NCBI RefSeq assembly: GCF_002270415.1
Contig: NZ_NNRI01000007.1
Span: 1,364,001 to 1,428,000, forward strand
Direction of reading: 5' to 3'
DNA from: Mesorhizobium sophorae
GTDB lineage: Bacteria > Pseudomonadota > Alphaproteobacteria > Rhizobiales > Rhizobiaceae
Length of the DNA: 64,000 nucleotides
Below, in pieces: positions 1 to 64,000 of this stretch (positions within the stretch are counted from its first letter, which is position 1; each line of letters starts with the position of its first letter). The position numbers and the translations under genes are program-made. The notes under the pieces were generated by a model. That model did no database searches. It had not been told where the DNA came from and saw only the letters and a list, made by a program, of their open reading frames with translations.

Positions 1-151
1 TGGCAGCTGAAACCGGCACGGACGGCCGGGGCGTCCGAGGCTGAGCCGCATTAATGCCAGGGTGCACACCGGCGGCAAGTGTTCGATGCCAGATAGCGCC
101 TTGATTTGGCACCCAGAAGCCGATTAAAAGGTCACGTTCAGAGGCACGCCA

Positions 152-931
152 ATGGTCGAACTTACGCTCCCCAAGAACTCGAAGGTCCAGCAGGGCAAGA
201 CCTGGCCGAAGCCGGAAGGCGCGACCAATCTCAGGGAATACCGCATCTACCGCTGGTCGCCGGACGATGACGAGAACCCGCGCATCGACACCTATTTCGT
301 CGACATGGACGATTGCGGACCGATGGTGCTCGACGCGCTGCTATGGATCAAGAACAAGATCGATCCGACGCTGACCTTGCGCCGCTCCTGCCGCGAGGGC
401 ATCTGCGGCTCCTGCGCCATGAACATCGACGGCTCCAACACACTTGCCTGCACGAAGGGCTGCGACGACATTTCCGGCGCCGTCAAGGTATACCCGCTGC
501 CGCATATGCAAGTGGTCAAGGACCTGGTGCCCGACCTCACCAACTTCTATGCCCAGCACGCCTCGATCCAGCCGTGGCTGAAGACGGTGTCGCCGGAGCC
601 GGCCAAGGAATGGCTGCAGAGCCACGAGGAGCGTGAGAAGCTGGATGGCCTCTATGAGTGCATCCTGTGCGCCTGCTGCTCGACCTCCTGCCCGAGCTAC
701 TGGTGGAACGGCGACCGCTATCTCGGCCCGGCAACGCTGCTGCAGGCCTATCGCTGGCTGATCGATTCCCGCGACGAGGCCAAGGGCGAGCGGCTCGACA
801 ATCTCGAGGACCCGTTCCGGCTCTATCGCTGCCACACCATCATGAACTGCGCGCAGACCTGCCCCAAGGGCCTCAATCCGGCCAAGGCGATCGCCGAGAT
901 CAAGAAGATGATGGTGGAACGGCGGGTGTAG
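152..931 (+). CDS. sdhB: Succinate dehydrogenase iron-sulfur subunit
   Basis: This is the electron-transfer subunit of respiratory complex II, on the cytoplasmic face of the inner membrane. It passes electrons from the SdhA flavin to ubiquinone in the TCA cycle. The 259 residues match the family length. The N-terminal ferredoxin domain has the 2Fe-2S cysteines C80, C85, C88 and C100. The C-terminal domain has C170, C173, C176, C180 and C227, C233, C237 for the 4Fe-4S and 3Fe-4S clusters. The ATG follows a weak purine stretch (AGAGG). The sdhA gene normally sits directly upstream, but the 151 bases before this start do not read as an SdhA C-terminus, so the rest of the operon lies outside the window or is separated. 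Confidence 0.97.
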
Positions 932-970
932 TTTTAGTGGGGAAATCACCTCAGCCGTTGCGATCCTTCC

Positions 971-1130
971 CACCCCCCTCTGTCCTGCCGGACATCTCCC
1001 CCGCAAGGGGGGAGATTGGCCGTCATCCCGGCTTTCGCTAATTTCCAACTTTGCGAGAATGGTCTGACCGCGCTAAAGCTGCCGATCTCCCCCCTTGCGG
1101 GGGAGATGTCCGGCAGGACAGAGGGGGGTG
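971..1130. repeat. Large inverted repeat, RIME-like palindromic element
   Basis: Two 50-base arms (971-1020 and 1081-1130) are reverse complements with a single mismatch and enclose about 60 bases. Each arm also contains its own short hairpin (CTCCCCC/GGGGGAG). The element fills the gap between sdhB and yceH. This architecture resembles the rhizobial intergenic mosaic palindromes. If transcribed it would form a very stable stem and could end sdhB transcription, but there is no T-run. Confidence 0.85.
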
Positions 1131-1163
1131 CTGTCCCGCCGACCTCAGAAGGATAGCGACGCC

Positions 1164-1805
1164 ATGACAGATACCGACCTTCCCATTCTCTCCCCTGTCG
1201 AGGCGCGCGTGCTTGGCTGCCTGATCGAGAAGAAGGAGCTGACGCCGGATGTCTATCCGCTGACGCTCAACAGCGCGCATGCCGCAGCCAACCAGAAGAC
1301 GGCGCGCGAGCCGGTGATGGCGGTCGAACTTGTCGAGGTCAGGCGGGCGCTGAGCCAGTTGGAGCAGAAGGGCCTGGTCCGGCAGGTCTTCGCCTCGCGC
1401 GTCGAGCGCTACGAGCATCAGGTGGCGCAGCATTTCTCGCTCACCACGGCGCAGATCGCGCTGATCGGCCTGATGCTGTTGCGCGGCGCGCAGACGGCGC
1501 ATGAATTGCTGGCGCGAGCCGAGCGCATGGCGCGGTTTTCGTCGATCGAGGCGCTCCGCACCGACCTCGACCTGCTGATCGGCCGCCGGCCGCCGCTGGT
1601 GGTGCTGATCGAGCGCGGCCCCGGCCAGCGCGAGGAGCGTTTTATGCATCTGCTGAGCGGGGCACCGCAGATCGCGGCCGTCGCCATGCACCAGGCCCCG
1701 TCGGTCGCCTCATCGGTCCCCGGCCTCGAAGAGCGCATCAGTACCCTCGAGGAAGAAGTTGCGAGGCTGCGCACCCTCATCGAGGCGCTGACCGGCGGGC
1801 GCTGA
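1164..1805 (+). CDS. yceH: YceH family protein (DUF480)
   Basis: This 213-residue protein matches the YceH/DUF480 family, which has two winged-helix domains and no firmly established biochemical role. The family signature near the N-terminus is clear: residues 9-30 cover VEARVLGCLIEKK and the following TPDVYPLTLN. The C-terminus (about 183-213) is a leucine/glutamate-rich heptad segment likely to form a coiled coil. The ATG at 1164 is chosen because translation further upstream would run through the palindromic repeat. The gene is isolated between two inverted-repeat elements. Confidence 0.9.
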   Translation: MTDTDLPILSPVEARVLGCLIEKKELTPDVYPLTLNSAHAAANQKTAREPVMAVELVEVRRALSQLEQKGLVRQVFASRVERYEHQVAQHFSLTTAQIALIGLMLLRGAQTAHELLARAERMARFSSIEALRTDLDLLIGRRPPLVVLIERGPGQREERFMHLLSGAPQIAAVAMHQAPSVASSVPGLEERISTLEEEVARLRTLIEALTGGR

Positions 1806-1843
1806 CCCGAGAGTCCGTTTCAGACGATCATTGTCGACGTTGG

Positions 1844-2009
1844 GCGCCGCCCCTCATTGCCCTGCCGGGCATTTCTCCCCGTATAGGGACGGGGAGAAAG
1901 AGGACGGCCGCGACGCCGGCGTTCTTTTTGGCGAAACCGTCGATGTGAGCGCCCCTCTCCCCGTCACTATACGGGGAGAGGATGCCGGCAGGCAGGTGAG
2001 GGGCGGCGC
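1844..2009. repeat. Second large inverted repeat, RIME-like
   Basis: Arms at about 1844-1897 and 1956-2009 are imperfect reverse complements (shared cores GCGCCGCCCCTCA and CTCCCCGTATAG) separated by about 58 bases. Each arm has an internal hairpin (TCCCCGT/ACGGGGA). The architecture matches the element at 971-1130 but the sequence differs, so it is a different subfamily. It lies between yceH and the convergent osmC gene, where it may serve as a two-way terminator. Confidence 0.82.
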
Positions 2010-2035
2010 AACGTCAGCAGGCTCTGCGATATTGT

Positions 2036-2461
2036 TCACCCAAGCCTGGCGTCTAGCGACACTTTTATGGCGCCGAGCGCCTTGGAGACCGGGCATTCGG
2101 CCTTGGCCTTCTCGGCCAATTCCTTGAATTTCGCCGCATCGATGCCCGGCACCTTGCCGACCACGGTGAGGGCGCTGCCGGTGATGCCGGTGCCGGGAAC
2201 CAGCGTCACCACGGCCTTCGCGTCGAGCTCGGTGGCGGGCGTGCCGTTTTCAGCCAGGAAGTGCGAGAACTGCATGGCGTAGCAGCCGGCATGCGCCGCG
2301 GCGATCAGCTCTTCCGGATTGGTGCCGGATTTGCCGCTCTCGTCCTCGAAGCGCGCCTTGAACGAATAGGGCGTGCCCTTCAGGGCCCCGCTCTGCGTAT
2401 CGAGCGTGCCATTTCCCTCTTTCAGATTGCCTTTCCAGACGGCGTTTGCGGTGCGGTCCAT
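2036..2461 (-). CDS. osmC: OsmC family organic hydroperoxide reductase
   Basis: OsmC proteins are small cytoplasmic thiol peroxidases that reduce organic hydroperoxides and are typically induced by osmotic or oxidative stress. The 141-residue product closely follows E. coli OsmC in layout: the N-terminal AxWKGNLKEGNGTL strand, TNPEELIAAAHAGC with peroxidatic Cys60, and resolving Cys123 in ECPVSKAL. The start at 2461 is supported by a strong AAGGAGG site six bases upstream in the gene's own direction. A longer frame reaches 2542 but lacks a comparable signal. It stands alone, with its 3' end facing the inverted repeat. Confidence 0.95.
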   Translation of the reverse strand: MDRTANAVWKGNLKEGNGTLDTQSGALKGTPYSFKARFEDESGKSGTNPEELIAAAHAGCYAMQFSHFLAENGTPATELDAKAVVTLVPGTGITGSALTVVGKVPGIDAAKFKELAEKAKAECPVSKALGAIKVSLDARLG

Positions 2462-2712
2462 GAATTCCTCCTTGGTTGTCGTGGTGGGTTGTCGTGGCTG
2501 GTTGCCGGGCTTGTGATCGGGGTTGGGCCGGCGTCCGGTCAACTATAGCGCGCGCAGACACGAAGGCCACTGCGCTCTTTGGACCACTGCACGGGTGTCG
2601 ACGGCGGTCGCTTCGATTCTTTTTGAAAAAAGCGCGTGCAGAAATGTCGACTTTGATCCGCCTCGCCCGTCCTGCGGGCGGCCACCCAAGTGATGGCCGG
2701 ATGGAGGATCAC

Positions 2713-2931
2713 ATGGATATGCTGTTTTGTGCGCATTGGAAGAAAAAAGCCGGCCGCGGAGGCGGTGGACAGGAAGCCGACTGGATGCACCAGCCCGCGC
2801 CGGCGTTCGGCCGGTTTCTGGCGGCGGTTGCCATCATCGGGGTTGCGGTGTGCATTCTCGACCATGCAGCGGCGGGCAAGGGCCGGGCCGACACGCTCGT
2901 CGCCTCGACACAGCAAGGGAGCTCGAAATGA
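2713..2931 (+). CDS. Small hypothetical membrane protein
   Basis: This 72-residue frame begins at an ATG preceded by GGAGG (2703-2707). It holds one likely transmembrane helix near residues 34-50 (FLAAVAIIGVAVCILDH). Its stop overlaps the next start as ATGA, which suggests translational coupling with the YCII-domain gene. I recognise no family. The case rests on the ribosome binding site, the overlap and the hydrophobic segment; it could be a chance frame. Confidence 0.4.
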   Translation: MDMLFCAHWKKKAGRGGGGQEADWMHQPAPAFGRFLAAVAIIGVAVCILDHAAAGKGRADTLVASTQQGSSK

Positions 2932-3284
2932 AATATGTTTGCCTGGTCTATGGTGAGGAAAAGGATCTTCACGCGCTGACCCCCGCAAGGTCGGTCAAGC
3001 TCAACGCCGATTCGCTGGCCTACGACCGATCGCTTGAGGACAAAGGCCTGCTGATCGTCGCCGAGGCGCTGCAATCGGTGAAGACCGCCAAGACGGTGCG
3101 GCGACGCCAGGGCAAGCGGCTGGTCACCGACGGGCCCTTCACCGAGACCAAGGAGCAGTTGCTTGGCTTCGTCATGGTCGAGGCAAGGGATCTCGAAGAG
3201 GCACTGGACATTGCCGCCGGTATTCCGCTGGCCGAACTCGGCACCATCGAGGTCCGCGCCATCTACGACATACCGGGATCATAG
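2928..3284 (+). CDS. YCII-related DGPF-domain protein
   Basis: The 118-residue product belongs to the YCII/DGPF family of small dimeric alpha-beta barrel proteins. It starts MKYVCLVYGEE and carries the signature DGPF at residues 68-71 followed by ETKEQLLGF. Proteins of this type are often encoded beside ECF sigma factors in rhizobia and actinobacteria, but no sigma factor is adjacent here. The biochemical role is unknown. The ATG at 2928 follows AGGGAG and overlaps the stop of the preceding small frame. Confidence 0.88.
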   Translation: MKYVCLVYGEEKDLHALTPARSVKLNADSLAYDRSLEDKGLLIVAEALQSVKTAKTVRRRQGKRLVTDGPFTETKEQLLGFVMVEARDLEEALDIAAGIPLAELGTIEVRAIYDIPGS

Positions 3285-3418
3285 ATCCGTGCCATGCGTT
3301 GCGGTCACTTCGAAACCAGGGCGTTCGGTCAACCTAACGTCTCGGTCGATCGCAACTTTTGCGCGTTGATGCAAGGCAAGAGTTCTCCTATCGTCACCTG
3401 GATTTTGGGGGATTCTTC

Positions 3419-3946
3419 ATGCCTTTCCTGATTGCTATCCTTGGCGTGTTGGGCGCGGCGGCGTTCTGGTGGTACCGGATGAAGGCGATGAACGAGGCGG
3501 CGCGTGACGTTGCCGATGTCATCGGTCGGGTCCAGGGCTCCGTGCGCCGCAAGAAGCTGCGCAAGCAGGCGGCCCTGTCGCCGCTGACGGCGATCGACGA
3601 TCCAGTGGTGGCGGCCGCGACGTTGATCACCGCCATCGTTTCCGAAGATGGGCCTGTGCTGCCGCAGCGCGAGGCGGTCATTCGCGCGGTGATTTCCGAG
3701 ATCGCCGACAAGAAGAAGACCGACGAGGCGGTGATCTACGCCAAATGGGCCGCGTCACAGATCGACGACACGACGATCGTCATCGACAAGCTGGCGCCGT
3801 TCCTGCGCGAACGGCTCGATGTGGCCGAGCGAAACGATCTGCTGCAGATGGTCAACCGCGCCGCGCAAGGTGGCGAGAAACGCCTTGAGATCGCCGACCA
3901 GAGGATATTGCGGCTGCGGCAGAAGCTGGGCTTCGAGGTCAACTGA
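3419..3946 (+). CDS. Membrane-anchored TerB-like hypothetical protein
   Basis: The 175-residue protein begins with one hydrophobic N-terminal helix (about residues 1-17, MPFLIAILGVLGAAAFWW) that probably anchors it in the inner membrane. A basic linker (RRKKLRKQ) and a helical domain resembling TerB-like folds follow. The domain has the pattern ALSPLTAIDDPVVAAATLI, then VLPQREAVIRAVI and a long C-terminal helix. No catalytic motif is visible. The ATG follows a GGGG-rich stretch at about 3407. A second TerB-like protein occurs at 26188-26667. The function is unknown. Confidence 0.7.
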   Translation: MPFLIAILGVLGAAAFWWYRMKAMNEAARDVADVIGRVQGSVRRKKLRKQAALSPLTAIDDPVVAAATLITAIVSEDGPVLPQREAVIRAVISEIADKKKTDEAVIYAKWAASQIDDTTIVIDKLAPFLRERLDVAERNDLLQMVNRAAQGGEKRLEIADQRILRLRQKLGFEVN

Positions 3947-3948
3947 TG

Positions 3949-3987
3949 TTCGGCTGAGGCCACCTGACCTGAATCTCAACACACCCT
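3949..3987. repeat. Short copy of a dispersed intergenic repeat
   Basis: The stretch TTCGGCTGAGGC followed by CTGACCTGAATCTCAACA matches the right end of the longer element at 15690-15824 (TTCGGCTCGGCCTGACCTGA then ATCTCAACA). It lies between two convergent genes and looks like a truncated copy. Confidence 0.6.
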
Positions 3988-3999
3988 GGCATGTCGGTG

Positions 4000-5259
4000 T
4001 CAGATCGCCTCGCCCTTCAGCAGGCGCGGCGTCCCGGCGGACAATCCCGATGCCTGGCGGATAAAAAACTCCTTCAGTCGCGGCATGCGCTCGACCAGGC
4101 CGAGGCCGATGTCACGGACGGCGCGCAGCGGGCCGATGTCGTTGGAAAACAGCCGGTTCAGCACGTCTGTGGTGATGCCCATCTGCACGGTGTCGAAGCG
4201 CCGCCACTGCTGGTAGCGTTCGAGCACGTCGAGCGCGCCGATGTCCTGGCCGAGGCGGTCGGCCTCGACGATCACTTCGGCCAGAGCGGCGACATCCTTG
4301 AAGCCGAGATTGAGGCCCTGGCCGGCGATCGGGTGGATGCCGTGGGCGGCGTCGCCGGCCAGCGCTATGCGCGGCGCGACGAAGGCGCGCGCGATGGTCA
4401 GGCCGAGCGGCCAGGCGCGCGGCTTGTCCGCGACGCGGATCTCGCCAAGCTTCAGGCTGAAACGCTGTTCGAGTTCGTGCTCGAAGACGAGATCGTCACC
4501 GGCAACCAGCTTCTCGGCATCATGCGTGCGCTCGACCCAGACGATCGACGAACGGTTGGTGCCGTCCTCGCCGGGCTTGAGCGGCAGCGTGGCAAACGGG
4601 CCGGCCGGCAGGAAATGTTCTTCCGCGCGGCCATTGTGCGGGCGTTCATGCGCCACCGTGCAGACGATGCCGGACTGGCCATATTCCCACTTCACCGTCT
4701 TGATGCCGGCCATGTCGCGCAGCTTCGAGTTGACGCCGTCGGCGGCAACCAGCAGCCGGGCCTTCAGCGTCGCACCGTCGGCAAGATGCACGGTGATGCC
4801 GGCGCCGTTGGTGTCAAAACCCTGCACGGCGACGCCTTCGATGATGTCGATGCCGAGTTTCTCGGCGCTGGCCCGCAAGCCGCCGTTCAGTACCCGGTTG
4901 GCGACCATATGGGCAAAGGGTTCGCCCGGTGCGACCTCGCCGTCGAAGGTCAGGAAGACCGGGCGCACCGGATCGGAGGTGCGCGAATCGGTGATGATCA
5001 TCTCGGTGATCGCCTGGGCCTGCGGCGCGATCTCGGCCCACACGCCGAGCTGGTCGAGCATGCGGCAGGCGGCGGCGGCAATGGCCGATGCGCGGCCATC
5101 CCTTTGCCAGGCGCCGGCGGGTGCGGCATCGACCAGAGCGACGGCAAGGCCCGGACGCGCCTGCTTCAGCGAGACGGCGCTGGCCAAGCCGACATAGCCG
5201 GCACCGGCGACCAGAACATCGAGCCCGGATCTGTTTTTTGCGTCGGTCTTGCGTTCCAT
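4000..5259 (-). CDS. UbiH/UbiF-type FAD-dependent ubiquinone biosynthesis hydroxylase
   Basis: This 419-residue flavoprotein belongs to the class A monooxygenases that hydroxylate the aromatic ring of ubiquinone precursors using NAD(P)H and oxygen. It shows the three FAD motifs of the family: GAGYVG at 19-24, the DG motif (VAADGVNSKLR) at 174-175, and the GD motif with the UbiH signature (ALAGDAAHGIHPIAGQG) around 302-315. The start at 5259 follows AAGGAG. Which ring position it modifies cannot be told from sequence; rhizobia commonly use a broad-specificity UbiL-type enzyme. It diverges from tesB across about 100 bases. Confidence 0.88.
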   Translation of the reverse strand: MERKTDAKNRSGLDVLVAGAGYVGLASAVSLKQARPGLAVALVDAAPAGAWQRDGRASAIAAAACRMLDQLGVWAEIAPQAQAITEMIITDSRTSDPVRPVFLTFDGEVAPGEPFAHMVANRVLNGGLRASAEKLGIDIIEGVAVQGFDTNGAGITVHLADGATLKARLLVAADGVNSKLRDMAGIKTVKWEYGQSGIVCTVAHERPHNGRAEEHFLPAGPFATLPLKPGEDGTNRSSIVWVERTHDAEKLVAGDDLVFEHELEQRFSLKLGEIRVADKPRAWPLGLTIARAFVAPRIALAGDAAHGIHPIAGQGLNLGFKDVAALAEVIVEADRLGQDIGALDVLERYQQWRRFDTVQMGITTDVLNRLFSNDIGPLRAVRDIGLGLVERMPRLKEFFIRQASGLSAGTPRLLKGEAI

Positions 5260-5358
5260 CTTCTTCGCTCCTTCCACGCCGACCGGGCTTGCGCCCTTGA
5301 CTGCCTGTCCGTCCTGTCGGAAACCGCCATAACACTTCTGCGGCAAGGGTGCGAAAAT

Positions 5359-6234
5359 ATGACGGCTGCCATGGACGAGCTTCTCGGCATTCTCGACCTC
5401 GAGAAGCTGGAACACAATCTGTATCGTGGTCGCAGCCCCTTGCTCGACTGGCAGCGCGTGTTCGGCGGGCAGACCATCGCCCAGGCGCTGGTGGCGGCAC
5501 AGCGGACAGTCGACCCCGATCGCCACGTGCATTCGCTGCACGGCTATTTCATGCGGCCCGGCGACACCAAGGTGCCGATCGTCTACGAGGTCGACCGGAT
5601 CCGCGACGGCGGCTCCTTCACCACGCGCCGCGTGGTGGCGATCCAGCATGGCCAGGCGATCTTTTCGCTGGAAGCCTCGTTCCAGCAGGACGAGGTCGGC
5701 CTCGAACACCAGGTGCCGATGCCGCAGGACGTCCCGGCGCCAGATACATTGCTGTCGCAGCGCGAATTGCTCGGCAAGTTCGGCGAGGCGGTGCCCGAAG
5801 GCATCAAGCGCTACTGGGAGCGCGACCGGCCGATCGAAATGAAGCCGGTCATGCTGAAGCACTACACCAGTCGCGAAAAGCTGGAGCCGAAGCAGAACAT
5901 CTGGATCCGCACCACTGGTCCGGTGCCGGCGGATCGCGCCATCCAGGCAGCGGTGCTGGCCTATCTCTCCGACATGACGCTGCTCGACACATCGACCTTC
6001 GCGCATGGCCGCGCCATTTTCGATCGCGATATCCAGGCGGCGAGCCTCGATCACGCCATGTGGTTCCATCGCAGCCATGCGCTCGACGACTGGATGCTCT
6101 ACACGCAAGACAGCCCGTCGACTCAGGGGTCGCGCGGCTTTACGCGCGGCTCGCTGTTTGCCCGCGATGGCACGCTGATCGCCTCGGTTGCGCAGGAAGG
6201 GCTGATCCGGCTCAAGCGATCGCCTGCAGAGTAG
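5359..6234 (+). CDS. tesB: Acyl-CoA thioesterase II
   Basis: TesB hydrolyses medium- and long-chain acyl-CoA to free fatty acid and CoA in the cytoplasm. The 291 residues form the typical double hot-dog fold. The N-terminal half has VFGGQTIAQALVAA and HSLHGYFMRPGD. The C-terminal half has LAYLSDMTLLDT with the catalytic aspartate, SLDHAMWFHR, and the glutamine in SVAQEGLIR. Two starts are possible (5359 and 5371); the first is kept. The gene stands alone and ends within a likely terminator. Confidence 0.94.
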   Translation: MTAAMDELLGILDLEKLEHNLYRGRSPLLDWQRVFGGQTIAQALVAAQRTVDPDRHVHSLHGYFMRPGDTKVPIVYEVDRIRDGGSFTTRRVVAIQHGQAIFSLEASFQQDEVGLEHQVPMPQDVPAPDTLLSQRELLGKFGEAVPEGIKRYWERDRPIEMKPVMLKHYTSREKLEPKQNIWIRTTGPVPADRAIQAAVLAYLSDMTLLDTSTFAHGRAIFDRDIQAASLDHAMWFHRSHALDDWMLYTQDSPSTQGSRGFTRGSLFARDGTLIASVAQEGLIRLKRSPAE

Positions 6235-6262
6235 GCATTTTGAGAAAATTGCCTAATTTTTA
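6233..6262 (+). terminator. Rho-independent terminator after tesB
   Basis: AGGCATTTT (6233-6241) pairs with AAAATTGCCT (6245-6254) with one bulge and a GAG loop, and is followed by AATTTTTAA. The stem overlaps the tesB stop codon. Confidence 0.65.
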
Positions 6263-6353
6263 AGCAGACGGTTTGCCGCCGTTGCGGGCACCTCGTCGCT
6301 TTGGCGACCTCAATTCTTTTGTTTACAATGGGTTAACACCCTGCTTCGGCAAT

Positions 6354-6369
6354 TGGCACGGAGCTTGAA
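6354..6369 (+). promoter_or_regulatory. Sigma-54 (RpoN) -24/-12 promoter of glnK-amtB
   Basis: TGGCACGGAGCTTGAA fits the RpoN consensus TGGCACG-N4-TTGCA at all fixed positions except the C of TTGC, which is A. It lies 83 bases before the glnK ATG. PII-ammonium transporter operons are classic NtrC/RpoN targets, so the location strengthens the call. No convincing NtrC enhancer was identified upstream. Confidence 0.75.
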
Positions 6370-6445
6370 TCCTGTCGGGCACTCTCCGGCTCTTTGGGTT
6401 CGGTGAAGTCGTGCAAACGCGGGGGACCGCAACAGCAAAGGGTGA

Positions 6446-6790
<345 letters not shown>

Positions 6791-6821
6791 GCGGCGAACA
6801 CGTATTCCAATGGAGAGTTCA

Positions 6822-8177
6822 ATGAATATTCCTTCCACCTTGAAGACGACGGGACGCGCCGCCCTTTTAGGGTCGCTCGCTCTCGCAGCATTGGGCACGG
6901 TCGCCGCCTTCGCGCAGGAAGCGGCTCCCGCCGCGGCCGCGGCTGCACCGGCTGCTGCCCCCACCCCGGTGCTCGACACCGGCAACACCGCCTGGATGCT
7001 GACCTCGACGGCGCTGGTGCTGATGATGACCATTCCGGGCCTGGCGCTGTTTTACGGCGGCATGGTGCGCAAGAAGAACGTGCTCGCCACGATCATGCAG
7101 AGCTTTGCCATCACCTGCCTGGTGACGGTGCTGTGGTTCATGTTCGGCTATTCGCTGGCCTTCTCCGACGGTGGCGGCATGAATGCCTATCTCGGCGGCA
7201 CCTCGAAATTCTTCCATCACGGCATCACCACAGCCTCGCTGTGGCTGCCGGGCGTCGCGAACATTCCTGAATTCGTCTTCTCGATGTTCCAGATGACCTT
7301 CGCCATCATCACCCCGGCACTGATTGCCGGCGCCTTCGCCGAACGCTTCAAATTCTCGGCGCTGCTGATCTTCATGGCGCTCTGGCTGCTGGTCGTCTAC
7401 GTGCCGATCGCGCATTGGGTCTGGGGTGGCGGCTTCCTCGGCACGGCTGGCGTACTCGACTTCGCCGGCGGTACGGTCGTCCACATCAACGCCGGTGTCG
7501 CCGGTCTGGTCTGCGCGCTGGTTCTCGGCAAGCGCGAAGGCTACGGCACCACCAACATGGCGCCGCACAACCTGGTCTACTCGGTGATCGGTGCTTCCCT
7601 GCTGTGGGTCGGCTGGTTCGGCTTCAACGCCGGTTCGGAACTGGCTGCCGACGGCCTCGCCGGTGCCGCCATGCTCAACACCCAGGTTGCCACCGCAGCA
7701 GCGGCGCTGGCCTGGATGTTCGCCGAATGGATCGTCGCCAAGAAGCCGTCCGTGCTCGGCATCATCTCGGGTGCCGTCGCCGGCCTGGTCGCGGTGACGC
7801 CGGCTTCCGGCTTCGTCAACCCGACCGGCGCCTTCATCGTCGGCATCGTTGCCGGCGTCGTCTGCTACCTCTCGGCGGTCAAGGTCAAGCACATGTTCGG
7901 CTATGACGACTCGCTCGATGCGTTCGGCGTGCACGGCGTCGGCGGCATCATCGGCGCCCTGCTCACCGGCGTGCTCGCCGATCCGGCGATCAACAGCCTG
8001 TCGTCGGGTGCTTCGCTCGGCAAGCAGATCTACGGCGTCGCCGTCACCATCGTGTGGACGGCTATCGCCACCTTCGTGATCCTCTACATCGTCAAGGCGC
8101 TGGTCGGCCTGCGTCCGACGACCCAGGAAGAGGTCGAGGGCCTCGACATCTCCCAGCATGGCGAAGTGGTGCCGTAA
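6822..8177 (+). CDS. amtB: Ammonium transporter AmtB
   Basis: AmtB is a trimeric inner-membrane channel that conducts ammonia/ammonium and is gated by GlnK. The 451 residues start with a signal peptide (hydrophobic core LGSLALAALGTVAAFA, cleavage near residue 31) and an alanine/proline-rich linker, followed by eleven predicted membrane helices. The twin pore histidines are present in GGTVVHINAGVAG and FGVHGVGGIIGALLTG. The ATG at 6822 follows GGAG; an in-frame ATG at 6810 is possible but less well placed. It is co-transcribed with glnK. Confidence 0.96.
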   Translation: MNIPSTLKTTGRAALLGSLALAALGTVAAFAQEAAPAAAAAAPAAAPTPVLDTGNTAWMLTSTALVLMMTIPGLALFYGGMVRKKNVLATIMQSFAITCLVTVLWFMFGYSLAFSDGGGMNAYLGGTSKFFHHGITTASLWLPGVANIPEFVFSMFQMTFAIITPALIAGAFAERFKFSALLIFMALWLLVVYVPIAHWVWGGGFLGTAGVLDFAGGTVVHINAGVAGLVCALVLGKREGYGTTNMAPHNLVYSVIGASLLWVGWFGFNAGSELAADGLAGAAMLNTQVATAAAALAWMFAEWIVAKKPSVLGIISGAVAGLVAVTPASGFVNPTGAFIVGIVAGVVCYLSAVKVKHMFGYDDSLDAFGVHGVGGIIGALLTGVLADPAINSLSSGASLGKQIYGVAVTIVWTAIATFVILYIVKALVGLRPTTQEEVEGLDISQHGEVVP

Positions 8178-8237
8178 GGCCAGCTTAGCCAAGGGGCCGG
8201 TGGAACCCTCCTCCCGCCGGCCCCCTTGCCTGCCTAC

Positions 8238-8280
8238 GCAATTCCGAACGGAAAACCACTGCACATTTTCCTGGAATTGC
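8238..8280. repeat. Dispersed 43-base palindromic repeat (copy 1)
   Basis: The element runs GCAATTCCGAACGGAAAA to TTTTCCTGGAATTGC and its ends are inverted repeats. A close copy lies at 52211-52254, and a related diverged sequence at 12575-12620. This type of short palindrome recurs in Mesorhizobium intergenic DNA. Confidence 0.75.
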
Positions 8281-8328
8281 CTTGATAAGATCCCGTCGTG
8301 ACGTTCCCGAAAGGAGGTCACGCATTGA

Positions 8329-8357
8329 GGCCCGGACACGTTCCGGGCCTTTTTTTT
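8329..8357 (+). terminator. Strong Rho-independent terminator
   Basis: GGCCCGGA (8329-8336) pairs with TCCGGGCC (8342-8349) around a five-base loop and is followed by eight T residues. It probably ends glnK-amtB or the short RNA that precedes it. Confidence 0.88.
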
Positions 8358-8507
8358 GGTCCGTTCTGCCAATGACGGAATTCCGGCAATCATGTTCACG
8401 TGACGAAGCTCTTTTAGGAAGCATCGACCGCTCTGGTCCCGACCTGTGGGGACGATCGTCGTGCTGACTTAAGCAGGATCTCCCGACAAACCGTTCCGGC
8501 GGCAGCC

Positions 8508-8879
8508 CTATCCGCCGGCGCCGTCGTCCATCATGGTGTTTGTCAGCGTCTCATAGGCCCTGCTGCATGACTGGGAATGAGGGCAGTTCCTGACGATCAT
8601 CACAGGCGCCACCGTCAGGACGGCCGCGATGAAAATCTGCAGGCCGAGCCCCAGCAGCCCAAATCCATTGCCGAAAAGACCCCTGTACAGAAAATACAGG
8701 CCCTGCATCAGACAGGCGGTGGCGAGGGTGTGCAGCAGGGGGCCGGTCGCTCTTGCATAGGGCGTCACGTAACCGTCCGGGAAGCCCACCATGCCGAGTT
8801 CGACAAACCAGTGCAAAGCGAGCAGAAGACTGAGCCCTGCCCAGCCAAGAACCGCCACGCGAAGGATGACAGATTGCAT
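8508..8879 (-). CDS. Hypothetical integral membrane protein
   Basis: The 123-residue product has three to four hydrophobic segments, about residues 5-25 (ILRVAVLGWAGLSLLLALHW), 46-65 and 70-93 (GLLGLGLQIFIAAVLTVAPVM). A short cysteine-containing tail (RNCPHSQSCSRAYETL) follows. No family is recognised. The ATG at 8879 is used; a TTG four codons upstream is an alternative. It is flanked by the terminator after amtB and by ftsK, transcribed the other way. The 209 bases between it and ftsK are partly AT-rich and should hold both promoters. Confidence 0.55.
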   Translation of the reverse strand: MQSVILRVAVLGWAGLSLLLALHWFVELGMVGFPDGYVTPYARATGPLLHTLATACLMQGLYFLYRGLFGNGFGLLGLGLQIFIAAVLTVAPVMIVRNCPHSQSCSRAYETLTNTMMDDGAGG

Positions 8880-9088
8880 ACCTCTACCCAAATTGGTGGC
8901 CCTGCGGCAACGTCACGGCCCTTTCTCAGGTCGCTTTCCTCGGGCAGCAAGCGGTTCAACCGGCGGTAACGAGGTTTGATCATCTCAACCTCTTATAGTT
9001 AATGCGCCCTTAACCTTCCCGCCGATAGTCTGAGACCCGAATCTGCCGGAGTGCGCCACGCACCCGCACGAAGCAATGACAGACGGGG

Positions 9089-11767
9089 ATGAGCATGCGT
9101 TCAGGGGCTTCAGCACCGCTCGCGCTGGCCGATACGGGGCACGGCATCCAGGCGTTCGCGCGGCGCCAGGTCGGGCGGCTGGTCGGCGCCGGACTGTTCG
9201 TGCTGGCCGCATTCGGCGTCGCCAGCCTTGCCACCTGGAATGTCGCCGATCCGAGCTTCTCGCACGCGACGAACAACACCGTCACCAACGCCATGGGCTA
9301 TGCCGGCGCCGTGTTCTCCGACCTGGCCATGCAGTTCTTCGGCCTTGCCGCGGTTGCTGCGCTGGTTCCGACCGTGATCTGGGGCTTTCTGCTGTTTTCC
9401 GCGCGCGGCGTCGACAGGTTGCCCAGGCGCGGGCTTTCATGGTTTGGCTTCGCCCTGCTCGCCGCGGCAATGGCCGGCTGCGTGGTGCCGCCCAAGACCT
9501 GGCCGCTGCCCACCGGCCTCGGCGGCGTGTTCGGCGACATGGTGCTTAAGATCCCCGGGATTGTGATCGGCGGCTATCCGACCGGGCTGTTCGCCAGCAT
9601 CATCGCGATCTTGCTGGCCGCACCCGCGCTGTGGCTCTTTGCCCACGGTTCGGCGCTGATCGGACGCAAGAACGGCTTCGCCGTGATGGAGGACGAGCCT
9701 GCCGTCGATCCGCGTGAGGACGACCTTTTGTTCGACAATGACGAGGATGAAGGCGACGAAGGCATTCTGGCGCTTGGCGCCATCACCCACTGGTGGCTGT
9801 CGCTGCGCGCCTGGATGCACCGCCGCGCCGTGCGCCGCAGGCAGGAGCGGGAGGAGTACGAGCCGGAGATGGAGCCGCGCGCGAGCGGCTGGCGGCGCGC
9901 CGCCGAACGGGTCGAATCGGCCGAGTTCGCCGAATCGCGGATGAGCCCGGACGGTCGCGCCCGCGTCGAGCCCGAATTCTTCGCCGCCATGGTCAATGAC
10001 CGCAGCATTTCGGTCGACCTGGATGATGACGATGTCTTCGGCGATCGCTTCGATAATGGCGAAGATGCCGAATTCGACGATGAGCCCGTCGTGCAACGCC
10101 GTTCGGCGCCGACCGCCAGGGTGCAGCAGTTCCGCTCCGATGCCGCCACCCGCGTCGAGGCTCCGGCGCCGCGTCCGGCTCCGGGCGCCCGCGTCCAGCG
10201 CGAGGCGCAGACATCGCTGATCGGCTCGGAAAAATTCGAGATGCCGTCGCTGCATTTCCTGTCCGAACCGAAGAACGTGGTGCGCGATGCCAGCCTGTCC
10301 AAGGATGCGCTGGAACAGAATGCCCGCCTGCTCGAGGGCGTGCTGGAGGATTTCGGCGTCAAGGGCGAGATCATCGCCGTCCGCCCCGGTCCCGTCGTCA
10401 CGCTCTATGAGCTCGAACCGGCGCCCGGCATCAAATCGTCGCGCGTCATTGGCCTGTCCGACGACATCGCCCGCTCGATGAGCGCCATCGCCTGCCGCGT
10501 CGCCGTGGTACCTGGCCGCAACGCCATCGGCATCGAACTGCCGAACGCCAAGCGCGAAACCGTTTATCTTCGCGAGATTCTGGCCAGCCGCGACTTCGAA
10601 ACGACGAAGGCCAAACTGGCGCTGGCGCTGGGCAAGACCATCAATGGCGAGGCGGTCATCGTCGACATCGCCAAGATGCCGCACGTGCTGGTCGCCGGCA
10701 CCACCGGCTCGGGCAAGTCGGTCGCCATCAACACCATGATCCTGTCGCTGCTCTACCGGCTGACGCCGCAGGATTGCCGGCTGATCATGATCGATCCGAA
10801 AATGCTGGAACTGTCGGTCTATGACGGTATTCCGCATCTGCTCACGCCGGTGGTCACCGATCCGAAGAAGGCGGTGGTGGCGCTGAAATGGACCGTGCGC
10901 GAGATGGAGGACCGTTACCGCAAGATGTCGAAGGTCGGCGTGCGCAACATCGATGGTTTCAACGCCCGTGTGCAGCAAGCCGACAAGAAGGGCGAAAAGA
11001 TCTCGCGCACCGTGCAGACCGGCTTCGACCGCCAGACCGGCGAGGCGATCTACGAGACCGAGAATCTCGACCTCGAGCCGATGCCCTATATCGTCGTCAT
11101 CATCGACGAGATGGCCGACCTGATGATGGTCGCCGGCAAGGACATTGAAGGTGCGGTGCAACGCCTGGCGCAGATGGCGCGCGCCGCCGGCATCCATGTC
11201 ATCATGGCGACACAGCGTCCGTCGGTCGACGTCATCACCGGCACCATCAAGGCCAATTTCCCGACCCGCATCTCCTTCCAGGTGACGTCGAAGATCGACA
11301 GCCGCACCATCCTGGGCGAGCAGGGCGCCGAACAGCTGCTCGGCATGGGCGACATGCTCTACATGGCCGGCGGCGGCCGTATCCAGCGCGTGCACGGCCC
11401 GTTCGTCGCCGATGAGGAGGTCGAGAAGATCGTCGCACATCTGAAGCTGCAGGGCGTGCCGGAATATCTCGACGCCATCACCGAGGATGATGGCGAGGAC
11501 GACGATGAGCCGTCGGGCAAGGGCGGCTCCGGCGGTGGTGGCGGCAACAGCAATTTCGAGGATTCCGATGATCCTTACGATCAGGCTGTTTCCGTGGTGC
11601 TGCGCGACGGCAAGGCTTCCACCAGCTACATCCAGCGCCGGCTGGGCATCGGCTACAACCGCGCCGCCTCGATCATCGAGAAAATGGAGAAGGAAGGGAT
11701 TGTCGGCCCGGCCAACCATGCCGGCAAGCGCGAGATCCTGGTGCCGACCGAAGAGGACAAGTTCTGA
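9089..11767 (+). CDS. ftsK: DNA translocase FtsK
   Basis: FtsK is the septal DNA pump that moves the chromosome terminus, acts with XerCD at dif and helps complete division. The 892-residue protein has an N-terminal membrane domain (about four helices in residues 25-190), an acidic and arginine-rich linker (about 200-390), a RecA-like motor with Walker A GTTGSGKS near residue 537 and Walker [11 protein letters not shown], and a C-terminal winged-helix gamma domain ([20 protein letters not shown]). The length fits rhizobial FtsK. It is followed by lolA in the same direction after 111 bases. Confidence 0.96.
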
Positions 11768-11878
11768 CCTTGTGGGCAACCTTGAACCGTTCAGGGCGTT
11801 GAAGCGAATGAGGCGCGCCTGACCCGCCAAACTTCAGCCCAACTGGGGGTTCAAGCACTAGAGCAACTCAGGAATCAG

Positions 11879-12574
11879 ATGAGAGTGACCGACATGAAAA
11901 ACGATCCTTCAGCGCTCCGCAGTTTTGCTCCCACCCGGCGCCAGTTGCTCGGGCTGGGCCTGGGGTTTGCAGGGGCGGCAGCCTTCAACGTGATGCCCGG
12001 CTTCCAGTTGCTGGCTTCGGCGCAAGCGGCCGTGCCGCCGGCCGCACAGAAGATCGCCGACCATTTTTCCTCGGTCAAATCGATGAGCGGCGAATTCGTG
12101 CAGTTCGGCCCCAAGGGCGAGCAGACCGGCGGCAAGTTCTTCCTCGAACGGCCGGGCAAGATCCGCTTCAACTATGACGGTGCGTCAAATTTCCGGGTGA
12201 TTTCAGACGGCAAGTCGGTGGTCATCCTCAACAAGAGGCTCAACACGTCCGATCTCTATCCGCTGTCGAAGACGCCGCTGAAGCTGCTGCTCGACGACAG
12301 GATCGATCTCTCAGGCGACCGCGTCAAAAGTGTCAAGCAGGAAGACGACCTCACCACCATCCAGCTCGCCGACAAATCGGTGTTCGGCAATTCGAAGATC
12401 ACGATGATGTTCGATGCCAAATCCTACGAGCTGCGTCAGTGGACGATCACCGACGCACAGGGCAAGGACACGACGGTGATGATCTTCAACGTCAAGGAAG
12501 GCGTCAGCTTCGCCGCCGACACCTTCGCCATCGACTACAGCGCGAATCGCGAAGTCAACACCAAGGCGCGGTAG
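11879..12574 (+). CDS. lolA: Outer-membrane lipoprotein carrier protein LolA
   Basis: LolA is the periplasmic chaperone that ferries lipoproteins from LolCDE to the outer membrane. The mature domain shows the LolA pattern: IADHFSSVKSMSGEFVQF, the LERPGKIRFNY strand and SDGKSVVILNK. The 231-residue precursor has an unusual leader: a twin arginine at residues 20-21 (TRRQLLGLGLGF) before the hydrophobic stretch and an AQA cleavage site near residue 50, so export by Tat is possible. The ATG at 11879 follows AGGA. ftsK-lolA order is common in alphaproteobacteria. Confidence 0.9.
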   Translation: MRVTDMKNDPSALRSFAPTRRQLLGLGLGFAGAAAFNVMPGFQLLASAQAAVPPAAQKIADHFSSVKSMSGEFVQFGPKGEQTGGKFFLERPGKIRFNYDGASNFRVISDGKSVVILNKRLNTSDLYPLSKTPLKLLLDDRIDLSGDRVKSVKQEDDLTTIQLADKSVFGNSKITMMFDAKSYELRQWTITDAQGKDTTVMIFNVKEGVSFAADTFAIDYSANREVNTKAR

Positions 12575-12692
12575 AGCATTACAGGAAATGTGTGAAACGG
12601 TTTTCCCGGGAAAAGCGCGTAGTGCTTTCCTGGGGGAATCACGCCAAAACAAGGAGATAGAGCAGTTCTACGTTTCCGTGAAACGATGAACC
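12575..12692. repeat. Composite intergenic repeat after lolA
   Basis: The first part (AGCATTACAGGAAATG, then CGGTTTTCCCGGGAAAAGCG) is a diverged relative of the palindromes at 8238 and 52211 in reverse orientation. A second part follows with AAACAAGGAGATAGAGCAGT and a motif containing CGTTTCCGTGAAACG, itself palindromic. The rest of the 297-base gap to the exonuclease gene holds no convincing gene. Confidence 0.55.
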
Positions 12693-12871
12693 GCCCCAGG
12701 ACCAATCGCGTCAATAGCTGTGGAAAGCCCTGGGTCGCGCCTCGCTGGGCGGGGGCCGGCTTGTCTTTGCGGCTTGCGGCTGGCAGTTTCCCGGACTGAC
12801 TCCGTCAAAAGGCGTCTTGCCCGCCAGGGCCTGTCGGTTCTGGCTGGCCATACGCTGTCCTGGATTGCCGA

Positions 12872-13678
12872 ATGCCCTTTTCCATTGCCACCTGGAACAT
12901 CAACTCCGTTCGTCTGCGCATGCCGATCGTCGAACGCCTGCTTGTCGAGCATGCGCCGGATGTGCTCTGCCTGCAGGAGACCAAGGTTCCGGACGAATTG
13001 TTTCCCGAAAAGGCGTTCCGCAAGCTCGGCTACGAGCACATCGCCTTCCACGGCCAGAAGGGCTACCACGGCGTCGCCACGGTGGCGCGGCGGCCGATCG
13101 AGGTGGTCGAAAGGCGCCGCTTCTGCGAGATCGAGGACAGCCGGCATCTGTCAGTGACGGTGCGAGCCGGCGGCAAGGCCATCCTGCTGCACAATTTCTA
13201 CGTTCCGGCAGGCGGCGACGAACCGGATCCTGTCATCAACAGGAAGTTCAAGCACAAGCTCGATTTCGTCGCCGAGATGAATGCCATCCGTGCCGAGCAT
13301 GACGAGGTGTCCGGCTCGGTCCTTGTCGGCGACCTCAACATCGCCCCGCTCGAACACGACGTCTGGTCGCACAAGCAGTTGCTCAACGTGGTCAGCCACA
13401 CGCCGGTCGAAACGGAAAGCTTCGAGGCGATGCGGCTGGCCGGCAACTGGGTCGACCTGATGCGGCTCAATATTCCGCTGGAGCAGAAACTCTACACCTG
13501 GTGGAGCTATCGCGCGCAGGACTGGCAGGCCTCTGACCGTGGCCGGCGGCTCGATCACGTCTGGTCGTCGCCAAATCTGGTGGCTGATTTTGCCGGCTAC
13601 GAGATCCTGCGCCTGGCGCGCGGCTGGGAGCGGCCGTCGGACCATGTGCCGGTCATAGCGCGCTTCGATCTCGATTAA
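12872..13678 (+). CDS. xth: Exodeoxyribonuclease III
   Basis: This is an AP endonuclease and 3'-5' exonuclease of base-excision repair, a metal-dependent EEP-fold enzyme. The 268 residues match XthA. Visible motifs are WNINSVR at the N-terminus, LQETK with the metal-binding glutamate, GDLNIAP with catalytic Asp/Asn, and C-terminal DHVWSS and SDHVPV with the catalytic histidine. It stands alone and faces a cyclic-nucleotide-binding gene 65 bases away. Rhizobia often carry two Xth paralogues, so the exact subtype is left open. Confidence 0.94.
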   Translation: MPFSIATWNINSVRLRMPIVERLLVEHAPDVLCLQETKVPDELFPEKAFRKLGYEHIAFHGQKGYHGVATVARRPIEVVERRRFCEIEDSRHLSVTVRAGGKAILLHNFYVPAGGDEPDPVINRKFKHKLDFVAEMNAIRAEHDEVSGSVLVGDLNIAPLEHDVWSHKQLLNVVSHTPVETESFEAMRLAGNWVDLMRLNIPLEQKLYTWWSYRAQDWQASDRGRRLDHVWSSPNLVADFAGYEILRLARGWERPSDHVPVIARFDLD

Positions 13679-13743
13679 AGCTACGACGCGGCCGACCTCA
13701 CCCCTAAGGTCCTGGCAGCGGGATGACCAGCTCATCGCTGCCG

Positions 13744-14199
13744 CTAGTCAGAGAAGCGGGGCGCCAGTTCCTCGATACGGCGGATCAGTGTCTGAAATTC
13801 CTCGGAGATACGCTGGTGGAGATTCACCGCGATTTCCGGATATTCTTCCAGGATGCGGCGGAACATCTTGCGGCTGAGCCGTATCACTTCCGAATCGATT
13901 TCGGCCGACGCGCTGGTCAGCCGGTTGCTGTCGGCGATCAATGCCAGTTCGCTCAGGATCGCGCCGGGGCCGACCGAACGTATCGGGATGCGTTCGCCGT
14001 TCTGCTCTCGATAGAGCAGGATGCGCCCGCTGACCACGACATAGGCGGAATCGGCCTCGTCGTCCTCGCGGTAAAGCTTGTGGTTGGCAAGCAATATTGT
14101 GTTCTCGGCGCCGAAGGCGAGCAGACGCAACTGCTCCTGCGTGAAGCCCTCGAAGAGCCTCACGGCGGACAGGATGCGAATGTCGTCATCCAACGCCAT
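13744..14199 (-). CDS. Cyclic nucleotide-binding domain protein
   Basis: The 151-residue protein is a stand-alone CNMP-binding domain: a beta-roll with VVVSGRILLYRE and the phosphate-binding cassette GAILSELALIADSNRLTSAS, where the glutamate and arginine needed for cAMP/cGMP binding are kept. No DNA-binding or kinase domain follows. It lies downstream of a CenR/OtpR-type response regulator on the same strand with a 119-base gap. In Brucella the equivalent pair (OtpR and a so-called cAMP-dependent kinase regulatory subunit) is reported to act together in stress resistance, so a functional link is plausible. Confidence 0.85.
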   Translation of the reverse strand: MALDDDIRILSAVRLFEGFTQEQLRLLAFGAENTILLANHKLYREDDEADSAYVVVSGRILLYREQNGERIPIRSVGPGAILSELALIADSNRLTSASAEIDSEVIRLSRKMFRRILEEYPEIAVNLHQRISEEFQTLIRRIEELAPRFSD

Positions 14200-14318
14200 C
14201 TAGCTGTGTCCCCGAACGGTCAGTCCATTCCCTCCCCTGCGATACGATCCACAACCCCCTCCGACTGGATCGTACCCGAATGCGGTCCCGCCCGGCCGCT
14301 GATTGGATAATGAAATGT

Positions 14319-15002
14319 TTAAGGAACCAGCTTGTAGCCACCGCTTTCTGTCACAAGAATTTCCGCATTGGAAGGATCGCGCTCGATCTTCTGGCGCAGC
14401 CGGTAGACGTGGGTTTCCAGCGTGTGCGTGGTGACGCCGGAATTGTAGCCCCACACCTCCTCGAGCAGCACGTCGCGTGTCACCACCTTCTGGTCGGCGC
14501 GATAGAGATATTTGATGATCGAGGCCTCCTTCTCCGTCAGCCGCACCTTGCCGCCGCGCGGGTCGATCAGCAGTTTCTGGCTGGGCTTGAAGGTGTAGGG
14601 CCCGACCGAGAAGGTGGCGTCCTCGCTCTGCTCATGCTGGCGCAATTGCGCCCGGATGCGCGCCAGCAGCACGGCGAAGCGGAACGGCTTCGTCACATAG
14701 TCGTTGGCGCCGGCCTCGAGACCAAGGATCGTATCGGAATCGGTGTCGTGGCCGGTCAGCATTATGATGGGCGCCTTGTAGCCGCCCTTGCGCAGGATCT
14801 TCACCGCTTCGCGGCCATCCATGTCGGGCAGCCCGACATCCATGATGAGCAGATCTATGAGGCCGCCGCGCGCGGTGGCGACGCCTTTTGCCGCAGTCGA
14901 TTCCTGCAGCACGTCGAATTCCTCGTAGAGGGACAATTGCTCGACCAGAGTGCCGCGCAGGTCGTCATCGTCGTCGACGATTAGAATGGTGCGTGAAGTC
15001 AT
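14319..15002 (-). CDS. cenR: OmpR-family response regulator, CenR/OtpR-like
   Basis: The 227-residue regulator has a receiver domain (acidic pocket D10-D14, phospho-acceptor D55 in LLIMDVGLPD, K105 in DYVTKPFR) and a C-terminal OmpR/PhoB winged helix (TEKEASIIKYLYRADQKVV, then THTLETHVYRLRQKIE). Its place before a cyclic-nucleotide-binding gene and its sequence resemble Brucella OtpR/CenR, which governs envelope integrity. The adjacent L,D-transpeptidase gene, transcribed away from it, fits an envelope role. No sensor kinase is next to it. The gene name is by resemblance and context. Confidence 0.75.
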   Translation of the reverse strand: MTSRTILIVDDDDDLRGTLVEQLSLYEEFDVLQESTAAKGVATARGGLIDLLIMDVGLPDMDGREAVKILRKGGYKAPIIMLTGHDTDSDTILGLEAGANDYVTKPFRFAVLLARIRAQLRQHEQSEDATFSVGPYTFKPSQKLLIDPRGGKVRLTEKEASIIKYLYRADQKVVTRDVLLEEVWGYNSGVTTHTLETHVYRLRQKIERDPSNAEILVTESGGYKLVP

Positions 15003-15086
15003 GGATCAATCCGTTGTTTTGAAAAGAAAATTCAGTTGACCGCTGTCTCTTTATGCGGAAGCTGACCAGCACAACAGCCGATCACA

Positions 15087-15683
15087 GTGATTTGTTCCGT
15101 GGCACGATCATACAAGAAAAAACGCGATAGCAATGCAGCCGGCGCAATTTTGCGAAAAGAGCTGCGCGTGGTGACCGTGCGGGCGAGGCCCGGAAACCCA
15201 AGCCAGGGCCTGCTGCAGGCCGGCAGAACGGTGTTTGCGTGTGCGCTGGGGCGGGGCGGCATCTCGGCCGACAAGCGTGAAGGCGACGGCGCCACGCCGC
15301 TTGGCCCGATGCGGATCGTGTCGGGCTACTTCCGGGGAGATCAGTTCTCCAGTGGCCGCAAAACCCGTTTGGCGATGACGCCGATCGGGCCTGATCTGGG
15401 CTGGTGCGAAGTGCCTGACGACCGCAACTATAACAGGCCGGTCAAGATCCCCTATGGCGCCAGCCACGAACGCATGCGGCGCGACGACCGCCTCTATGAC
15501 GCCTGCCTGGTGCTAGACTGGAACCTGGCGCCACGCCGGCGTGGGCGCGGCAGCGCCATCTTCTTCCATCTGGCGCGCCCCGGCTTCACGCCGACTCAAG
15601 GGTGTGTGGCGGTGACCGCACGCACGATGGCGCGGCTGCTGCCGCTGCTGTCGGATAGGACGGTGATGAGGGTAGTAAGGTAA
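15087..15683 (+). CDS. L,D-transpeptidase family protein (YkuD domain)
   Basis: The YkuD domain makes 3-3 cross-links in peptidoglycan or attaches proteins to it. The 198-residue product keeps the histidine and catalytic cysteine in the motif HLARPGFTPTQGCVAV. It has the upstream GDGATPLGPMRI strand typical of the family. No clear signal peptide is present: the N-terminus is basic (RSYKKKRD), so localisation is uncertain. Translation starts at a GTG, either 15087 or 15099 (VARSYKKK). It diverges from cenR, and alphaproteobacteria rely heavily on such enzymes. Confidence 0.82.
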   Translation: MICSVARSYKKKRDSNAAGAILRKELRVVTVRARPGNPSQGLLQAGRTVFACALGRGGISADKREGDGATPLGPMRIVSGYFRGDQFSSGRKTRLAMTPIGPDLGWCEVPDDRNYNRPVKIPYGASHERMRRDDRLYDACLVLDWNLAPRRRGRGSAIFFHLARPGFTPTQGCVAVTARTMARLLPLLSDRTVMRVVR

Positions 15684-15689
15684 GGGCCA

Positions 15690-15824
15690 TTGATATTCAG
15701 GTGATGCCGGCCTGCAAATGACGATTTCCTGCGCTTCCGGTGCTCACGTACGTCAAGTACGCTCCACTCCGGTTCTCGGAACCCGTCATTTTCGGCTCGG
15801 CCTGACCTGAATCTCAACAGCCCT
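15690..15824. repeat. Intergenic repeat element (long copy)
   Basis: The gap between the transpeptidase and the DUF1127 gene is filled by a sequence containing GACGATTTCCTGCGCTTCCG, then GTACGTCAAGTACGCTCC, then GTCATTTTCGGCTCGGCCTG and ATCTCAACAGCCC. Its last 34 bases recur at 3949-3987. No gene is seen in it. Confidence 0.55.
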
Positions 15825-15832
15825 TTGAGCAA

Positions 15833-16093
15833 TCAACCGTTCGGCCGGCGCGGCTTTTGCCAGCCGATGTCGAGCAGGCCCAGCCGACCCATTTCCCTGT
15901 CCACGGCGCGGGCGACGTTACGGCGCTCGGCGCCGATGTCGCGTAGCTGGCGATCGGAGAGGTTCTCGACGTTCTGGTGGGCTATTTCGTGGCGGGCGAG
16001 GCGGATGGCGACCCTGGCATGTCGAAACCAGTCAAGCACCGCGTTAAGCCAGGCCGGCGTGGATACCGGCGCATTCAAGACAATGTGGGACAT
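15833..16093 (-). CDS. DUF1127 domain small protein
   Basis: The 86-residue product contains a DUF1127 motif (residues about 33-58, LARHEIAHQNVENLSDRQLR followed by DIGAERRNV). Such small arginine-rich proteins are frequent in rhizobia, and some affect RNA turnover or phosphate and carbon metabolism, but none of that can be inferred here. It diverges from a LysR regulator across 130 AT-rich bases, which could carry a shared control region. Confidence 0.82.
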   Translation of the reverse strand: MSHIVLNAPVSTPAWLNAVLDWFRHARVAIRLARHEIAHQNVENLSDRQLRDIGAERRNVARAVDREMGRLGLLDIGWQKPRRPNG

Positions 16094-16223
16094 GGCGTGA
16101 TCCGTTTCATCCGGATATCAAATCCGGTTTGATGGTGTTGCGATGGCTGGATCATGCCGCATTGAAATTTAAATGAGAAACGAGTAGTTCTTTCGAGATC
16201 GTCAAGTTTTATTTGAGGATGGC

Positions 16224-17144
16224 ATGTCCCGCCTGCTGCCTGGAACGCGAGCGCTGAGGACGCTGGAAGCCGCCGCCCGGCACCTCAACTTCACGCGTGC
16301 CGCCGACGAGCTCGGCCTGACGCCAGCAGCGGTCAGCCATCAGATCAAGGAAATCGAGGATCAACTGGGCATCGTGCTGTTCACCCGCACCAGCCGCACC
16401 ATCCGGCTGACTGCGGCGGGCACGGTGCTGTTCGAGGCATCGATCGATGCACTCGACCTGCTTGGCCGAGCCGTCTCGCGGGCGCGCAAGCTGACGCGCG
16501 GCACGACACTGCTGAAGGTAACGCTCGACGCCCAGTTCGCGTCAAAATGGCTGATGCGGCGCGTCGACGATTTTCGCAGGCATCAGCCCAATATCGAGCT
16601 CAGGTTCGACATCGCCTACGAGGTGCGGGATTTCGAGCTCGACGACGTCGATGTCGGCATCCGGTTCGGCGTCGGGAAGTACCCGGGCCTTCGCGCCCAT
16701 CGCCTGTTCGACAACATCATTATCCCGGTGTGCAGCCCGGGCCTGCTGACGTCCGGTCCGCCGCTGCGCGAGCCGCGTGACCTCTTCAACCACACGCTTG
16801 CCCATATCGAATGGGCGCGGCAAGGCGTGACATGGCCGAACTGGCGGATGTGGATGGCGGCGGCCGGCATCAACGATTTCGACGACAGCCGCACCATCGT
16901 GTTCAGGAACTCCACCGACGCCGTTCAGGCGGCGATCGAGGGCAATGCCGTCGCACTCGCCGACTTCGCCATGGTGGCAAACGACCTCTCCGAAGGCAGA
17001 CTGGTGCAGCCTTTTGAACTCGGCCTGAGGGTGGGAGCCGAGTTCGCCTATTTCCTGGTTTATCCCGAGAGCACTGCCGACGATCCACGCATCGCCGCCT
17101 TTCGCGAATGGATTCTCGAGGAAGTCGCCAGGACGCAGACCTGA
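16224..17144 (+). CDS. LysR-family transcriptional regulator, GcvA-like
   Basis: The 306-residue protein has an N-terminal winged helix (RALRTLEAAARHLNFTRAAD, LTPAAVSHQIKEIEDQLG) and a GcvA-type substrate-binding domain (ASKWLMRRVDDFRRHQPNIE, DVDVGIRFGVGKYPGL). Effector and targets are unknown. It diverges from the DUF1127 gene, whose expression it may control, and faces the DUF1761 gene 16 bases away. A second, clearly different GcvA-type regulator is at 52232 (AmpR). Confidence 0.9.
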   Translation: MSRLLPGTRALRTLEAAARHLNFTRAADELGLTPAAVSHQIKEIEDQLGIVLFTRTSRTIRLTAAGTVLFEASIDALDLLGRAVSRARKLTRGTTLLKVTLDAQFASKWLMRRVDDFRRHQPNIELRFDIAYEVRDFELDDVDVGIRFGVGKYPGLRAHRLFDNIIIPVCSPGLLTSGPPLREPRDLFNHTLAHIEWARQGVTWPNWRMWMAAAGINDFDDSRTIVFRNSTDAVQAAIEGNAVALADFAMVANDLSEGRLVQPFELGLRVGAEFAYFLVYPESTADDPRIAAFREWILEEVARTQT

Positions 17145-17160
17145 CGATCGCGGCAGGTTG

Positions 17161-17577
17161 TCAGCCTGCCGCCGCGCCGAACCAGCCGATGACCACGCCG
17201 ATGATCAGCAGCACGCCGAGCCAGTGGCCGCCGTCGATGAGGGTCAGGTCCCACCCGAAATCCTGGTAGCGATGGTTGGCCGAGAGCGTCGTGGCGACGA
17301 AGCCCAGCCAAAGCACGAAGCCGAAAACAAGTCCGGCGAGCAATGTCGGCTCGCCGCCGGTCATCGCGCCGACCACCAGGGCCATTATGTAGGCCATGAT
17401 CAGTTCGGCGATGAAGCTGATGACGAAGGGCAGCGGTGATTTCTTCATTGTTGCGGGATCGAGCCTGGCGGCCTTCAGCCACGGCTTGCTCAGGCCCATG
17501 TACCAGGCGGCGCCGAACAACCATGCGACGACGGCGGCGGCGATCACCGCCAGCCAGTTCACTGCTTCAAAATCCAT
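17161..17577 (-). CDS. DUF1761 integral membrane protein
   Basis: The 138-residue protein has four hydrophobic helices: about 5-27 (AVNWLAVIAAAVVAWLFGAA), 47-72, 78-98 and 115-135. It carries the DUF1761 hallmarks WYMGLSKPWLKA near the first helix and the GGHWLGVLLIIG end. The function is unknown. The start at 17577 follows GAGGGGGA. It lies 49 bases after the methyltransferase gene and could be the last gene of that leftward group. Confidence 0.85.
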   Translation of the reverse strand: MDFEAVNWLAVIAAAVVAWLFGAAWYMGLSKPWLKAARLDPATMKKSPLPFVISFIAELIMAYIMALVVGAMTGGEPTLLAGLVFGFVLWLGFVATTLSANHRYQDFGWDLTLIDGGHWLGVLLIIGVVIGWFGAAAG

Positions 17578-17626
17578 GCGTCCCCCTCCAATGCAAATCT
17601 GATGGAACGCCTGTTCGGCGAAGGCG

Positions 17627-18283
17627 TCAAGCAAACCGCCAGACGGTGGTGCGCTTGACCAGTGAATCCTCCAATGCCCGGGTGACGGCCACTTCATAGA
17701 CCGCAAGCGGTTCCAGCCCTGCCTTCGGCATATACGACCGGCCGGGATCGCCGACGAGGATCTCGGCGCCGCGCGCCTTCAGCGTTGCGAACCACGGCAT
17801 CAGCCGGACGGCGAATGAATTGTCGTAGAAAACATCGCCGGCCAGGATCACGTCCCATCCCGCATCGGTGCCGATGCAATCGGTGCCGAGGAAGTCGATC
17901 CCGACATCGTTGGCCTGCGCATTGAGGCGGATCGCGGTTGCACAGAAAGGATCGATATCGGTTGCGATCACGCCGGCAGCACCGGCCTTGGCCGCAGCAA
18001 TGGCGACAAGGCCGGAGCCGGAAGCGAAGTCGAGCACACGCTTTCCCCGCACCATAGCCGGATTGTCGATGATGTAGCGGGCAAGGCCCTGGCCGCCGGC
18101 CCAGGCAAAGGCCCAGAAGGGCGGCGGCAGGCCGATCTCGACCAGCTCATCCTCCGTCCGCTGCCACAAATCATGCGCCTCATCGGCAAGATGAAGCAGG
18201 ATTTCCGGCACATGCGGCGGCGCCATCAGCGCCGTGTTGTCGAGGATGAATTGTTTCGCGCTGTCTGGTGTGAGCGCCGTCAC
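17627..18283 (-). CDS. METTL20-like protein lysine methyltransferase
   Basis: This 218-residue class I SAM-dependent methyltransferase closely resembles ETFB lysine methyltransferase (METTL20). Characterised relatives include the human enzyme and an Agrobacterium enzyme that methylates ETF-beta and ribosomal protein L7/L12. Shared features are PPFWAFAWAGGQGLARYI, the SAM loop VLDFASGSGLVAIAAAKAG, ATDIDPF, and GDVFYD. The GTG start at 18283 overlaps the stop of the EVE-domain gene as GTGA, so the two are probably translationally coupled. The substrate here is inferred from homology only. Confidence 0.82.
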   Translation of the reverse strand: MTALTPDSAKQFILDNTALMAPPHVPEILLHLADEAHDLWQRTEDELVEIGLPPPFWAFAWAGGQGLARYIIDNPAMVRGKRVLDFASGSGLVAIAAAKAGAAGVIATDIDPFCATAIRLNAQANDVGIDFLGTDCIGTDAGWDVILAGDVFYDNSFAVRLMPWFATLKARGAEILVGDPGRSYMPKAGLEPLAVYEVAVTRALEDSLVKRTTVWRFA

Positions 18284-18705
18284 GGAGCGGGTGTCAGGCC
18301 GCCCATGCGGCAGACTTCCTTCCACTCCGCCGGCGTCACCGGCTGCACGGAAAGCCGCCCGAGCCGCACCAGCGCCATTTCGGCAAGCTTTGGATTGGCC
18401 TTGACCTCTTCCAGCGTCGGCGGGTTCGGCACGTCCTTGAAGGCACGGATGTCGACGCATTCCCAGCGCGGGTCGTCGGTCGTGGTGTCGGGATGGGCAA
18501 GCGCGCAGACTTCGGCGATGCCGACCACGTTCAGCCCCTCGTTGGAATGGTAGAAGAAGCCGAGATCGCCGATCTGCATGGCCTTCATGTTGTTGCGCGC
18601 GGCATAGTTGCGCACGCCATCCCATTGCGTGCCGGCCTTGCCCTTCGCCTTCAGCGCCTCGAAGGAGAAGACCGAGGGTTCGGATTTGAACAGCCAGTAG
18701 TTCAT
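18280..18705 (-). CDS. EVE domain-containing protein
   Basis: EVE domains have a PUA-like fold that binds modified bases; the closest characterised relatives are thymocyte nuclear protein 1 homologues. The 141 residues cover the full domain: MNYWLFKSEPSVFSFEAL, WDGVRNYAARNNMKAM, the GFFYHSN strand, and VGIAEV. No extra domain is fused. It overlaps the methyltransferase gene by four bases and follows the YciI-type gene by 42 bases, as part of the tsaD-gpsA leftward group. A role in RNA or DNA modification sensing is possible but unproven. Confidence 0.92.
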   Translation of the reverse strand: MNYWLFKSEPSVFSFEALKAKGKAGTQWDGVRNYAARNNMKAMQIGDLGFFYHSNEGLNVVGIAEVCALAHPDTTTDDPRWECVDIRAFKDVPNPPTLEEVKANPKLAEMALVRLGRLSVQPVTPAEWKEVCRMGGLTPAP

Positions 18706-18747
18706 TTCTTTTGCTCCTCCTTGGCGTGCGTCCGCCAGCGACCGGAA

Positions 18748-19044
18748 TTAACTAGCCGCCGGCTTGTTGAACGTCCAGTTCCACTGGCGGATTTCGACGC
18801 TGTCGAACAGTCCGGCCTTGGCGTACGGGTCGGCGGCCGACAAGGCCTGTGCCCCTGCCAGGTCCGGTGCCTCGACGACGACGAGGCTGCCATTGGGCTT
18901 GCCTTCGGCGTCAAGGAAGGGACCGGCGAAAGCCAGTTTCTTGTCGCCGTTCAACCCTTCGAGAAAGGCGATATGCTCGGGACGCGTGTCGAGGCGTACC
19001 TGCAGGCTCCCGGGCTTGTCCTTGCAAATCAAAGCAAACAGCAT
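18748..19044 (-). CDS. YciI family protein
   Basis: The 98-residue protein is a single YCII domain: MLFALICKDKPG, a middle HIAFLEGLNGDKKL with a conserved histidine, GPFLDAEGKPNGSLVVVEA and DPYAKAGLFDSVEIRQWNW. Family members are dimeric and some act on or bind small phosphorylated or chlorinated compounds, but YciI itself is of unknown role. It lies 37 bases after gpsA and before the EVE gene, an order often seen in Rhizobiales. Confidence 0.92.
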   Translation of the reverse strand: MLFALICKDKPGSLQVRLDTRPEHIAFLEGLNGDKKLAFAGPFLDAEGKPNGSLVVVEAPDLAGAQALSAADPYAKAGLFDSVEIRQWNWTFNKPAAS

Positions 19045-19081
19045 GGTCTTTCTCCTGGTCGTGGGATCGATGTTGTGGGGA

Positions 19082-20113
19082 TCAATCGTCGGTTTCGGTC
19101 TTCAGCGGCCGGGTCATCAAGGCTGTCACAGCCTGCCGGATGGTGATGGTGCCGTCCAGTATGGCCGCCACGGCGGCAATGATCGGCGCGTCGATGTTTC
19201 GCTCGGTGGCGATGCGGGCGGCGATCGCCGCCGTCGGCACGCCTTCCGCCAGCGGCAATCCGGCAAGCGGCTTGCCTTGCCCCAGCGCCAGCCCATAGGC
19301 GAAGTTGCGCGACTGGGTCGACGAGCAGGTGAGCAGCAGGTCGCCAAGGCCGGACAGGCCCATCAACGTTTCGGGCCTGGCGCCGAACGCGGCACCGATG
19401 CGCCGCAGTTCGACGAAGCCGCGCGTCACCATGGCGGCCTGGGCACTGGCGCCGAGCCCCGCCCCGGTGACAGCACCTGCGGCGATGGCGAAGACGTTCT
19501 TCAAGGCGCCGCCGATCTCGACGCCGATGAGGTCGTCGCTCGAATAGCAGCGCAGATTCTCCGCCGAAAAGCGGGCGGCGAGGTCCGCGGCCAATGCCTC
19601 GTCGCGGGCGGCCACGACCACCGCAGTCGGCAGGCCGCGGGCGACATCGGTGGCGAAGCTTGGACCCGACAGAGCGGCGACCGGATTTTGCGGCAGGATC
19701 TCGCCGACAATCGCCGACAGCAAGGCGCCGGTGTCGCGCTCGATGCCCTTGGCGCAGAGGACGAGCGGAATATCGGCAGGCACGTGGCCTTTCGCGACCG
19801 CCAGCGTTGCCCGCAGCGATTGCGCCGGCGTCACCGCCAGCACGCAATCGGCGCCAGTGAGTGCCGCCTTGATGTCGCTCGTCGCGTCGATGCCGAGCGC
19901 GATGGCGATGCCGGGCAGATAGCGCGGGTTCTCGCCGCGATCGATCGCGGCGACGGTTTCGGGGTCGCGGGCGAACAACCGCACCGAATGGCCGGCACGC
20001 AGCATGGCCAGCGCCAGCGCCGTGCCCCAGGCGCCACCGCCAAGCACGCTGACGCGCCAGCCGCTTTTACCCAGTTTTCCCATGTCTTGGCTGTTCTCGT
20101 CCCGGCCACTCAT
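19082..20113 (-). CDS. gpsA: NAD(P)-dependent glycerol-3-phosphate dehydrogenase
   Basis: GpsA reduces dihydroxyacetone phosphate to sn-glycerol 3-phosphate for phospholipid synthesis in the cytoplasm. The product has the Rossmann motif [12 protein letters not shown], the catalytic lysine in LCAKGIE, a second conserved lysine in [14 protein letters not shown] and the [10 protein letters not shown] signature. The ATG at 20113 overlaps the tsaD stop as ATGA, giving 343 residues. An in-frame ATG ten codons later would give a more typical N-terminus, so the first few residues are uncertain. Confidence 0.95.
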
Positions 20114-21198
20114 GCCTTGGCTCCGCGCCGGCCGGAGCCGACCATCGGCGTCGAAATGCTGTCCAGCGGCCAGCGCGAGCGCGGCACGAAGTCGAAGCCG
20201 TTTTCCTGCGCCATACCTTGGCGCAACCGCTCGATGCCCGCCCAGGCGATCATCGCCGCATTGTCGGTGCACAGTTTGAGCGGTGGCGCGACGAAGGTGA
20301 AACCGGCCTCGTCACACTGCCGCTCCAGCGTCGCCTTGATGGTGAGGTTGGCGGCAACACCGCCGGCAACCACAAGGGCCGGATTTTTGGTGCCGGGAAA
20401 CGTCTCGCGAAAGCGCGCCAGCGCACGCGCGACACGGTCGGCCAGCGCATCGGCCACCGCTGCCTGGAACGAAGCGCAGATGTCGGCGACATCCTGGTCG
20501 CTCAAGGGCGCAATGGCTGTCGCCGCCTGGCGCACGGCGGTCTTCAGGCCGGAAAAGGAGAAGTCGGGCTGGGCCGAGCCTTTCATCGGACGCGGAAAGG
20601 CAAAGCGCGACGCATCGCCGGTTTGGGCGGCCTTCTCGACATTGGGTCCGCCGGGATAGGGCAGGCCGAGCATCTTGGCGGTCTTGTCGAAGGCTTCGCC
20701 GAGCGCATCGTCGATGGTGGTTGCCCAGCGCTGATAGTCGCCGACGCCGCGCACGGCGAGGATCTGCGTGTGGCCACCGGAGACCAGGAGCAGCAGATAG
20801 GGAAAATCGAGCCCGTCGGTCAGCCTTGCGGTCAAGGCATGGCCTTCGAGGTGGTTGATGGCGATCAGCGGCTTGTTCGCCGCTGCGGCGATCGCCTTGG
20901 CGGTCATCAGCCCGACAATCAGCCCGCCGACCAGACCGGGGCCGGCAGTGGCTGCGATCGCATCGATATCGGCAAGTGCTGTGCCCGAATCGGCAAGGGC
21001 TGCCTCGACGATACCGTCCAGCGCCTCGACATGGGCGCGCGCCGCGATCTCCGGCACGACGCCCCCAAAGGCGGCATGCTCCTCGATCTGGCTGAGCACG
21101 ATGTTGGACAGGATTTTTGGCGCAGCGTCACCGTCCAGCGCCACGACGCTGGCAGCGGTCTCGTCACAACTCGTCTCAATGCCCAGAACGCGGATCAA
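20110..21198 (-). CDS. tsaD: tRNA threonylcarbamoyladenosine transferase TsaD
   Basis: TsaD (formerly Gcp) transfers threonylcarbamoyl to A37 of ANN-decoding tRNAs, working with TsaB and TsaE; it is normally essential. The 362 residues start [19 protein letters not shown] and contain the metal-binding histidines in [13 protein letters not shown], the SGGHTQI nucleotide motif, and the late [10 protein letters not shown] aspartate. It is the first gene of the leftward operon and diverges from hemC across 100 bases. Confidence 0.97.
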
Positions 21199-21298
21199 TT
21201 CGTCGCTGTCCCTAGAGATTGTCTGCCGGCGCTTTCCCCATTAGGAGAAAGCCCGGAAAGGCCTCGGTCTGCCCGGGGGTTATCACGGACCGCACGCC

Positions 21299-22225
21299 AT
21301 GCAAACAATCTTGAGAATCGGAACACGCGGCAGCCCGCTGGCGCTGGCACAGGCGCATGAAACGCAGGCGCGGCTGATGGCGGCGCATGGCATGCCGGCG
21401 GAAGCGTTCGAGATCGTCGTCATCTCGACCAGCGGCGACCGCATCCAGGACCGGCCGCTGTCGGAGGCCGGCGGCAAGGGCCTGTTCACCAAAGAGATCG
21501 AGGAGGCACTGCTGGCGGGCCGGATCGACATCGCCGTGCATTCGTCGAAGGACATGCCGACGCAACTGCCGAAAGGCCTGGAACTCAGCGCCTTCCTGCC
21601 GCGCGAGGACGCGCGCGACGCCTTTATCGGCAAGGCGGCGAATGCCATTGCCGACCTGCCGCATCGAGCGAAAGTCGGCTCGTCATCGCTGCGGCGACAG
21701 GCGCTGATCCGCCGGATGCGGCCGGATCTCGACGTGGTGATGTTCCGCGGCAATGTGCAGACGCGCCTGCGCAAGCTTGATGAAGGCGTGGCCGCCGGCA
21801 CCATCCTGGCCTATGCCGGGCTGAAGCGGCTCGGGCTCGACCACGTCGTCACCGACCTGATGCCGCTCGACATCTTTCCGCCGGCGCCGGGACAAGGCGC
21901 GATCTGCATCGAGACCCGCATCGGCGATGGCGACGTCGAAAAGATGCTGGCGGCCATCCATGATGCGCCGACCGGCCAAGCGCTCGGCTGTGAGCGTGCC
22001 TTCCTGGCGGCGCTCGATGGTTCCTGTCGCACGCCGATCGCCGGCTATGCGGCGATCGAGGCCGGAAAGCTGTCCTTCGCCGGGTTGATCATCTCGCCCG
22101 ACGGTACGCAGTGGCACACGGTCGAGCTCAAGGGACCGGCGCAGGATGCTGCTCGCATCGGCCAGGAAGCCGCCCGGACCGTGCGGGCCAAGGCTGGCGA
22201 AAAGTTCTTCGACGGCTGGCTCTGA
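21299..22225 (+). CDS. hemC: Hydroxymethylbilane synthase (porphobilinogen deaminase)
   Basis: HemC condenses four porphobilinogen units into hydroxymethylbilane in heme and cobalamin synthesis. The 308 residues match the family. Visible are [18 protein letters not shown] at the N-terminus, the catalytic aspartate in [10 protein letters not shown], the arginine-rich [14 protein letters not shown], and the dipyrromethane cofactor cysteine C243 in [12 protein letters not shown]. It is followed by hemD after one base, so the two are coupled. Confidence 0.97.
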
Positions 22226-22226
22226 A

Positions 22227-22943
22227 ATGCTTCGCGTCCTGGTGACGAGACCGGAACCGGGCGCTTCGCGCACGGCACAGCGGCTTCAGGAGACAGGGTT
22301 CCAGCCGATACTTCTGCCCTTGACCGAAACGGCGGCGTTGCCGGTCGATGCCGGACTGCTTCCAGGCAATGCCGTCGCGGCGGTCATCACCAGCGCCAAC
22401 GCCGTGCGGCTTGCTTCCAGGGAGCTCATCGCGGCGCTTGCCGGTCTGCCCTGCCATGCCGTCGGAACAAGGACGGCGGAAGCGGCTCGCAAAGCGGGGT
22501 TCTCCTCGGTCAGCGAAGGCCCGGGCGATGCCGAGGCGCTTGCCGCCAGTCTTGCCGGTCATCTCTCGGGGATGACCATCGTCTATCTCTGCGGACGCGT
22601 ACGCTTTCCGGTGTTCGAACAAAGGCTGAAGGCGGCAGGTGTCCAGGTCCATGCCGTCGAGACATATGACACGGTCGCGGTGGGTTATTCCGATGAAGCC
22701 GTCCTCGAGCGCCTGTCCGGCCAACCCGCCGATGCGGTGCTGCTATATTCAGCCAAGGCCGCCGCCGCGATGCGGATCTTGGCCAGGCGGTCCGCTCTGC
22801 AAGGGCTTCTTGAAAAGACAAGGTTTTTCGCCCTTTCCGCGCGCATTGCGGCAGCGCTTGACGATACCCCCGATGAAAGAATCCGTACTGCCGCGCAGCC
22901 CGACGAGGAAACGCTGCTGGCACTTTTGCGGGCGCGGCCCTGA
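22227..22943 (+). CDS. hemD: Uroporphyrinogen-III synthase
   Basis: HemD closes and rearranges hydroxymethylbilane to uroporphyrinogen III. The family is poorly conserved; the call rests on position after hemC, length (238 residues) and typical spots: VTRPEPGASRTAQRL at the start, ITSANAVRLAS, HAVGTRTAEAARKAG and YSAKAAAAM. The ATG at 22227 is one base after the hemC stop. The following gene is a Mic60-type protein, a linkage recurrent in alphaproteobacteria. Confidence 0.92.
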   Translation: MLRVLVTRPEPGASRTAQRLQETGFQPILLPLTETAALPVDAGLLPGNAVAAVITSANAVRLASRELIAALAGLPCHAVGTRTAEAARKAGFSSVSEGPGDAEALAASLAGHLSGMTIVYLCGRVRFPVFEQRLKAAGVQVHAVETYDTVAVGYSDEAVLERLSGQPADAVLLYSAKAAAAMRILARRSALQGLLEKTRFFALSARIAAALDDTPDERIRTAAQPDEETLLALLRARP

Positions 22944-23054
22944 GCCGCGTCATCACACCGCCCCTTTTCACCGCTTGGTGATGTGCTAGACCATTTTCTG
23001 AACCATCATGCGCCGCCAGGCGTTGAGACGAAGCGAATTGTGCGGAGCCCAAGC

Positions 23055-24539
23055 ATGGTCAAGACGCCGAAGATGCGACACTCGAAAGGCCGCCGCGAGC
23101 CGGTGACCATCGATCTCGAGCCCGGCGCGGTCTCGCGCATCGCCGACGAGCACGCCGCCAAGCCCCAGGCCGGCGCCGAAGAGGCGCCGGAGGAGGCCGT
23201 CTCGCAGGCCGAGATTCCCGAAGAACCGGTGCATGCCGACCAGACCGATCTCGAGCCCTGGGAGCATACGAACGCTCAGGCCGAATCGGAGCAGCCAGCG
23301 GCGACGGCCGCAGAAGCGGCAGCCAAGGGCGCCAGCGAAGCTGAACCTGCCTATCCCGGAGCGTCCGAGGCGCCGGCCAACAAGACCAAAGCCTTCGACT
23401 ACAATTTCGAGGATGCGTCGGCGAAGCGCTCCCAGGCCGACGACAACAAGGCGAGAACCGAGACACGGGACGACAGAATGGTGCCAACACCACCGGCAAA
23501 GCGTAGCGGCCTCAATGGCATTGCCGCCGGCATCATAGGCGGCGTCATCGCGCTGGTCGGCGCGGGTGGCCTGCAATATGCCGGGCTGCTCGGCGCGCCG
23601 GGGTCCAGTTCCGGCGTATCGCTCGACGGCGTCAACAGCGAGATCGCCGCGCTGAATCGCGAAATCGCCGGCCTGAAGGAAACGGGCGGCAACACCGACG
23701 CGTCGGCCAAGGTCGATGGCCTGTCGTCGGCGCTGGATCAGGTCAAGACCGATGTCGCGGCGCTGAAGTCGGCGGTCGAATCCGGTGGAGCGGGCGACAC
23801 TGCCGGGCTCGCAGCGCTTGGCGACAAGATCAAGCAGATCGAAACCGCGGTCGCCGCCCTAGGTAAGGCCGGCGGCACGGCACCGGTCGATCTCGGCCCG
23901 CTCAACGAAAAACTGGCTGGTCTCGACGCGCAGGCGAAGTCAGCCGGCGAAGCGACGACGGCGCTGGATGGCCGGCTCACCGCGTTGGAGCAGTCGGTGT
24001 CGCAGCTTTCCGGCAAGGTCGAGGCGGCGGCGGGACAGCCGAAGATCGCCCTCGCCATCGCCGCCTCGGCGCTCAAGTCCGCGCTCGACCGTGGCGCGCC
24101 ATTCTCGGCGGAACTCGAAACCTTTGCCGCGATCTCGCCGGATGCGCCGCAACTGGCGACACTGCGCACCTACGCTGAAAAAGGCGTTCCCACCCGGGCC
24201 GAGATCGCATCGCAAGCGGATGCCGCGGCCAATGCCATGGTTGCCGCCGCGACGCCTGTCGACGAGAATGCCGGCTTCCTGCAGAACCTTTTGTCGAGCG
24301 CCGAATCGCTGGTCAAGGTCCGGCCGATCGGCGCCGTCGAAGGTGCCGGTGCACCGGAAACCGTCGCGCGCATGGAGGTGGCCGTCAACCAGGGCGACTA
24401 TGCCAAGGCGCTCAGCGAGTATGGCACGCTGCCCGAAGCCGTGAAGGCGGCCGGTGCCGACTTTGCCGGCAAACTGAAAGCACGCATCGAGGTCGAAACG
24501 CAGGTCGACGCGCTGATCTCCGGCGCGATGAAGGCATGA
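23055..24539 (+). CDS. Alphaproteobacterial Mic60/mitofilin-like inner membrane protein
   Basis: The 494-residue protein has an N-terminal acidic, proline/alanine-rich cytoplasmic region (1-150), one transmembrane helix near 153-177 (GIAAGIIGGVIALVGAGG), a long heptad-rich coiled coil (about 185-320, repeated ALxxxIxxLE-type steps) and a C-terminal mitofilin-like domain. This layout and the location between hemD and hemY match alphaproteobacterial Mic60, the ancestor of mitochondrial mitofilin, which shapes intracytoplasmic membranes. An ATG at 22983 would extend it by 24 residues; 23055 gives a more plausible start. Confidence 0.85.
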   Translation: MVKTPKMRHSKGRREPVTIDLEPGAVSRIADEHAAKPQAGAEEAPEEAVSQAEIPEEPVHADQTDLEPWEHTNAQAESEQPAATAAEAAAKGASEAEPAYPGASEAPANKTKAFDYNFEDASAKRSQADDNKARTETRDDRMVPTPPAKRSGLNGIAAGIIGGVIALVGAGGLQYAGLLGAPGSSSGVSLDGVNSEIAALNREIAGLKETGGNTDASAKVDGLSSALDQVKTDVAALKSAVESGGAGDTAGLAALGDKIKQIETAVAALGKAGGTAPVDLGPLNEKLAGLDAQAKSAGEATTALDGRLTALEQSVSQLSGKVEAAAGQPKIALAIAASALKSALDRGAPFSAELETFAAISPDAPQLATLRTYAEKGVPTRAEIASQADAAANAMVAAATPVDENAGFLQNLLSSAESLVKVRPIGAVEGAGAPETVARMEVAVNQGDYAKALSEYGTLPEAVKAAGADFAGKLKARIEVETQVDALISGAMKA

Positions 24540-24549
24540 GGGCAACACC

Positions 24550-26151
24550 ATGATCCGCCTCTTGGCCTTCCTCATCGTCGTTTTCGCGCTCGGGCTGGGC
24601 TTTGCCTGGCTGGCCGACCGGCCGGGCGACATGGTCGTCACTTTCAGCGGCTACCAGTACCAGGTCAGCCTGATGGTGGCGGCAGTGGCCGTCGTTGCCG
24701 TCGTCGCCGCGGTGATGATCTTCTGGTGGCTGATCAAGTCGCTGTGGAACAGCCCCTACACCATTTCGCGCTATTTCCGCGTGCGCCGCCGCGACCGTGG
24801 CTATCAGGCGCTGTCGACCGGCATGATCGCCGCCGGCGCCGGTGACGGCGCACTGGCTCGCAAGAAAACCAAGGAAGCGGCCAAGCTGATCCGCTCCGAC
24901 CAGGAGCCACTGATCCATCTGCTCGAGGCGCAGGCGTCGTTGCTCGAAGGCGATCACGAAGGCGCGCGGCAGAAATTCGAGAGCATGCTCGACGATCCCG
25001 AAATGCGGCTACTCGGCCTGCGCGGGCTCTATCTCGAGGCCGAACGGCTTGGCGACCGCAACGCCGCCAGGCACTATGCCGGCCGCGCCGCCGTCATGGC
25101 ACCGCAACTGGCCTGGGCGGCCGAATCGACGCTGGAAGAATTGACCGCGCGCGGCGACTGGGACGGTGCCTTGAAACTGGTCGACGCTCAGAAGTCGACA
25201 CGGCAGATCGAACGCGATGCCGCCAACCGCCGTCGCGCCGTGCTGTTGACGGCCAAGGCGCAGGCGCTTGCCGGTAGCGATCCGACTGCCGCCAGAACCG
25301 CGGCAATCGAGGCCAACCGGCTGCGGCCGGACTTCGCCCCCGCCGCCGTTGCCGCCGCCGCCGCGCTGTTCAAGCAGAACGATGTGCGCAAGGGCTCGAA
25401 AATCCTCGAGACGGCATGGAGGGCCGAGCCGCATCCTGAGATCGCCGAGCTCTATACCCATGCACGGCCGGGCGACGCCGTGCTCGACCGCCTCAACCGG
25501 GCGAAGAAGCTGCAGGAGATGAAGAAGAACCACGCCGAGTCGTCGATGACGGTGGCGCGCGCAGCACTTGACGCGCTGGATTTTTCGACTGCCCGCCGCG
25601 AGGCCGAGGCAGCGATCAGGATGGACCGCCGCGAGGGCGCCTATCTGCTATTGGCCGACATCGAGGAGGCCGATACCGGCGACCAGGGCAAGGTGCGGCA
25701 GCTTCTGTCCAGGGCGGTGCGGGCGCCGCGCGATCCGGCCTGGGTCGCCGATGGCGTCGTTTCGGAGCGGTGGGTGCCGGTATCGCCGGTCACCGGCCGG
25801 CTCGACGCCTTCGAGTGGCGCGCGCCGATGCAGCGTCTCGGCCAGCTGATCGACAGCCATGATGATGCAGCGGCCGCCCCCGTGGCGGTCATCGAAGCGC
25901 TGGCAAAGCCGGTGAGCGAGAGGCCGGTCGAGGTGATCGATGACGCTGGCGGCGAGATTTCGGCGGGCAAGGAGGCTGAGGCCCGCGAGGAAGATCATGT
26001 CCGGCCGATCACGGCCGCCGCCTTCGCCGAGGTGCCGACCAACGCGGAAGCGGTCGAGCCGGCCGAGGAGCATGCGCGGCTGCCGGACGATCCCGGCGTC
26101 GATCCGGACGAGGAAGCGGAAAAATCGCCGCGTCGGTTTCGGTTGTTTTGA
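24550..26151 (+). CDS. hemY: Heme biosynthesis-associated TPR protein HemY
   Basis: HemY is an inner-membrane protein with a TPR periplasmic or cytoplasmic domain, encoded next to hem genes; its exact role in heme synthesis is not settled. The N-terminus has two membrane helices (residues 1-18 and about 38-62, VSLMVAAVAVVAVVAAVMIF), then the HemY_N signature SRYFRVRRRDRGYQALSTGM and helical repeats. At 533 residues it is longer than the E. coli protein, with an acidic low-complexity tail (430-533) seen in rhizobial versions. It follows the Mic60 gene by 10 bases. This is not the protoporphyrinogen oxidase also called HemY. Confidence 0.92.
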   Translation: MIRLLAFLIVVFALGLGFAWLADRPGDMVVTFSGYQYQVSLMVAAVAVVAVVAAVMIFWWLIKSLWNSPYTISRYFRVRRRDRGYQALSTGMIAAGAGDGALARKKTKEAAKLIRSDQEPLIHLLEAQASLLEGDHEGARQKFESMLDDPEMRLLGLRGLYLEAERLGDRNAARHYAGRAAVMAPQLAWAAESTLEELTARGDWDGALKLVDAQKSTRQIERDAANRRRAVLLTAKAQALAGSDPTAARTAAIEANRLRPDFAPAAVAAAAALFKQNDVRKGSKILETAWRAEPHPEIAELYTHARPGDAVLDRLNRAKKLQEMKKNHAESSMTVARAALDALDFSTARREAEAAIRMDRREGAYLLLADIEEADTGDQGKVRQLLSRAVRAPRDPAWVADGVVSERWVPVSPVTGRLDAFEWRAPMQRLGQLIDSHDDAAAAPVAVIEALAKPVSERPVEVIDDAGGEISAGKEAEAREEDHVRPITAAAFAEVPTNAEAVEPAEEHARLPDDPGVDPDEEAEKSPRRFRLF

Positions 26152-26187
26152 GTTGGGCCGGCCGTGAGGGCCGTTGAGGAATAGGAT

Positions 26188-26667
26188 ATGTTTGAACGCG
26201 TTCTGTCATTTCTGAGGGATTTGCCGGCCGGCGCCGGCACGCATGCCAGCAGCGACGATCCGCGCGTTGCGGCTTCGGCGCTCCTCTATCACGTCATGAA
26301 TGCCGATGGCGTGCGCCAGGATGTCGAGTGGGAGCGGTTCAAGGCGGTGCTGGCCCAGAGCTACTCGATTAGCGGCGCCGAACTCGAAGCACTCGCCGCC
26401 GCCGGCGAGCGGGCCGACAATGAGGCGATCGATCTCTATGCCTTCACCAGTGTCTTGAAGCGCCATCTCGACGCCGAGGCGCGCAAGGCCTTCATCGGCC
26501 TGATGTGGGAGATCGTCTACGCCGATGGCGAGCTGCACGAGTTGGAGGACAATACGGTCTGGCGCGTCGCCGAGCTGATCGGCGTCGAACGCCGCGACCG
26601 CATAGAGGCACGTCGCAAGGCGGCGGAGCAGGCACCCGGCGCCACCGGAACGTCGAGCGACGAATAA
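26188..26667 (+). CDS. TerB-family protein
   Basis: The 159-residue helical protein matches the TerB/tellurite-resistance-like family: HASSDDPRVAASALLYHVMN, DADGVRQDVEWERF-type acidic metal-binding loops, and the second acidic repeat MWEIVYADGELHELEDNTVW. The family binds divalent metal and is of uncertain function outside tellurite resistance. No other ter genes are nearby. It follows hemY by 36 bases and precedes the amidotransferase by 17, so it may belong to the tail of the heme operon. Confidence 0.87.
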   Translation: MFERVLSFLRDLPAGAGTHASSDDPRVAASALLYHVMNADGVRQDVEWERFKAVLAQSYSISGAELEALAAAGERADNEAIDLYAFTSVLKRHLDAEARKAFIGLMWEIVYADGELHELEDNTVWRVAELIGVERRDRIEARRKAAEQAPGATGTSSDE

Positions 26668-26684
26668 ACGGATTTCGCCTGCCC

Positions 26685-27401
26685 ATGCTGCGCCAAACGA
26701 GTTCGAAGCCAAAAATCCTGATCGTGCTGCATCAGGAGAATTCGAGCCCCGGACGTGTCGGCCACATGCTCCTGGAAGAAGGCTTCGAGCTCGACATCCG
26801 TCGCCCGCCGCTCGGCGATACCCTGCCGGAAACGCTGGACGGCCACGCCGGCACGGTGGTGTTCGGTGGACCGATGAGCGCCAATGACGAGGACGAGTTC
26901 GTCCGCCGTGAGACCGCCTGGCTGGAAGTACCGCTCAAGGAGAACCGGCCGTTCCTAGGCATCTGCCTTGGTGCGCAGATGCTGGTCAACCATCTCGGCG
27001 GCAAGGTCGAAGGTCACGGCGAAGGATTGGTCGAGATCGGCTGGTATCCGCTGAAGGCGACCGAAGCCGGCAAGACCCTGATGCATTGGCCGGAGATGGT
27101 CTATCAGTTCCACCGCGAGGGTTTTTCGCTGCCCAGGGACGCGACCCTGCTGGCGACGGCCGAGACCTATCCCAACCAGGCCTTCCGCTATGGCGACAAT
27201 GCCTGGGGCATCCAGTTCCATGGCGAGTTGACCAGGGCGATGATGCAGCGTTGGGTGGTGCGCGGCGCGCATCGCTTCGAGTTGCCCGGGGCGCAGCCCG
27301 GCCGCGATCATCTCGGCGGCCGGCTGATCTGGGACATGCATCTCAAGCGCTGGCTGGATGAATTCCTGCGCACGATCTTCGGTAAGCCGGCGCTGCGATA
27401 G
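26685..27401 (+). CDS. Class I glutamine amidotransferase-like protein
   Basis: The 238-residue protein is a stand-alone GATase1 domain of the GMP-synthase-like group. The nucleophile is Cys94 in FLGICLGAQML, and His179 and Glu181 in IQFHGELT complete the triad (the usual sequence is FHPE, so the glycine is a small change). It starts VLHQENSSPGRVGHMLLEEG. Such proteins hydrolyse gamma-glutamyl substrates or supply ammonia to an unlinked partner. It ends three bases before the convergent MFS gene. Confidence 0.88.
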   Translation: MLRQTSSKPKILIVLHQENSSPGRVGHMLLEEGFELDIRRPPLGDTLPETLDGHAGTVVFGGPMSANDEDEFVRRETAWLEVPLKENRPFLGICLGAQMLVNHLGGKVEGHGEGLVEIGWYPLKATEAGKTLMHWPEMVYQFHREGFSLPRDATLLATAETYPNQAFRYGDNAWGIQFHGELTRAMMQRWVVRGAHRFELPGAQPGRDHLGGRLIWDMHLKRWLDEFLRTIFGKPALR

Positions 27402-27404
27402 ACG

Positions 27405-28643
27405 TCAGTTTCGCCCGTTGAGGTGGCGCACCTTGCGCAGTTGCGGGAACAGCACGATCCACAGCCCGGCGACCGCGATCGCGCCGACGCCGCCGACCAC
27501 GACGGCCGGCACCGTGCCGATCAACGCCGCCATCGTGCCGGCCCGGAATTCGCCGACCTCGTTGGAGGCGCCGACGAAGACCTGGTTCACGGCGTTGACG
27601 CGGCCGCGCACATGGTCGGGCGTCCACAACTGGATCAAGGTCTCCCTGATATAGACGCTGAACATGTCAGTAGCGCCAAGGAAGGCGAGCGCTGCGATCG
27701 ACAGCCAGGTGATGGTCGACAGGCCGAACAGCACGGTGAAGGCGCCGAACGCCGCAACGAAGCCGAGCATGATCAGCCCCGCATGGTTGCGGATCGGATG
27801 GCCGGCCAGCCAGATGGCGACGCAGATGGCGCCCACGCCCGGCGCCGAGCGCAGCAGGCCTAAGCCCCAGGGGCCGAGCTGGAGGATGTCGCGCGCATAG
27901 ATCGGCAGCAGTGCCGAGGCGCCCGACAAAAGCACGGCGAACAGATCGAGCGAGATGGCGCCCAGCACGATCTTCTCGCTCCAGATATAGCTGAACCCAC
28001 CGAACAGGTTCTGCAGCGTCGGCTTCTCGGTCTCGGTGCGTTGCGCGGGCTTCGGGATGGTGAAGATCAGCAACCCGGACGCAAGCATCAGCACGGCGGC
28101 GGTGCCATAGGCGACTTCCGCCGACACGCCGTAGAGCAGACCGCCGGCGACCGGGCCGACGATGGTCGCCGTCTGCCAGGCCGACGAGTTCCAGGCGATG
28201 GCGTTGGCGAAATCCTCAGGTGGCACGAGATTGGCGAACAGCGAGGCCGAGGCCGGGCCGAAAAAGGCGCGGGCGACGCCGAACATGGCAAGCACGACGA
28301 AGATCGGCAGCGGTCCGCTGATGCCATGCAGTGTCAGGAACAGCAGCGTCAGCGCGCAGATCGCCTCCACCACCACCGCCAGCGCCATGATCAGGCGGCG
28401 GCCGAAGCGGTCGGCGACGACACCGGTGACCAACACCAGCAGCAGCGACGGCAGGAACTGGACGATGCCGACCAGCCCGAGATCGAGAGGATCCCTCGTA
28501 AGGTCATACATCTGCCAGCCGACCGCGACCGACACGATCATGGTGGCGAAGGTGGTGAGGAAACGCGCCGCCCAATAGCTCAGGAAGGAGCGGTGGCGGA
28601 ACGCGGCATAGCGCTGGTCCGGCGAGGTTTGTGCGGCAGTCAT
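27405..28643 (-). CDS. MFS transporter (EntS-like, MFS_3 family)
   Basis: The 412-residue protein has about twelve membrane helices and the MFS_3 pattern of siderophore or drug exporters: FLSYWAARFLTTFATMIVSV, GLVGIVQFLPSLLLVLVTGV followed by DRFGRR, and GVARAFFGPASASLFANLVP. The start at 28643 is the ATG of MTAAQTS; extending upstream would run into a dispersed repeat. The substrate is unknown. It is not obviously in an operon. Confidence 0.9.
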   Translation of the reverse strand: MTAAQTSPDQRYAAFRHRSFLSYWAARFLTTFATMIVSVAVGWQMYDLTRDPLDLGLVGIVQFLPSLLLVLVTGVVADRFGRRLIMALAVVVEAICALTLLFLTLHGISGPLPIFVVLAMFGVARAFFGPASASLFANLVPPEDFANAIAWNSSAWQTATIVGPVAGGLLYGVSAEVAYGTAAVLMLASGLLIFTIPKPAQRTETEKPTLQNLFGGFSYIWSEKIVLGAISLDLFAVLLSGASALLPIYARDILQLGPWGLGLLRSAPGVGAICVAIWLAGHPIRNHAGLIMLGFVAAFGAFTVLFGLSTITWLSIAALAFLGATDMFSVYIRETLIQLWTPDHVRGRVNAVNQVFVGASNEVGEFRAGTMAALIGTVPAVVVGGVGAIAVAGLWIVLFPQLRKVRHLNGRN

Positions 28644-28679
28644 GGATCGAGGCCCCGTTGCGATGGCATTGGAGCGACG

Positions 28680-28770
28680 TGCGTCCAATCGGACGCACAA
28701 AGTACGCTCCAACACTTTGGTTTTCGCATCGTGCTTTCCGAAAATCGGAACCGATTTTCGGGCCGATGCG
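28680..28770. repeat. Dispersed 90-base repeat (reverse copy)
   Basis: Read on the minus strand, this segment contains GAAAATCGGTTCCGATTTTC, an inverted repeat, then GGAAAGCACGATGCG and CTTTGTGCGTCC. It aligns with 30607-30697, which carries GAAAATCGGATTCGATT and CGTCCTTTGTGCATCC. The remaining bases of the 263-base gap to the aminotransferase show no gene. Confidence 0.7.
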
Positions 28771-28906
28771 ATGGCCGGCGGGGCACTTCCCGGATGGGCG
28801 CTGTTCCGGCCAAGGGAATTTCTAACAAAGTTCGCAGCGCGATGTGCGCCAAAATCAGCGCTGGATCAACGAAATTTCACCCTGTTCCGTTGATTACACG
28901 AGGACG

Positions 28907-30007
28907 TTATTGCCTGAGCGCCGCGGAGATAGCGTCGAGGCCGCTCCTCAACTCGGCTTCCGTCGGCCAGCCAAAACCGACGCGGAAGAAGCGCTTTGGC
29001 ATTTCGAACCAATGGCCGGGCCCGACATAGGCGCCATGGTTTTCCAGCAGGTTCACATAGAACCGGTCGAGGTCGAAGTCGGGATCGACGTTCAGGCGCG
29101 GGAAGCCGACGACACCGCCTTCAGGGCGCACCCAGTCGACCAGCGGCTCGCGGTCGATCCAGGCCTGGACGATGTCGCGGCGCCTGGCCATTTCTGGCAG
29201 CAGCGTCGCCAGGAACGTGTCCCGGCGCTCCAGCATGCCGCGCGCGATGCCTTCGTCGATGACGCTGCCGCAGATGCCGATCTGCTCCTTGGCGGCGAGG
29301 AATTTCTCCTGAAGTTCCGCATCCCTGGTGATCAGCCAACCGATGCGGATGCCGGGAATGCCGAAGGCCTTGGACAGCGACGAGACGCTGATCGCCTTCG
29401 GGCTCAGCGATGCCGCGGACGGCAGGCGCTTGCCATAGGAGAGGTCGCGATAGGTTTCGTCGACCAGCAGATGGCAGTCCCTGCTTTCGGCGAGCGCGAC
29501 CAGGGCGTCGAGGTCGGCGCGGCTCATCATCGTGCCGGTCGGGTTGTGCGGGCAGGTGACGCTGATCAGCCTGGTGTTCGGCCGTATCGCGGCCGCGACC
29601 TGGCCGACATCGATGGCGAAGCCGTCCTCGAAGGCCAGATCGACAAAGCTGATGGCGCAGCCGATCGCCCTTGGGGTCTCGATGTTGGTGGCGTAGTTGG
29701 GTCTGATGACGACCAGATGATCACTCTGCGACAACAGCGAGGTCGAGATGATGAACAGGGCGCCAGCAGCACCAGCGGTGACCAGCACATCATCGGGCGA
29801 GACGCCGGCGTCCTGCGCGGCGATCTGCGCGCGCAATTCCTTGTCGCCGCGATGCTCGCCGTAGAAGAGCGTGAGATCGGGCAAGGACAGGCCGATATCG
29901 GAGAGTTTCTGGTCGGCGATCGAACTTTCGGAAAGATTGTAGCGGATCCGGTCGTAGCCGTATTCTTCCGGCGCCTCTTTCTCAATCACCATCCTGGTGT
30001 AGTTCAT
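28907..30007 (-). CDS. PLP-dependent class I/II aminotransferase
   Basis: This 366-residue fold-type I enzyme transfers amino groups using pyridoxal phosphate. Visible are the N-terminal IRYNLSESSIADQKL, the SVTCPHNPTGTMMSR substrate loop, LLVDETYRDLSYG with the PLP-binding aspartate and tyrosine, and the Schiff-base lysine in SVSSLSKAFGIPGIRIGW. The start at 30007 follows GGGGGAAG. The substrate is unknown; no biosynthetic partner is adjacent. It lies downstream of mucR, but a terminator separates them. Confidence 0.9.
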   Translation of the reverse strand: MNYTRMVIEKEAPEEYGYDRIRYNLSESSIADQKLSDIGLSLPDLTLFYGEHRGDKELRAQIAAQDAGVSPDDVLVTAGAAGALFIISTSLLSQSDHLVVIRPNYATNIETPRAIGCAISFVDLAFEDGFAIDVGQVAAAIRPNTRLISVTCPHNPTGTMMSRADLDALVALAESRDCHLLVDETYRDLSYGKRLPSAASLSPKAISVSSLSKAFGIPGIRIGWLITRDAELQEKFLAAKEQIGICGSVIDEGIARGMLERRDTFLATLLPEMARRRDIVQAWIDREPLVDWVRPEGGVVGFPRLNVDPDFDLDRFYVNLLENHGAYVGPGHWFEMPKRFFRVGFGWPTEAELRSGLDAISAALRQ

Positions 30008-30044
30008 GGCTTCCCCCAAAGAACCGTCCGGTTCATCCAAGCCA

Positions 30045-30090
30045 TAAAAACATGAAGCCTGCCAAGGCGGATTCGCCGGCAGGCTTCTGT
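30045..30090 (-). terminator. Rho-independent terminator of mucR
   Basis: On the minus strand GAAGCCTGCC and GGCAGGCTTC (30054-30063 and 30078-30087) form a perfect ten-base stem with a smaller GGCG/CGCC hairpin inside, followed by ATGTTTTTATGG. It begins 41 bases after the mucR stop. Confidence 0.82.
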
Positions 30091-30127
30091 TCCAGTCGTC
30101 CTAAGTGTTGGCTCAGGACCGAATTGC

Positions 30128-30589
30128 TCAGGCCGAGGCCTTCTTCCTGCCCCTGCCCTTGGCGGGCACGACTTCGGCGGCCTTGCGGCCGAGGCCGATC
30201 GACTTCGCCAGCAGCGAACGCGAAGCGGCATAGTTGGGGGCGACCATGGGATAGTCGGCCGGCAAGCCCCATTTGGCGCGATAGGCGTCCGGCGTCAGGC
30301 CGAAATGCACGCCGAGGTGCCGTTTCAGGGATTTGAACTTCTTGCCGTCCTCGAGGCAGATGATGAAATCCGGTGTTACCGATTTCCTGGGGTTGACCGC
30401 TGGGACCAGCGGTGCCGCCACCGGGACCACCGGCTGGCCGAGCCCGCTTATCGACGTGCTGACGCTGGCGATGAGATCGGCGAGACCAGAAGCGGGCAGG
30501 CGGTTCTTCTCGACGTAAGCGGACACGATGTGAGCGGTCAGCTCGAGCAGGTCGATGTCCTTACGGGCGCTGTCGTTATCGTCGGTCAA
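30128..30589 (-). CDS. mucR: MucR/Ros family zinc-finger-like regulator
   Basis: MucR/Ros proteins control exopolysaccharide, motility and symbiosis genes by binding AT-rich DNA. The 153-residue protein has the domain TPDFIICLEDGKKFKSLKRH and GLTPDAYRAKWGLPADYPMV. Of the four ligands in Ros, C78, H91 and H95 are kept but the second cysteine is aspartate (D81). Several Mesorhizobium loti homologues are known to fold with substituted or no zinc ligands. Translation appears to start at a TTG (30589) six bases after GGAGA. The upstream 214 bases hold a repeat and an AT-rich stretch. Confidence 0.93.
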   Translation of the reverse strand: MTDDNDSARKDIDLLELTAHIVSAYVEKNRLPASGLADLIASVSTSISGLGQPVVPVAAPLVPAVNPRKSVTPDFIICLEDGKKFKSLKRHLGVHFGLTPDAYRAKWGLPADYPMVAPNYAASRSLLAKSIGLGRKAAEVVPAKGRGRKKASA

Positions 30590-30606
30590 TCTATTTCTCC
30601 GTCTAA

Positions 30607-30697
30607 AGCGAATGACCTGAAAATCGGATTCGATTCCCGGAAAGGATCATGCGCAAAATCAAAATGCTGCGGCGTCCTTTGTGCATCCACGAGACGG
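30607..30697. repeat. Dispersed 90-base repeat (forward copy)
   Basis: This is the diverged partner of the element at 28680-28770, in opposite orientation. Shared blocks are CTGAAAATCGG, GGAAAGGATCATGCG and CGTCCTTTGTGCATCC. The element lies upstream of mucR. Bases 30698-30803 show no gene but end in an AT-rich run. Confidence 0.65.
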
Positions 30698-30803
30698 CAG
30701 CGTTGTTGTGGCGCGGAATTCCTAGTCGGCAAATCTGCGCAGCGCAATGACTTGATGCCGCGGCACACGTTATTTTGAACAACTATATTAAACAATAACA
30801 ATA

Positions 30804-31508
30804 TCAGACTATCAGCGCTTTGTCGCGCCACAAACGAAATCCGCCTTCAAAGGCGCGTGTGTTGTCGCCGCGCCGGCTGTCGGCGGGCAATTCATCGAGC
30901 TTCTCGACATTGCCGCCGCCAATGACGACGTAGTCAGGCTGCATGGCGGCGCGGAGCCGGTCGACGACGTCGAAGACATATTTGCGCCATCTCTTCTTGC
31001 CGCGCTTTTCCAAGCCGCGTTCGCCGACATAGTCCTCGAAGCTCTTGCCCTTCTTGTAGGGAAGATGGGCGAGTTCCATCGGCTGGGCGACATTGTCGAC
31101 GATCATCGCGGCACCGAGACCGGTTCCCAACCCGATGAACAGCATGCGGCCGCCTTCATAACTGCCGATGGCCTGCATCAGCGCGTCGTTGACCACCTTC
31201 ACCGGCTTGCCGAATTGCGCGGCGAAATCGTAGCCTGCCCAACCCTTGCCTAGATTGGCAGGGTCGGTGAGTGGCCTGTTGTGGTTGACCGGGCCGGGGT
31301 AGCCCATCGAGATGACGTCGTAGGACAAGCCCTCGGCTAACTTCTTTACCGTATCGGTCATCTGCTGCGGCGTCAGGCCGGGCCCGGAGTCGGCGCGCCG
31401 CTCCACGCCGCCGGCGCTGCTGAGAATCTTGACATGCGAGCCGCCAATGTCGATCGCAAGCACGATCTTCTCAGCGTCCGATGCCGGTTGCTTCACCGCT
31501 TTGGGCAT
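30804..31508 (-). CDS. ROK-family sugar kinase, polyphosphate-glucokinase-like
   Basis: The 234-residue kinase has the ROK phosphate motif LAIDIGGSHVKIL, the catalytic aspartate in VKVVNDALMQA and the adenosine-binding GLGTGLGAAMI. It lacks the HxnCxCGxxGC zinc motif of ordinary ROK glucokinases, as polyphosphate glucokinases do, and its length fits that subgroup. It most likely phosphorylates glucose, using polyphosphate or ATP. It sits 14 bases downstream of zwf in a leftward run with gnd and a glucoamylase-like gene, which supports a glucose substrate. Confidence 0.8.
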   Translation of the reverse strand: MPKAVKQPASDAEKIVLAIDIGGSHVKILSSAGGVERRADSGPGLTPQQMTDTVKKLAEGLSYDVISMGYPGPVNHNRPLTDPANLGKGWAGYDFAAQFGKPVKVVNDALMQAIGSYEGGRMLFIGLGTGLGAAMIVDNVAQPMELAHLPYKKGKSFEDYVGERGLEKRGKKRWRKYVFDVVDRLRAAMQPDYVVIGGGNVEKLDELPADSRRGDNTRAFEGGFRLWRDKALIV

Positions 31509-31522
31509 TGCGCCACCTCCAC

Positions 31523-32899
31523 TCACTTTACCGGATCGATCCAGCCATTGGGCGGCCCGAACCCGGCCATCGCGTCCGCCGGACCCCATGTGAGCGGTTC
31601 ATAGACGTGCGGCGGCGTGGTGTCGCCGAGCACCGGGCCGACGATGCGCCAGGCCATTTCGCTGGCGTCCTGGCGGGTGAACAACTGGCCGTTGCCGTTC
31701 ATGGCATCGCCGATCAGCCGCTCATAGGGCGGCATGTCGCTCTTGCTGTCGTCGAGCGCCGTCAGTTCGACCTGTTCGCCGATCATGTCGTCGCCCGCCG
31801 CCTTGCGCTGGGCGCCGATGGCGATCACCACTTGCGGATCGATGCGGAAGCGAACGTAGTTCTGGTCGGCCGGCTTGATCGGATCGAAGACGTCGAGCGG
31901 CGGCCGCTTCAGCCGCACCACCACTTCGGTGACATGCACCGGCATGTTCTTGCCGGCGCGGATGAAGAACGGCACATCCTGCCAGCGCCAGGTGTCGACG
32001 AAGAAACGCACCGCCGCAAAGGTCTCGACCGGTGAGTTCGGTGCCACGCCGGGTTCGGCCAGATAGCCGGTGAACTGACCGCGCACGACATCGTCTTTCG
32101 CCAAGGTCCGGATCGCCCGCAGCACCTGCACCTTCTCGTCGATCAAATCGTCGGCGGATCGGCCGACGGGTGGCTCCATGGCAAGCAGCAACAGGATGTT
32201 GAGCAGATGGTTCTCGATGACGTCCCGGATGCAGCCGACGTTGTCATAGAAGCGGCCACGCCCCTCGACGCCGAAATCCTCGGCCATGGTGATCTGCACG
32301 CTCTCGACGAAGTTGCGGTTCCAGATCGGCTCCAGAAAGGAATTGGCAAAGCGGAAATAGAGCAGGTTCTGGATCGCTTCCTTGCCGAGATAATGGTCGA
32401 TGCGGAAGATCGACTGTTCGTCGAAAACCAGATGCAGAACCCGGTTCAGCCAGCGCGCCGATTGCAGATCGTGGCCGAAGGGCTTTTCCACCATCAGCCG
32501 CGCGCCACGAGCCGTGCCCGATTGCTCCAGTCCCTGGACGACGGTCTCGAACATGGTCGGCGGCACCGCCATGTAGTGCAGCGGCCGCTGGGCGGTGCCG
32601 AGCGCGCTTTTGAGTTTCTCGAACGTCGCCGGATCGCGGTAGTCGCCGCTGACATAGCGCAGCAGGGAGGCGAACTTGGCGAACAATTTTTCGTCGATCT
32701 TGCCGAGCGCATTGACGATGCCGTCGCGGGCGCGCGCCTGCAATTGCTGAAGGTCCCAGGCGTCGAACGCCACGCCGATCACCGGTTCGGTGAGCGTACC
32801 CTTGGCCACCATCTGGTAAAGGGCTGGAAATATCTTCTTGTGGGCGAGGTCGCCGGTGGCTCCGAAGAGCACCAGCGTGTCGGACCGTTCCGGGGTCAT
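31523..32899 (-). CDS. zwf: Glucose-6-phosphate 1-dehydrogenase
   Basis: Zwf oxidises glucose 6-phosphate to 6-phosphogluconolactone with NAD(P), opening the pentose phosphate and Entner-Doudoroff routes. The 458-residue product has the coenzyme motif [18 protein letters not shown], the active-site signature [13 protein letters not shown], and EKPFGHDL. The start at 32899 is the ATG of MTPERSD. It is flanked by gnd upstream (22-base gap) and the ROK kinase downstream. No pgl gene is adjacent. This may be one of several zwf paralogues. Confidence 0.95.
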
Positions 32900-32921
32900 C
32901 GGCGTGTCTCCCCTGCCGCCG

Positions 32922-33935
32922 TCACGAGCCGGACTTCGGCTTCTCGACATGGCCGCCAAAGGCATAACGCATTGCCGAGAGCAGCTTGTCGGAGAATTCG
33001 GACTCGCCTTGGGAGGAGAAGCGGTCGAACAGCGCCGAGGACAGAACCGGCGCCGGCACGCCGGTGTCGATCGCCGCCTTCAGCGTCCAGCGGCCTTCGC
33101 CGGAATCCGAGACGCGGCCGCCGAAATTCGCCAGGCCCGGATCATTCTTCAGCGCGCCCGCGGTGAGATCGAGCAACCAGGAGCCGATGACGCTGCCATG
33201 CCGCCAAACCTCGGCCACCTGAGGGAGGTCGACGTCGAACTGGTAGTATTGAGGGTTTTCCAGGGGGCTGGTCTCGGCGTCCGCCGTTCGTTGCCGCTTG
33301 CCGGCATTGGCCGACTTCAGGATGTTCATGCCTTCTGCATAGGCGGCCATCACGCCATATTCGATGCCGTTGTGCACCATCTTGACGAAGTGGCCGGCAC
33401 CGCTCGGCCCGCAATGCAGATAGCCAAAGGGTGCGGTCCCGGCATCCTTGGGCGGATTGGAGCCGGCATCGGCACCGGGCGCCAGCGTGGCAAAGATCGA
33501 ATCAAGGTGCTGCACCGCCACGTCGGGACCGCCGATCATCAGGCAATAGCCACGCTCAAGGCCCCAGACACCGCCGCTGGTTCCGACATCGACAAGATGG
33601 ATACCCTTGGCGGCCAGTTTCGCGGCCTGGTCGACGGCGTCGTGATAGTAGGAATTGCCGCCGTCGATGATGATGTCGCCTGGTTCCATCAGGGCGGCGA
33701 CCTGATCGATGATCTTGCCGGTGATCGCCGCCGGCAGCATCAGCCACACACAGCGCGGCTTGACCAGCTTGCCGACGAATTCTTCCATGGATGCCGTTCC
33801 TGAAGCGCCGTCGGTCACCAGAGCCGCGACGCTGGCCGGGTTGATGTCGTAGACGACGCATTCGTGGCCGTCGCGCATCAGGCGCCGGACCATGTTGGCG
33901 CCCATCCGGCCCAATCCCATCATTCCGATCTGCAT
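32922..33935 (-). CDS. gnd: 6-phosphogluconate dehydrogenase, decarboxylating (short form)
   Basis: Gnd oxidatively decarboxylates 6-phosphogluconate to ribulose 5-phosphate. The 337-residue length is that of the shorter GntZ/YqeC-type, often NAD-preferring, rather than the 470-residue form. Key features are [50 protein letters not shown] and the catalytic lysine in [16 protein letters not shown]. It lies between the glucoamylase-like gene and zwf on the same strand, linking glucose release to pentose production. Confidence 0.94.
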
Positions 33936-33969
33936 GGTTTCGTCCCTGTTTCCTGGAGATTTACTGGGT

Positions 33970-36402
33970 TTATCGAGGAAGGATCGACTGGCTATCCTGA
34001 TCGCCTGATATGACGGAGAAGTCGACATTCTCCCAATCGCCGGCTTCGGGCCAGAAAAAAGTGAAGATCAGCGAGCTTCCGCAGGGGAGGCTGGCCGTGG
34101 GCAGGTCGACAAGATGGATGCCGAAAGCGTTCTCGATCGTCTGGCTGTCGGCGGCGGTCGCCCAGTGATCGCTACTCCAGCGAACCGTCGCCGGGGCCAA
34201 GAGCTCGACGCGCAGCGTCTTGCCGGCCGGCAGCGTGCGGATCTTGTTGTTGAAGCGCCATGTCCTGAACGGCGACACGGTCTTGTCCTCGATGTAGCGC
34301 TTGACGCCTTGCGGCGGCATGTCGAAGACCGTGCCATCGCGCAACGAGCGCAACAGCTTGATATGCTCCGAATGCGCCCAGACCAGCGGCATGGCGCTGC
34401 CCGAGGGGCGACCGTGCAGCAGTTCGCGCTCGGCCATGTCGGCGCCGTCCCAGACCTGTTCGGGCAGCAGGCCGCCCAGCCCGGCCGAGCCTTCCAGCGC
34501 AGCCAGCAGGTCTACAGCTCTGTCCTTGCGTCCGGCTGCAAGCTCGTAATGGGCGCGTTCGCCGGCGAGCAACGGCCACGGCCGGCCCTGACCGGTGCCG
34601 TCGAAGGGTGCGCCATCCTCATGCTCGCCATAGCCATCGTCATTGTAGCGGTACCAGAGCGGCCCCTGCGGCAGGTCGCAGCGCAATTGCGCATCGATGA
34701 TCGTGACCGTGTCGACGATACGCGGATCGTCGGCTGCCCTCAGGCCGAAGCGGACGAGAGCCAGTGCGTCCGGGCTGACGATCGCCTCGGTTGGCTGGTC
34801 AGTATCGCCGGGCGGCCGGTTCTTGATCGGGACATAGCCGTCCTTCGGCGAACCGGCCTCGGCGCTGTCGGGTGGAGCGATGCGCACATAATAACCGCCG
34901 ACGCCGGCCTGCCTGCCGAGTGCCGTGCCGGTGACATAGGTCCAACGCTCGACCTGGTCGTTCCAGACATCGGCGGTCTCGCGCAGATAGGTCGCGGCGA
35001 CCTGCTTGCCGCAGCCGTCGAGCAGGTCGGCCGCGGCAAGCAGTGCCGCGATCTCGACGGCAAGCGTGAACGGGCTGTAACCGGCATCCTCTTCCCAGCG
35101 GTCCTCACCGGTGACGGGTCCGTTGCGCACGACATAGCCGGCGGCGCGCTCGATCATCGGCTGAAAGGCGAGCAGCCTGGCTTGCGGCAGGTGCCCGGCG
35201 CGGTGCAGCGCATCGGCCAGCAGCAACGGGAAGGCGCATTCGTCCATCTGGATGCCTGGCCAATAGGCCGATCCGTCGAGCCAGGCGTTCTGCGGCCAGT
35301 GGCCGTCCGGCTGCTGGATGGAGCTGAGATAGTCGAGGATTTGCAGGGCCGACGCGGCATCGCCGGCGGCGAGAAAACCACCGGCCGTCTCGACCAGATC
35401 GCGCGGCCAGACCAGATGGTAGCCGCCGAGGTCGTCGTCACCCTTATTGAAGCCCCACGGAATCGAAAGGCTGGCGACCGCCGCACCCGGTATCGCGATC
35501 GACCGGTGGGTCGACAGGACCGCGGTCGAGACGCGATAGAAGTTGATCCCGGATTCGCCATGCCGGTCCAGCGGCAGCAGGCTCTTTTGCCATTTGCGCC
35601 ATCTCTCGACGTAGGCTTTGGCGGCGTGCTCAAAGCCTTGCTTCAGGCTGGCGAAGGCATTTTCGGCCGCCTCGTCCGATGTCGCGCCAAAGCCCAGCGC
35701 CAGCACGGCCGTTGTCTTGGAAGGGGTAAAGCCGATCTCGCCGGTCAGCGCGACATTGCCGTCCTCGGCCCGCTGGCAGGCCGGATCGAGCTCGCCTGTA
35801 TTGTGGAGCTGCTGCCAGCCGTCGGAGACGCCGACATAGCCGGCCGAGCCGGTTCGCCAGGGCAGTGACGAGGCCAGCGCCAGGCAGGTGCCGCGCCCCG
35901 AGGCGAACAGCACAGGTTTTCCCTTGTGGTCACCGACCCAGGCGGTGTTGCCCATGCCAGCATTGACGAGATGCGGCGCCAGCAAGGCGTAGACGCGATG
36001 GTCGCCTGCGGCACCCTTGAGCGCTGTGAAGGTAATTTCCTGCAGCAAAGCGGGCCGCGCCGGGTCGGCGAGGATGCGCTTTTCGATCCGGTAGGCGCCG
36101 TCAGTCGCGGTGTTGACCAGCCTGTAGGCCGGCACGCCGTCCTCGAATGGCTCGACGGCGTGCACAGCATCGCGTTTTTCTTCGGAGAAATAGCCGTCGG
36201 GGCCGGTGACGATCAGGCCGAGGTCGCGCGTGCAGGCGCTGTCGAGGTGCGGATAGTAGATCTCGTTGAGAATGCCATGGCTGATCGTGAACCAGATATG
36301 GCCGTTTGGCGAAAGGGACGTTCCAACGCCACTCTTGGCGCTTGACGTCCAGCGGGCCGGAATTCCCGGGGCGCCCGGAGCAACGGTTGGCGTCACTGGC
36401 AT
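33970..36402 (-). CDS. GH15 glucoamylase-like glucan hydrolase
   Basis: The 810-residue enzyme belongs to the GH15 family, which releases glucose from the ends of alpha-glucans, maltodextrins or trehalose-like sugars. An N-terminal beta-sandwich domain (1-270) precedes the (alpha/alpha)6 catalytic domain with the motif LVWPRDLVETAGGFLA, the glutamate region IQMDECAFPLLLA and the second acid PEQVWDGAD. A short beta domain closes the protein. No signal peptide is visible, so it likely works in the cytoplasm. The start at 36402 follows AGGAG. It heads the gnd-zwf-kinase group. Confidence 0.92.
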   Translation of the reverse strand: MPVTPTVAPGAPGIPARWTSSAKSGVGTSLSPNGHIWFTISHGILNEIYYPHLDSACTRDLGLIVTGPDGYFSEEKRDAVHAVEPFEDGVPAYRLVNTATDGAYRIEKRILADPARPALLQEITFTALKGAAGDHRVYALLAPHLVNAGMGNTAWVGDHKGKPVLFASGRGTCLALASSLPWRTGSAGYVGVSDGWQQLHNTGELDPACQRAEDGNVALTGEIGFTPSKTTAVLALGFGATSDEAAENAFASLKQGFEHAAKAYVERWRKWQKSLLPLDRHGESGINFYRVSTAVLSTHRSIAIPGAAVASLSIPWGFNKGDDDLGGYHLVWPRDLVETAGGFLAAGDAASALQILDYLSSIQQPDGHWPQNAWLDGSAYWPGIQMDECAFPLLLADALHRAGHLPQARLLAFQPMIERAAGYVVRNGPVTGEDRWEEDAGYSPFTLAVEIAALLAAADLLDGCGKQVAATYLRETADVWNDQVERWTYVTGTALGRQAGVGGYYVRIAPPDSAEAGSPKDGYVPIKNRPPGDTDQPTEAIVSPDALALVRFGLRAADDPRIVDTVTIIDAQLRCDLPQGPLWYRYNDDGYGEHEDGAPFDGTGQGRPWPLLAGERAHYELAAGRKDRAVDLLAALEGSAGLGGLLPEQVWDGADMAERELLHGRPSGSAMPLVWAHSEHIKLLRSLRDGTVFDMPPQGVKRYIEDKTVSPFRTWRFNNKIRTLPAGKTLRVELLAPATVRWSSDHWATAADSQTIENAFGIHLVDLPTASLPCGSSLIFTFFWPEAGDWENVDFSVISGDQDSQSILPR

Positions 36403-36498
36403 TCGATTGCGATCTCCTGGCCCTTTCCCTAGACCAGGACGCGAACCCTTTTCAATCGTTGCACCGCAAGTTGATCGCCACGGCCAATGGCGCCCTCG

Positions 36499-36528
36499 TT
36501 GACAGGGGCGCCGCGTAGCGTCCACTAT
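36499..36528 (+). promoter_or_regulatory. Possible sigma-70 promoter of the kinase/regulator pair
   Basis: TTGACA (36499-36504) is followed after 18 bases by CACTAT (36523-36528), and the ATG is 27 bases beyond. The spacing is one base longer than ideal and the -10 match is partial. Confidence 0.35.
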
Positions 36529-36554
36529 TCCCGGTACGGGAGGATCGCGAAGCC

Positions 36555-37841
36555 ATGCCGGAGGTGTCCCTGGTCCTGATCGACCGGTTGCTGGCGATTT
36601 CGGCGGCGCTTGCCGGCCATATCGATCCCGGCACGGCGTTTCGCGCCACAGCCATCGAGATCGGAACGCTCATTCCGCACGACCACATGGATCTGGCGGT
36701 GCTGTCGCATGACGGGCGCAGGCATGCCTGTTATGAAGCCGGCTTCCACACCAGCTGGAGCGAGCTTGCCCAGCATCCGCTGCCGACCGAAGTCAGCCCG
36801 ATTCGCTCGGTGCTGTGGGGCGAGGTGGCATATCTGCTCTCCGACGACGCGCTGCGCGACGAGCGCTTCCATTTCGCCACGGCCATCGACGGACCGATCT
36901 TCGCCGCCAAGCTGCGCAGCCGCATCGTCGTGCCCCTCAGGGCGCGCGGCGGCATCATCGGGGCGCTGAACATCAGCCGGCACGAGGTTGGCTGCTACAC
37001 GCTTGCCGATGTCGCGGTCGCCCAGCAATGCGCCGACCTGATCGCGCCTTATATCTTTGCGCTGATCCAGACCGAGGAGGCGCGCCGCGCCATGCTTGCC
37101 GAGAGCGAGGCGCGCAACCGCGTCGAATTGCTGCGCGTCGGCGCCTCGCAGCTGACCGAAGGCATGGAGCGCGAACGCCGGCGCATGGCGATGGACCTGC
37201 ATGACCAGACGCTTGCCGACCTCGCCCGCATCGCACGCCAGCTTTCGGCCCTGCGCGGCCAGGGCGTGGCGCGGGCGGCGCAGCTGGCAGACCTCGAGCA
37301 GGAGGTCGCCGGCTGCCTGACGGAACTGCGCCACATAGTCGATGACATGCGGCCGAGCGTGCTCGAACTGTTCGGCCTGCGCGACGCGGTCGAAGCGCAT
37401 CTCAACCGCAGTGTCGCCAGAGCCAAGCCGCCTATCGCCGTGCGCATCGCCGACACCAGCGACGGCGGCGCCGACAATCTGCCGGAGCCCGTCCGCACGG
37501 CACTTTACCGGATCGTGCAGGAAGCCATCAACAACGCGGTTCGCCACGCCGCGCCGCGCCGCATCGATGTGCTGCTGGCGTCGACGGCAAGCGTGCTGCG
37601 GGTGATCGTCACCGATGACGGCCAGGGCTGTGGCACTGTCGATCCGGCCGCCCATGGCGGCATTGGCCACATGCATACGCGCGCCGCGCTGATCGGTGCG
37701 CGGCTGCGCATCGGGCAGGCCGGCCGCAAGAGTGGCGGCACGCGTGTCGTCGTGGAGATCGACCGCCGGCCGTCGCGGGAGCTGCCGGTTGCGGCAGCTG
37801 CAGCGGCGCCCGGCCAGCTCGCCGTGTCGGAGGCCATGTGA
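36555..37841 (+). CDS. Soluble GAF-domain sensor histidine kinase (NarL partner type)
   Basis: The 428-residue kinase has no membrane helix. An N-terminal GAF domain (about 10-170, ending VVPLRARGGIIGALNISR) is followed by a HisKA_3 dimerisation helix with the phospho-histidine H216 in ERERRRMAMDLHDQTLADLA, and a HATPase domain (YRIVQEAINNAVRHA, VTDDGQGCG, GGIGHMHTRA). It senses a cytosolic signal of unknown nature. Its stop overlaps the next ATG as ATGTGATG-type coupling. It diverges from the GH15 gene across 152 bases, so it could control glucan use. Confidence 0.9.
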   Translation: MPEVSLVLIDRLLAISAALAGHIDPGTAFRATAIEIGTLIPHDHMDLAVLSHDGRRHACYEAGFHTSWSELAQHPLPTEVSPIRSVLWGEVAYLLSDDALRDERFHFATAIDGPIFAAKLRSRIVVPLRARGGIIGALNISRHEVGCYTLADVAVAQQCADLIAPYIFALIQTEEARRAMLAESEARNRVELLRVGASQLTEGMERERRRMAMDLHDQTLADLARIARQLSALRGQGVARAAQLADLEQEVAGCLTELRHIVDDMRPSVLELFGLRDAVEAHLNRSVARAKPPIAVRIADTSDGGADNLPEPVRTALYRIVQEAINNAVRHAAPRRIDVLLASTASVLRVIVTDDGQGCGTVDPAAHGGIGHMHTRAALIGARLRIGQAGRKSGGTRVVVEIDRRPSRELPVAAAAAAPGQLAVSEAM

Positions 37842-38575
37842 TGCTTGTGATGATCGCCGAAAATGACGGACTGCACCGCACCTTCGCGCGGCGCACCGTC
37901 GAGCAATTGTGGCCCGGCGACGTCGAGGTGATCGAAGCGAGCGACGGCGAGGACGCCATCAACCTGGCGGCCGAGCGCGAGCCGCCGCATGTCGTGCTCG
38001 ACCTGCAGATGCCGAAGGCGACCGGGATCGAGGTTGCCAGGGCGATCTGGAACCGCCGCGCCGGCACGCACATCCTGTTCTGGTCGAATTTCGCCGACGA
38101 GGCCTATGTGCGCGGCGTGGCGCGCATCGTGCCGCCGGGCTCGGTCTATGGCTATGTGCTGAAATCGGCAACGGAGGAGGGCATGCGCTCGGCCTTGCGC
38201 GGCGTTTTCCGCGAGGGCCACTGCATCATCGACCGCGAGATCCGCGGCATCCAGCACCGCGTCCAGGACAAGTTCGAGGGAATCACCGACGGCGAATATG
38301 AAAGCCTGATCGACATCGCGCTTGGCCTGACCGACCGGGCGATCGCCGCCCGCCGCGGCCTGTCGATCCGCGGCGCGCAGAGCCGCATCAAGCATGTCTA
38401 CGACAAGCTCGGTATCGTGCCGCCGGAGGACGGCGCCGGCGATGCATCCGTGTTCAACTCGCGGACGCGGGCGATCTATCTCGCCATGGCGCGCGGCCTG
38501 ATCAACATCGACGCGCTGCGCCGCGAGCAGGACCGGCTCGACGCCTGGCTGGCGCAGGCTTCGCCCGATCACTGA
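37841..38575 (+). CDS. NarL-family response regulator
   Basis: The 244-residue regulator has a receiver domain with acidic residues in IAENDG, phospho-acceptor D54 in HVVLDLQMPKATG and the lysine in YGYVLKSATEEG, then a LuxR-type helix-turn-helix (YESLIDIALGLTDRAIAARR, followed by GAQSRIKHVYDKLGI). A C-terminal extension of about 45 residues (after VPPED) exceeds the usual NarL length. The ATG overlaps the kinase stop, and a GTG one codon earlier is possible. It is the cognate partner of the preceding kinase. Confidence 0.9.
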   Translation: MLVMIAENDGLHRTFARRTVEQLWPGDVEVIEASDGEDAINLAAEREPPHVVLDLQMPKATGIEVARAIWNRRAGTHILFWSNFADEAYVRGVARIVPPGSVYGYVLKSATEEGMRSALRGVFREGHCIIDREIRGIQHRVQDKFEGITDGEYESLIDIALGLTDRAIAARRGLSIRGAQSRIKHVYDKLGIVPPEDGAGDASVFNSRTRAIYLAMARGLINIDALRREQDRLDAWLAQASPDH

Positions 38576-38625
38576 TCGCAGCCACAGCGGTTCGGAAAGC
38601 CGTTTGACACTTTTCCTTTGCTTGG

Positions 38626-38653
38626 GCCCGACTGTGCAAATGCACAGTCGGGC
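38626..38653. promoter_or_regulatory. Perfect 13-base inverted repeat
   Basis: GCCCGACTGTGCA and TGCACAGTCGGGC are separated by AA. The site is 50 bases after the response-regulator stop and 136 bases before the gluconolactonase start, and 16 bases after a TTGACA. No T-run follows. It may be an operator, or a terminator without U tract. Confidence 0.6.
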
Positions 38654-38789
38654 GTGCGCTTTGACCCGTATCGCCACGCCGGTGCCGCAACTACCTTCGA
38701 TCCCCAATAAGAAAACATGTCAGGGAAGCGCTCATGCCATTCGTCGCCATGCGAATTCGCACGGCTGTTCGCGCCGCCAGGCACCAGTG

Positions 38790-39680
38790 ATGTCGGTGTC
38801 GGCGCGAGCTCGCCATTCCGGCTTCGACGACGTCGTCGGCGATGCGACGATCGAAACGCTGGCGAGCGGCTTCGGTTTCCTCGAAGGGCCGGTGTGGCAC
38901 CCCTATGAAAAGTGGCTGGTTTTCTCCGACATTCCGGAAAGCCGCATGTATCGCCGCAGCGCCACGGGCGAGATCGAGCTGTTCCGCGAGCCGAGCCACA
39001 AAGCCAATGGCAATACGCTGGATCGCCAGGGACGGTTGGTCACCTGCGAACACGCGACGAGCCGGGTGACCCGCGCCGAACCCAATGGCAGCGTGACCGT
39101 TCTTGCCACACACCATCAGAACAAGCAGCTCAACAGCCCGAACGATATCGTCGTTGCCACCGGCGGCTCGATCTACTTCACCGATCCGGGTTATGGCCGA
39201 GTGGAATTCTACGGCGTACCGCGGCCGCAGGAATTGTCTTTCCAGGGCGTCTACCGCATCGACGGCGACGGCGCCCGGCTGACATTGCTGGCCGACGATT
39301 TCGTCCAGCCGAACGGGCTTTGCTTCTCGCTGGACGAGTCGCGGCTGTTTATCAACGACACCGAACGCGGACATATCAGGGTGTTCGGCGTCGAGGCGGA
39401 TGGCGACCTCAACGGCGGTGCGGTGTGGGCGGTGACAGAGGGTGACGGGCCGGGAGCGCCGGACGGCATGAAGATCGACAGCCGCGGCAATGTCTACTGC
39501 ACCGGCCCCGGCGGCATCCATGTCTTCGACGCGTCGGGTGCCATTCTGGGCGTCATCCGGACGCCGGAAGACTGCGCGAATTTCACCTTCGGCGACGATG
39601 ATCTGAGGAGCCTGTACATCGCCGCATCGACGTCGCTGTACCGGCTCCGGGTGCGGGTGCCGGGATTGAGACTGTTTTGA
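38790..39680 (+). CDS. SMP-30/gluconolactonase family lactonase
   Basis: This 296-residue six-bladed beta-propeller probably hydrolyses a sugar lactone. Metal-binding and active-site residues are present: Glu in FGFLEGPVWHP, Asn in LNSPNDIVVATGGSIYFTDP, and Asp in GAPDGMKIDSRGNVYCT. The usual ANGNTLDRQGRLVTCEH strand is intact. The start at 38790 is the first ATG matching family N-termini, though without a strong ribosome site. It precedes a CUT2-type sugar importer, suggesting it processes the lactone formed when the imported sugar is oxidised. Confidence 0.88.
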   Translation: MSVSARARHSGFDDVVGDATIETLASGFGFLEGPVWHPYEKWLVFSDIPESRMYRRSATGEIELFREPSHKANGNTLDRQGRLVTCEHATSRVTRAEPNGSVTVLATHHQNKQLNSPNDIVVATGGSIYFTDPGYGRVEFYGVPRPQELSFQGVYRIDGDGARLTLLADDFVQPNGLCFSLDESRLFINDTERGHIRVFGVEADGDLNGGAVWAVTEGDGPGAPDGMKIDSRGNVYCTGPGGIHVFDASGAILGVIRTPEDCANFTFGDDDLRSLYIAASTSLYRLRVRVPGLRLF

Positions 39681-39774
39681 GTTCGGGACCGTCCGTGCTC
39701 AAATCAGATTGGGAGTGAGGCCGGGGTCAAAACCGGCAGGAACTGCAGCAGTAAACATCTGGGAGGATTACGAC

Positions 39775-40788
39775 ATGAAGAAACTGTTTGTCTTGGGCGC
39801 TCTGGCGGCGATGCTCGCCTCGGGCACCGCACTTGCCGACACCAGTGGCAAGAAGATCGCCTTCTCCAACAACTACGCCGGCAATTCGTGGCGGCAGGCG
39901 ATGCTCGACAGCTATGGCATCGTCACCAAGAAGGCGGTCGCCGACAAGGTCGTCGGCGCGGCCGATATCTTCACGACCGCCGACAAGGAAGTGCCGACGC
40001 AGGCGGCTCAGGTGCAGAACCTGATCCTGCAGGGCTATGACGCGATCGTCATCAACTCCGCTTCGCCGGACGCGCTCAACGGCGCCATCAAGCAGGCGTG
40101 TGACGCCGGCATCACCGTCGTCTCCTTCGACGGCACCGTCACCGAACCTTGCGCCTATCGCGTCGTCGTCGACTTCAAGGACATGGGCAAGCAGGAAGTC
40201 GAGCAGATGGCCAAGTTCCAGCCCAAGGGCGGCAATCTGCTGGAAATCCGTGGCCTTGCCGGCACCTCGATCGACGACGCCATCCATGCCGGCATCCTTG
40301 AAGGTGTCGCTGCCCATCCCGAGTTCAAGATCGTCGGTTCGGTGACCGGCGATTGGGACCAGACCACGGCGCAGAAGGCGGTCGCGACCATCCTGCCGTC
40401 GCTGCCCGACGTCGTCGGCATCGTCGACCAGGGCGGTGACGGCTACGGCGCGGCGCAGGCCTTTGCCGCCGCCGGCAAGCCGCGCCCGACCATCATCATG
40501 GGCAACCGCCAGGACGAATTGCAGTGGTGGAAGGAACAGAAGGACAAGGACGGCTACAAGACCTGGTCGGCGTCGATCGCGCCGGGCGTGTCGTCGCTCG
40601 CATTCTGGGTGGCGCAACAGGTGCTCGACGGCCGCACCGACATCCCGCACGATCTGCTGGTGCCGTATCTGGCCTTCACCCAGGACGATTTCGAGGCCGA
40701 ACTGCCGAAGATCGTCAAGGGTGGCGTCGCCAGCCACGAATACACGCAAGAGGACGCGATCGCGGCCATCAAAGCCAACATCAAGTGA
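39775..40788 (+). CDS. Sugar ABC transporter substrate-binding protein (CUT2-type)
   Basis: The 337-residue periplasmic protein has a signal peptide ([20 protein letters not shown], cleavage near residue 22) and a Peripla_BP_4-type domain: [56 protein letters not shown] and [21 protein letters not shown] strong GGGAGGA site precedes the ATG. It heads a four-gene importer with the ATPase and two permeases. The ligand is unknown; the family binds ribose-, xylose- or erythritol-like sugars and polyols. Confidence 0.92.
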
Positions 40789-40837
40789 GTGTCGGAGAAG
40801 CGTTGCCGTCCGTATCGTCGAGCGGATATCGTTGAGC

Positions 40838-42307
40838 ATGGTTGCAGGGAACGCTGACATCATCAGACTGAACGGCGCCGAAAAACATTTCGGCGCCGTT
40901 CGCGCGCTGGGCGGCGTGGATTTCCACGTTGGCCCCGGCGAATGCGTTGGGCTTGTCGGCCACAATGGCGCCGGCAAGTCGACGCTGATGCATATGGTTG
41001 CGGGCACGCTGGTGCCCGACAGCGGCCAGATCGGCGTGCATGGCGGCATCGAGGACAATTACTCGGTGTCGCGGGCACAGCAACTGGGCATACGCTGCGT
41101 CTTCCAGGAATTGTCGTTGTGTCCCAACCTCAGCGTTGCAGAAAACACGCGCATCAACCATGCCTCGCTGCGCGGCTTCGGCTGGCGGCGCAAGGCGGCC
41201 GAACTGATCGCCGCCAAGCTCGACGAGATCTTTCCCGGTCACAGCATCTCGGCGTCCGACATCGTCGGCGACCTGTCGATCGGCCGGCGCCAGATGGTCG
41301 AGGTGGCGCGCGCCTTCACGGTCACGCAGGATAGGCTCGACCTCGTCATCCTGGACGAGCCGACATCGTCGCTCGACGCGCACACGGCAGGACAGTTGCT
41401 GGCGTTCGTGCGCCGCTTCGTCGCCGGCGGCAAAAGCTGCATCCTGATCTCGCATGTGCTGGGCGAGGTGTTGCGGAATGCCGACCGCATCGTGGTGATG
41501 CGCGACGGCAAGGTGGTTGTCGCCGACGCCGCTGGTGCCTTCGACCGCGACCGGCTGGTGACGGCGATGGGCGGGGCGGAAGCGCGCCAGAAGATCGCGG
41601 CGCAAGTCGCCGACGCCAAACCAGGGGCCAGCGCGCTCCGGGTGCGGGCGCGACCCGCCGTGCAGAAGGACGGCACCGACCTTGTCGCCCGTGCCGGCGA
41701 GATCATCGGCCTAGCCGGTCTGGCGGGCCATGGCCAGACCGACCTGTTGCTGGCGATCTTCGCTGCTGCATCGCGTGCCCGAGCCGGTATCGAGGTCACC
41801 GCGCCAGTGGCGCTGGTGGCCGGCGACCGCCAGTCGGATGGCATCTTCCCGCAATGGTCGATTGTGCAGAATATCGGCATCCGCTCGCTGGCGCGTTTGC
41901 GCAACGGGCTGTTGATCTCGCCGCAGCGCGAGGCCGAACTCGCTGCAGTCTGGCAAAAGAAGATCGGCATCCGCACGCCGGACATGAACAACAACATCTT
42001 CTCGCTGTCGGGCGGTAACCAGCAGAAGGCGCTGTTTGCCCGGGCGCTTGGCTCGGACGCGCAGATCGTGCTGATGGACGACCCGATGCGCGGCGTCGAT
42101 ATAGGCACCAAACTGGAGGTCTATGACCTCGTACAGGAAGAGGCCCGCCGCGGCCGCACTTTCCTTTGGTACACCACAGAAACCGAAGAGCTCGACAATT
42201 GCGACCACATCTATGTCTTCAAGAACGGCCGCATCGTCGCCAATCTGGGCCGCGACGAATTGACCGAAGAGAAGATTATCCAGTCCTCGTTCGGCGATGC
42301 GGCCTGA
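40838..42307 (+). CDS. Sugar ABC transporter ATP-binding protein (RbsA/MglA type)
   Basis: The 489-residue protein carries two fused ATPase domains. The first has Walker [15 protein letters not shown], signature [15 protein letters not shown] and Walker [13 protein letters not shown]. The second has a degenerate Walker A without lysine ([14 protein letters not shown]), normal for this family, but an intact [15 protein letters not shown] and [11 protein letters not shown]. The start at 40838 gives the expected N-terminus. It lies 49 bases after the binding-protein gene; its stop is one base before the next ATG. Confidence 0.93.
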
Positions 42308-42308
42308 G

Positions 42309-43289
42309 ATGACGGCCGCCAGCCTCGACACCACTGCCAGGAGTTCCGCCGAGCGCGGCGCGCTGGCCCGCGCCCGCCTGTTGCGAGGGTTGTTGCCGGC
42401 GCTGTCGCTGGCGCTGGTGCTGCTCGCCATCGCCTGGCTCAATCCGCGGGCCATCAGCTATTTCGGCTTCAGCCTGATGCTGAACCTCGCGATCCCGATC
42501 GCCCTGGCGACGATCGCGCAGATGTTCGTCATCGCCGGCAATGAACTCGACCTGTCGATCGGCACTTTCGTCGGTTTCGTCGGCTGCGTGACCGCGACGT
42601 GGCTGAAGGACGCGCCGCTGATCGGTGTCGCCATCCTGCTCGGGTCGATCGGCGTCTATGCTTTGCTCGGCGCGCTGATCCATCTGCGCAACCTGCCTTC
42701 GATCGTGGTGACGCTTGGGATGAGCTTCGTCTGGCAAGGTCTGGCCATCCTCGTCCTGCCCAAACCCGGCGGGAAGGCGCCGGACTGGCTGCTGGCCTTC
42801 ATGGCATTCAAACCGCCTTTCGTGCCGTTCCCGATCATCGCGGCGCTGCTGATCGGCCTCATCGTCCATTTCGGGCTGATGCGTACCTCCTATGGCGTGA
42901 TCCTGCGTGGTTCCGGCGGCAATCCGGCCGCCCTCGGCCGCGCCGGCTGGTCGCTGCTCAAGACCAAGATCGTGCTGTTTGCGCTGGCCGGCCTGTTCGG
43001 CGTGCTGTCCGGCATGGCGCTGATTGGCATCACCACCTCGGCCGATGCCAATATCGGCAATGGCTACACGCTGCTGGCGATTGCCGGCGTCATCCTCGGC
43101 GGCGGCGAATTCGTCGGCGGCCGGGTGTCGCCGATCGGCGCGGTGATCGGCGCGCTGACACTGGCGCTGGCCGCCTCGCCGCTGCTCACCTTTATGCACA
43201 TTCCGCCCGACTGGCAGGTGGCCGCCAATGGCGCCATCCTGATCATCGTGCTGGCGGCCCGCGTCCTGATCAGCCGCCGGGAGAGGTAG
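42309..43289 (+). CDS. Sugar ABC transporter permease
   Basis: The 326-residue inner-membrane protein has about nine helices of the BPD_transp_2 (RbsC-like) family, with the conserved FVIAGNELDLSIGTFVGFVG and NIGNGYTLLAIAGVILGGGE segments. The ATG at 42309 follows the ATPase stop closely; an ATG at 42297 overlaps it. It pairs with the next permease as a heterodimer. Confidence 0.92.
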   Translation: MTAASLDTTARSSAERGALARARLLRGLLPALSLALVLLAIAWLNPRAISYFGFSLMLNLAIPIALATIAQMFVIAGNELDLSIGTFVGFVGCVTATWLKDAPLIGVAILLGSIGVYALLGALIHLRNLPSIVVTLGMSFVWQGLAILVLPKPGGKAPDWLLAFMAFKPPFVPFPIIAALLIGLIVHFGLMRTSYGVILRGSGGNPAALGRAGWSLLKTKIVLFALAGLFGVLSGMALIGITTSADANIGNGYTLLAIAGVILGGGEFVGGRVSPIGAVIGALTLALAASPLLTFMHIPPDWQVAANGAILIIVLAARVLISRRER

Positions 43290-43291
43290 CC

Positions 43292-44239
43292 ATGGCCGCA
43301 TTGAAACCACTGCTTGCCAAACCCTGGATCTGGTCGTTCCTCGGTGCCTTGCTGGTGTGGCTGGCGACGATCGCCTTCACCGGCGGCTATGGCGCCGGCG
43401 GCATGGTCACCGCGGCACTGTCGCTGGCGGTGTTCACCGTCATTGTCGGTGTCGGCCAGATGTTCGTCATCACGCTTGGGCCTGGTAATGTCGACCTGTC
43501 GCTGCCGGCCAATATCGGCCTTGCCAGCGCCGTCGCCATGAAGGTGATGGACGGCAACGATGCCATGATCGTGGTCGGGCTTTTGGCGGCGCTCGCCACG
43601 GGTGCCGCGATCGGCGCCGCCAACTATTTGCTGATCTGGGCGCTGCGCATCCCGCCGATCATAGCCACGCTGTCGGCCAGCTTCATCATCCAGTCGATCG
43701 ACATCAGCTATGGGCGCGGGTTGCAGATCAAGCCGCCGCCCGGCTTCGCCGATTTCGCCAACTGGCAGGTGCTGGGCATTCCGGTGCTGGCGATCCTTAC
43801 CGTGCTGTTCACCGTCGGTGCCGCCATCGCGCTGCAGCGGATGATCTATGGCCGCTCGGTGCTGGCGATCGGCCAGAACATCCGCGCGGCGTGGCTTGCC
43901 GGCGTCAATGTCGGCCTTATACGCTTCCTCACCTATACGCTGTCCGGGGCGCTCGGCGGCATCGACGGGGCGCTGCTCGCCGGCTATTTCCGTGGCGCCA
44001 ATGTCGATATCGGCAACGAATATCTGCTGGCCTCGATCGCCGTCGTCGTCATTGGCGGCACCTCGGTGGCCGGCGGCAAAGCCAACGTGCCGGGCGTCTG
44101 GGGTGCGGCGCTGTTCCTGGTGCTGCTTTTGACCATGCTCAACACGTTCGGCGTCAGTGCCGGCGTGCGGCTGCTGCTGACAGGGCTTATCATCGTCGGT
44201 GTCATCACGGCCGCGGGTGGGCAGAAGGCGCTGCGGTAG
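43292..44239 (+). CDS. Sugar ABC transporter permease, second subunit
   Basis: The 315-residue BPD_transp_2 permease has the conserved FVITLGPGNVDLSLPANIGL and DIGNEYLLASIAVVVIGGTS motifs and about nine membrane helices. The start is two bases after the previous stop, with AGAGGT just upstream. Together with the preceding permease, the double ATPase and the binding protein it makes a complete importer. Two distinct permease genes, instead of one homodimeric RbsC, mark this subgroup. Confidence 0.92.
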   Translation: MAALKPLLAKPWIWSFLGALLVWLATIAFTGGYGAGGMVTAALSLAVFTVIVGVGQMFVITLGPGNVDLSLPANIGLASAVAMKVMDGNDAMIVVGLLAALATGAAIGAANYLLIWALRIPPIIATLSASFIIQSIDISYGRGLQIKPPPGFADFANWQVLGIPVLAILTVLFTVGAAIALQRMIYGRSVLAIGQNIRAAWLAGVNVGLIRFLTYTLSGALGGIDGALLAGYFRGANVDIGNEYLLASIAVVVIGGTSVAGGKANVPGVWGAALFLVLLLTMLNTFGVSAGVRLLLTGLIIVGVITAAGGQKALR

Positions 44240-44404
44240 TCGCGATGGCGCGCAGTGTGGCGGCGGCGGAGGCCGCCGGCGCGCAGCGGCACGTCAAGGC
44301 CGGTAATCATTGTGCCAGGCCGGCACCCGGTTCCCATCGGCGTCGTGGCGCTGTAAATCCCGTGCGCGCGGCTGCAAGCCGCTCACCAATGCTGGGAGGT
44401 TTGC

Positions 44405-46471
<2,067 letters not shown>

Positions 46472-46475
46472 GGAA

Positions 46476-47282
46476 CTACCGAACCCGTGCGTCGATGATC
46501 TCGACGAAGCGCGCGAACAGGCCGGCCTGCGACTTGATCTTGAGCTTGCGGTAGATGTTGCGGCGATGGACCTTCACGGTTCCCGGCACGATGCGCATCG
46601 CCCTGGCGATCGATTCGGTTGAATGCCCCTGCAGCACCAGGTCGACGACATGCTTTTCGCGCGGCGTCAGCGACAGGCTCTGCCAGATATGGGCGCGATC
46701 GAACTCGTTGACCGGAGCGATCGTCTCGTCCTGCTTTGTCTCGGGCGGTTCGTCGGCCGGGAGGGCAGGCCAGCGCAATCTGGCGAAGCTGATCACCGCC
46801 GGAGCCATGTCGCGCAGAAGCCTGGCATCGGCGGTGCCAAACGGACCCGACGCGCACAGCCGCATCAGCGACAACACCAGCGCGTCCTTTCCCGGCAAAG
46901 GCACGAAGAAGCCGACCTCCTCGGCCAGCCTGGTCTGGCTGTAATAGGAGCGGAAATATTCGCTGGCGTAGAAGCGGTCCGGCGCGAGTTCGCGCATGCG
47001 CCAGAACCCTTCCTTGCGCTCCACCGCCGCATGGTGGAACGGGTCGAGCAGATAGGGACCTTCCTGGTAGAGCGCGACGAAGACATGGCTTTCGGCCGGC
47101 GAAAAGGTCTCGAACAGCAGCGGCGGGCGTGCGGCACCGCGATAGCCGAAGATCACGCAGTGGTCGAAGCTGACATGCTGGCGCAGCCAATCGACCATCG
47201 CCTTGCCGAAGAGGTCGCCGCTCGTCTCCCGCGTCGCGGTGACAAGCGTTGCAAGCTGGCCGTATTCGTCGCTGCGGGACAA
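46476..47282 (-). CDS. LuxR-type transcriptional regulator
   Basis: The protein has an N-terminal sensory domain of unknown ligand (VSFDHCVIFGYRG, FAPDRFYASEYFRSYY-like aromatic region) and a C-terminal LuxR helix-turn-helix (LSLTPREKHVVDLVLQGHST, IVPGTVKVHRRNIYRKLKI). I place the start at a TTG (47282) because AAGGGGG lies six bases upstream and the following DNA toward 47348 is AT-rich, has rare ATA codons and holds an inverted repeat; this gives 268 residues. The other start, ATG 47348, adds 22. It diverges from a polyamine-type importer. Confidence 0.85.
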   Translation of the reverse strand: MSRSDEYGQLATLVTATRETSGDLFGKAMVDWLRQHVSFDHCVIFGYRGAARPPLLFETFSPAESHVFVALYQEGPYLLDPFHHAAVERKEGFWRMRELAPDRFYASEYFRSYYSQTRLAEEVGFFVPLPGKDALVLSLMRLCASGPFGTADARLLRDMAPAVISFARLRWPALPADEPPETKQDETIAPVNEFDRAHIWQSLSLTPREKHVVDLVLQGHSTESIARAMRIVPGTVKVHRRNIYRKLKIKSQAGLFARFVEIIDARVR

Positions 47283-47314
47283 TCCATACCCCCTTAAACG
47301 AGAAAATAGATCAG

Positions 47315-47336
47315 ATATACCACCTGCGAGGTATAT
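47315..47336. promoter_or_regulatory. Lux-box-like inverted repeat
   Basis: ATATACC (47315-47321) and GGTATAT (47330-47336) are separated by eight bases. The 22-base dyad lies between the divergent LuxR regulator and the importer operon, where autoregulation and activation would act. Confidence 0.5.
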
Positions 47337-47398
47337 ACTAGCTGCCATTGGCTCTGGTAGCGTCCTGAAATTGCCCTGTTGCTGGAGCCCCCGCAGCC

Positions 47399-48535
47399 TT
47401 GACCGCAGTGCCCGACATCGAGTTTCGCGGCGTCACCAAACGCTATGGCGCGGTGACCGCGGTCAGCGGCATCGATCTTGCCGTCCCGCCTTCCGCCTTT
47501 GTCGCCCTGCTCGGACCGTCCGGCTGCGGCAAGACGACCTGCCTGCGCATGATAGGCGGCTTCGAGCAGCCGAGCGAAGGCCAGGTGTTCATTCGCGGCC
47601 AGGACATGGCCGGCACGCCGCCCTACCGGCGGCCTGTCAACATGGTGTTCCAGCAATACGCGCTGTTTCCGCATCTCGATGTCGAGGACAACGTCGCCTA
47701 CGGGCTGCGCCAGGCACGGCCGCGGCTGTCGTCGCGCGAGATCGCCTCAAGGGTCGGCGAGGCGCTGGCAATGGTGCGGCTCGCCGGCTATGGCCGCCGC
47801 AAGGTCCACGAACTGTCCGGCGGCCAGCAGCAGCGTGTCGCGCTGGCGCGCGCACTGGTCAACAAGCCGGCCGTGCTGCTGCTTGACGAGCCGCTGGCCG
47901 CACTCGACAAGAAGCTGCGCACCGACATGCAGATCGAGCTGCAGAACCTGCAGCGCGAGATCGGCATCACCTTCGTATTGGTCACCCACGACCAGGAGGA
48001 GGCGCTGTCGATGAGCGATTTTGTCTGCGTCATGAATGGCGGCCGCATAGTCCAGCTCGGACAGCCGAGTGAGATCTATGACGAGCCGGCCGATCTGTTC
48101 GTCGCCGATTTCGTCGGCAAGACCAATTTGCTGAGCGGCAAGGTCGCCGGGCAGTCGGGCGAGCTGGTGGATATCGCGCTTGCCGACGGCACCGTCATTG
48201 CGGCGCGCAAGCGGACGGCCTTGCGGCAGGGCGAGACCGTCTCAGTCAGCCTGCGTCCTGAATCGCTCAGTCTCGGCGCTCCGGAAAGCGGCCGGTTCAA
48301 GGGCATTGTCCGGAACCGGATTTTCCTCGGGTCGACCGCCGAATACGCGATCGAGGTCCAGGGCATCGGGACGCTACTCGCCAAGGCTGATCACCTGATC
48401 GGCCACGGCAATCTCTTCAAGCCGGGTGAACCCGTCGCCATCGGCTTTGCCGCCGGAACGCCCTTGGCGTTTCCGGACCCCAAGAACAACGGGACCAACC
48501 AGAGGGTAACCAAACATGTCGAAATCATATCGTGA
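47399..48535 (+). CDS. Polyamine-type ABC transporter ATP-binding protein (PotA-like), system 1
   Basis: The 378-residue ATPase has Walker A GPSGCGKTTCLR, signature LSGGQQQRVALARALV, Walker B LLLDEPLAALDKKLR and a C-terminal TOBE domain, as in PotA/PotG. It energises uptake of spermidine, putrescine or a related amine. The start is a TTG (47399) or, nine bases later, a GTG. It overlaps the binding-protein gene by 20 bases. The operon order is ATPase, binding protein, two permeases, dehydrogenase. Confidence 0.92.
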   Translation: MTAVPDIEFRGVTKRYGAVTAVSGIDLAVPPSAFVALLGPSGCGKTTCLRMIGGFEQPSEGQVFIRGQDMAGTPPYRRPVNMVFQQYALFPHLDVEDNVAYGLRQARPRLSSREIASRVGEALAMVRLAGYGRRKVHELSGGQQQRVALARALVNKPAVLLLDEPLAALDKKLRTDMQIELQNLQREIGITFVLVTHDQEEALSMSDFVCVMNGGRIVQLGQPSEIYDEPADLFVADFVGKTNLLSGKVAGQSGELVDIALADGTVIAARKRTALRQGETVSVSLRPESLSLGAPESGRFKGIVRNRIFLGSTAEYAIEVQGIGTLLAKADHLIGHGNLFKPGEPVAIGFAAGTPLAFPDPKNNGTNQRVTKHVEIIS

Positions 48536-49679
48536 CGGACTGCCAATAAGCCCTGAAAACTTCGTCGACCAACTGATGCGCCTCAAGCGCGGCTCGATCG
48601 GCCGCCGCGACTTCCTCGGCCTCACCGGCCTCGGCATTGCGACGGCGGTGATGGCGCGCGAGATCGGCATCATGCCGACGCCGGCCTTTGCCGCTGAAAG
48701 CCTCGGCGACCGCATGTCGATCGCGACCTGGCCGAACTATCATGACCCGGCGACATTCGAGAATTTCAAGAAGGACACCGGCGTTGCCGTCGAGGTCAAC
48801 GTGTTCGGCTCCAACGAGGAGATGCTGGCCAAGCTGCAGGCCGGCGCCTCCGGCTGGAGCCTGTTCGTGCCGACCAACTACACGATCTCGACCTACCAGA
48901 AGCTCGGCATCATCGAGGCGCTCGATATGGCGAAACTGCCGAATTTCGACGGCTCGCAGGAAGATCCGCGCTTCACCTCGGAAGGCACGATCGACGGGAC
49001 GACCTACGCCGTGCCGAAGAACTGGGGCACCACCGGCTTTGCCGTCAACACCAAGCAGCTGACCAAGCCGATGACCAGCTGGAAGGATTTCTGGGACACA
49101 GCGATGGCGGAGGGCGACGGCCGCACCATGGTGCACGACTACCAGCTGACCACGATCGGCAATGCGCTGAAATATTACGGCTATTCGTTCAACTCGCTGA
49201 AGCAGGACGAACTCGCCAAGGCGGAGGAATTGCTGCTGAAGGTCAAGCCGCATCTGTTCGCGGTCTCATCCGACTACCAGCCGGGAATGCGCGCGGGTGA
49301 TGCCTGGATGACCATGTGCTGGACCAATGACGGTGCGCAGCTGCATCGCGACATTCCCGAGATCGCCTATGTGCTGGGCAAGGAAGGCGGCGAGATCTGG
49401 ACCGATTTCTATGCCATTCCAAAGGACGCCCCGAACAAGCCCGCCGGCTACGCGCTGCTCAACTACCTGATGAATCCGCAGGTCGCGGTCAAGGAGCACC
49501 TGGCCAATGGTGCGCCGTCGACCGATGCGCGGGTCAACAAGCTGCTGCCCAAGGAGGTGCTCGACAATCCGATCCTCTATCCGGCGGCGGACCTGTTGAC
49601 GCCGCTCGAGTTCGGTGCGGCGGCTACACTGACCGATCCCGGCCGGGCCGAACTGATGGCCCGCTTCAAGTCGGCCTGA
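48516..49679 (+). CDS. Polyamine-type ABC transporter substrate-binding protein (PotD-like), system 1
   Basis: The 387-residue protein has a Tat-type leader with a long cytoplasmic N-region (about 28 residues) and the twin-arginine core SIGRRDFLGLTGLG, then a PotD/PotF-type domain (MSIATWPNYHDPATFENFKK, GSNEEMLAKLQAGASGW, VPKNWGTTGFAVNTK). Tat export would mean that it folds before export. The ligand is uncertain; related proteins bind spermidine, putrescine or gamma-aminobutyrate-like amines. Confidence 0.9.
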   Translation: MSKSYRDGLPISPENFVDQLMRLKRGSIGRRDFLGLTGLGIATAVMAREIGIMPTPAFAAESLGDRMSIATWPNYHDPATFENFKKDTGVAVEVNVFGSNEEMLAKLQAGASGWSLFVPTNYTISTYQKLGIIEALDMAKLPNFDGSQEDPRFTSEGTIDGTTYAVPKNWGTTGFAVNTKQLTKPMTSWKDFWDTAMAEGDGRTMVHDYQLTTIGNALKYYGYSFNSLKQDELAKAEELLLKVKPHLFAVSSDYQPGMRAGDAWMTMCWTNDGAQLHRDIPEIAYVLGKEGGEIWTDFYAIPKDAPNKPAGYALLNYLMNPQVAVKEHLANGAPSTDARVNKLLPKEVLDNPILYPAADLLTPLEFGAAATLTDPGRAELMARFKSA

Positions 49680-49716
49680 GCGACCGGCCTGATGCAGACA
49701 ATTGACCGGCGGGCAC

Positions 49717-50607
49717 ATGTCCGCCGGCACCGGGGCGGTTTCAATGCACGGCAATAAACTTCGTGATAATCTGCTGACCGCCTTGCTGCTCGGTCCGGCG
49801 GCGGCGTGGCTGGTGGTCTTCCTGGTGCTGCCGTTCATAGCCATCGCCGTGTTCAGCGTCGGCGAGCGGGCGCCGGAGGGCGGCTACCAGGCGGCCTTTA
49901 CGCTGGCGCAATATGCCAATCTTCCGGCGCGGGCGACCGCCTTCTGGAACACCATGATGCTGGCGCCGATGGGGGCGCTTGCCTGTCTTCTCGTCGCCTA
50001 TCCAGTTGCCTATTACCTCGCCCTGCAAGCGCCGCAGCGCTGGCGGCTGATCCTGCTCGCGCTCGTCGTCATCCCGTTCTGGACCAGCCTTCTGATGCGG
50101 ACCTATGCCTGGATGTATGTGCTGGGCGGGCGCGGCATTCCGGCTCTGCTCGCTTATGTCGGCTTCGAGGATATCAGGCTGATCAACACGCCGGGCGCCG
50201 TGCTGCTCGGCATCGTCTATGGCTATCTGCCGCTGATGATCCTGCCGATCTATGTCAGCCTCGAGCGGCTCGACCGCCGGCTGCTGGAAGCCTCCGCCGA
50301 TCTCGGTGCGACGCCACTCTCCACATTCCTTGGCGTGACGCTGAAACTGTCGCTGCCGGGGGTGATGACCGGCTTCTCGCTGGTGATGATCCTGCTGCTC
50401 GGCGAGTATCTGATCCCGACGCTGCTTGGCGGCGGCAAGGTGTTCTTCATCGGCAATGCGCTGGTCGACCTGTTCCTGCAGTCGCGCAACTGGCCGTTCG
50501 GATCGGCCATCGCGATCACACTGGTGCTGGTCTCGGTGGTGGTGCTGATCGCGGCCAATCGCATCTCGACCCAAGTCTCGGGCGCCCGCCGGGTGGATCT
50601 GATCTGA
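49717..50607 (+). CDS. Polyamine-type ABC transporter permease (PotB-like), system 1
   Basis: The 296-residue permease has six predicted helices and the EAA-type loop LERLDRRLLEASADLGATPL that contacts the ATPase. Two ATG starts are possible, 49717 and 49744; the second would give 287 residues. Its stop overlaps the next gene as TGATG. Confidence 0.9.
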   Translation: MSAGTGAVSMHGNKLRDNLLTALLLGPAAAWLVVFLVLPFIAIAVFSVGERAPEGGYQAAFTLAQYANLPARATAFWNTMMLAPMGALACLLVAYPVAYYLALQAPQRWRLILLALVVIPFWTSLLMRTYAWMYVLGGRGIPALLAYVGFEDIRLINTPGAVLLGIVYGYLPLMILPIYVSLERLDRRLLEASADLGATPLSTFLGVTLKLSLPGVMTGFSLVMILLLGEYLIPTLLGGGKVFFIGNALVDLFLQSRNWPFGSAIAITLVLVSVVVLIAANRISTQVSGARRVDLI

Positions 50608-51419
50608 TGCGCGCCTTCGTCATTGCCGTCTTCGCCTTCCTCTATCTGCCGATCGCGCTGGTGGTGCTGTTCTCCTTCAACGCCGGGCACCATGCGAGCG
50701 AGTTAACCGGCTTTTCCGTGCAATGGTACGGCAAGGCGCTGGCCAACCCGTTCCTGGTCGAAGCGTTGAAGAACAGCCTGTTCATCGCCACCACCAGCGC
50801 CTCGCTGGCGGCGCTGTGCGGCACTGCGGCCGCGCTTGGCCTGGCGCGCGTCAGTGTACGGACCCGCGCTGTCTTCGATGCGCTTCTGGGTGCCGCGATC
50901 GTCGTTCCCGGGGTCGTCATCGGCATCTCGACGCTGGTCGCACTCGTCCAGCTGTTCGCGGTCGTCAACCCGTTCCTCGCCTCGATATGGCCCTACGACC
51001 AGCCGCCGCGCCTGTCGCTCGGCTATGGCTCGATCATTGCGGCGCATGGCCTGTTTTCGATGGCGCTGGTGACGATGATCGTCGGCACGCGTCTCGGCAG
51101 CCTCGACCGCAACCTGGTCGAGGCCTCGAGCGATCTCTACGCCACGCCATTGACGACGTTTCGCAGCATCGTCCTTCCGCAGATCATGCCGGCGGTGGTT
51201 GCCGGTTACCTGCTCGCCTTCACCTTTTCCTTCGACGATTTCATCGTCGCCTTCTTCGTCGCCGGTGCGCAAACCACGCTGCCGATCTATGTGTTCGCGT
51301 CGATCCGGCGCGGCGTGACGCCGGAAATCAATGCCATCGCGACGATCGTGCTCGTCGCCTCCGTGCTGCTTGTGGTGCTTGCCCAATGGCAGCTGCGCCA
51401 ACGCAAACCATCAAACTGA
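50607..51419 (+). CDS. Polyamine-type ABC transporter permease (PotC-like), system 1
   Basis: The 270-residue permease has six helices, starting FVIAVFAFLYLPIALVVLFS, and the EAA loop LGSLDRNLVEASSDLYATPL. It pairs with the preceding permease. The ATG overlaps the previous stop by one base, so the two are translationally coupled. A short-chain dehydrogenase gene follows after 11 bases. Confidence 0.92.
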   Translation: MRAFVIAVFAFLYLPIALVVLFSFNAGHHASELTGFSVQWYGKALANPFLVEALKNSLFIATTSASLAALCGTAAALGLARVSVRTRAVFDALLGAAIVVPGVVIGISTLVALVQLFAVVNPFLASIWPYDQPPRLSLGYGSIIAAHGLFSMALVTMIVGTRLGSLDRNLVEASSDLYATPLTTFRSIVLPQIMPAVVAGYLLAFTFSFDDFIVAFFVAGAQTTLPIYVFASIRRGVTPEINAIATIVLVASVLLVVLAQWQLRQRKPSN

Positions 51420-51430
51420 AAGTCGCACCC

Positions 51431-52192
51431 ATGATCCTCAAAGACCGCATCGCCGTGGTGACGGGTGCCGGCTCCGGCATCGGGCGCGCCGGCGCCATGA
51501 TCATGGCTAGGGAAGGCGCGCTGGTCGTCATCGCCGACCGGGACCAGGCCAGCGGCGAGGCAACGGCTTGCGACATCCGCGCGGCGGGCGGCCGGGCCGA
51601 GGCGCTCGCCACCGATGTCGCGGATGACGCGGCGGTCGAGCAGCTCATTGCCGGCACGCTCGACAGGCACGGGCGTATCGACATCCTGCACAATCATGCC
51701 GGCATCCAGGTCGGCGGCACGCTGACCGAAGTCGAGGTCGGCGGCATGGATGCCTCGTGGCGGGTCAATGTGCGGGCGCAATTCCTGGCGGCCAGGCTGG
51801 TCATGCCGTCGATGATCGCACAGGGCGGCGGTGTCATCCTCAACACCGCCTCGAATTCGGGCGTGTTCTACGACCGCGAGATGATCGCCTACGCCACGTC
51901 GAAACATGCGGTGGTGGCGATGACCAGGCAGATGTCGCTCGACTATGCCAGCGACAATGTCCGCGTCAACGCGCTCTGCCCAGGCTGGGTCGACACGCCG
52001 TTCAACGAGCCGTTCATCGCCCAGATGGGCGGTCGCGAGGCGATCGAAAACTATGTCCGCACCAAGATCCCGATGGGGCGCTGGGCCAGCGCAGAAGAGA
52101 TCGCCGAGGCGATCCTGTTCCTCGTTTCCGACCGTTCATCCTTCATGACCGGCCAGGCGCTTGTGATCGACGGTGGCGAAAGCATCGGCTGA
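51431..52192 (+). CDS. Short-chain dehydrogenase/reductase (SDR)
   Basis: The 253-residue NAD(P)-dependent oxidoreductase has TGAGSGIG at 11-18, the HNHAGIQVGG strand, the catalytic serine in NTASNSGVF and the YxxxK motif in YATSKHAVVAMTRQ. An acidic residue after the second strand (IADRDQ) points to NAD. As the last gene of the importer operon it may oxidise or reduce the imported compound or its product. The substrate is unknown. Confidence 0.9.
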   Translation: MILKDRIAVVTGAGSGIGRAGAMIMAREGALVVIADRDQASGEATACDIRAAGGRAEALATDVADDAAVEQLIAGTLDRHGRIDILHNHAGIQVGGTLTEVEVGGMDASWRVNVRAQFLAARLVMPSMIAQGGGVILNTASNSGVFYDREMIAYATSKHAVVAMTRQMSLDYASDNVRVNALCPGWVDTPFNEPFIAQMGGREAIENYVRTKIPMGRWASAEEIAEAILFLVSDRSSFMTGQALVIDGGESIG

Positions 52193-52210
52193 CGCGGCCT
52201 ATTTGTTGGT

Positions 52211-52254
52211 GCAATTCCGGACGGAAAATCGCTACACGCGTTTCCTGGAATTGC
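52211..52254. repeat. Dispersed 44-base palindromic repeat (copy 2)
   Basis: GCAATTCCGGACGGAAAA to TTTCCTGGAATTGC matches the copy at 8238-8280 almost base for base, with inverted-repeat ends. It overlaps the 3' end of ampR and supplies its stop codon. Confidence 0.8.
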
Positions 52255-53122
52255 ACTCCGTCTCGGCCTTCAACCAGTCGGCAAATATCGTCATTGCCTG
52301 CGAGTTCTGGCGCCGGCGCCGCGCCGACAGCCAGTAACGGCCGACGTCGACGGTGCAGTCGAAAGGCTGCACCAGCTCAGCCGAACAGAGCTCGCGGCTG
52401 AACATCGAAATCGGCAGCAGCGCCACTCCGGCGCCCTGGACGGCAGCGTTCGCCATGGTGACCGATGAGTCGAAGACGATGCCCTTGATCGGCGGGCAAT
52501 GGCAGCCTGCCGTCTCGAACCAGCACAGCCATTCGTCTTCCCGGTAGGAACACAGCAGCGTTTCGCGCGCGAGATCGGAAGGGTCGCGCAGACGCGCGGC
52601 GATGTCGGGGGTGCAGGCCGGCGAGAAGCCACCTGGCAGCAGCGGCGTGTTCTCGGTGCCCTGCCAGGAGCCATCGCCGAAGCGGATGGCAAAGTCGAGA
52701 CCGTCGGCGGCGAGATTGACCCGGTTGTTGTTGGTCGAGATGCGCAGCTCGATGTCCGGATAGGCCTGGTGAAATGCCGGCAATCTGGGGATCAGCCATC
52801 CTGACGCAAAAGTCCCGACGACACCGACGGTGACGATGTCGTTGAAGCGGCCGCCCTCGAAGCGGTCGAGCGTGACGCTGATCCTGTTGAAGGCATCGCT
52901 CAGCACGGGCAGCAGGGCTTCGCCTTCCTCGCTCAAAGCGAGGCCGTGCGGCAATCGGCGAAAAAGCCTGATGCCGAGGACCTCTTCGAGGCCCTTGATC
53001 TGATGGCTGACGGCAGCCTGGGTGACGCGCAGTTCGAGACCGGCGCCGGTGAAACTGAGATGCCTTGCGGAGGCCTCGAAGGCGCGCAAGCCATTCAACG
53101 GGAGGTGCGATCGCTTCATCAT
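52232..53122 (-). CDS. ampR: AmpR-like LysR-family regulator of beta-lactamase
   Basis: The 296-residue protein matches AmpR closely through its length: PLNGLRAFEASARHLSFTGA, the VGVVGTFASGWLIPRLPAF segment, RISTNNNRVNLAADGLDFAI, LLCSYREDEWLCWF and VFDSSVTMANAAVQGAGVAL. AmpR responds to cell-wall muropeptides and activates a divergent beta-lactamase gene, exactly the arrangement here. The gap of 100 bases holds an AT-rich dyad (TAATTTTTCTTA, 53130-53141) that could be its operator. The last eight residues (ECNSRKRV) are encoded by a dispersed palindromic repeat. Confidence 0.9.
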   Translation of the reverse strand: MMKRSHLPLNGLRAFEASARHLSFTGAGLELRVTQAAVSHQIKGLEEVLGIRLFRRLPHGLALSEEGEALLPVLSDAFNRISVTLDRFEGGRFNDIVTVGVVGTFASGWLIPRLPAFHQAYPDIELRISTNNNRVNLAADGLDFAIRFGDGSWQGTENTPLLPGGFSPACTPDIAARLRDPSDLARETLLCSYREDEWLCWFETAGCHCPPIKGIVFDSSVTMANAAVQGAGVALLPISMFSRELCSAELVQPFDCTVDVGRYWLSARRRRQNSQAMTIFADWLKAETECNSRKRV

Positions 53123-53222
53123 CCAGCCCTAATTTTTCTTATGGCGGGGGCGATGTTTACTCGTTTGCGATGGCGCCGGATTCGGTCCAGTTCTGCTGCG
53201 CGGGGCGACAGAGAGTGTGGAC

Positions 53223-54110
53223 ATGACAAGCAGACGCAGTTTCATCAGTGGTCTCGCGGTGGTTTTGACGGCCCCGGTTGGTGCCATCGCGAAGGCGGCA
53301 ACGAGCCCGACAAAATTTGATGGGGTCTTGCCGAAAATAAGGCGGATCGAGGCGAAAAGCGGCGGCCGGCTCGGCGTGTCCTGCCGGATCTCCGGAACGA
53401 CCGCGCAATTCGGCTATCGCCAGGGCGAGCTGTTCCCCATGTGCAGCACCTTCAAGGCACTCGCGGCGGCGTTCATCCTGCATCGGGTCGATGGCGGCAT
53501 CGAGCAGCTCGACCGCAGCATCAAGATCCCGCACGACGCCGTCATCGCGAACTCTCCGACGACCAAGAAACATGCCGGCGGCGAGATGACGGTGGCGCAG
53601 CTTTGCGAGGCCGCCGTGACAGTCAGCGACAACGGGGCGGCCAATCTGTTGTTGGAGTCGTTTGGCGGGCCGGCGCAGCTGACAGCCTATCTGCGTTCGA
53701 TAGGCGACAAGGTGACCAGGCTGGACCGGATCGAACCGGAGCTGAACGAGTCGCTGCCGGGCGACGCGCGCGACACGACCTCGCCGCTGGCCATGACCGG
53801 CAATTTTGAACGGCTGACGATCGGCAACAGCCTGTCGGAGAAGGGCCGGGTGCAGCTTGTCGATTGGCTGGTGGCGAACAAGACCGGCGACGAGCGCATA
53901 AGGGCGGCACTGCCGAAAGGCTGGACATGTGGCGACAAGACCGGAACCGGCGCGCACGGCAGCACCAACGACGCGGCCGTCATCTGGCCGGCTTCCGGCA
54001 ACCCGATTTTGATGTCGGTCTATCTGACGGGCACGAAACAGAGCCTGGCCAAACGCAACGCCGTCATTGCCGCTGTCTCGCACGCGTTGGTCGAAGCGAT
54101 CGCGGCGTAA
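53223..54110 (+). CDS. Class A beta-lactamase
   Basis: The 295-residue serine beta-lactamase has the four family motifs: SxxK at S77-K80 (MCSTFKAL), SDN at 137-139, the omega-loop E173 and N177 (EPELNES, Ambler 166 and 170) and KTG at 241-243. The leader has a twin arginine (SRRSFISGLAVVL), as in several Tat-exported beta-lactamases. A cysteine (C76) precedes the active serine and another (C238) lies before KTG. The ATG at 53223 is used; a GTG two codons upstream is possible. It is probably induced by AmpR. Confidence 0.95.
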   Translation: MTSRRSFISGLAVVLTAPVGAIAKAATSPTKFDGVLPKIRRIEAKSGGRLGVSCRISGTTAQFGYRQGELFPMCSTFKALAAAFILHRVDGGIEQLDRSIKIPHDAVIANSPTTKKHAGGEMTVAQLCEAAVTVSDNGAANLLLESFGGPAQLTAYLRSIGDKVTRLDRIEPELNESLPGDARDTTSPLAMTGNFERLTIGNSLSEKGRVQLVDWLVANKTGDERIRAALPKGWTCGDKTGTGAHGSTNDAAVIWPASGNPILMSVYLTGTKQSLAKRNAVIAAVSHALVEAIAA

Positions 54111-54122
54111 ATGTTTGTATCG

Positions 54123-54148
54123 AGCGGCGCGGTGTTTGCCGCGCCGCT
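54123..54148. terminator. Hairpin between convergent genes
   Basis: AGCGGCGCGG (54123-54132) and CCGCGCCGCT (54139-54148) form a perfect ten-base stem with loop TGTTTG. It lies between the ends of the beta-lactamase and aldehyde dehydrogenase genes and may stop transcription from both sides; no long T-run is present. Confidence 0.65.
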
Positions 54149-54152
54149 GCCT

Positions 54153-55661
54153 TCATACATGCTTGCGGCCACCGGTCTCGCGGAACCAGCTGTCGGGGTA
54201 GGGATACCACCAGTCCTGGATCGTCGGTTTGTGGTCGATAATCACCATCTTCGAGCGGCGGAAGGCGTCGAGGCCCTGGCGGCCAAGTTCGCGGCCGAGG
54301 CCCGAAGCCTTCCAGCCGCCGAAGGGCAAGGCGTCATTGTCGATCAGCGGGTTGTTGACCCAGACCATGCCGGCCTCGAGCCGCTCGGCGGCCTCATGCG
54401 CCTCGGCCAGATCGGTGGTGAACACCGAGGCGCCAAGCCCGAACGGGCTGTCATTGGCAAGCCGGATCGCCTCGTCGAAATCCCGGACACGGCAGATCGC
54501 GGCGACCGGCCCGAAACACTCCTCGCGCACGATCGCCATATCAGGGGTGACACCGGTCAGGATCGTTGGCTCGTAGAACCAGCCTGTGTTGTGTGCGGGC
54601 GGGATGCGCCCGCCGGTGACCGCCCTGGCACCGTTGCGAATAGCATCGTCAACGAGGCGCATCACTTTCGCCCGCGCGCCTTCGCTGACCAGCGGGCCGA
54701 TCTCGGTCTTGTCCATGCCGTTGCCGATGCGCAGCGCGCGTGTCCTTTCGGCGAACAGGTCGACAAAGCGGTCATGCACGGCGTCGACGACGAAGAAGCG
54801 CTCGGCCGAGGTGCAGACCTGGCCGGTGAGGTGGAAGGCGGCGGTGACGCTGCCGGCCGCGGCGACATCGAGCGGGGCGTGTTGGCTGATGATCAGCGGA
54901 TCGCTGCCGCCGGCTTCGATGACGCAAGGCTTCATGCGTTCGGCACAGGCCACCGCCACCGCCTTGCCGGCGGCGACCGAGCCGGTGAAGGCGACAGCAT
55001 GGGTGCGGTCGGAAACGATCAGCGCCTGCGCGGTGGCAGCGCCGCCGGGCAGGCAGGAGACCAGCCCCTCCGGCAGCGAGCGGAACATGGTCATGTAGTC
55101 GAGCGTCGACAGCGTCGTCGCCTCGGCCGGCTTGATGACGCAGGCGTTGCCGGCGGCGAGCGATGCCGCAACAGTCCAGCACATCAGCAGGATCGGGAAG
55201 TTGTAAGGCATGATGTGGACGGAGACGCCATAGGGCTCGTAACGCGCATACTGGAAGGAACCGGCCTGCGTCGTGCCGGCGATCTTGCCGGCATCGTCGC
55301 GCGCCATCTCGGCATAGTAGCGGAAGATCGGCGCGCAGTTGGCGATCTCACCGATGGCTTCCGGATAGGGCTTGCCCATCTCGCGCACCATCAGCTCGGC
55401 GCAATGCGTGAAGTCGGCCGCTTCGATGGCATTGGCGACGGCATGGAGGTGCTTGGCGCGGCTCTTGGCGTCGAGCCTTTTCCAGGCGGCCTGCGCCTTG
55501 GTCGCGGCGGTCAGCGCGGCGTCGATCTCGCCATCGCTGGCCGACGCGATAGCCCCAACTGTCTCCAGCGTTGCCGGATCGATCACCGGTTTGTTCGCAG
55601 CGGTCATCGGCCGGTAGTCCGGATTGACGAAGTAGGTCGGCCGGTCAGGGGCGAAATGCAT
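54153..55661 (-). CDS. NAD(P)-dependent aldehyde dehydrogenase (succinate-semialdehyde type)
   Basis: The 502-residue enzyme oxidises an aldehyde to its acid. Catalytic residues are N154 (MPYNFPILLM), E249 (VIEAGGSDPLII) and C283 (HLTGQVCTSAERF). It resembles succinate- and aminobutyraldehyde-type dehydrogenases. It is the last gene of the nine-gene leftward operon, 20 bases after cupin A. Linked to a polyamine-type importer, it may oxidise an aminoaldehyde formed by amine deamination, although no amine oxidase or transaminase is in this operon. Confidence 0.92.
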   Translation of the reverse strand: MHFAPDRPTYFVNPDYRPMTAANKPVIDPATLETVGAIASASDGEIDAALTAATKAQAAWKRLDAKSRAKHLHAVANAIEAADFTHCAELMVREMGKPYPEAIGEIANCAPIFRYYAEMARDDAGKIAGTTQAGSFQYARYEPYGVSVHIMPYNFPILLMCWTVAASLAAGNACVIKPAEATTLSTLDYMTMFRSLPEGLVSCLPGGAATAQALIVSDRTHAVAFTGSVAAGKAVAVACAERMKPCVIEAGGSDPLIISQHAPLDVAAAGSVTAAFHLTGQVCTSAERFFVVDAVHDRFVDLFAERTRALRIGNGMDKTEIGPLVSEGARAKVMRLVDDAIRNGARAVTGGRIPPAHNTGWFYEPTILTGVTPDMAIVREECFGPVAAICRVRDFDEAIRLANDSPFGLGASVFTTDLAEAHEAAERLEAGMVWVNNPLIDNDALPFGGWKASGLGRELGRQGLDAFRRSKMVIIDHKPTIQDWWYPYPDSWFRETGGRKHV

Positions 55662-55681
55662 GGATATCCTCTCGGACCCGC

Positions 55682-56026
55682 TCAGCGGATCATGTAGACC
55701 TTCTTGATCGTCTCATGGACGGTGCAGACGCCTTTCCAGTCCTGCGGAAAGAACGCCGCCGTGTCCGGCTCGATCTCGATGATCTCGCCGGATTCATGGA
55801 CATAGGTGCAGCGGCCCTCGAGGAAGTGGCAGAACTCGTCGCGGGTGACGTGGCAGTGCCATTTGCCTGGCGTGCACACCCACAGGCCACATTCGGAACG
55901 GCCTTCAGGCCCTTTGTACAGCAGCTTGCCCGAAGTGTGGGATTCGCCCTCGATCATAGTCGGGATGACGCCCCAGTCGACGAGGTCGGTAATAGTGAGC
56001 GGGGACTTCATGATCGGTGTTGTCAT
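55682..56026 (-). CDS. Small cupin protein A (Cupin_3 type) with full metal site
   Basis: The 114-residue single-domain cupin has SECGLWVCTPGKWHCHVTRD then EFCHFLEGRCTYV. It keeps H57, H59, E64 and H104, a canonical three-histidine-plus-glutamate set, so it probably binds a metal and may be the catalytic member. The C-terminal strand ETIKKVYMIR recurs in its two neighbours. It is 28 bases after cupin B and 20 before the dehydrogenase gene. Confidence 0.87.
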   Translation of the reverse strand: MTTPIMKSPLTITDLVDWGVIPTMIEGESHTSGKLLYKGPEGRSECGLWVCTPGKWHCHVTRDEFCHFLEGRCTYVHESGEIIEIEPDTAAFFPQDWKGVCTVHETIKKVYMIR

Positions 56027-56054
56027 ATCGATTTTCCCTAGGTGGCATTGGTGC

Positions 56055-56396
56055 TCACCGGCACATGAAGGCCTTGGTCAGCGTTTCGGTGATGATGGAG
56101 ATGCCGGTCCAGCCGGCCGGGAAGAACACAAGCGTGCCGGCCTCGACCGGAACCTCTTCGCCGTTCTCATGGACATAGCTGCCGCTTCCCGACAGGAAAT
56201 GGCAGAACTCGTCGGCCTGGAAGGTGACTTTCCGCGTGCCCGATGTGCACGACCACAGGCCGCATTCGCTCGATCCGTCCGGGTTCTGCGACAGGGTCTT
56301 GCCCGAGGCGCGCGGCGAGCCGGCTAGCGTGTTGCTGCCCGCGCCCCAATCCTCCAGGTCCACGGTCGAGGCGTTTTGCCAGTGTGGTGTCGGCAT
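56055..56396 (-). CDS. Small cupin protein B (Cupin_3 type), ligands lost
   Basis: The 113-residue paralogue has SECGLWSCTSGTRKVTFQAD then EFCHFLSGSGSYV. At the places of the HxH pair it has K56 and T58, and the later histidine is T103; only the glutamate E63 remains. It keeps the fold-defining glycines and FFPAGWTG. It therefore looks non-metal-binding and may be a structural or regulatory partner, as many single cupins in this family lack the HxH. Confidence 0.85.
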   Translation of the reverse strand: MPTPHWQNASTVDLEDWGAGSNTLAGSPRASGKTLSQNPDGSSECGLWSCTSGTRKVTFQADEFCHFLSGSGSYVHENGEEVPVEAGTLVFFPAGWTGISIITETLTKAFMCR

Positions 56397-56414
56397 GTTG
56401 TGAAACTCCGAGGA

Positions 56415-56765
56415 TCAGGCCAGCATGTAGACGTTGCGCATGGTCTCATGCACGGTGCATTCGCCCGCCCAGCCGGCCGGGAACATGACCACGGTTCCAG
56501 CACTGACTTCTATCACTTCGCCGACATTCGACCTGTAGGTCGCGCGGCCGGCGACGAAATGGCACAATTCATCGCGCGGGATGCTAAGGCGCCAGTGGCC
56601 AGGCGTGCAGACCCAGATGCCGGATTCCGGCTGGTTGTTCGGCCCTTTGTGCACCAGCCTGCCGGTGGAATGGGACGCGCCGTCCAGCGCATCCGGCTGG
56701 GCACCCCAGTCGACGAGATCGGTGCGGGTCGAGGCCTGATGGAGGTGTGGTGCGGAGGAGGTCAC
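56415..56765 (-). CDS. Small cupin protein C (Cupin_3 type), partly degenerate site
   Basis: The 116-residue paralogue has ESGIWVCTPGHWRLSIPRDE then LCHFVAGRATYRS. The HxH pair is R59 and S61, but E66 and H106 (TVHETMRNVYML) are kept. Its start overlaps the glycosyltransferase stop as ATGA, so translation is coupled. It is the first cupin of the trio in transcription order. Confidence 0.85.
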   Translation of the reverse strand: MTSSAPHLHQASTRTDLVDWGAQPDALDGASHSTGRLVHKGPNNQPESGIWVCTPGHWRLSIPRDELCHFVAGRATYRSNVGEVIEVSAGTVVMFPAGWAGECTVHETMRNVYMLA

Positions 56766-58036
56766 AGCAGCGCCTCCAGCAACCCAGCTGCCTTTTCCGG
56801 GCCGTTCTGCGCGTGCATCTGCGCCGAGGTCTTTGCCAGCCTGGCCTTCATCGCCGGATCGGTCAGGCAGGCTTCGATCTTGGCGACGAGCTCGGCATCG
56901 TTCCAGTCGTAGCGCGGCATGCCGAAGCCGTGGCCGGTTTCCTCGACGCGGGTGGCGTTGTCGTGGCCGTCCCAGACATAGGGCATGATGATGGCCGGCT
57001 TACCGAAATAGAGGCACTCGGTGAATGAGTTGTTGCCGCCATGGTGGATCACCGCATCGACCTGCGGGATGACCGAGGGCTGCGGGAACCAGCTCTCGAC
57101 GATGACGTTGCCGGGCACGTCCGTGTACTGGTCCTTGTAGCCGCCGACATTGACCAACGCCCGGTAGCGCGTCTTGCCCAGCGTCGCGATGATGCGCTTC
57201 AACAGGTCGACATCGCCGGCGCCGAGGCTGCCGAAGGAAACATAAAGCAGCGGTCCGTCATTGTTCTCGGCGAAGGTCGGCACCGTGTAGGGTTTTTCCT
57301 GTCGCACGCAGCCTTCGAGATACTGGAATTTTGCCGGATCGAGCGGATGGCGGCGCTTGAACTTTGCCGCCTCGGGATAAAGCAGCAGGTTCAGGTAGGG
57401 CGAGGCTTCGAAGAACTGGCCGATCGGATAGGGCGTCTCGATGTTGGCGGTGAGGAAGGCGTTGAAGTCGTCATGGATCGGCCTGATCACCGCGTTGAAA
57501 TGGTCGCGGTAGCGCTGGTGGCCGGCATGGTCGTTCTCGCCGCAGCCGGAAAGATGTGGCGGGATGTCCTCATCCTCGATCTCGTTTTCCGAGCAGGAGA
57601 TGACGCGCACCCAAGGCTTGCCGAACTGCTTGATCGCCGGGAACAGGATGACGTTGTCGACGCAGATGACGTCCGGCTTGATGTCAGCCAGAACGCGCGG
57701 CAGATCCTTCTGCGCCCATTTGGCGCTATCGACGATCGCCGTCCAGCAATCCTTGACGTAATTGTCGACCTGGTCATAAGGCGATTTGCGGAAATTCGGG
57801 ATGTGGCCATTGATGAAGTCCTCCCAGAATTTGGCCATCTGCTCGGGCGGCATCGGCTCGGACAGATTCACCGGATGGGCTGCGAAGCCGTAGCCCTTGT
57901 AGACGTCGACGAAGCCAGGATCGGAGAGGAACACCGCCTTGTGCCCGCGCGCCTCGACCGCCTGGGCGATGCCGACGGAATTGAGCGCTGGGCCATAGGC
58001 CGCTTCGGGAAAAAACGCGATCGTCTTCTGCGCCAT
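56762..58036 (-). CDS. MGT-family (GT1-type) glycosyltransferase
   Basis: The 424-residue GT-B fold enzyme resembles macrolide-type and UDP-glycosyltransferases. The N-terminal acceptor half begins IAFFPEAAYGPALNSVGIAQ. The C-terminal donor half has the plant-like signature AVIHHGGNNSFTECLYFGKP then WDGHDNATRVEETGHG, around residues 325-362. It should transfer a sugar from a nucleotide donor to a small acceptor. It lies 12 bases after the ATPase gene in the same operon. A related copy starts at 63095. Confidence 0.88.
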   Translation of the reverse strand: MAQKTIAFFPEAAYGPALNSVGIAQAVEARGHKAVFLSDPGFVDVYKGYGFAAHPVNLSEPMPPEQMAKFWEDFINGHIPNFRKSPYDQVDNYVKDCWTAIVDSAKWAQKDLPRVLADIKPDVICVDNVILFPAIKQFGKPWVRVISCSENEIEDEDIPPHLSGCGENDHAGHQRYRDHFNAVIRPIHDDFNAFLTANIETPYPIGQFFEASPYLNLLLYPEAAKFKRRHPLDPAKFQYLEGCVRQEKPYTVPTFAENNDGPLLYVSFGSLGAGDVDLLKRIIATLGKTRYRALVNVGGYKDQYTDVPGNVIVESWFPQPSVIPQVDAVIHHGGNNSFTECLYFGKPAIIMPYVWDGHDNATRVEETGHGFGMPRYDWNDAELVAKIEACLTDPAMKARLAKTSAQMHAQNGPEKAAGLLEALL

Positions 58037-58048
58037 CAGGCTTCTCCT

Positions 58049-59122
58049 TCACTCTGCGAAAATTCTGACATCGGCGGCGTCCCAGCCGAGTTCGACCTGG
58101 TCGCCCGACGAGACCGGCCGGCGGTCCGCCGCATCGGCGGTGACGCGCACCAGGAATGGCTTTGGCGACAGGGGGGTTCGGACATGCAGCTGCAGGTCAA
58201 GCCCCTGATAGGCCAATGCCTCGACCGTGCCCGTGGTGCGGTTGGCGGTCTCCACTGACGGGAACAGCCGGATGCGCTCTGGCCGCACCGAAGCGACAGC
58301 GGACGCACCGGGCCCAAGCTTGGGGGGAACCTTGCCGGCGATCCGCGTGCCATTGCCGGCGAGCACGCCATCGGCGGCGGCCTTGCCCGGCACGAAATTC
58401 ATCACGCCGATGAAGTCGGCGACGAAACGGTCGGCGGGATGCTCGTAGATTGCATGCGGGGTGTCGCATTGCAGCAACCGGCCGTCCTTGAGCACGGCCA
58501 TGCGGTCGGCCATGACAAGCGATTCTTCCTGATCGTGGGTGACGATGACGAAGGTGATGCCGACCTCGTGCTGCAGGCGCTTCAATTCCAATTGCATGGC
58601 GCCGCGCAGCTTCTTGTCGAGGGCGCCGAGCGGCTCGTCGAGCAGCAGCAGCCGGGGCCGCTTGACCAGAGCCCGGGCGAGCGCAACACGCTGCTTCTGG
58701 CCGCCCGACAATTGCTCCGGCTTGCGGTCGGCGAAGGAAACGAGTTCGGTCGTCGCCAGGATGGCATCGACACGGGAGCGGATTTCGCTAGCCGGCAAAC
58801 ACTCCATTTCCAGGCCGTAGGACACATTGGCCCTGACGCTCATATGCGGAAACAGCGCGTAGGACTGGAACATCAGATTGACCGGCCGCTTGTTGGGCGG
58901 GGTCCTGGCGATGTCGCGGCCGTCCAGCAGGATGCGCCCGTCATTCGGCGTCTCGAAGCCGGCCAGCATGCGCAGCAGCGTGGTCTTGCCGCAGCCCGAA
59001 GGCCCGAGCAGGGCGAAGAACTCGTTCTCGCGGATGTCGAGGGAGATACCGTCGACAGCGGTCACGCGGCCGAAACTCTTTGACACATGATCGATGGCCA
59101 GCAGCGTGCGCGGTTCGCTCAT
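58049..59122 (-). CDS. Polyamine-type ABC transporter ATP-binding protein (PotA-like), system 2
   Basis: The 357-residue ATPase has Walker A GPSGCGKTTLLR, signature LSGGQKQRVALARALV, Walker B LLLDEPLGALDKKLR and a C-terminal TOBE domain. It powers the second polyamine-type importer. Its start overlaps the PotC-like stop by four bases. The glycosyltransferase gene follows directly, tying the importer to the sugar-transfer genes. Confidence 0.93.
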   Translation of the reverse strand: MSEPRTLLAIDHVSKSFGRVTAVDGISLDIRENEFFALLGPSGCGKTTLLRMLAGFETPNDGRILLDGRDIARTPPNKRPVNLMFQSYALFPHMSVRANVSYGLEMECLPASEIRSRVDAILATTELVSFADRKPEQLSGGQKQRVALARALVKRPRLLLLDEPLGALDKKLRGAMQLELKRLQHEVGITFVIVTHDQEESLVMADRMAVLKDGRLLQCDTPHAIYEHPADRFVADFIGVMNFVPGKAAADGVLAGNGTRIAGKVPPKLGPGASAVASVRPERIRLFPSVETANRTTGTVEALAYQGLDLQLHVRTPLSPKPFLVRVTADAADRRPVSSGDQVELGWDAADVRIFAE

Positions 59123-59913
59123 TGGCCGATGACCCCTCGATTGAGCCGCTGCGACAAGGTCAGCGCGGTGATCGAGACCGCCATGACGATGGTCGCCAGC
59201 GCGTTGATCTCCGGCGTGATGCCGAAGCGGATCATTGCGTAGATCTGCATCGGCAGCGTGGTCGAGGCGCGCCCAGCGCCGGCGGTGAAGAAAGCGATGA
59301 TGAACTCGTCGACCGACAGCGTGAAGGCAAGCAGCGCGCCGGCGATGACCGCCGGCAGGATGACCGGCAATGTCACCCGCCGGAAGGTGGTGACTGCGGA
59401 GGCGCCAAGGTCGGTGGACGCCTCGACGATCGACCAGTCGAAACTTTTCAGCCGGGCGCGCACCACCGAGCAGACGAAGGCGAGATTGAAGACGACATGG
59501 GCAAGAATGATTGTGTGCAGGCCCATGGTCAGGTTAAGCATGGAGAAGAACGACAGCAGCGCGATCGCCAGCACGATGTCGGGAATGATCATCGGCGCGA
59601 AGATCAGCGCTTCGAGACCCTTGCCATAATGCCGGCGCATCTCGACGCCGATCGCCAGCAACGTGCCGAGCAGCGTGGCGATGGCGGTCGAAACCAGTGC
59701 CACGATCAGCGTGTTGAGCGCGGCGGACAGGATCGCGGAATTGCCGGCCAGCGAGACATACCATTTCAGCGAAAAGCCCGACCACGCGGTCGGCAGACCG
59801 CCCTCGTTGAAGGACAGCGCCACCAGCACGGCAATCGGGATGTAGAGGAAGGCGAAGACCAGGCTCAGCACGAGCCAGAGCGTGCGCCGCGTGGCGGGAG
59901 AGCGCTCAGCCAT
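59119..59913 (-). CDS. Polyamine-type ABC transporter permease (PotC-like), system 2
   Basis: The 264-residue permease has six helices and the EAA loop LKSFDWSIVEASTDLGASAV. It overlaps the preceding permease gene by eight bases and the ATPase gene by four, so all three are coupled. Confidence 0.92.
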   Translation of the reverse strand: MAERSPATRRTLWLVLSLVFAFLYIPIAVLVALSFNEGGLPTAWSGFSLKWYVSLAGNSAILSAALNTLIVALVSTAIATLLGTLLAIGVEMRRHYGKGLEALIFAPMIIPDIVLAIALLSFFSMLNLTMGLHTIILAHVVFNLAFVCSVVRARLKSFDWSIVEASTDLGASAVTTFRRVTLPVILPAVIAGALLAFTLSVDEFIIAFFTAGAGRASTTLPMQIYAMIRFGITPEINALATIVMAVSITALTLSQRLNRGVIGQ

Positions 59914-60799
59914 CGGCGCCTCCGCTCACTTGCGCGGCGCGGCCCGAGGCGCGATCGGCGGCCAGCGCCTGCGCCATCAGCACCAGCAGCATGATGGCGA
60001 TCAGCACCATGGCGAGCGCCGCGCCGAAGGGCCAGTCATTGGCGGTCAAGAACTGGTCGTAGACGAGATTGCCGATCATCTGGAATCGGCCACCGCCGAG
60101 CAGCGCAGGGGTGACGAAGTTGCCGATCGACAGCACGAAGACGAACACGGCGCCGGCGGCGATGCCGGGCACGGTCAGCGGCAGGATGACACGGCGAAAG
60201 GTGGTGATGGCCGAAGCGCCGAGGTCACGCGAAGCCTCGGCGAGTTCTGGGTTGAGACGCGACAGCGGTGCGTAGCAGGCGAGGATGACGAAGGGCAGGT
60301 AGTTGTAGACCAGGCCGGCGATGACGGCACCTTCGGTGTAGAGCATCGACGGCGGCTCGCCGGTGTAGCCGAACCAGCGCAGCAGCTGGGTGATCAGGCC
60401 CTCGCGGTTGAGCAGCACGATCCAGGCATAGGTGCGGATCAGATAGTTGGACCAGAACGGCAGCACGGCGAAGAACAGCAGCACCGGCTGCAGCCGGCGC
60501 GGCGCGGCTGATATGGCATAGGCGGCGGCATAGCCGATCACCACCGCGATCAGCGTCGCCGTGCCGGCGATGCGTGCAGATTTGAGGAAGATGCCGGCAT
60601 AGAGCGGGTCGAAAACCAGCCCGAAATTCTCCAGCGTGAAGGTGTATTGGATGCCGCCATAGATGCCGCGTCGGAAGAAGGCGAGCGCCAGCACCAGCGC
60701 GCACGGCACGACCATCAGCGCGGTCAGCCAGACCAGCGCCGGGGCCATCAGCAAGGAGGAGCGAAGTCTGGTCTGGGACAATGTTTGGGTACCGCTCAA
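59906..60799 (-). CDS. Polyamine-type ABC transporter permease (PotB-like), system 2
   Basis: The 297-residue permease has six helices and the EAA loop LSRLNPELAEASRDLGASAI. It follows the binding-protein gene by 48 bases and pairs with the next permease. Its first helix (LLMAPALVWLTALMVVPCAL) is typical of PotB-like proteins. Confidence 0.92.
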   Translation of the reverse strand: MSGTQTLSQTRLRSSLLMAPALVWLTALMVVPCALVLALAFFRRGIYGGIQYTFTLENFGLVFDPLYAGIFLKSARIAGTATLIAVVIGYAAAYAISAAPRRLQPVLLFFAVLPFWSNYLIRTYAWIVLLNREGLITQLLRWFGYTGEPPSMLYTEGAVIAGLVYNYLPFVILACYAPLSRLNPELAEASRDLGASAITTFRRVILPLTVPGIAAGAVFVFVLSIGNFVTPALLGGGRFQMIGNLVYDQFLTANDWPFGAALAMVLIAIMLLVLMAQALAADRASGRAAQVSGGADG

Positions 60800-60847
60800 G
60801 GCCGGCAGCAGAAGCGCCGCCGGCCGTGATGTCTGGTTTGACGCTGC

Positions 60848-61915
60848 TTACTGCGCGGCCTTGATCTCGCTGACGATCTTCGAATAGTCGCGCTGGGCGT
60901 CGCCGACGTCACGCAGCTGCTCGAACTTGACGAGATCGGCCACCGGCATCGCCATGTTGGGGAATTTCGCCAGGAAATCGGCTGGCAGGCTTTCCATAGC
61001 CGGCTTGTTCGGCACCTTGTAATCGATGTTCTGCGCCGCCCAGGCATGGTTCTTGGCGTCGAGCATGAAGTTGATGAACTGGAAGGCCGCGTCCTTGTGT
61101 TCAGAAGCCTTCATCACCACCATCGTGTCGACCCACAGATCCGAGCCTTCCTTCGGGATCACGTATTTGATCTCGGGCTTCTCGGCGATGCCGTAGTTGC
61201 ACCAGCCGTCCCATGCCTGCACCATCAACGCCTCCCCGGAAACCAGCTTCGAATAGAAGGTGGTGTCGTCATAGGCGAGCAGGGTCTTCTTGGCCGAGAT
61301 CAGCAGGTCCTTGACCTCGGCCATCTTGGCCGGATCGGTCTCGTTGACCGAAAAACCCTTGTCGAGCTGGCCGGCGGCGAGCAGCCAGCGGTCGGTCGCC
61401 AGCATGGTGGTCTTGCCCTTGAGGTCGTCGGAGGGCGCGAGAAGGTCGCTCCAGCTGGTCGGCGCCACCTTCACCAGGTCGGAGCGGTAGCAGAGGCCTG
61501 TCGTGCCCCAGGTGTAGGGGACTGAAAAGGTGTTGCCGACATCATGCGGCAGCTTGGTCGCTTCAGGGTAGAGGTTGGCGAGGTTGGGCACCTTGGCGTG
61601 GTCGATCGGCTCGGTCAGGCCGAGCTTGTTCAGCACCTCGGCGAAGGGCGAGGAGACGAAGACCACGTCATAGCCCTTGCCGCCGGCGGCGATGAGCTTG
61701 CCCATGATCTCTTCATTGGTGGCATGAACAACCACTTCGCCGGCGACGCCGGTGGCGGTCTTGAAGGCAGCCATGGCGTCGGGCGCCATGTAGCCGTCCC
61801 AGTTGGAAATGACCAGGTCGGCCGCAGCCGCGGGTGCGGCCAGCGCCAAGGCCAGGCCAAGTGCGATTGACGGCATCTTCAGCGAACGGTGCCGCAAGAG
61901 AGTGGTGGCGGTCAT
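60848..61915 (-). CDS. Polyamine-type ABC transporter substrate-binding protein (PotD/PotF-like), system 2
   Basis: The 355-residue protein has a Sec signal peptide (hydrophobic IALGLALALAAPAAA, cleavage near residue 30) and a PotD/F-type domain: LVISNWDGYMAPDAMAAFKT, NEEIMGKLIAAGGKGYDVVF, VPYTWGTTGLCYRSDLV. It heads the nine-gene operon. The start at 61915 follows GGGGAA; a longer start is possible at 61951 or 61969. The ligand is inferred only by family. Confidence 0.9.
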   Translation of the reverse strand: MTATTLLRHRSLKMPSIALGLALALAAPAAAADLVISNWDGYMAPDAMAAFKTATGVAGEVVVHATNEEIMGKLIAAGGKGYDVVFVSSPFAEVLNKLGLTEPIDHAKVPNLANLYPEATKLPHDVGNTFSVPYTWGTTGLCYRSDLVKVAPTSWSDLLAPSDDLKGKTTMLATDRWLLAAGQLDKGFSVNETDPAKMAEVKDLLISAKKTLLAYDDTTFYSKLVSGEALMVQAWDGWCNYGIAEKPEIKYVIPKEGSDLWVDTMVVMKASEHKDAAFQFINFMLDAKNHAWAAQNIDYKVPNKPAMESLPADFLAKFPNMAMPVADLVKFEQLRDVGDAQRDYSKIVSEIKAAQ

Positions 61916-62012
61916 GACAGGTTCCCCATTCTGGTTGATCGTCGAATTCATTCGCCGGCTGCGACCCATGCCGCCGCCTCGATCCTGTTCCCTCGGTCTT
62001 TTTTGTGCCGAT

Positions 62013-62048
62013 TGTCCTGACAGTACTATTGCAGAAAAAAGTACGTCA
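62013..62048. promoter_or_regulatory. Possible operator of the GntR regulator
   Basis: TGTC-CT-GACA (62013-62022) is a short dyad. It overlaps a longer imperfect inverted repeat, TGACAGTACT (62018-62027) and AGTACGTCA (62040-62048). Both sit in the 230-base gap between the operon start and the regulator gene, the expected place for a divergent operator. Confidence 0.45.
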
Positions 62049-62145
62049 ATCCATAATTTGCCAAGCGACCGTGGAATCTGGCCGATTGCGTCCGTGGGGC
62101 CGATCGGTCAAAGCATATAGGTCATGTCCGTTCACGAGCATTGTC

Positions 62146-63084
62146 ATGCAAGCCGCCGCCCGACGACCCCGCACCAACCACCTCGACCTGGCGCAGCGCA
62201 TCCTGGATGTGGCCCGGCAGCGCGGTTTCGAACCCGGCGCACGCCTGCCGGAACAGCAGATCGCCTCGCTGTGCAATGTGTCGCGCACGCCGGTACGGGC
62301 GGCGCTTAGCCTGCTTATGGAACAGGGCGTTGTGCGTTGGGAGGCGGATTCCGGCTATTACCTTGCCGTCGACCTCACGAGCCAGCCGGCCGTTGCCGCT
62401 GAATTGCCGCCTACCGAGGAGGACGAACTCGCCGAGGCGATTCTGCGCGACCGGTCGGCGCGGCGGCTGGACCAGACGGTGACCGTCGCCGGGTTGATGC
62501 GGCGGTACAATGCTGAACGCAAGACGGTACTAAAATCGCTTAACAGACTAACGGAAGAGAATCTGCTCGACCGTGCGCCCGGCCAGTCCTGGCTCTTCCG
62601 CCGCGCGCCTGACGACCCGGAGGCGCAGGGCGAAAGCTATGAGTACCGCTTGCTGCTGGAGCCCGCCGCCATCCTGACCCCCGGCTTCCGGCTTGGCGGC
62701 GCACGCGCAGCGGCCCTGCGCCAGGGCATGGAAGCGCTGTCGGCGCTGCCGGACGCCGCATTCGACACACGCGAGTTCCAGCGGCTGGACATCGATTTTC
62801 ACGGCATGCTGGCGGAGGGCTCCGCCAATCGCTTCGTGGCCGACGCGCTGGCCGATCATCTCAGGCTGCGCCGGCTGCCGGGCATCTATGCCGGCGTCAA
62901 CGTCTTCCGGCTGCGGCAATCGCTGCGTGAGCACCTGAACATACTCGACCATCTTGAAAGCCGGCAGTATGAGGTGGCGGCCGATCTGCTTCGCATTCAC
63001 CTGCGGCTCTCCCGCAACCAGCGACCGCAAGCGGCCAGTCGCGGGGCGCCCGCCCTGTTCGGCATGATCAGCCGGCCGGAATGA
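62146..63084 (+). CDS. GntR-family regulator with two winged-helix regions and an FCD domain
   Basis: The 312-residue protein has an N-terminal GntR winged helix (10-75; LPEQQIASLCNVSRTPVRAA), a second helix-turn-helix-like region (about 92-153; TVTVAGLMRRYNAERKTVLK) and an FCD-type effector domain (about 165-290; LDIDFHGMLAEGSANRFVAD). The extra domain lengthens it beyond the usual 230-250 residues. It diverges from the importer-glycosyltransferase operon and precedes a second glycosyltransferase, so it probably controls both. The effector is unknown. Confidence 0.85.
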   Translation: MQAAARRPRTNHLDLAQRILDVARQRGFEPGARLPEQQIASLCNVSRTPVRAALSLLMEQGVVRWEADSGYYLAVDLTSQPAVAAELPPTEEDELAEAILRDRSARRLDQTVTVAGLMRRYNAERKTVLKSLNRLTEENLLDRAPGQSWLFRRAPDDPEAQGESYEYRLLLEPAAILTPGFRLGGARAAALRQGMEALSALPDAAFDTREFQRLDIDFHGMLAEGSANRFVADALADHLRLRRLPGIYAGVNVFRLRQSLREHLNILDHLESRQYEVAADLLRIHLRLSRNQRPQAASRGAPALFGMISRPE

Positions 63085-63094
63085 CGAGGATTAA

Positions 63095-64000
63095 TTGACG
63101 CGAAAAGCCAGCCCGACCATCGCGCTGTTTCCCGAAGCGAGTTTCGGCGCGGCGTTGAATTGCGTCGGCATCGCGCAGGCGCTGCGGGCGAAAGGCGCAC
63201 GGCCTGTCTTCATCTGTCATGCCGGCTTCTCCGGCGTCTTTGCCGACTATGGTTTTCAGGAATACCAGCTGCCTACCGACGAGCCGCTGAGCGACAGCGA
63301 ACGGCAGAGCTACTGGCAGGCCTTCGTGCGCAGGCATCTGCCGCATTTCAGGCTGAGCCCGATCGACCAGCTCGAAACCTATGTCGCGCCGACCTGGCAA
63401 GCGATCGTCGACACCGCGGTCAACGCCGAAGCGCCGCTGCGCCAGTTGCTGGCGCGGCTGAAGCCGGACGCTGTGGTGCTCGACAACGTCATCATGTTCC
63501 CGGCGATCGCGGCCGCCGGCTGCCCGTGGGTGCGTGTCGTCTCCTGCGCCGAGACCGAGCTTCCGGACGCGCGGGTGCCCCCCTATCTGTCTGGGCTTGG
63601 CGCCGACGACCCGCAACGCGCGGCGTTCGAGGCCCGCTATCTCAAGGCCTCGGCGCCCGCGCATGACCGCTTCAACCGCTTTCGGACGGATGCCGGCCTG
63701 GCGCCGCTGCCGAAGGGCCTGTTTCTCGAAGCCTCGCCAGACCTCAACCTTTTGCTGACGCCGACGATCGTGCGCCGCGAACGCGCCGAGCCGCTCGACC
63801 CGGACCGGTTCGTCTATCTGGAAGGCTGCGTGCGTTCGGAAGGGCCGTTCGCAGTGCCTGTGTTCCCGCGCAATGAGGGGCCGTTGGTCTATCTCAGCTT
63901 CGGCAGTCTCGGCGCCATGGATGTCGGCCTGATCGAGCGCATGCTGGCCGTGTTCGACAGGCTGCCGGCCCGCTTCATCGTCAATGCCGGCGGCCTGCGC
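63095..64000 (+). CDS. Second MGT-type glycosyltransferase (cut by window end)
   Basis: Translation from a TTG (63095) behind GAGGA gives 302 residues before the window ends without a stop. It begins LTRKASPTIALFPEASFGAA and is a clear paralogue of the enzyme at 56762-58036: shared LNxVGIAQA, DNVIMFPAIAAAG, WVRVVSCAETE, YLEGCVRSEGPF and VYLSFGSLGAMDVGLIERM. The donor-binding motif expected about 30 residues further on is outside the window. It is 11 bases after the GntR gene and likely co-transcribed with it. Confidence 0.85.
   Translation, partial: MTRKASPTIALFPEASFGAALNCVGIAQALRAKGARPVFICHAGFSGVFADYGFQEYQLPTDEPLSDSERQSYWQAFVRRHLPHFRLSPIDQLETYVAPTWQAIVDTAVNAEAPLRQLLARLKPDAVVLDNVIMFPAIAAAGCPWVRVVSCAETELPDARVPPYLSGLGADDPQRAAFEARYLKASAPAHDRFNRFRTDAGLAPLPKGLFLEASPDLNLLLTPTIVRRERAEPLDPDRFVYLEGCVRSEGPFAVPVFPRNEGPLVYLSFGSLGAMDVGLIERMLAVFDRLPARFIVNAGGLR

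Follow-up and report, generated by a model that had tools for sequence, protein, structure and literature searches.

We show by phylogenetic comparison that three adjacent cupin genes of Mesorhizobium sophorae, named A, B and C here, are sister members of Cupin_3 and the products of duplication within a conserved operon. Tree and parsimony likewise show that the HxH motif of cupin A is a late and patchy gain in that one copy. The explanation that we favour, tentatively and with a little more doubt than belief, is that C and A together make up a DUF861 bicupin split between two genes of an amine-catabolism operon, with A the likelier active half and B optional. The genes lie in one stretch of 64,000 nucleotides (contig NZ_NNRI01000007.1), referred to as the window, and were compared with corresponding loci in related genomes.

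Results

Three paralogous cupins in a conserved operon

The minus strand of the window carries three adjacent cupin ORFs, transcribed in the order C, B, A (C first, A last). They sit in an operon that runs from a polyamine-type ABC importer through a UGT-like glycosyltransferase (GT), C, (B) and A to an aldehyde dehydrogenase (ALDH; Table 1). An earlier note, made by a model from the sequence alone, had described three adjacent paralogues of 113–116 residues, and the ORFs, the Cupin_3 profile and the pairwise identities confirm this. All three proteins score above the cut-off of Pfam Cupin_3/DUF861 (PF05899; 23.5 bits). Identity is 45% between A and B, 49% between A and C and 40% between B and C, in each case at an E value of 3e-32 or better, so that the three are true paralogues and not chance resemblances. 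The genome (8.05 Mb) has 11 Cupin_3 matches, 10 of them above the family cut-off.

Table 1. Genes of the operon and its divergent neighbours in the window
Feature	Coordinates	Strand	Basis and remarks
Aldehyde dehydrogenase, last operon gene	54153..55661	(-)	Aldedh 490.7 bits; under the cut-off of all 25 NCBIfam models among the matches listed
Cupin A	55682..56026	(-)	114 aa; Cupin_3 61.4 bits; slowest-evolving copy
Cupin B	56055..56396	(-)	113 aa; Cupin_3 55.3 bits; optional copy, fastest-evolving
Cupin C	56415..56765	(-)	116 aa; GTG start; Cupin_3 52.4 bits; own clade
UGT-like glycosyltransferase (GT-B type)	56762..58036	(-)	EryCIII-like_C and UDPGT domains
ABC transporter ATPase, PotA type	58049..59122	(-)	TIGR01187 potA 366.4 bits vs cut-off 355.6
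ABC permease, PotC-like	59119..59913	(-)	BPD_transp_1; PotC best, below its cut-off
ABC permease, PotB-like	59906..60799	(-)	BPD_transp_1; PotB best, below its cut-off
Solute-binding protein related to PotD/PotF	60848..61969	(-)	SBP_bac_8; PDB relatives are polyamine-binding proteins
Divergent GntR/FCD regulator	62005..63084	(+)	GntR and FCD domains
Second UGT-like gene, TTG start	63095..64000	(+)	Sequence; cut by the window end

The stop of the GT gene and the start of C overlap by 4 nt, and the gaps that follow are short (18 nt between C and B, 28 nt between B and A, 20 nt between A and ALDH), which makes joint translation likely. At their length, A, B and C consist almost entirely of the barrel and have no N-terminal extension. 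The AlphaFold model of A (pLDDT 97.1) is a cupin barrel, and its best structural match is 3bcw (E 4.1e-11).

The importer is of the polyamine type. Its binding protein scores far below the Pot models (126.9 against a cut-off of 582 for PotD, 119.2 against 636 for PotF), and a polyamine is a candidate for the imported substrate rather than a settled one.

No neighbour of the cupins is more constant than the GT, which adjoins the single-cupin forms as well. GT1-type glycosyltransferases carry an N-terminal catalytic His, which is dispensable for N-glycosylation. No His was found at residues 10–21 in any of the 79 operon copies or the 71 divergent copies, and the donor-site motif HHGGNNSF is retained among the 79 operon copies. 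Both UGT-like genes of the window are thus without this His at its usual N-terminal place. The closest solved relatives of the operon GT are UGT 203A2 (7lvy, E 3.2e-54) and UGT 202A2 (6pnt), both of them spider-mite enzymes thought to be bacterial in origin. The divergent arrangement of the second UGT-like gene recurs in relatives, where it shares 45–50% identity with the operon GT. A search of phages with the GT returned two distant matches.

Just outside the operon, 52232–53122 and 53217–54110 hold a divergent LysR regulator and a class A-like beta-lactamase family protein; the regulator is closest to PenR, at 386 bits against a cut-off of 625. Further off, at 48516–51419 on the plus strand, lies a second ABC operon made up of a solute-binding protein and permease-like ORFs, followed by an SDR-like ORF.

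Distribution among relatives

Matches to the trio profile occurred in 78 of 146 genomes of the same genus (E up to 1e-30), 47 of 199 of the family (1e-12), 12 of 385 of the class (1e-30) and 13 of 398 of the phylum (1e-20), counts in which the looser E cut-offs also pick up other Cupin_3 proteins. The order SBP–permeases–ATPase–GT–C–(B)–A–ALDH is common to Mesorhizobium, other Rhizobiaceae and roseobacters. Plasmids of Natrialba and Natronorubrum have GT and ALDH genes together with a single A-like cupin (63.8% and 59.8% identical to A), and among the window's copies A is the nearest to this single haloarchaeal cupin. Tistlia has GT, A and ALDH, and a search at E up to 1e-8 added no more than one weak match.

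The 126 loci collected contain 116 distinct cupin stretches, namely 55 of C-A, 52 of C-B-A and nine with a single cupin. Both C and A are found in 107 of the 116; B is found in 52 and is absent from 55 of the 107 that have C and A. No distinct locus (0/116) has C without A, a count biased in favour of C-A co-occurrence since loci were chosen by their match to A or to the trio. The best 80 of 325 relatives by match to A were retained, and all these counts lean toward close relatives of the window's A.

Duplication history

In a tree of 100 rows, A, B and C each occupied one side of a branch and together stood apart from 13 other Cupin_3 rows. The earlier note had proposed phylogeny as a check on the trio, and the three copies do not fall into unrelated cupin clades. 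A second tree (64 rows) included six single-cupin rows, all adjoining the same kind of GT; five of these branch below the trio and one (L163) lies at the root of the A clade. The branch that unites B with C has support of 95/77. The trees thus point, at modest support for the order, to one gene that gave rise to A and to a B/C precursor, which later split into B and C.

The HxH motif is a gain within A

The motifs and residues listed in the earlier note are present: H57, H59, E64 and H104 in A, only E63 in B, and E66 and H106 in C. It had taken them as a complete metal site in A and a stepwise loss of ligands in the other two copies, and this is not what the relatives show. Of 111 A rows, 59 have His at position 57, 27 have Glu, 12 have Phe and 13 have another residue; H59 is present in 108, E64 and H104 are present in all 111, and H57 and H59 occur together in 58. 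Near-identical rows were kept in these and the following counts, some genomes enter twice, and so does the window (W and L012). Residues that could still coordinate a metal, namely His, Glu, Asp or Asn, occupy position 57 in 91 A rows; the other 20 have Phe, Ala, Val, Arg or Tyr there, which could not. The HxH pair is missing from the consensus of both other copies. B has E64 in 56/56 rows and T104 in 54/56, and C (108 rows) has R57 in 104, E64 in 108 and H104 in 86.

All six single-cupin rows, read directly, have R57; position 59 is Glu in five of them and Val in the other. Parsimony, on a tree built from 114 columns that has many weak forks and with branch lengths ignored, places R57 in the common ancestor and E57 where A begins, while position 59 is reconstructed as Thr at the root of A+B+C and as His in bacterial A. 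By this reconstruction H59 was gained first and H57 after it, both inside A, while E64 and G99 stayed unchanged throughout. With R57 in the ancestor and both His residues acquired inside A, the HxH of the window's A is a late, patchy gain, and we reject stepwise ligand loss on the basis of the tree and the parsimony reconstruction. The caveat attached to the earlier note, that A might be the gain rather than the others the loss, proved to be the better description.

Classical metal cupins combine HxH(x)3-4E in motif 1 with a fourth-ligand His in motif 2. In the window's A, H57, H59 and E64 fit the HxH(x)4E pattern. Among the relatives the pattern is not conserved, given the 58 of 111 A rows with both His and the absence of the pair from the B and C consensus. 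The classical fourth-ligand position corresponds, we presume, to P94+5, that is Gly99, and Gly is found there in every row that has a residue at this position. That H104 completes the site was an interpretation, and we doubt it as a metal ligand: it lies just past strand 97–103 of the model and occurs in four of six Cupin_3 outgroup rows (E64 in six of six). It is present in one of six single-cupin rows, and calling it ancestral rests on parsimony. D63, E64, C66 and H67 are invariant in seven A proteins, two haloarchaeal ones included.

Selection on the copies

Median dN/dS was 0.048 for A, 0.072 for the GT, 0.095 for C and 0.18 for B, making A the slowest of the four genes measured. Values were obtained with our own Nei-Gojobori script on loci L048–L107, dropping pairs with dS outside 0.2–1.5; the rows sharing one ungapped span were 57/60 for A, 40/44 for B, 54/60 for C and 32/55 for the GT. 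Decay of B and C was considered and rejected, as their medians indicate purifying selection. One C copy elsewhere (G1048) has an internal TAG.

C-A fusions and a two-barrel model

C and A form a single open frame in six of the 55 distinct C-A loci, against none of 52 C-B and none of 52 B-A junctions, and the fusions occur in two distant lineages. In five of the six the linker begins AEDEP or AEDGP, with four codons differing at the third base only and one being GAG or GGG. That L013 has this linker in common with the other four suggests that the five fusions share an ancestor and separated later. The same number of fusions, five of six, retain an internal ATG that is preceded by an AAGGA-like stretch, and A may still be made alone in these loci. 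The sixth (G640) is a 251-aa ORF of a distant alphaproteobacterium with a different linker. In a 37-row tree without G640, the fused state needs three changes, at least two of them forced by starred branches.

The AlphaFold model of one natural C-A fusion (L109) reached pLDDT 89.6 and pTM 0.87 on 14 rows, five of which cover the C half. Aligned end to end with VIA-align, it matched 3myx at Z 22.4 (221 residues), 1sfn at 17.8, the ChrR bicupin 3o14 at 17.6, ureidoglycine aminohydrolase 4e2q at 17.0 and YlbA 1rc6 at 15.6. Foldseek also ranked 3myx at the top (TM 0.73). Many unrelated bicupins, seed globulins included, reach Z of about 15 with this model, and the two-barrel layout is therefore generic. 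The two barrels are predicted to pack as one unit in the model of a relative's natural fusion; C and A of the window are separate chains.

The fusion frames and the bicupin-like model make the strongest case, an indirect one, for C and A as bicupin halves. Rate covariation does not single out the pair (partial 0.26 for A-C vs 0.49 for A-ATPase). The nine single-cupin loci of 116 (haloarchaeal, Tistlia and others) have no C and count against the split-bicupin reading. For the A-B-C hetero-oligomer put forward in the earlier note, the part joining C with A gains indirect support from their co-occurrence (107/116), purifying selection, the fusions and the model; the part that includes B does not, as B is absent from 55 of the 107 loci.

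Discussion

A proposed split bicupin and its alternatives

Under our preferred reading, C and A would be translated together and would pair as a heterodimer or a higher oligomer. Their layout would resemble that of PSPTO_0244 and ureidoglycine aminohydrolase, which are bicupins made as one chain, C being the N-terminal-type half and A the C-terminal-type half. The likelier active site would be in A, centred on H59 and D63/E64 and joined in many species by a coordinating residue at position 57. C would serve as its partner, and B would be an additional copy that is optional. The C-A protein might then carry out a hydrolytic or isomerising step on the imported amine or on its GT product, and ALDH might oxidise what results, two assignments that we propose weakly.

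Separate homo-oligomers of A, B and C, each acting on a different intermediate of one pathway, would make the fusions a mere joining of successive activities. We consider this rather unlikely, although enzymes of successive steps are frequent fusion partners, single-cupin loci exist and each copy has its own set of conserved residues (position 109 is Lys in A and B but Asn in C; position 104 is His in A but Thr in B). The confident bicupin layout of the L109 model speaks against it, as does the lack of any C without A among the 116 distinct loci, themselves picked by A or trio matches. The cupins could also be non-enzymatic, serving as small-molecule-binding partners or sensors of the GT or the importer. 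This would suit a metal quartet that is not conserved in full, and a GT that is the most constant neighbour even of single-cupin forms and overlaps C by 4 nt. It is nevertheless improbable: A is the slowest of the four genes measured and has four residues invariant in seven proteins, Pfam found no DNA-binding domain in the cupins, and a separate GntR regulator exists. Still less probable is the reading of the earlier note, in which A is a catalytic metal cupin, B and C lost their ligands stepwise and the three form a hetero-oligomer. The window's A does have H57, H59 and E64 in the right pattern, and C and A probably act together. This reading has to contend with an H57 present in 59 of 111 A rows, an Arg at 57 and Glu or Val at 59 in single cupins, a gain by parsimony, Gly throughout at the fourth-ligand position, and a B missing from 55 of the 107 distinct loci that have both C and A.

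Comparison with known systems

BB1179 (3bcw) and TM1112 (1o5u) share the DUF861/Cupin_3 family and fold with A, and 3bcw is its best match in both sequence and structure. Their entries name no function, and they are single genes as crystallised, in contrast to the two or three operon paralogues here. PSPTO_0244 (3myx) has two Cupin_3-like barrels in one chain and is the best full-length match of the C-A fusion, at 14% identity; it is one gene where the window has two, and its entry gives the function as unknown.

(S)-Ureidoglycine aminohydrolase (4e2q; YlbA of E. coli, 1rc6) has Glu-x-His at its metal site, which would resemble the E57-x-H59 of 25 A rows. The likeness otherwise lies in the two-barrel layout, with only 8–9% identity to the fusion. 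Searched against NCBIfam at E up to 1, two fusion proteins matched no ureidoglycine aminohydrolase model, and in a further difference no allantoin genes were seen in the operon context. This enzyme is described as Mn-dependent in PMC8890496.

Cupin_3 is named the 'EutQ-like cupin domain', and the structural matches of A include 4axo and 2pyt. In EutQ, according to PMC12487888, the N-terminal 99 or so residues form a region that binds shell and cargo. This region is missing from A, B and C, which are 113–116 aa long.

The Puu route degrades polyamines as gamma-glutamyl derivatives. The operon resembles Puu-type catabolism in its polyamine-type importer and ALDH, and differs in that the window operon has no glutamine-synthetase, DAO oxidase, glutamine amidotransferase or class III aminotransferase gene. 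One speculative scheme, to which we give very little weight, is a novel amine route in which a GT without the usual His would tag the imported amine with a sugar, and the split bicupin would deaminate the conjugate or release the sugar before ALDH acts. The tag would take the role that glutamate has in Puu, and recycling of the sugar would fall to the sugar-kinase and phosphoglucomutase genes found next to some copies.

If the split-bicupin reading is true, a bicupin enzyme exists here in the form of separate genes, nature has both fused and unfused versions of it, and the origin of two-barrel cupins becomes directly testable. The history of A also illustrates that an HxH in one genome need be neither ancestral nor a conserved metal site. 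Searches of open-licence papers by operon terms brought up no description of the GT–cupin–dehydrogenase module, which does not imply its absence from print, and a search of these papers for an N-glucosyltransferase gave no match. Common to rhizobia, roseobacters and haloarchaea, the module is a clear target for the discovery of catabolic routes.

Genes beside the operon in relatives

In relatives, the genes beside the operon point to amines and sugars. The cupin locus of Natrialba magadii (L045 2031–16552) has glutamine-synthetase, two DAO oxidase, glutamine amidotransferase and class III aminotransferase genes as neighbours, together with ROK kinase and phosphoglucomutase genes. None of the Natrialba neighbours tested is an assured Puu enzyme, the synthetase scoring 249.7 against the gamma-glutamylputrescine synthetase cut-off of 650. 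An APH-fold kinase lies between A and ALDH in three loci (L151 10019–11050, L121 9356–10399, L155 8445–9470); the one tested, from L151, has the sugar kinase AmgK as its nearest match and scores below the AmgK cut-off. A saccharopine/carboxyspermidine-dehydrogenase-like gene is found 3' of ALDH in two Rhizobiaceae loci, and a DAO oxidase in one locus. Other Cupin_3 genes, from another proteobacterial family, adjoin polyamine-type solute-binding protein genes in four of four loci (L134–L137).
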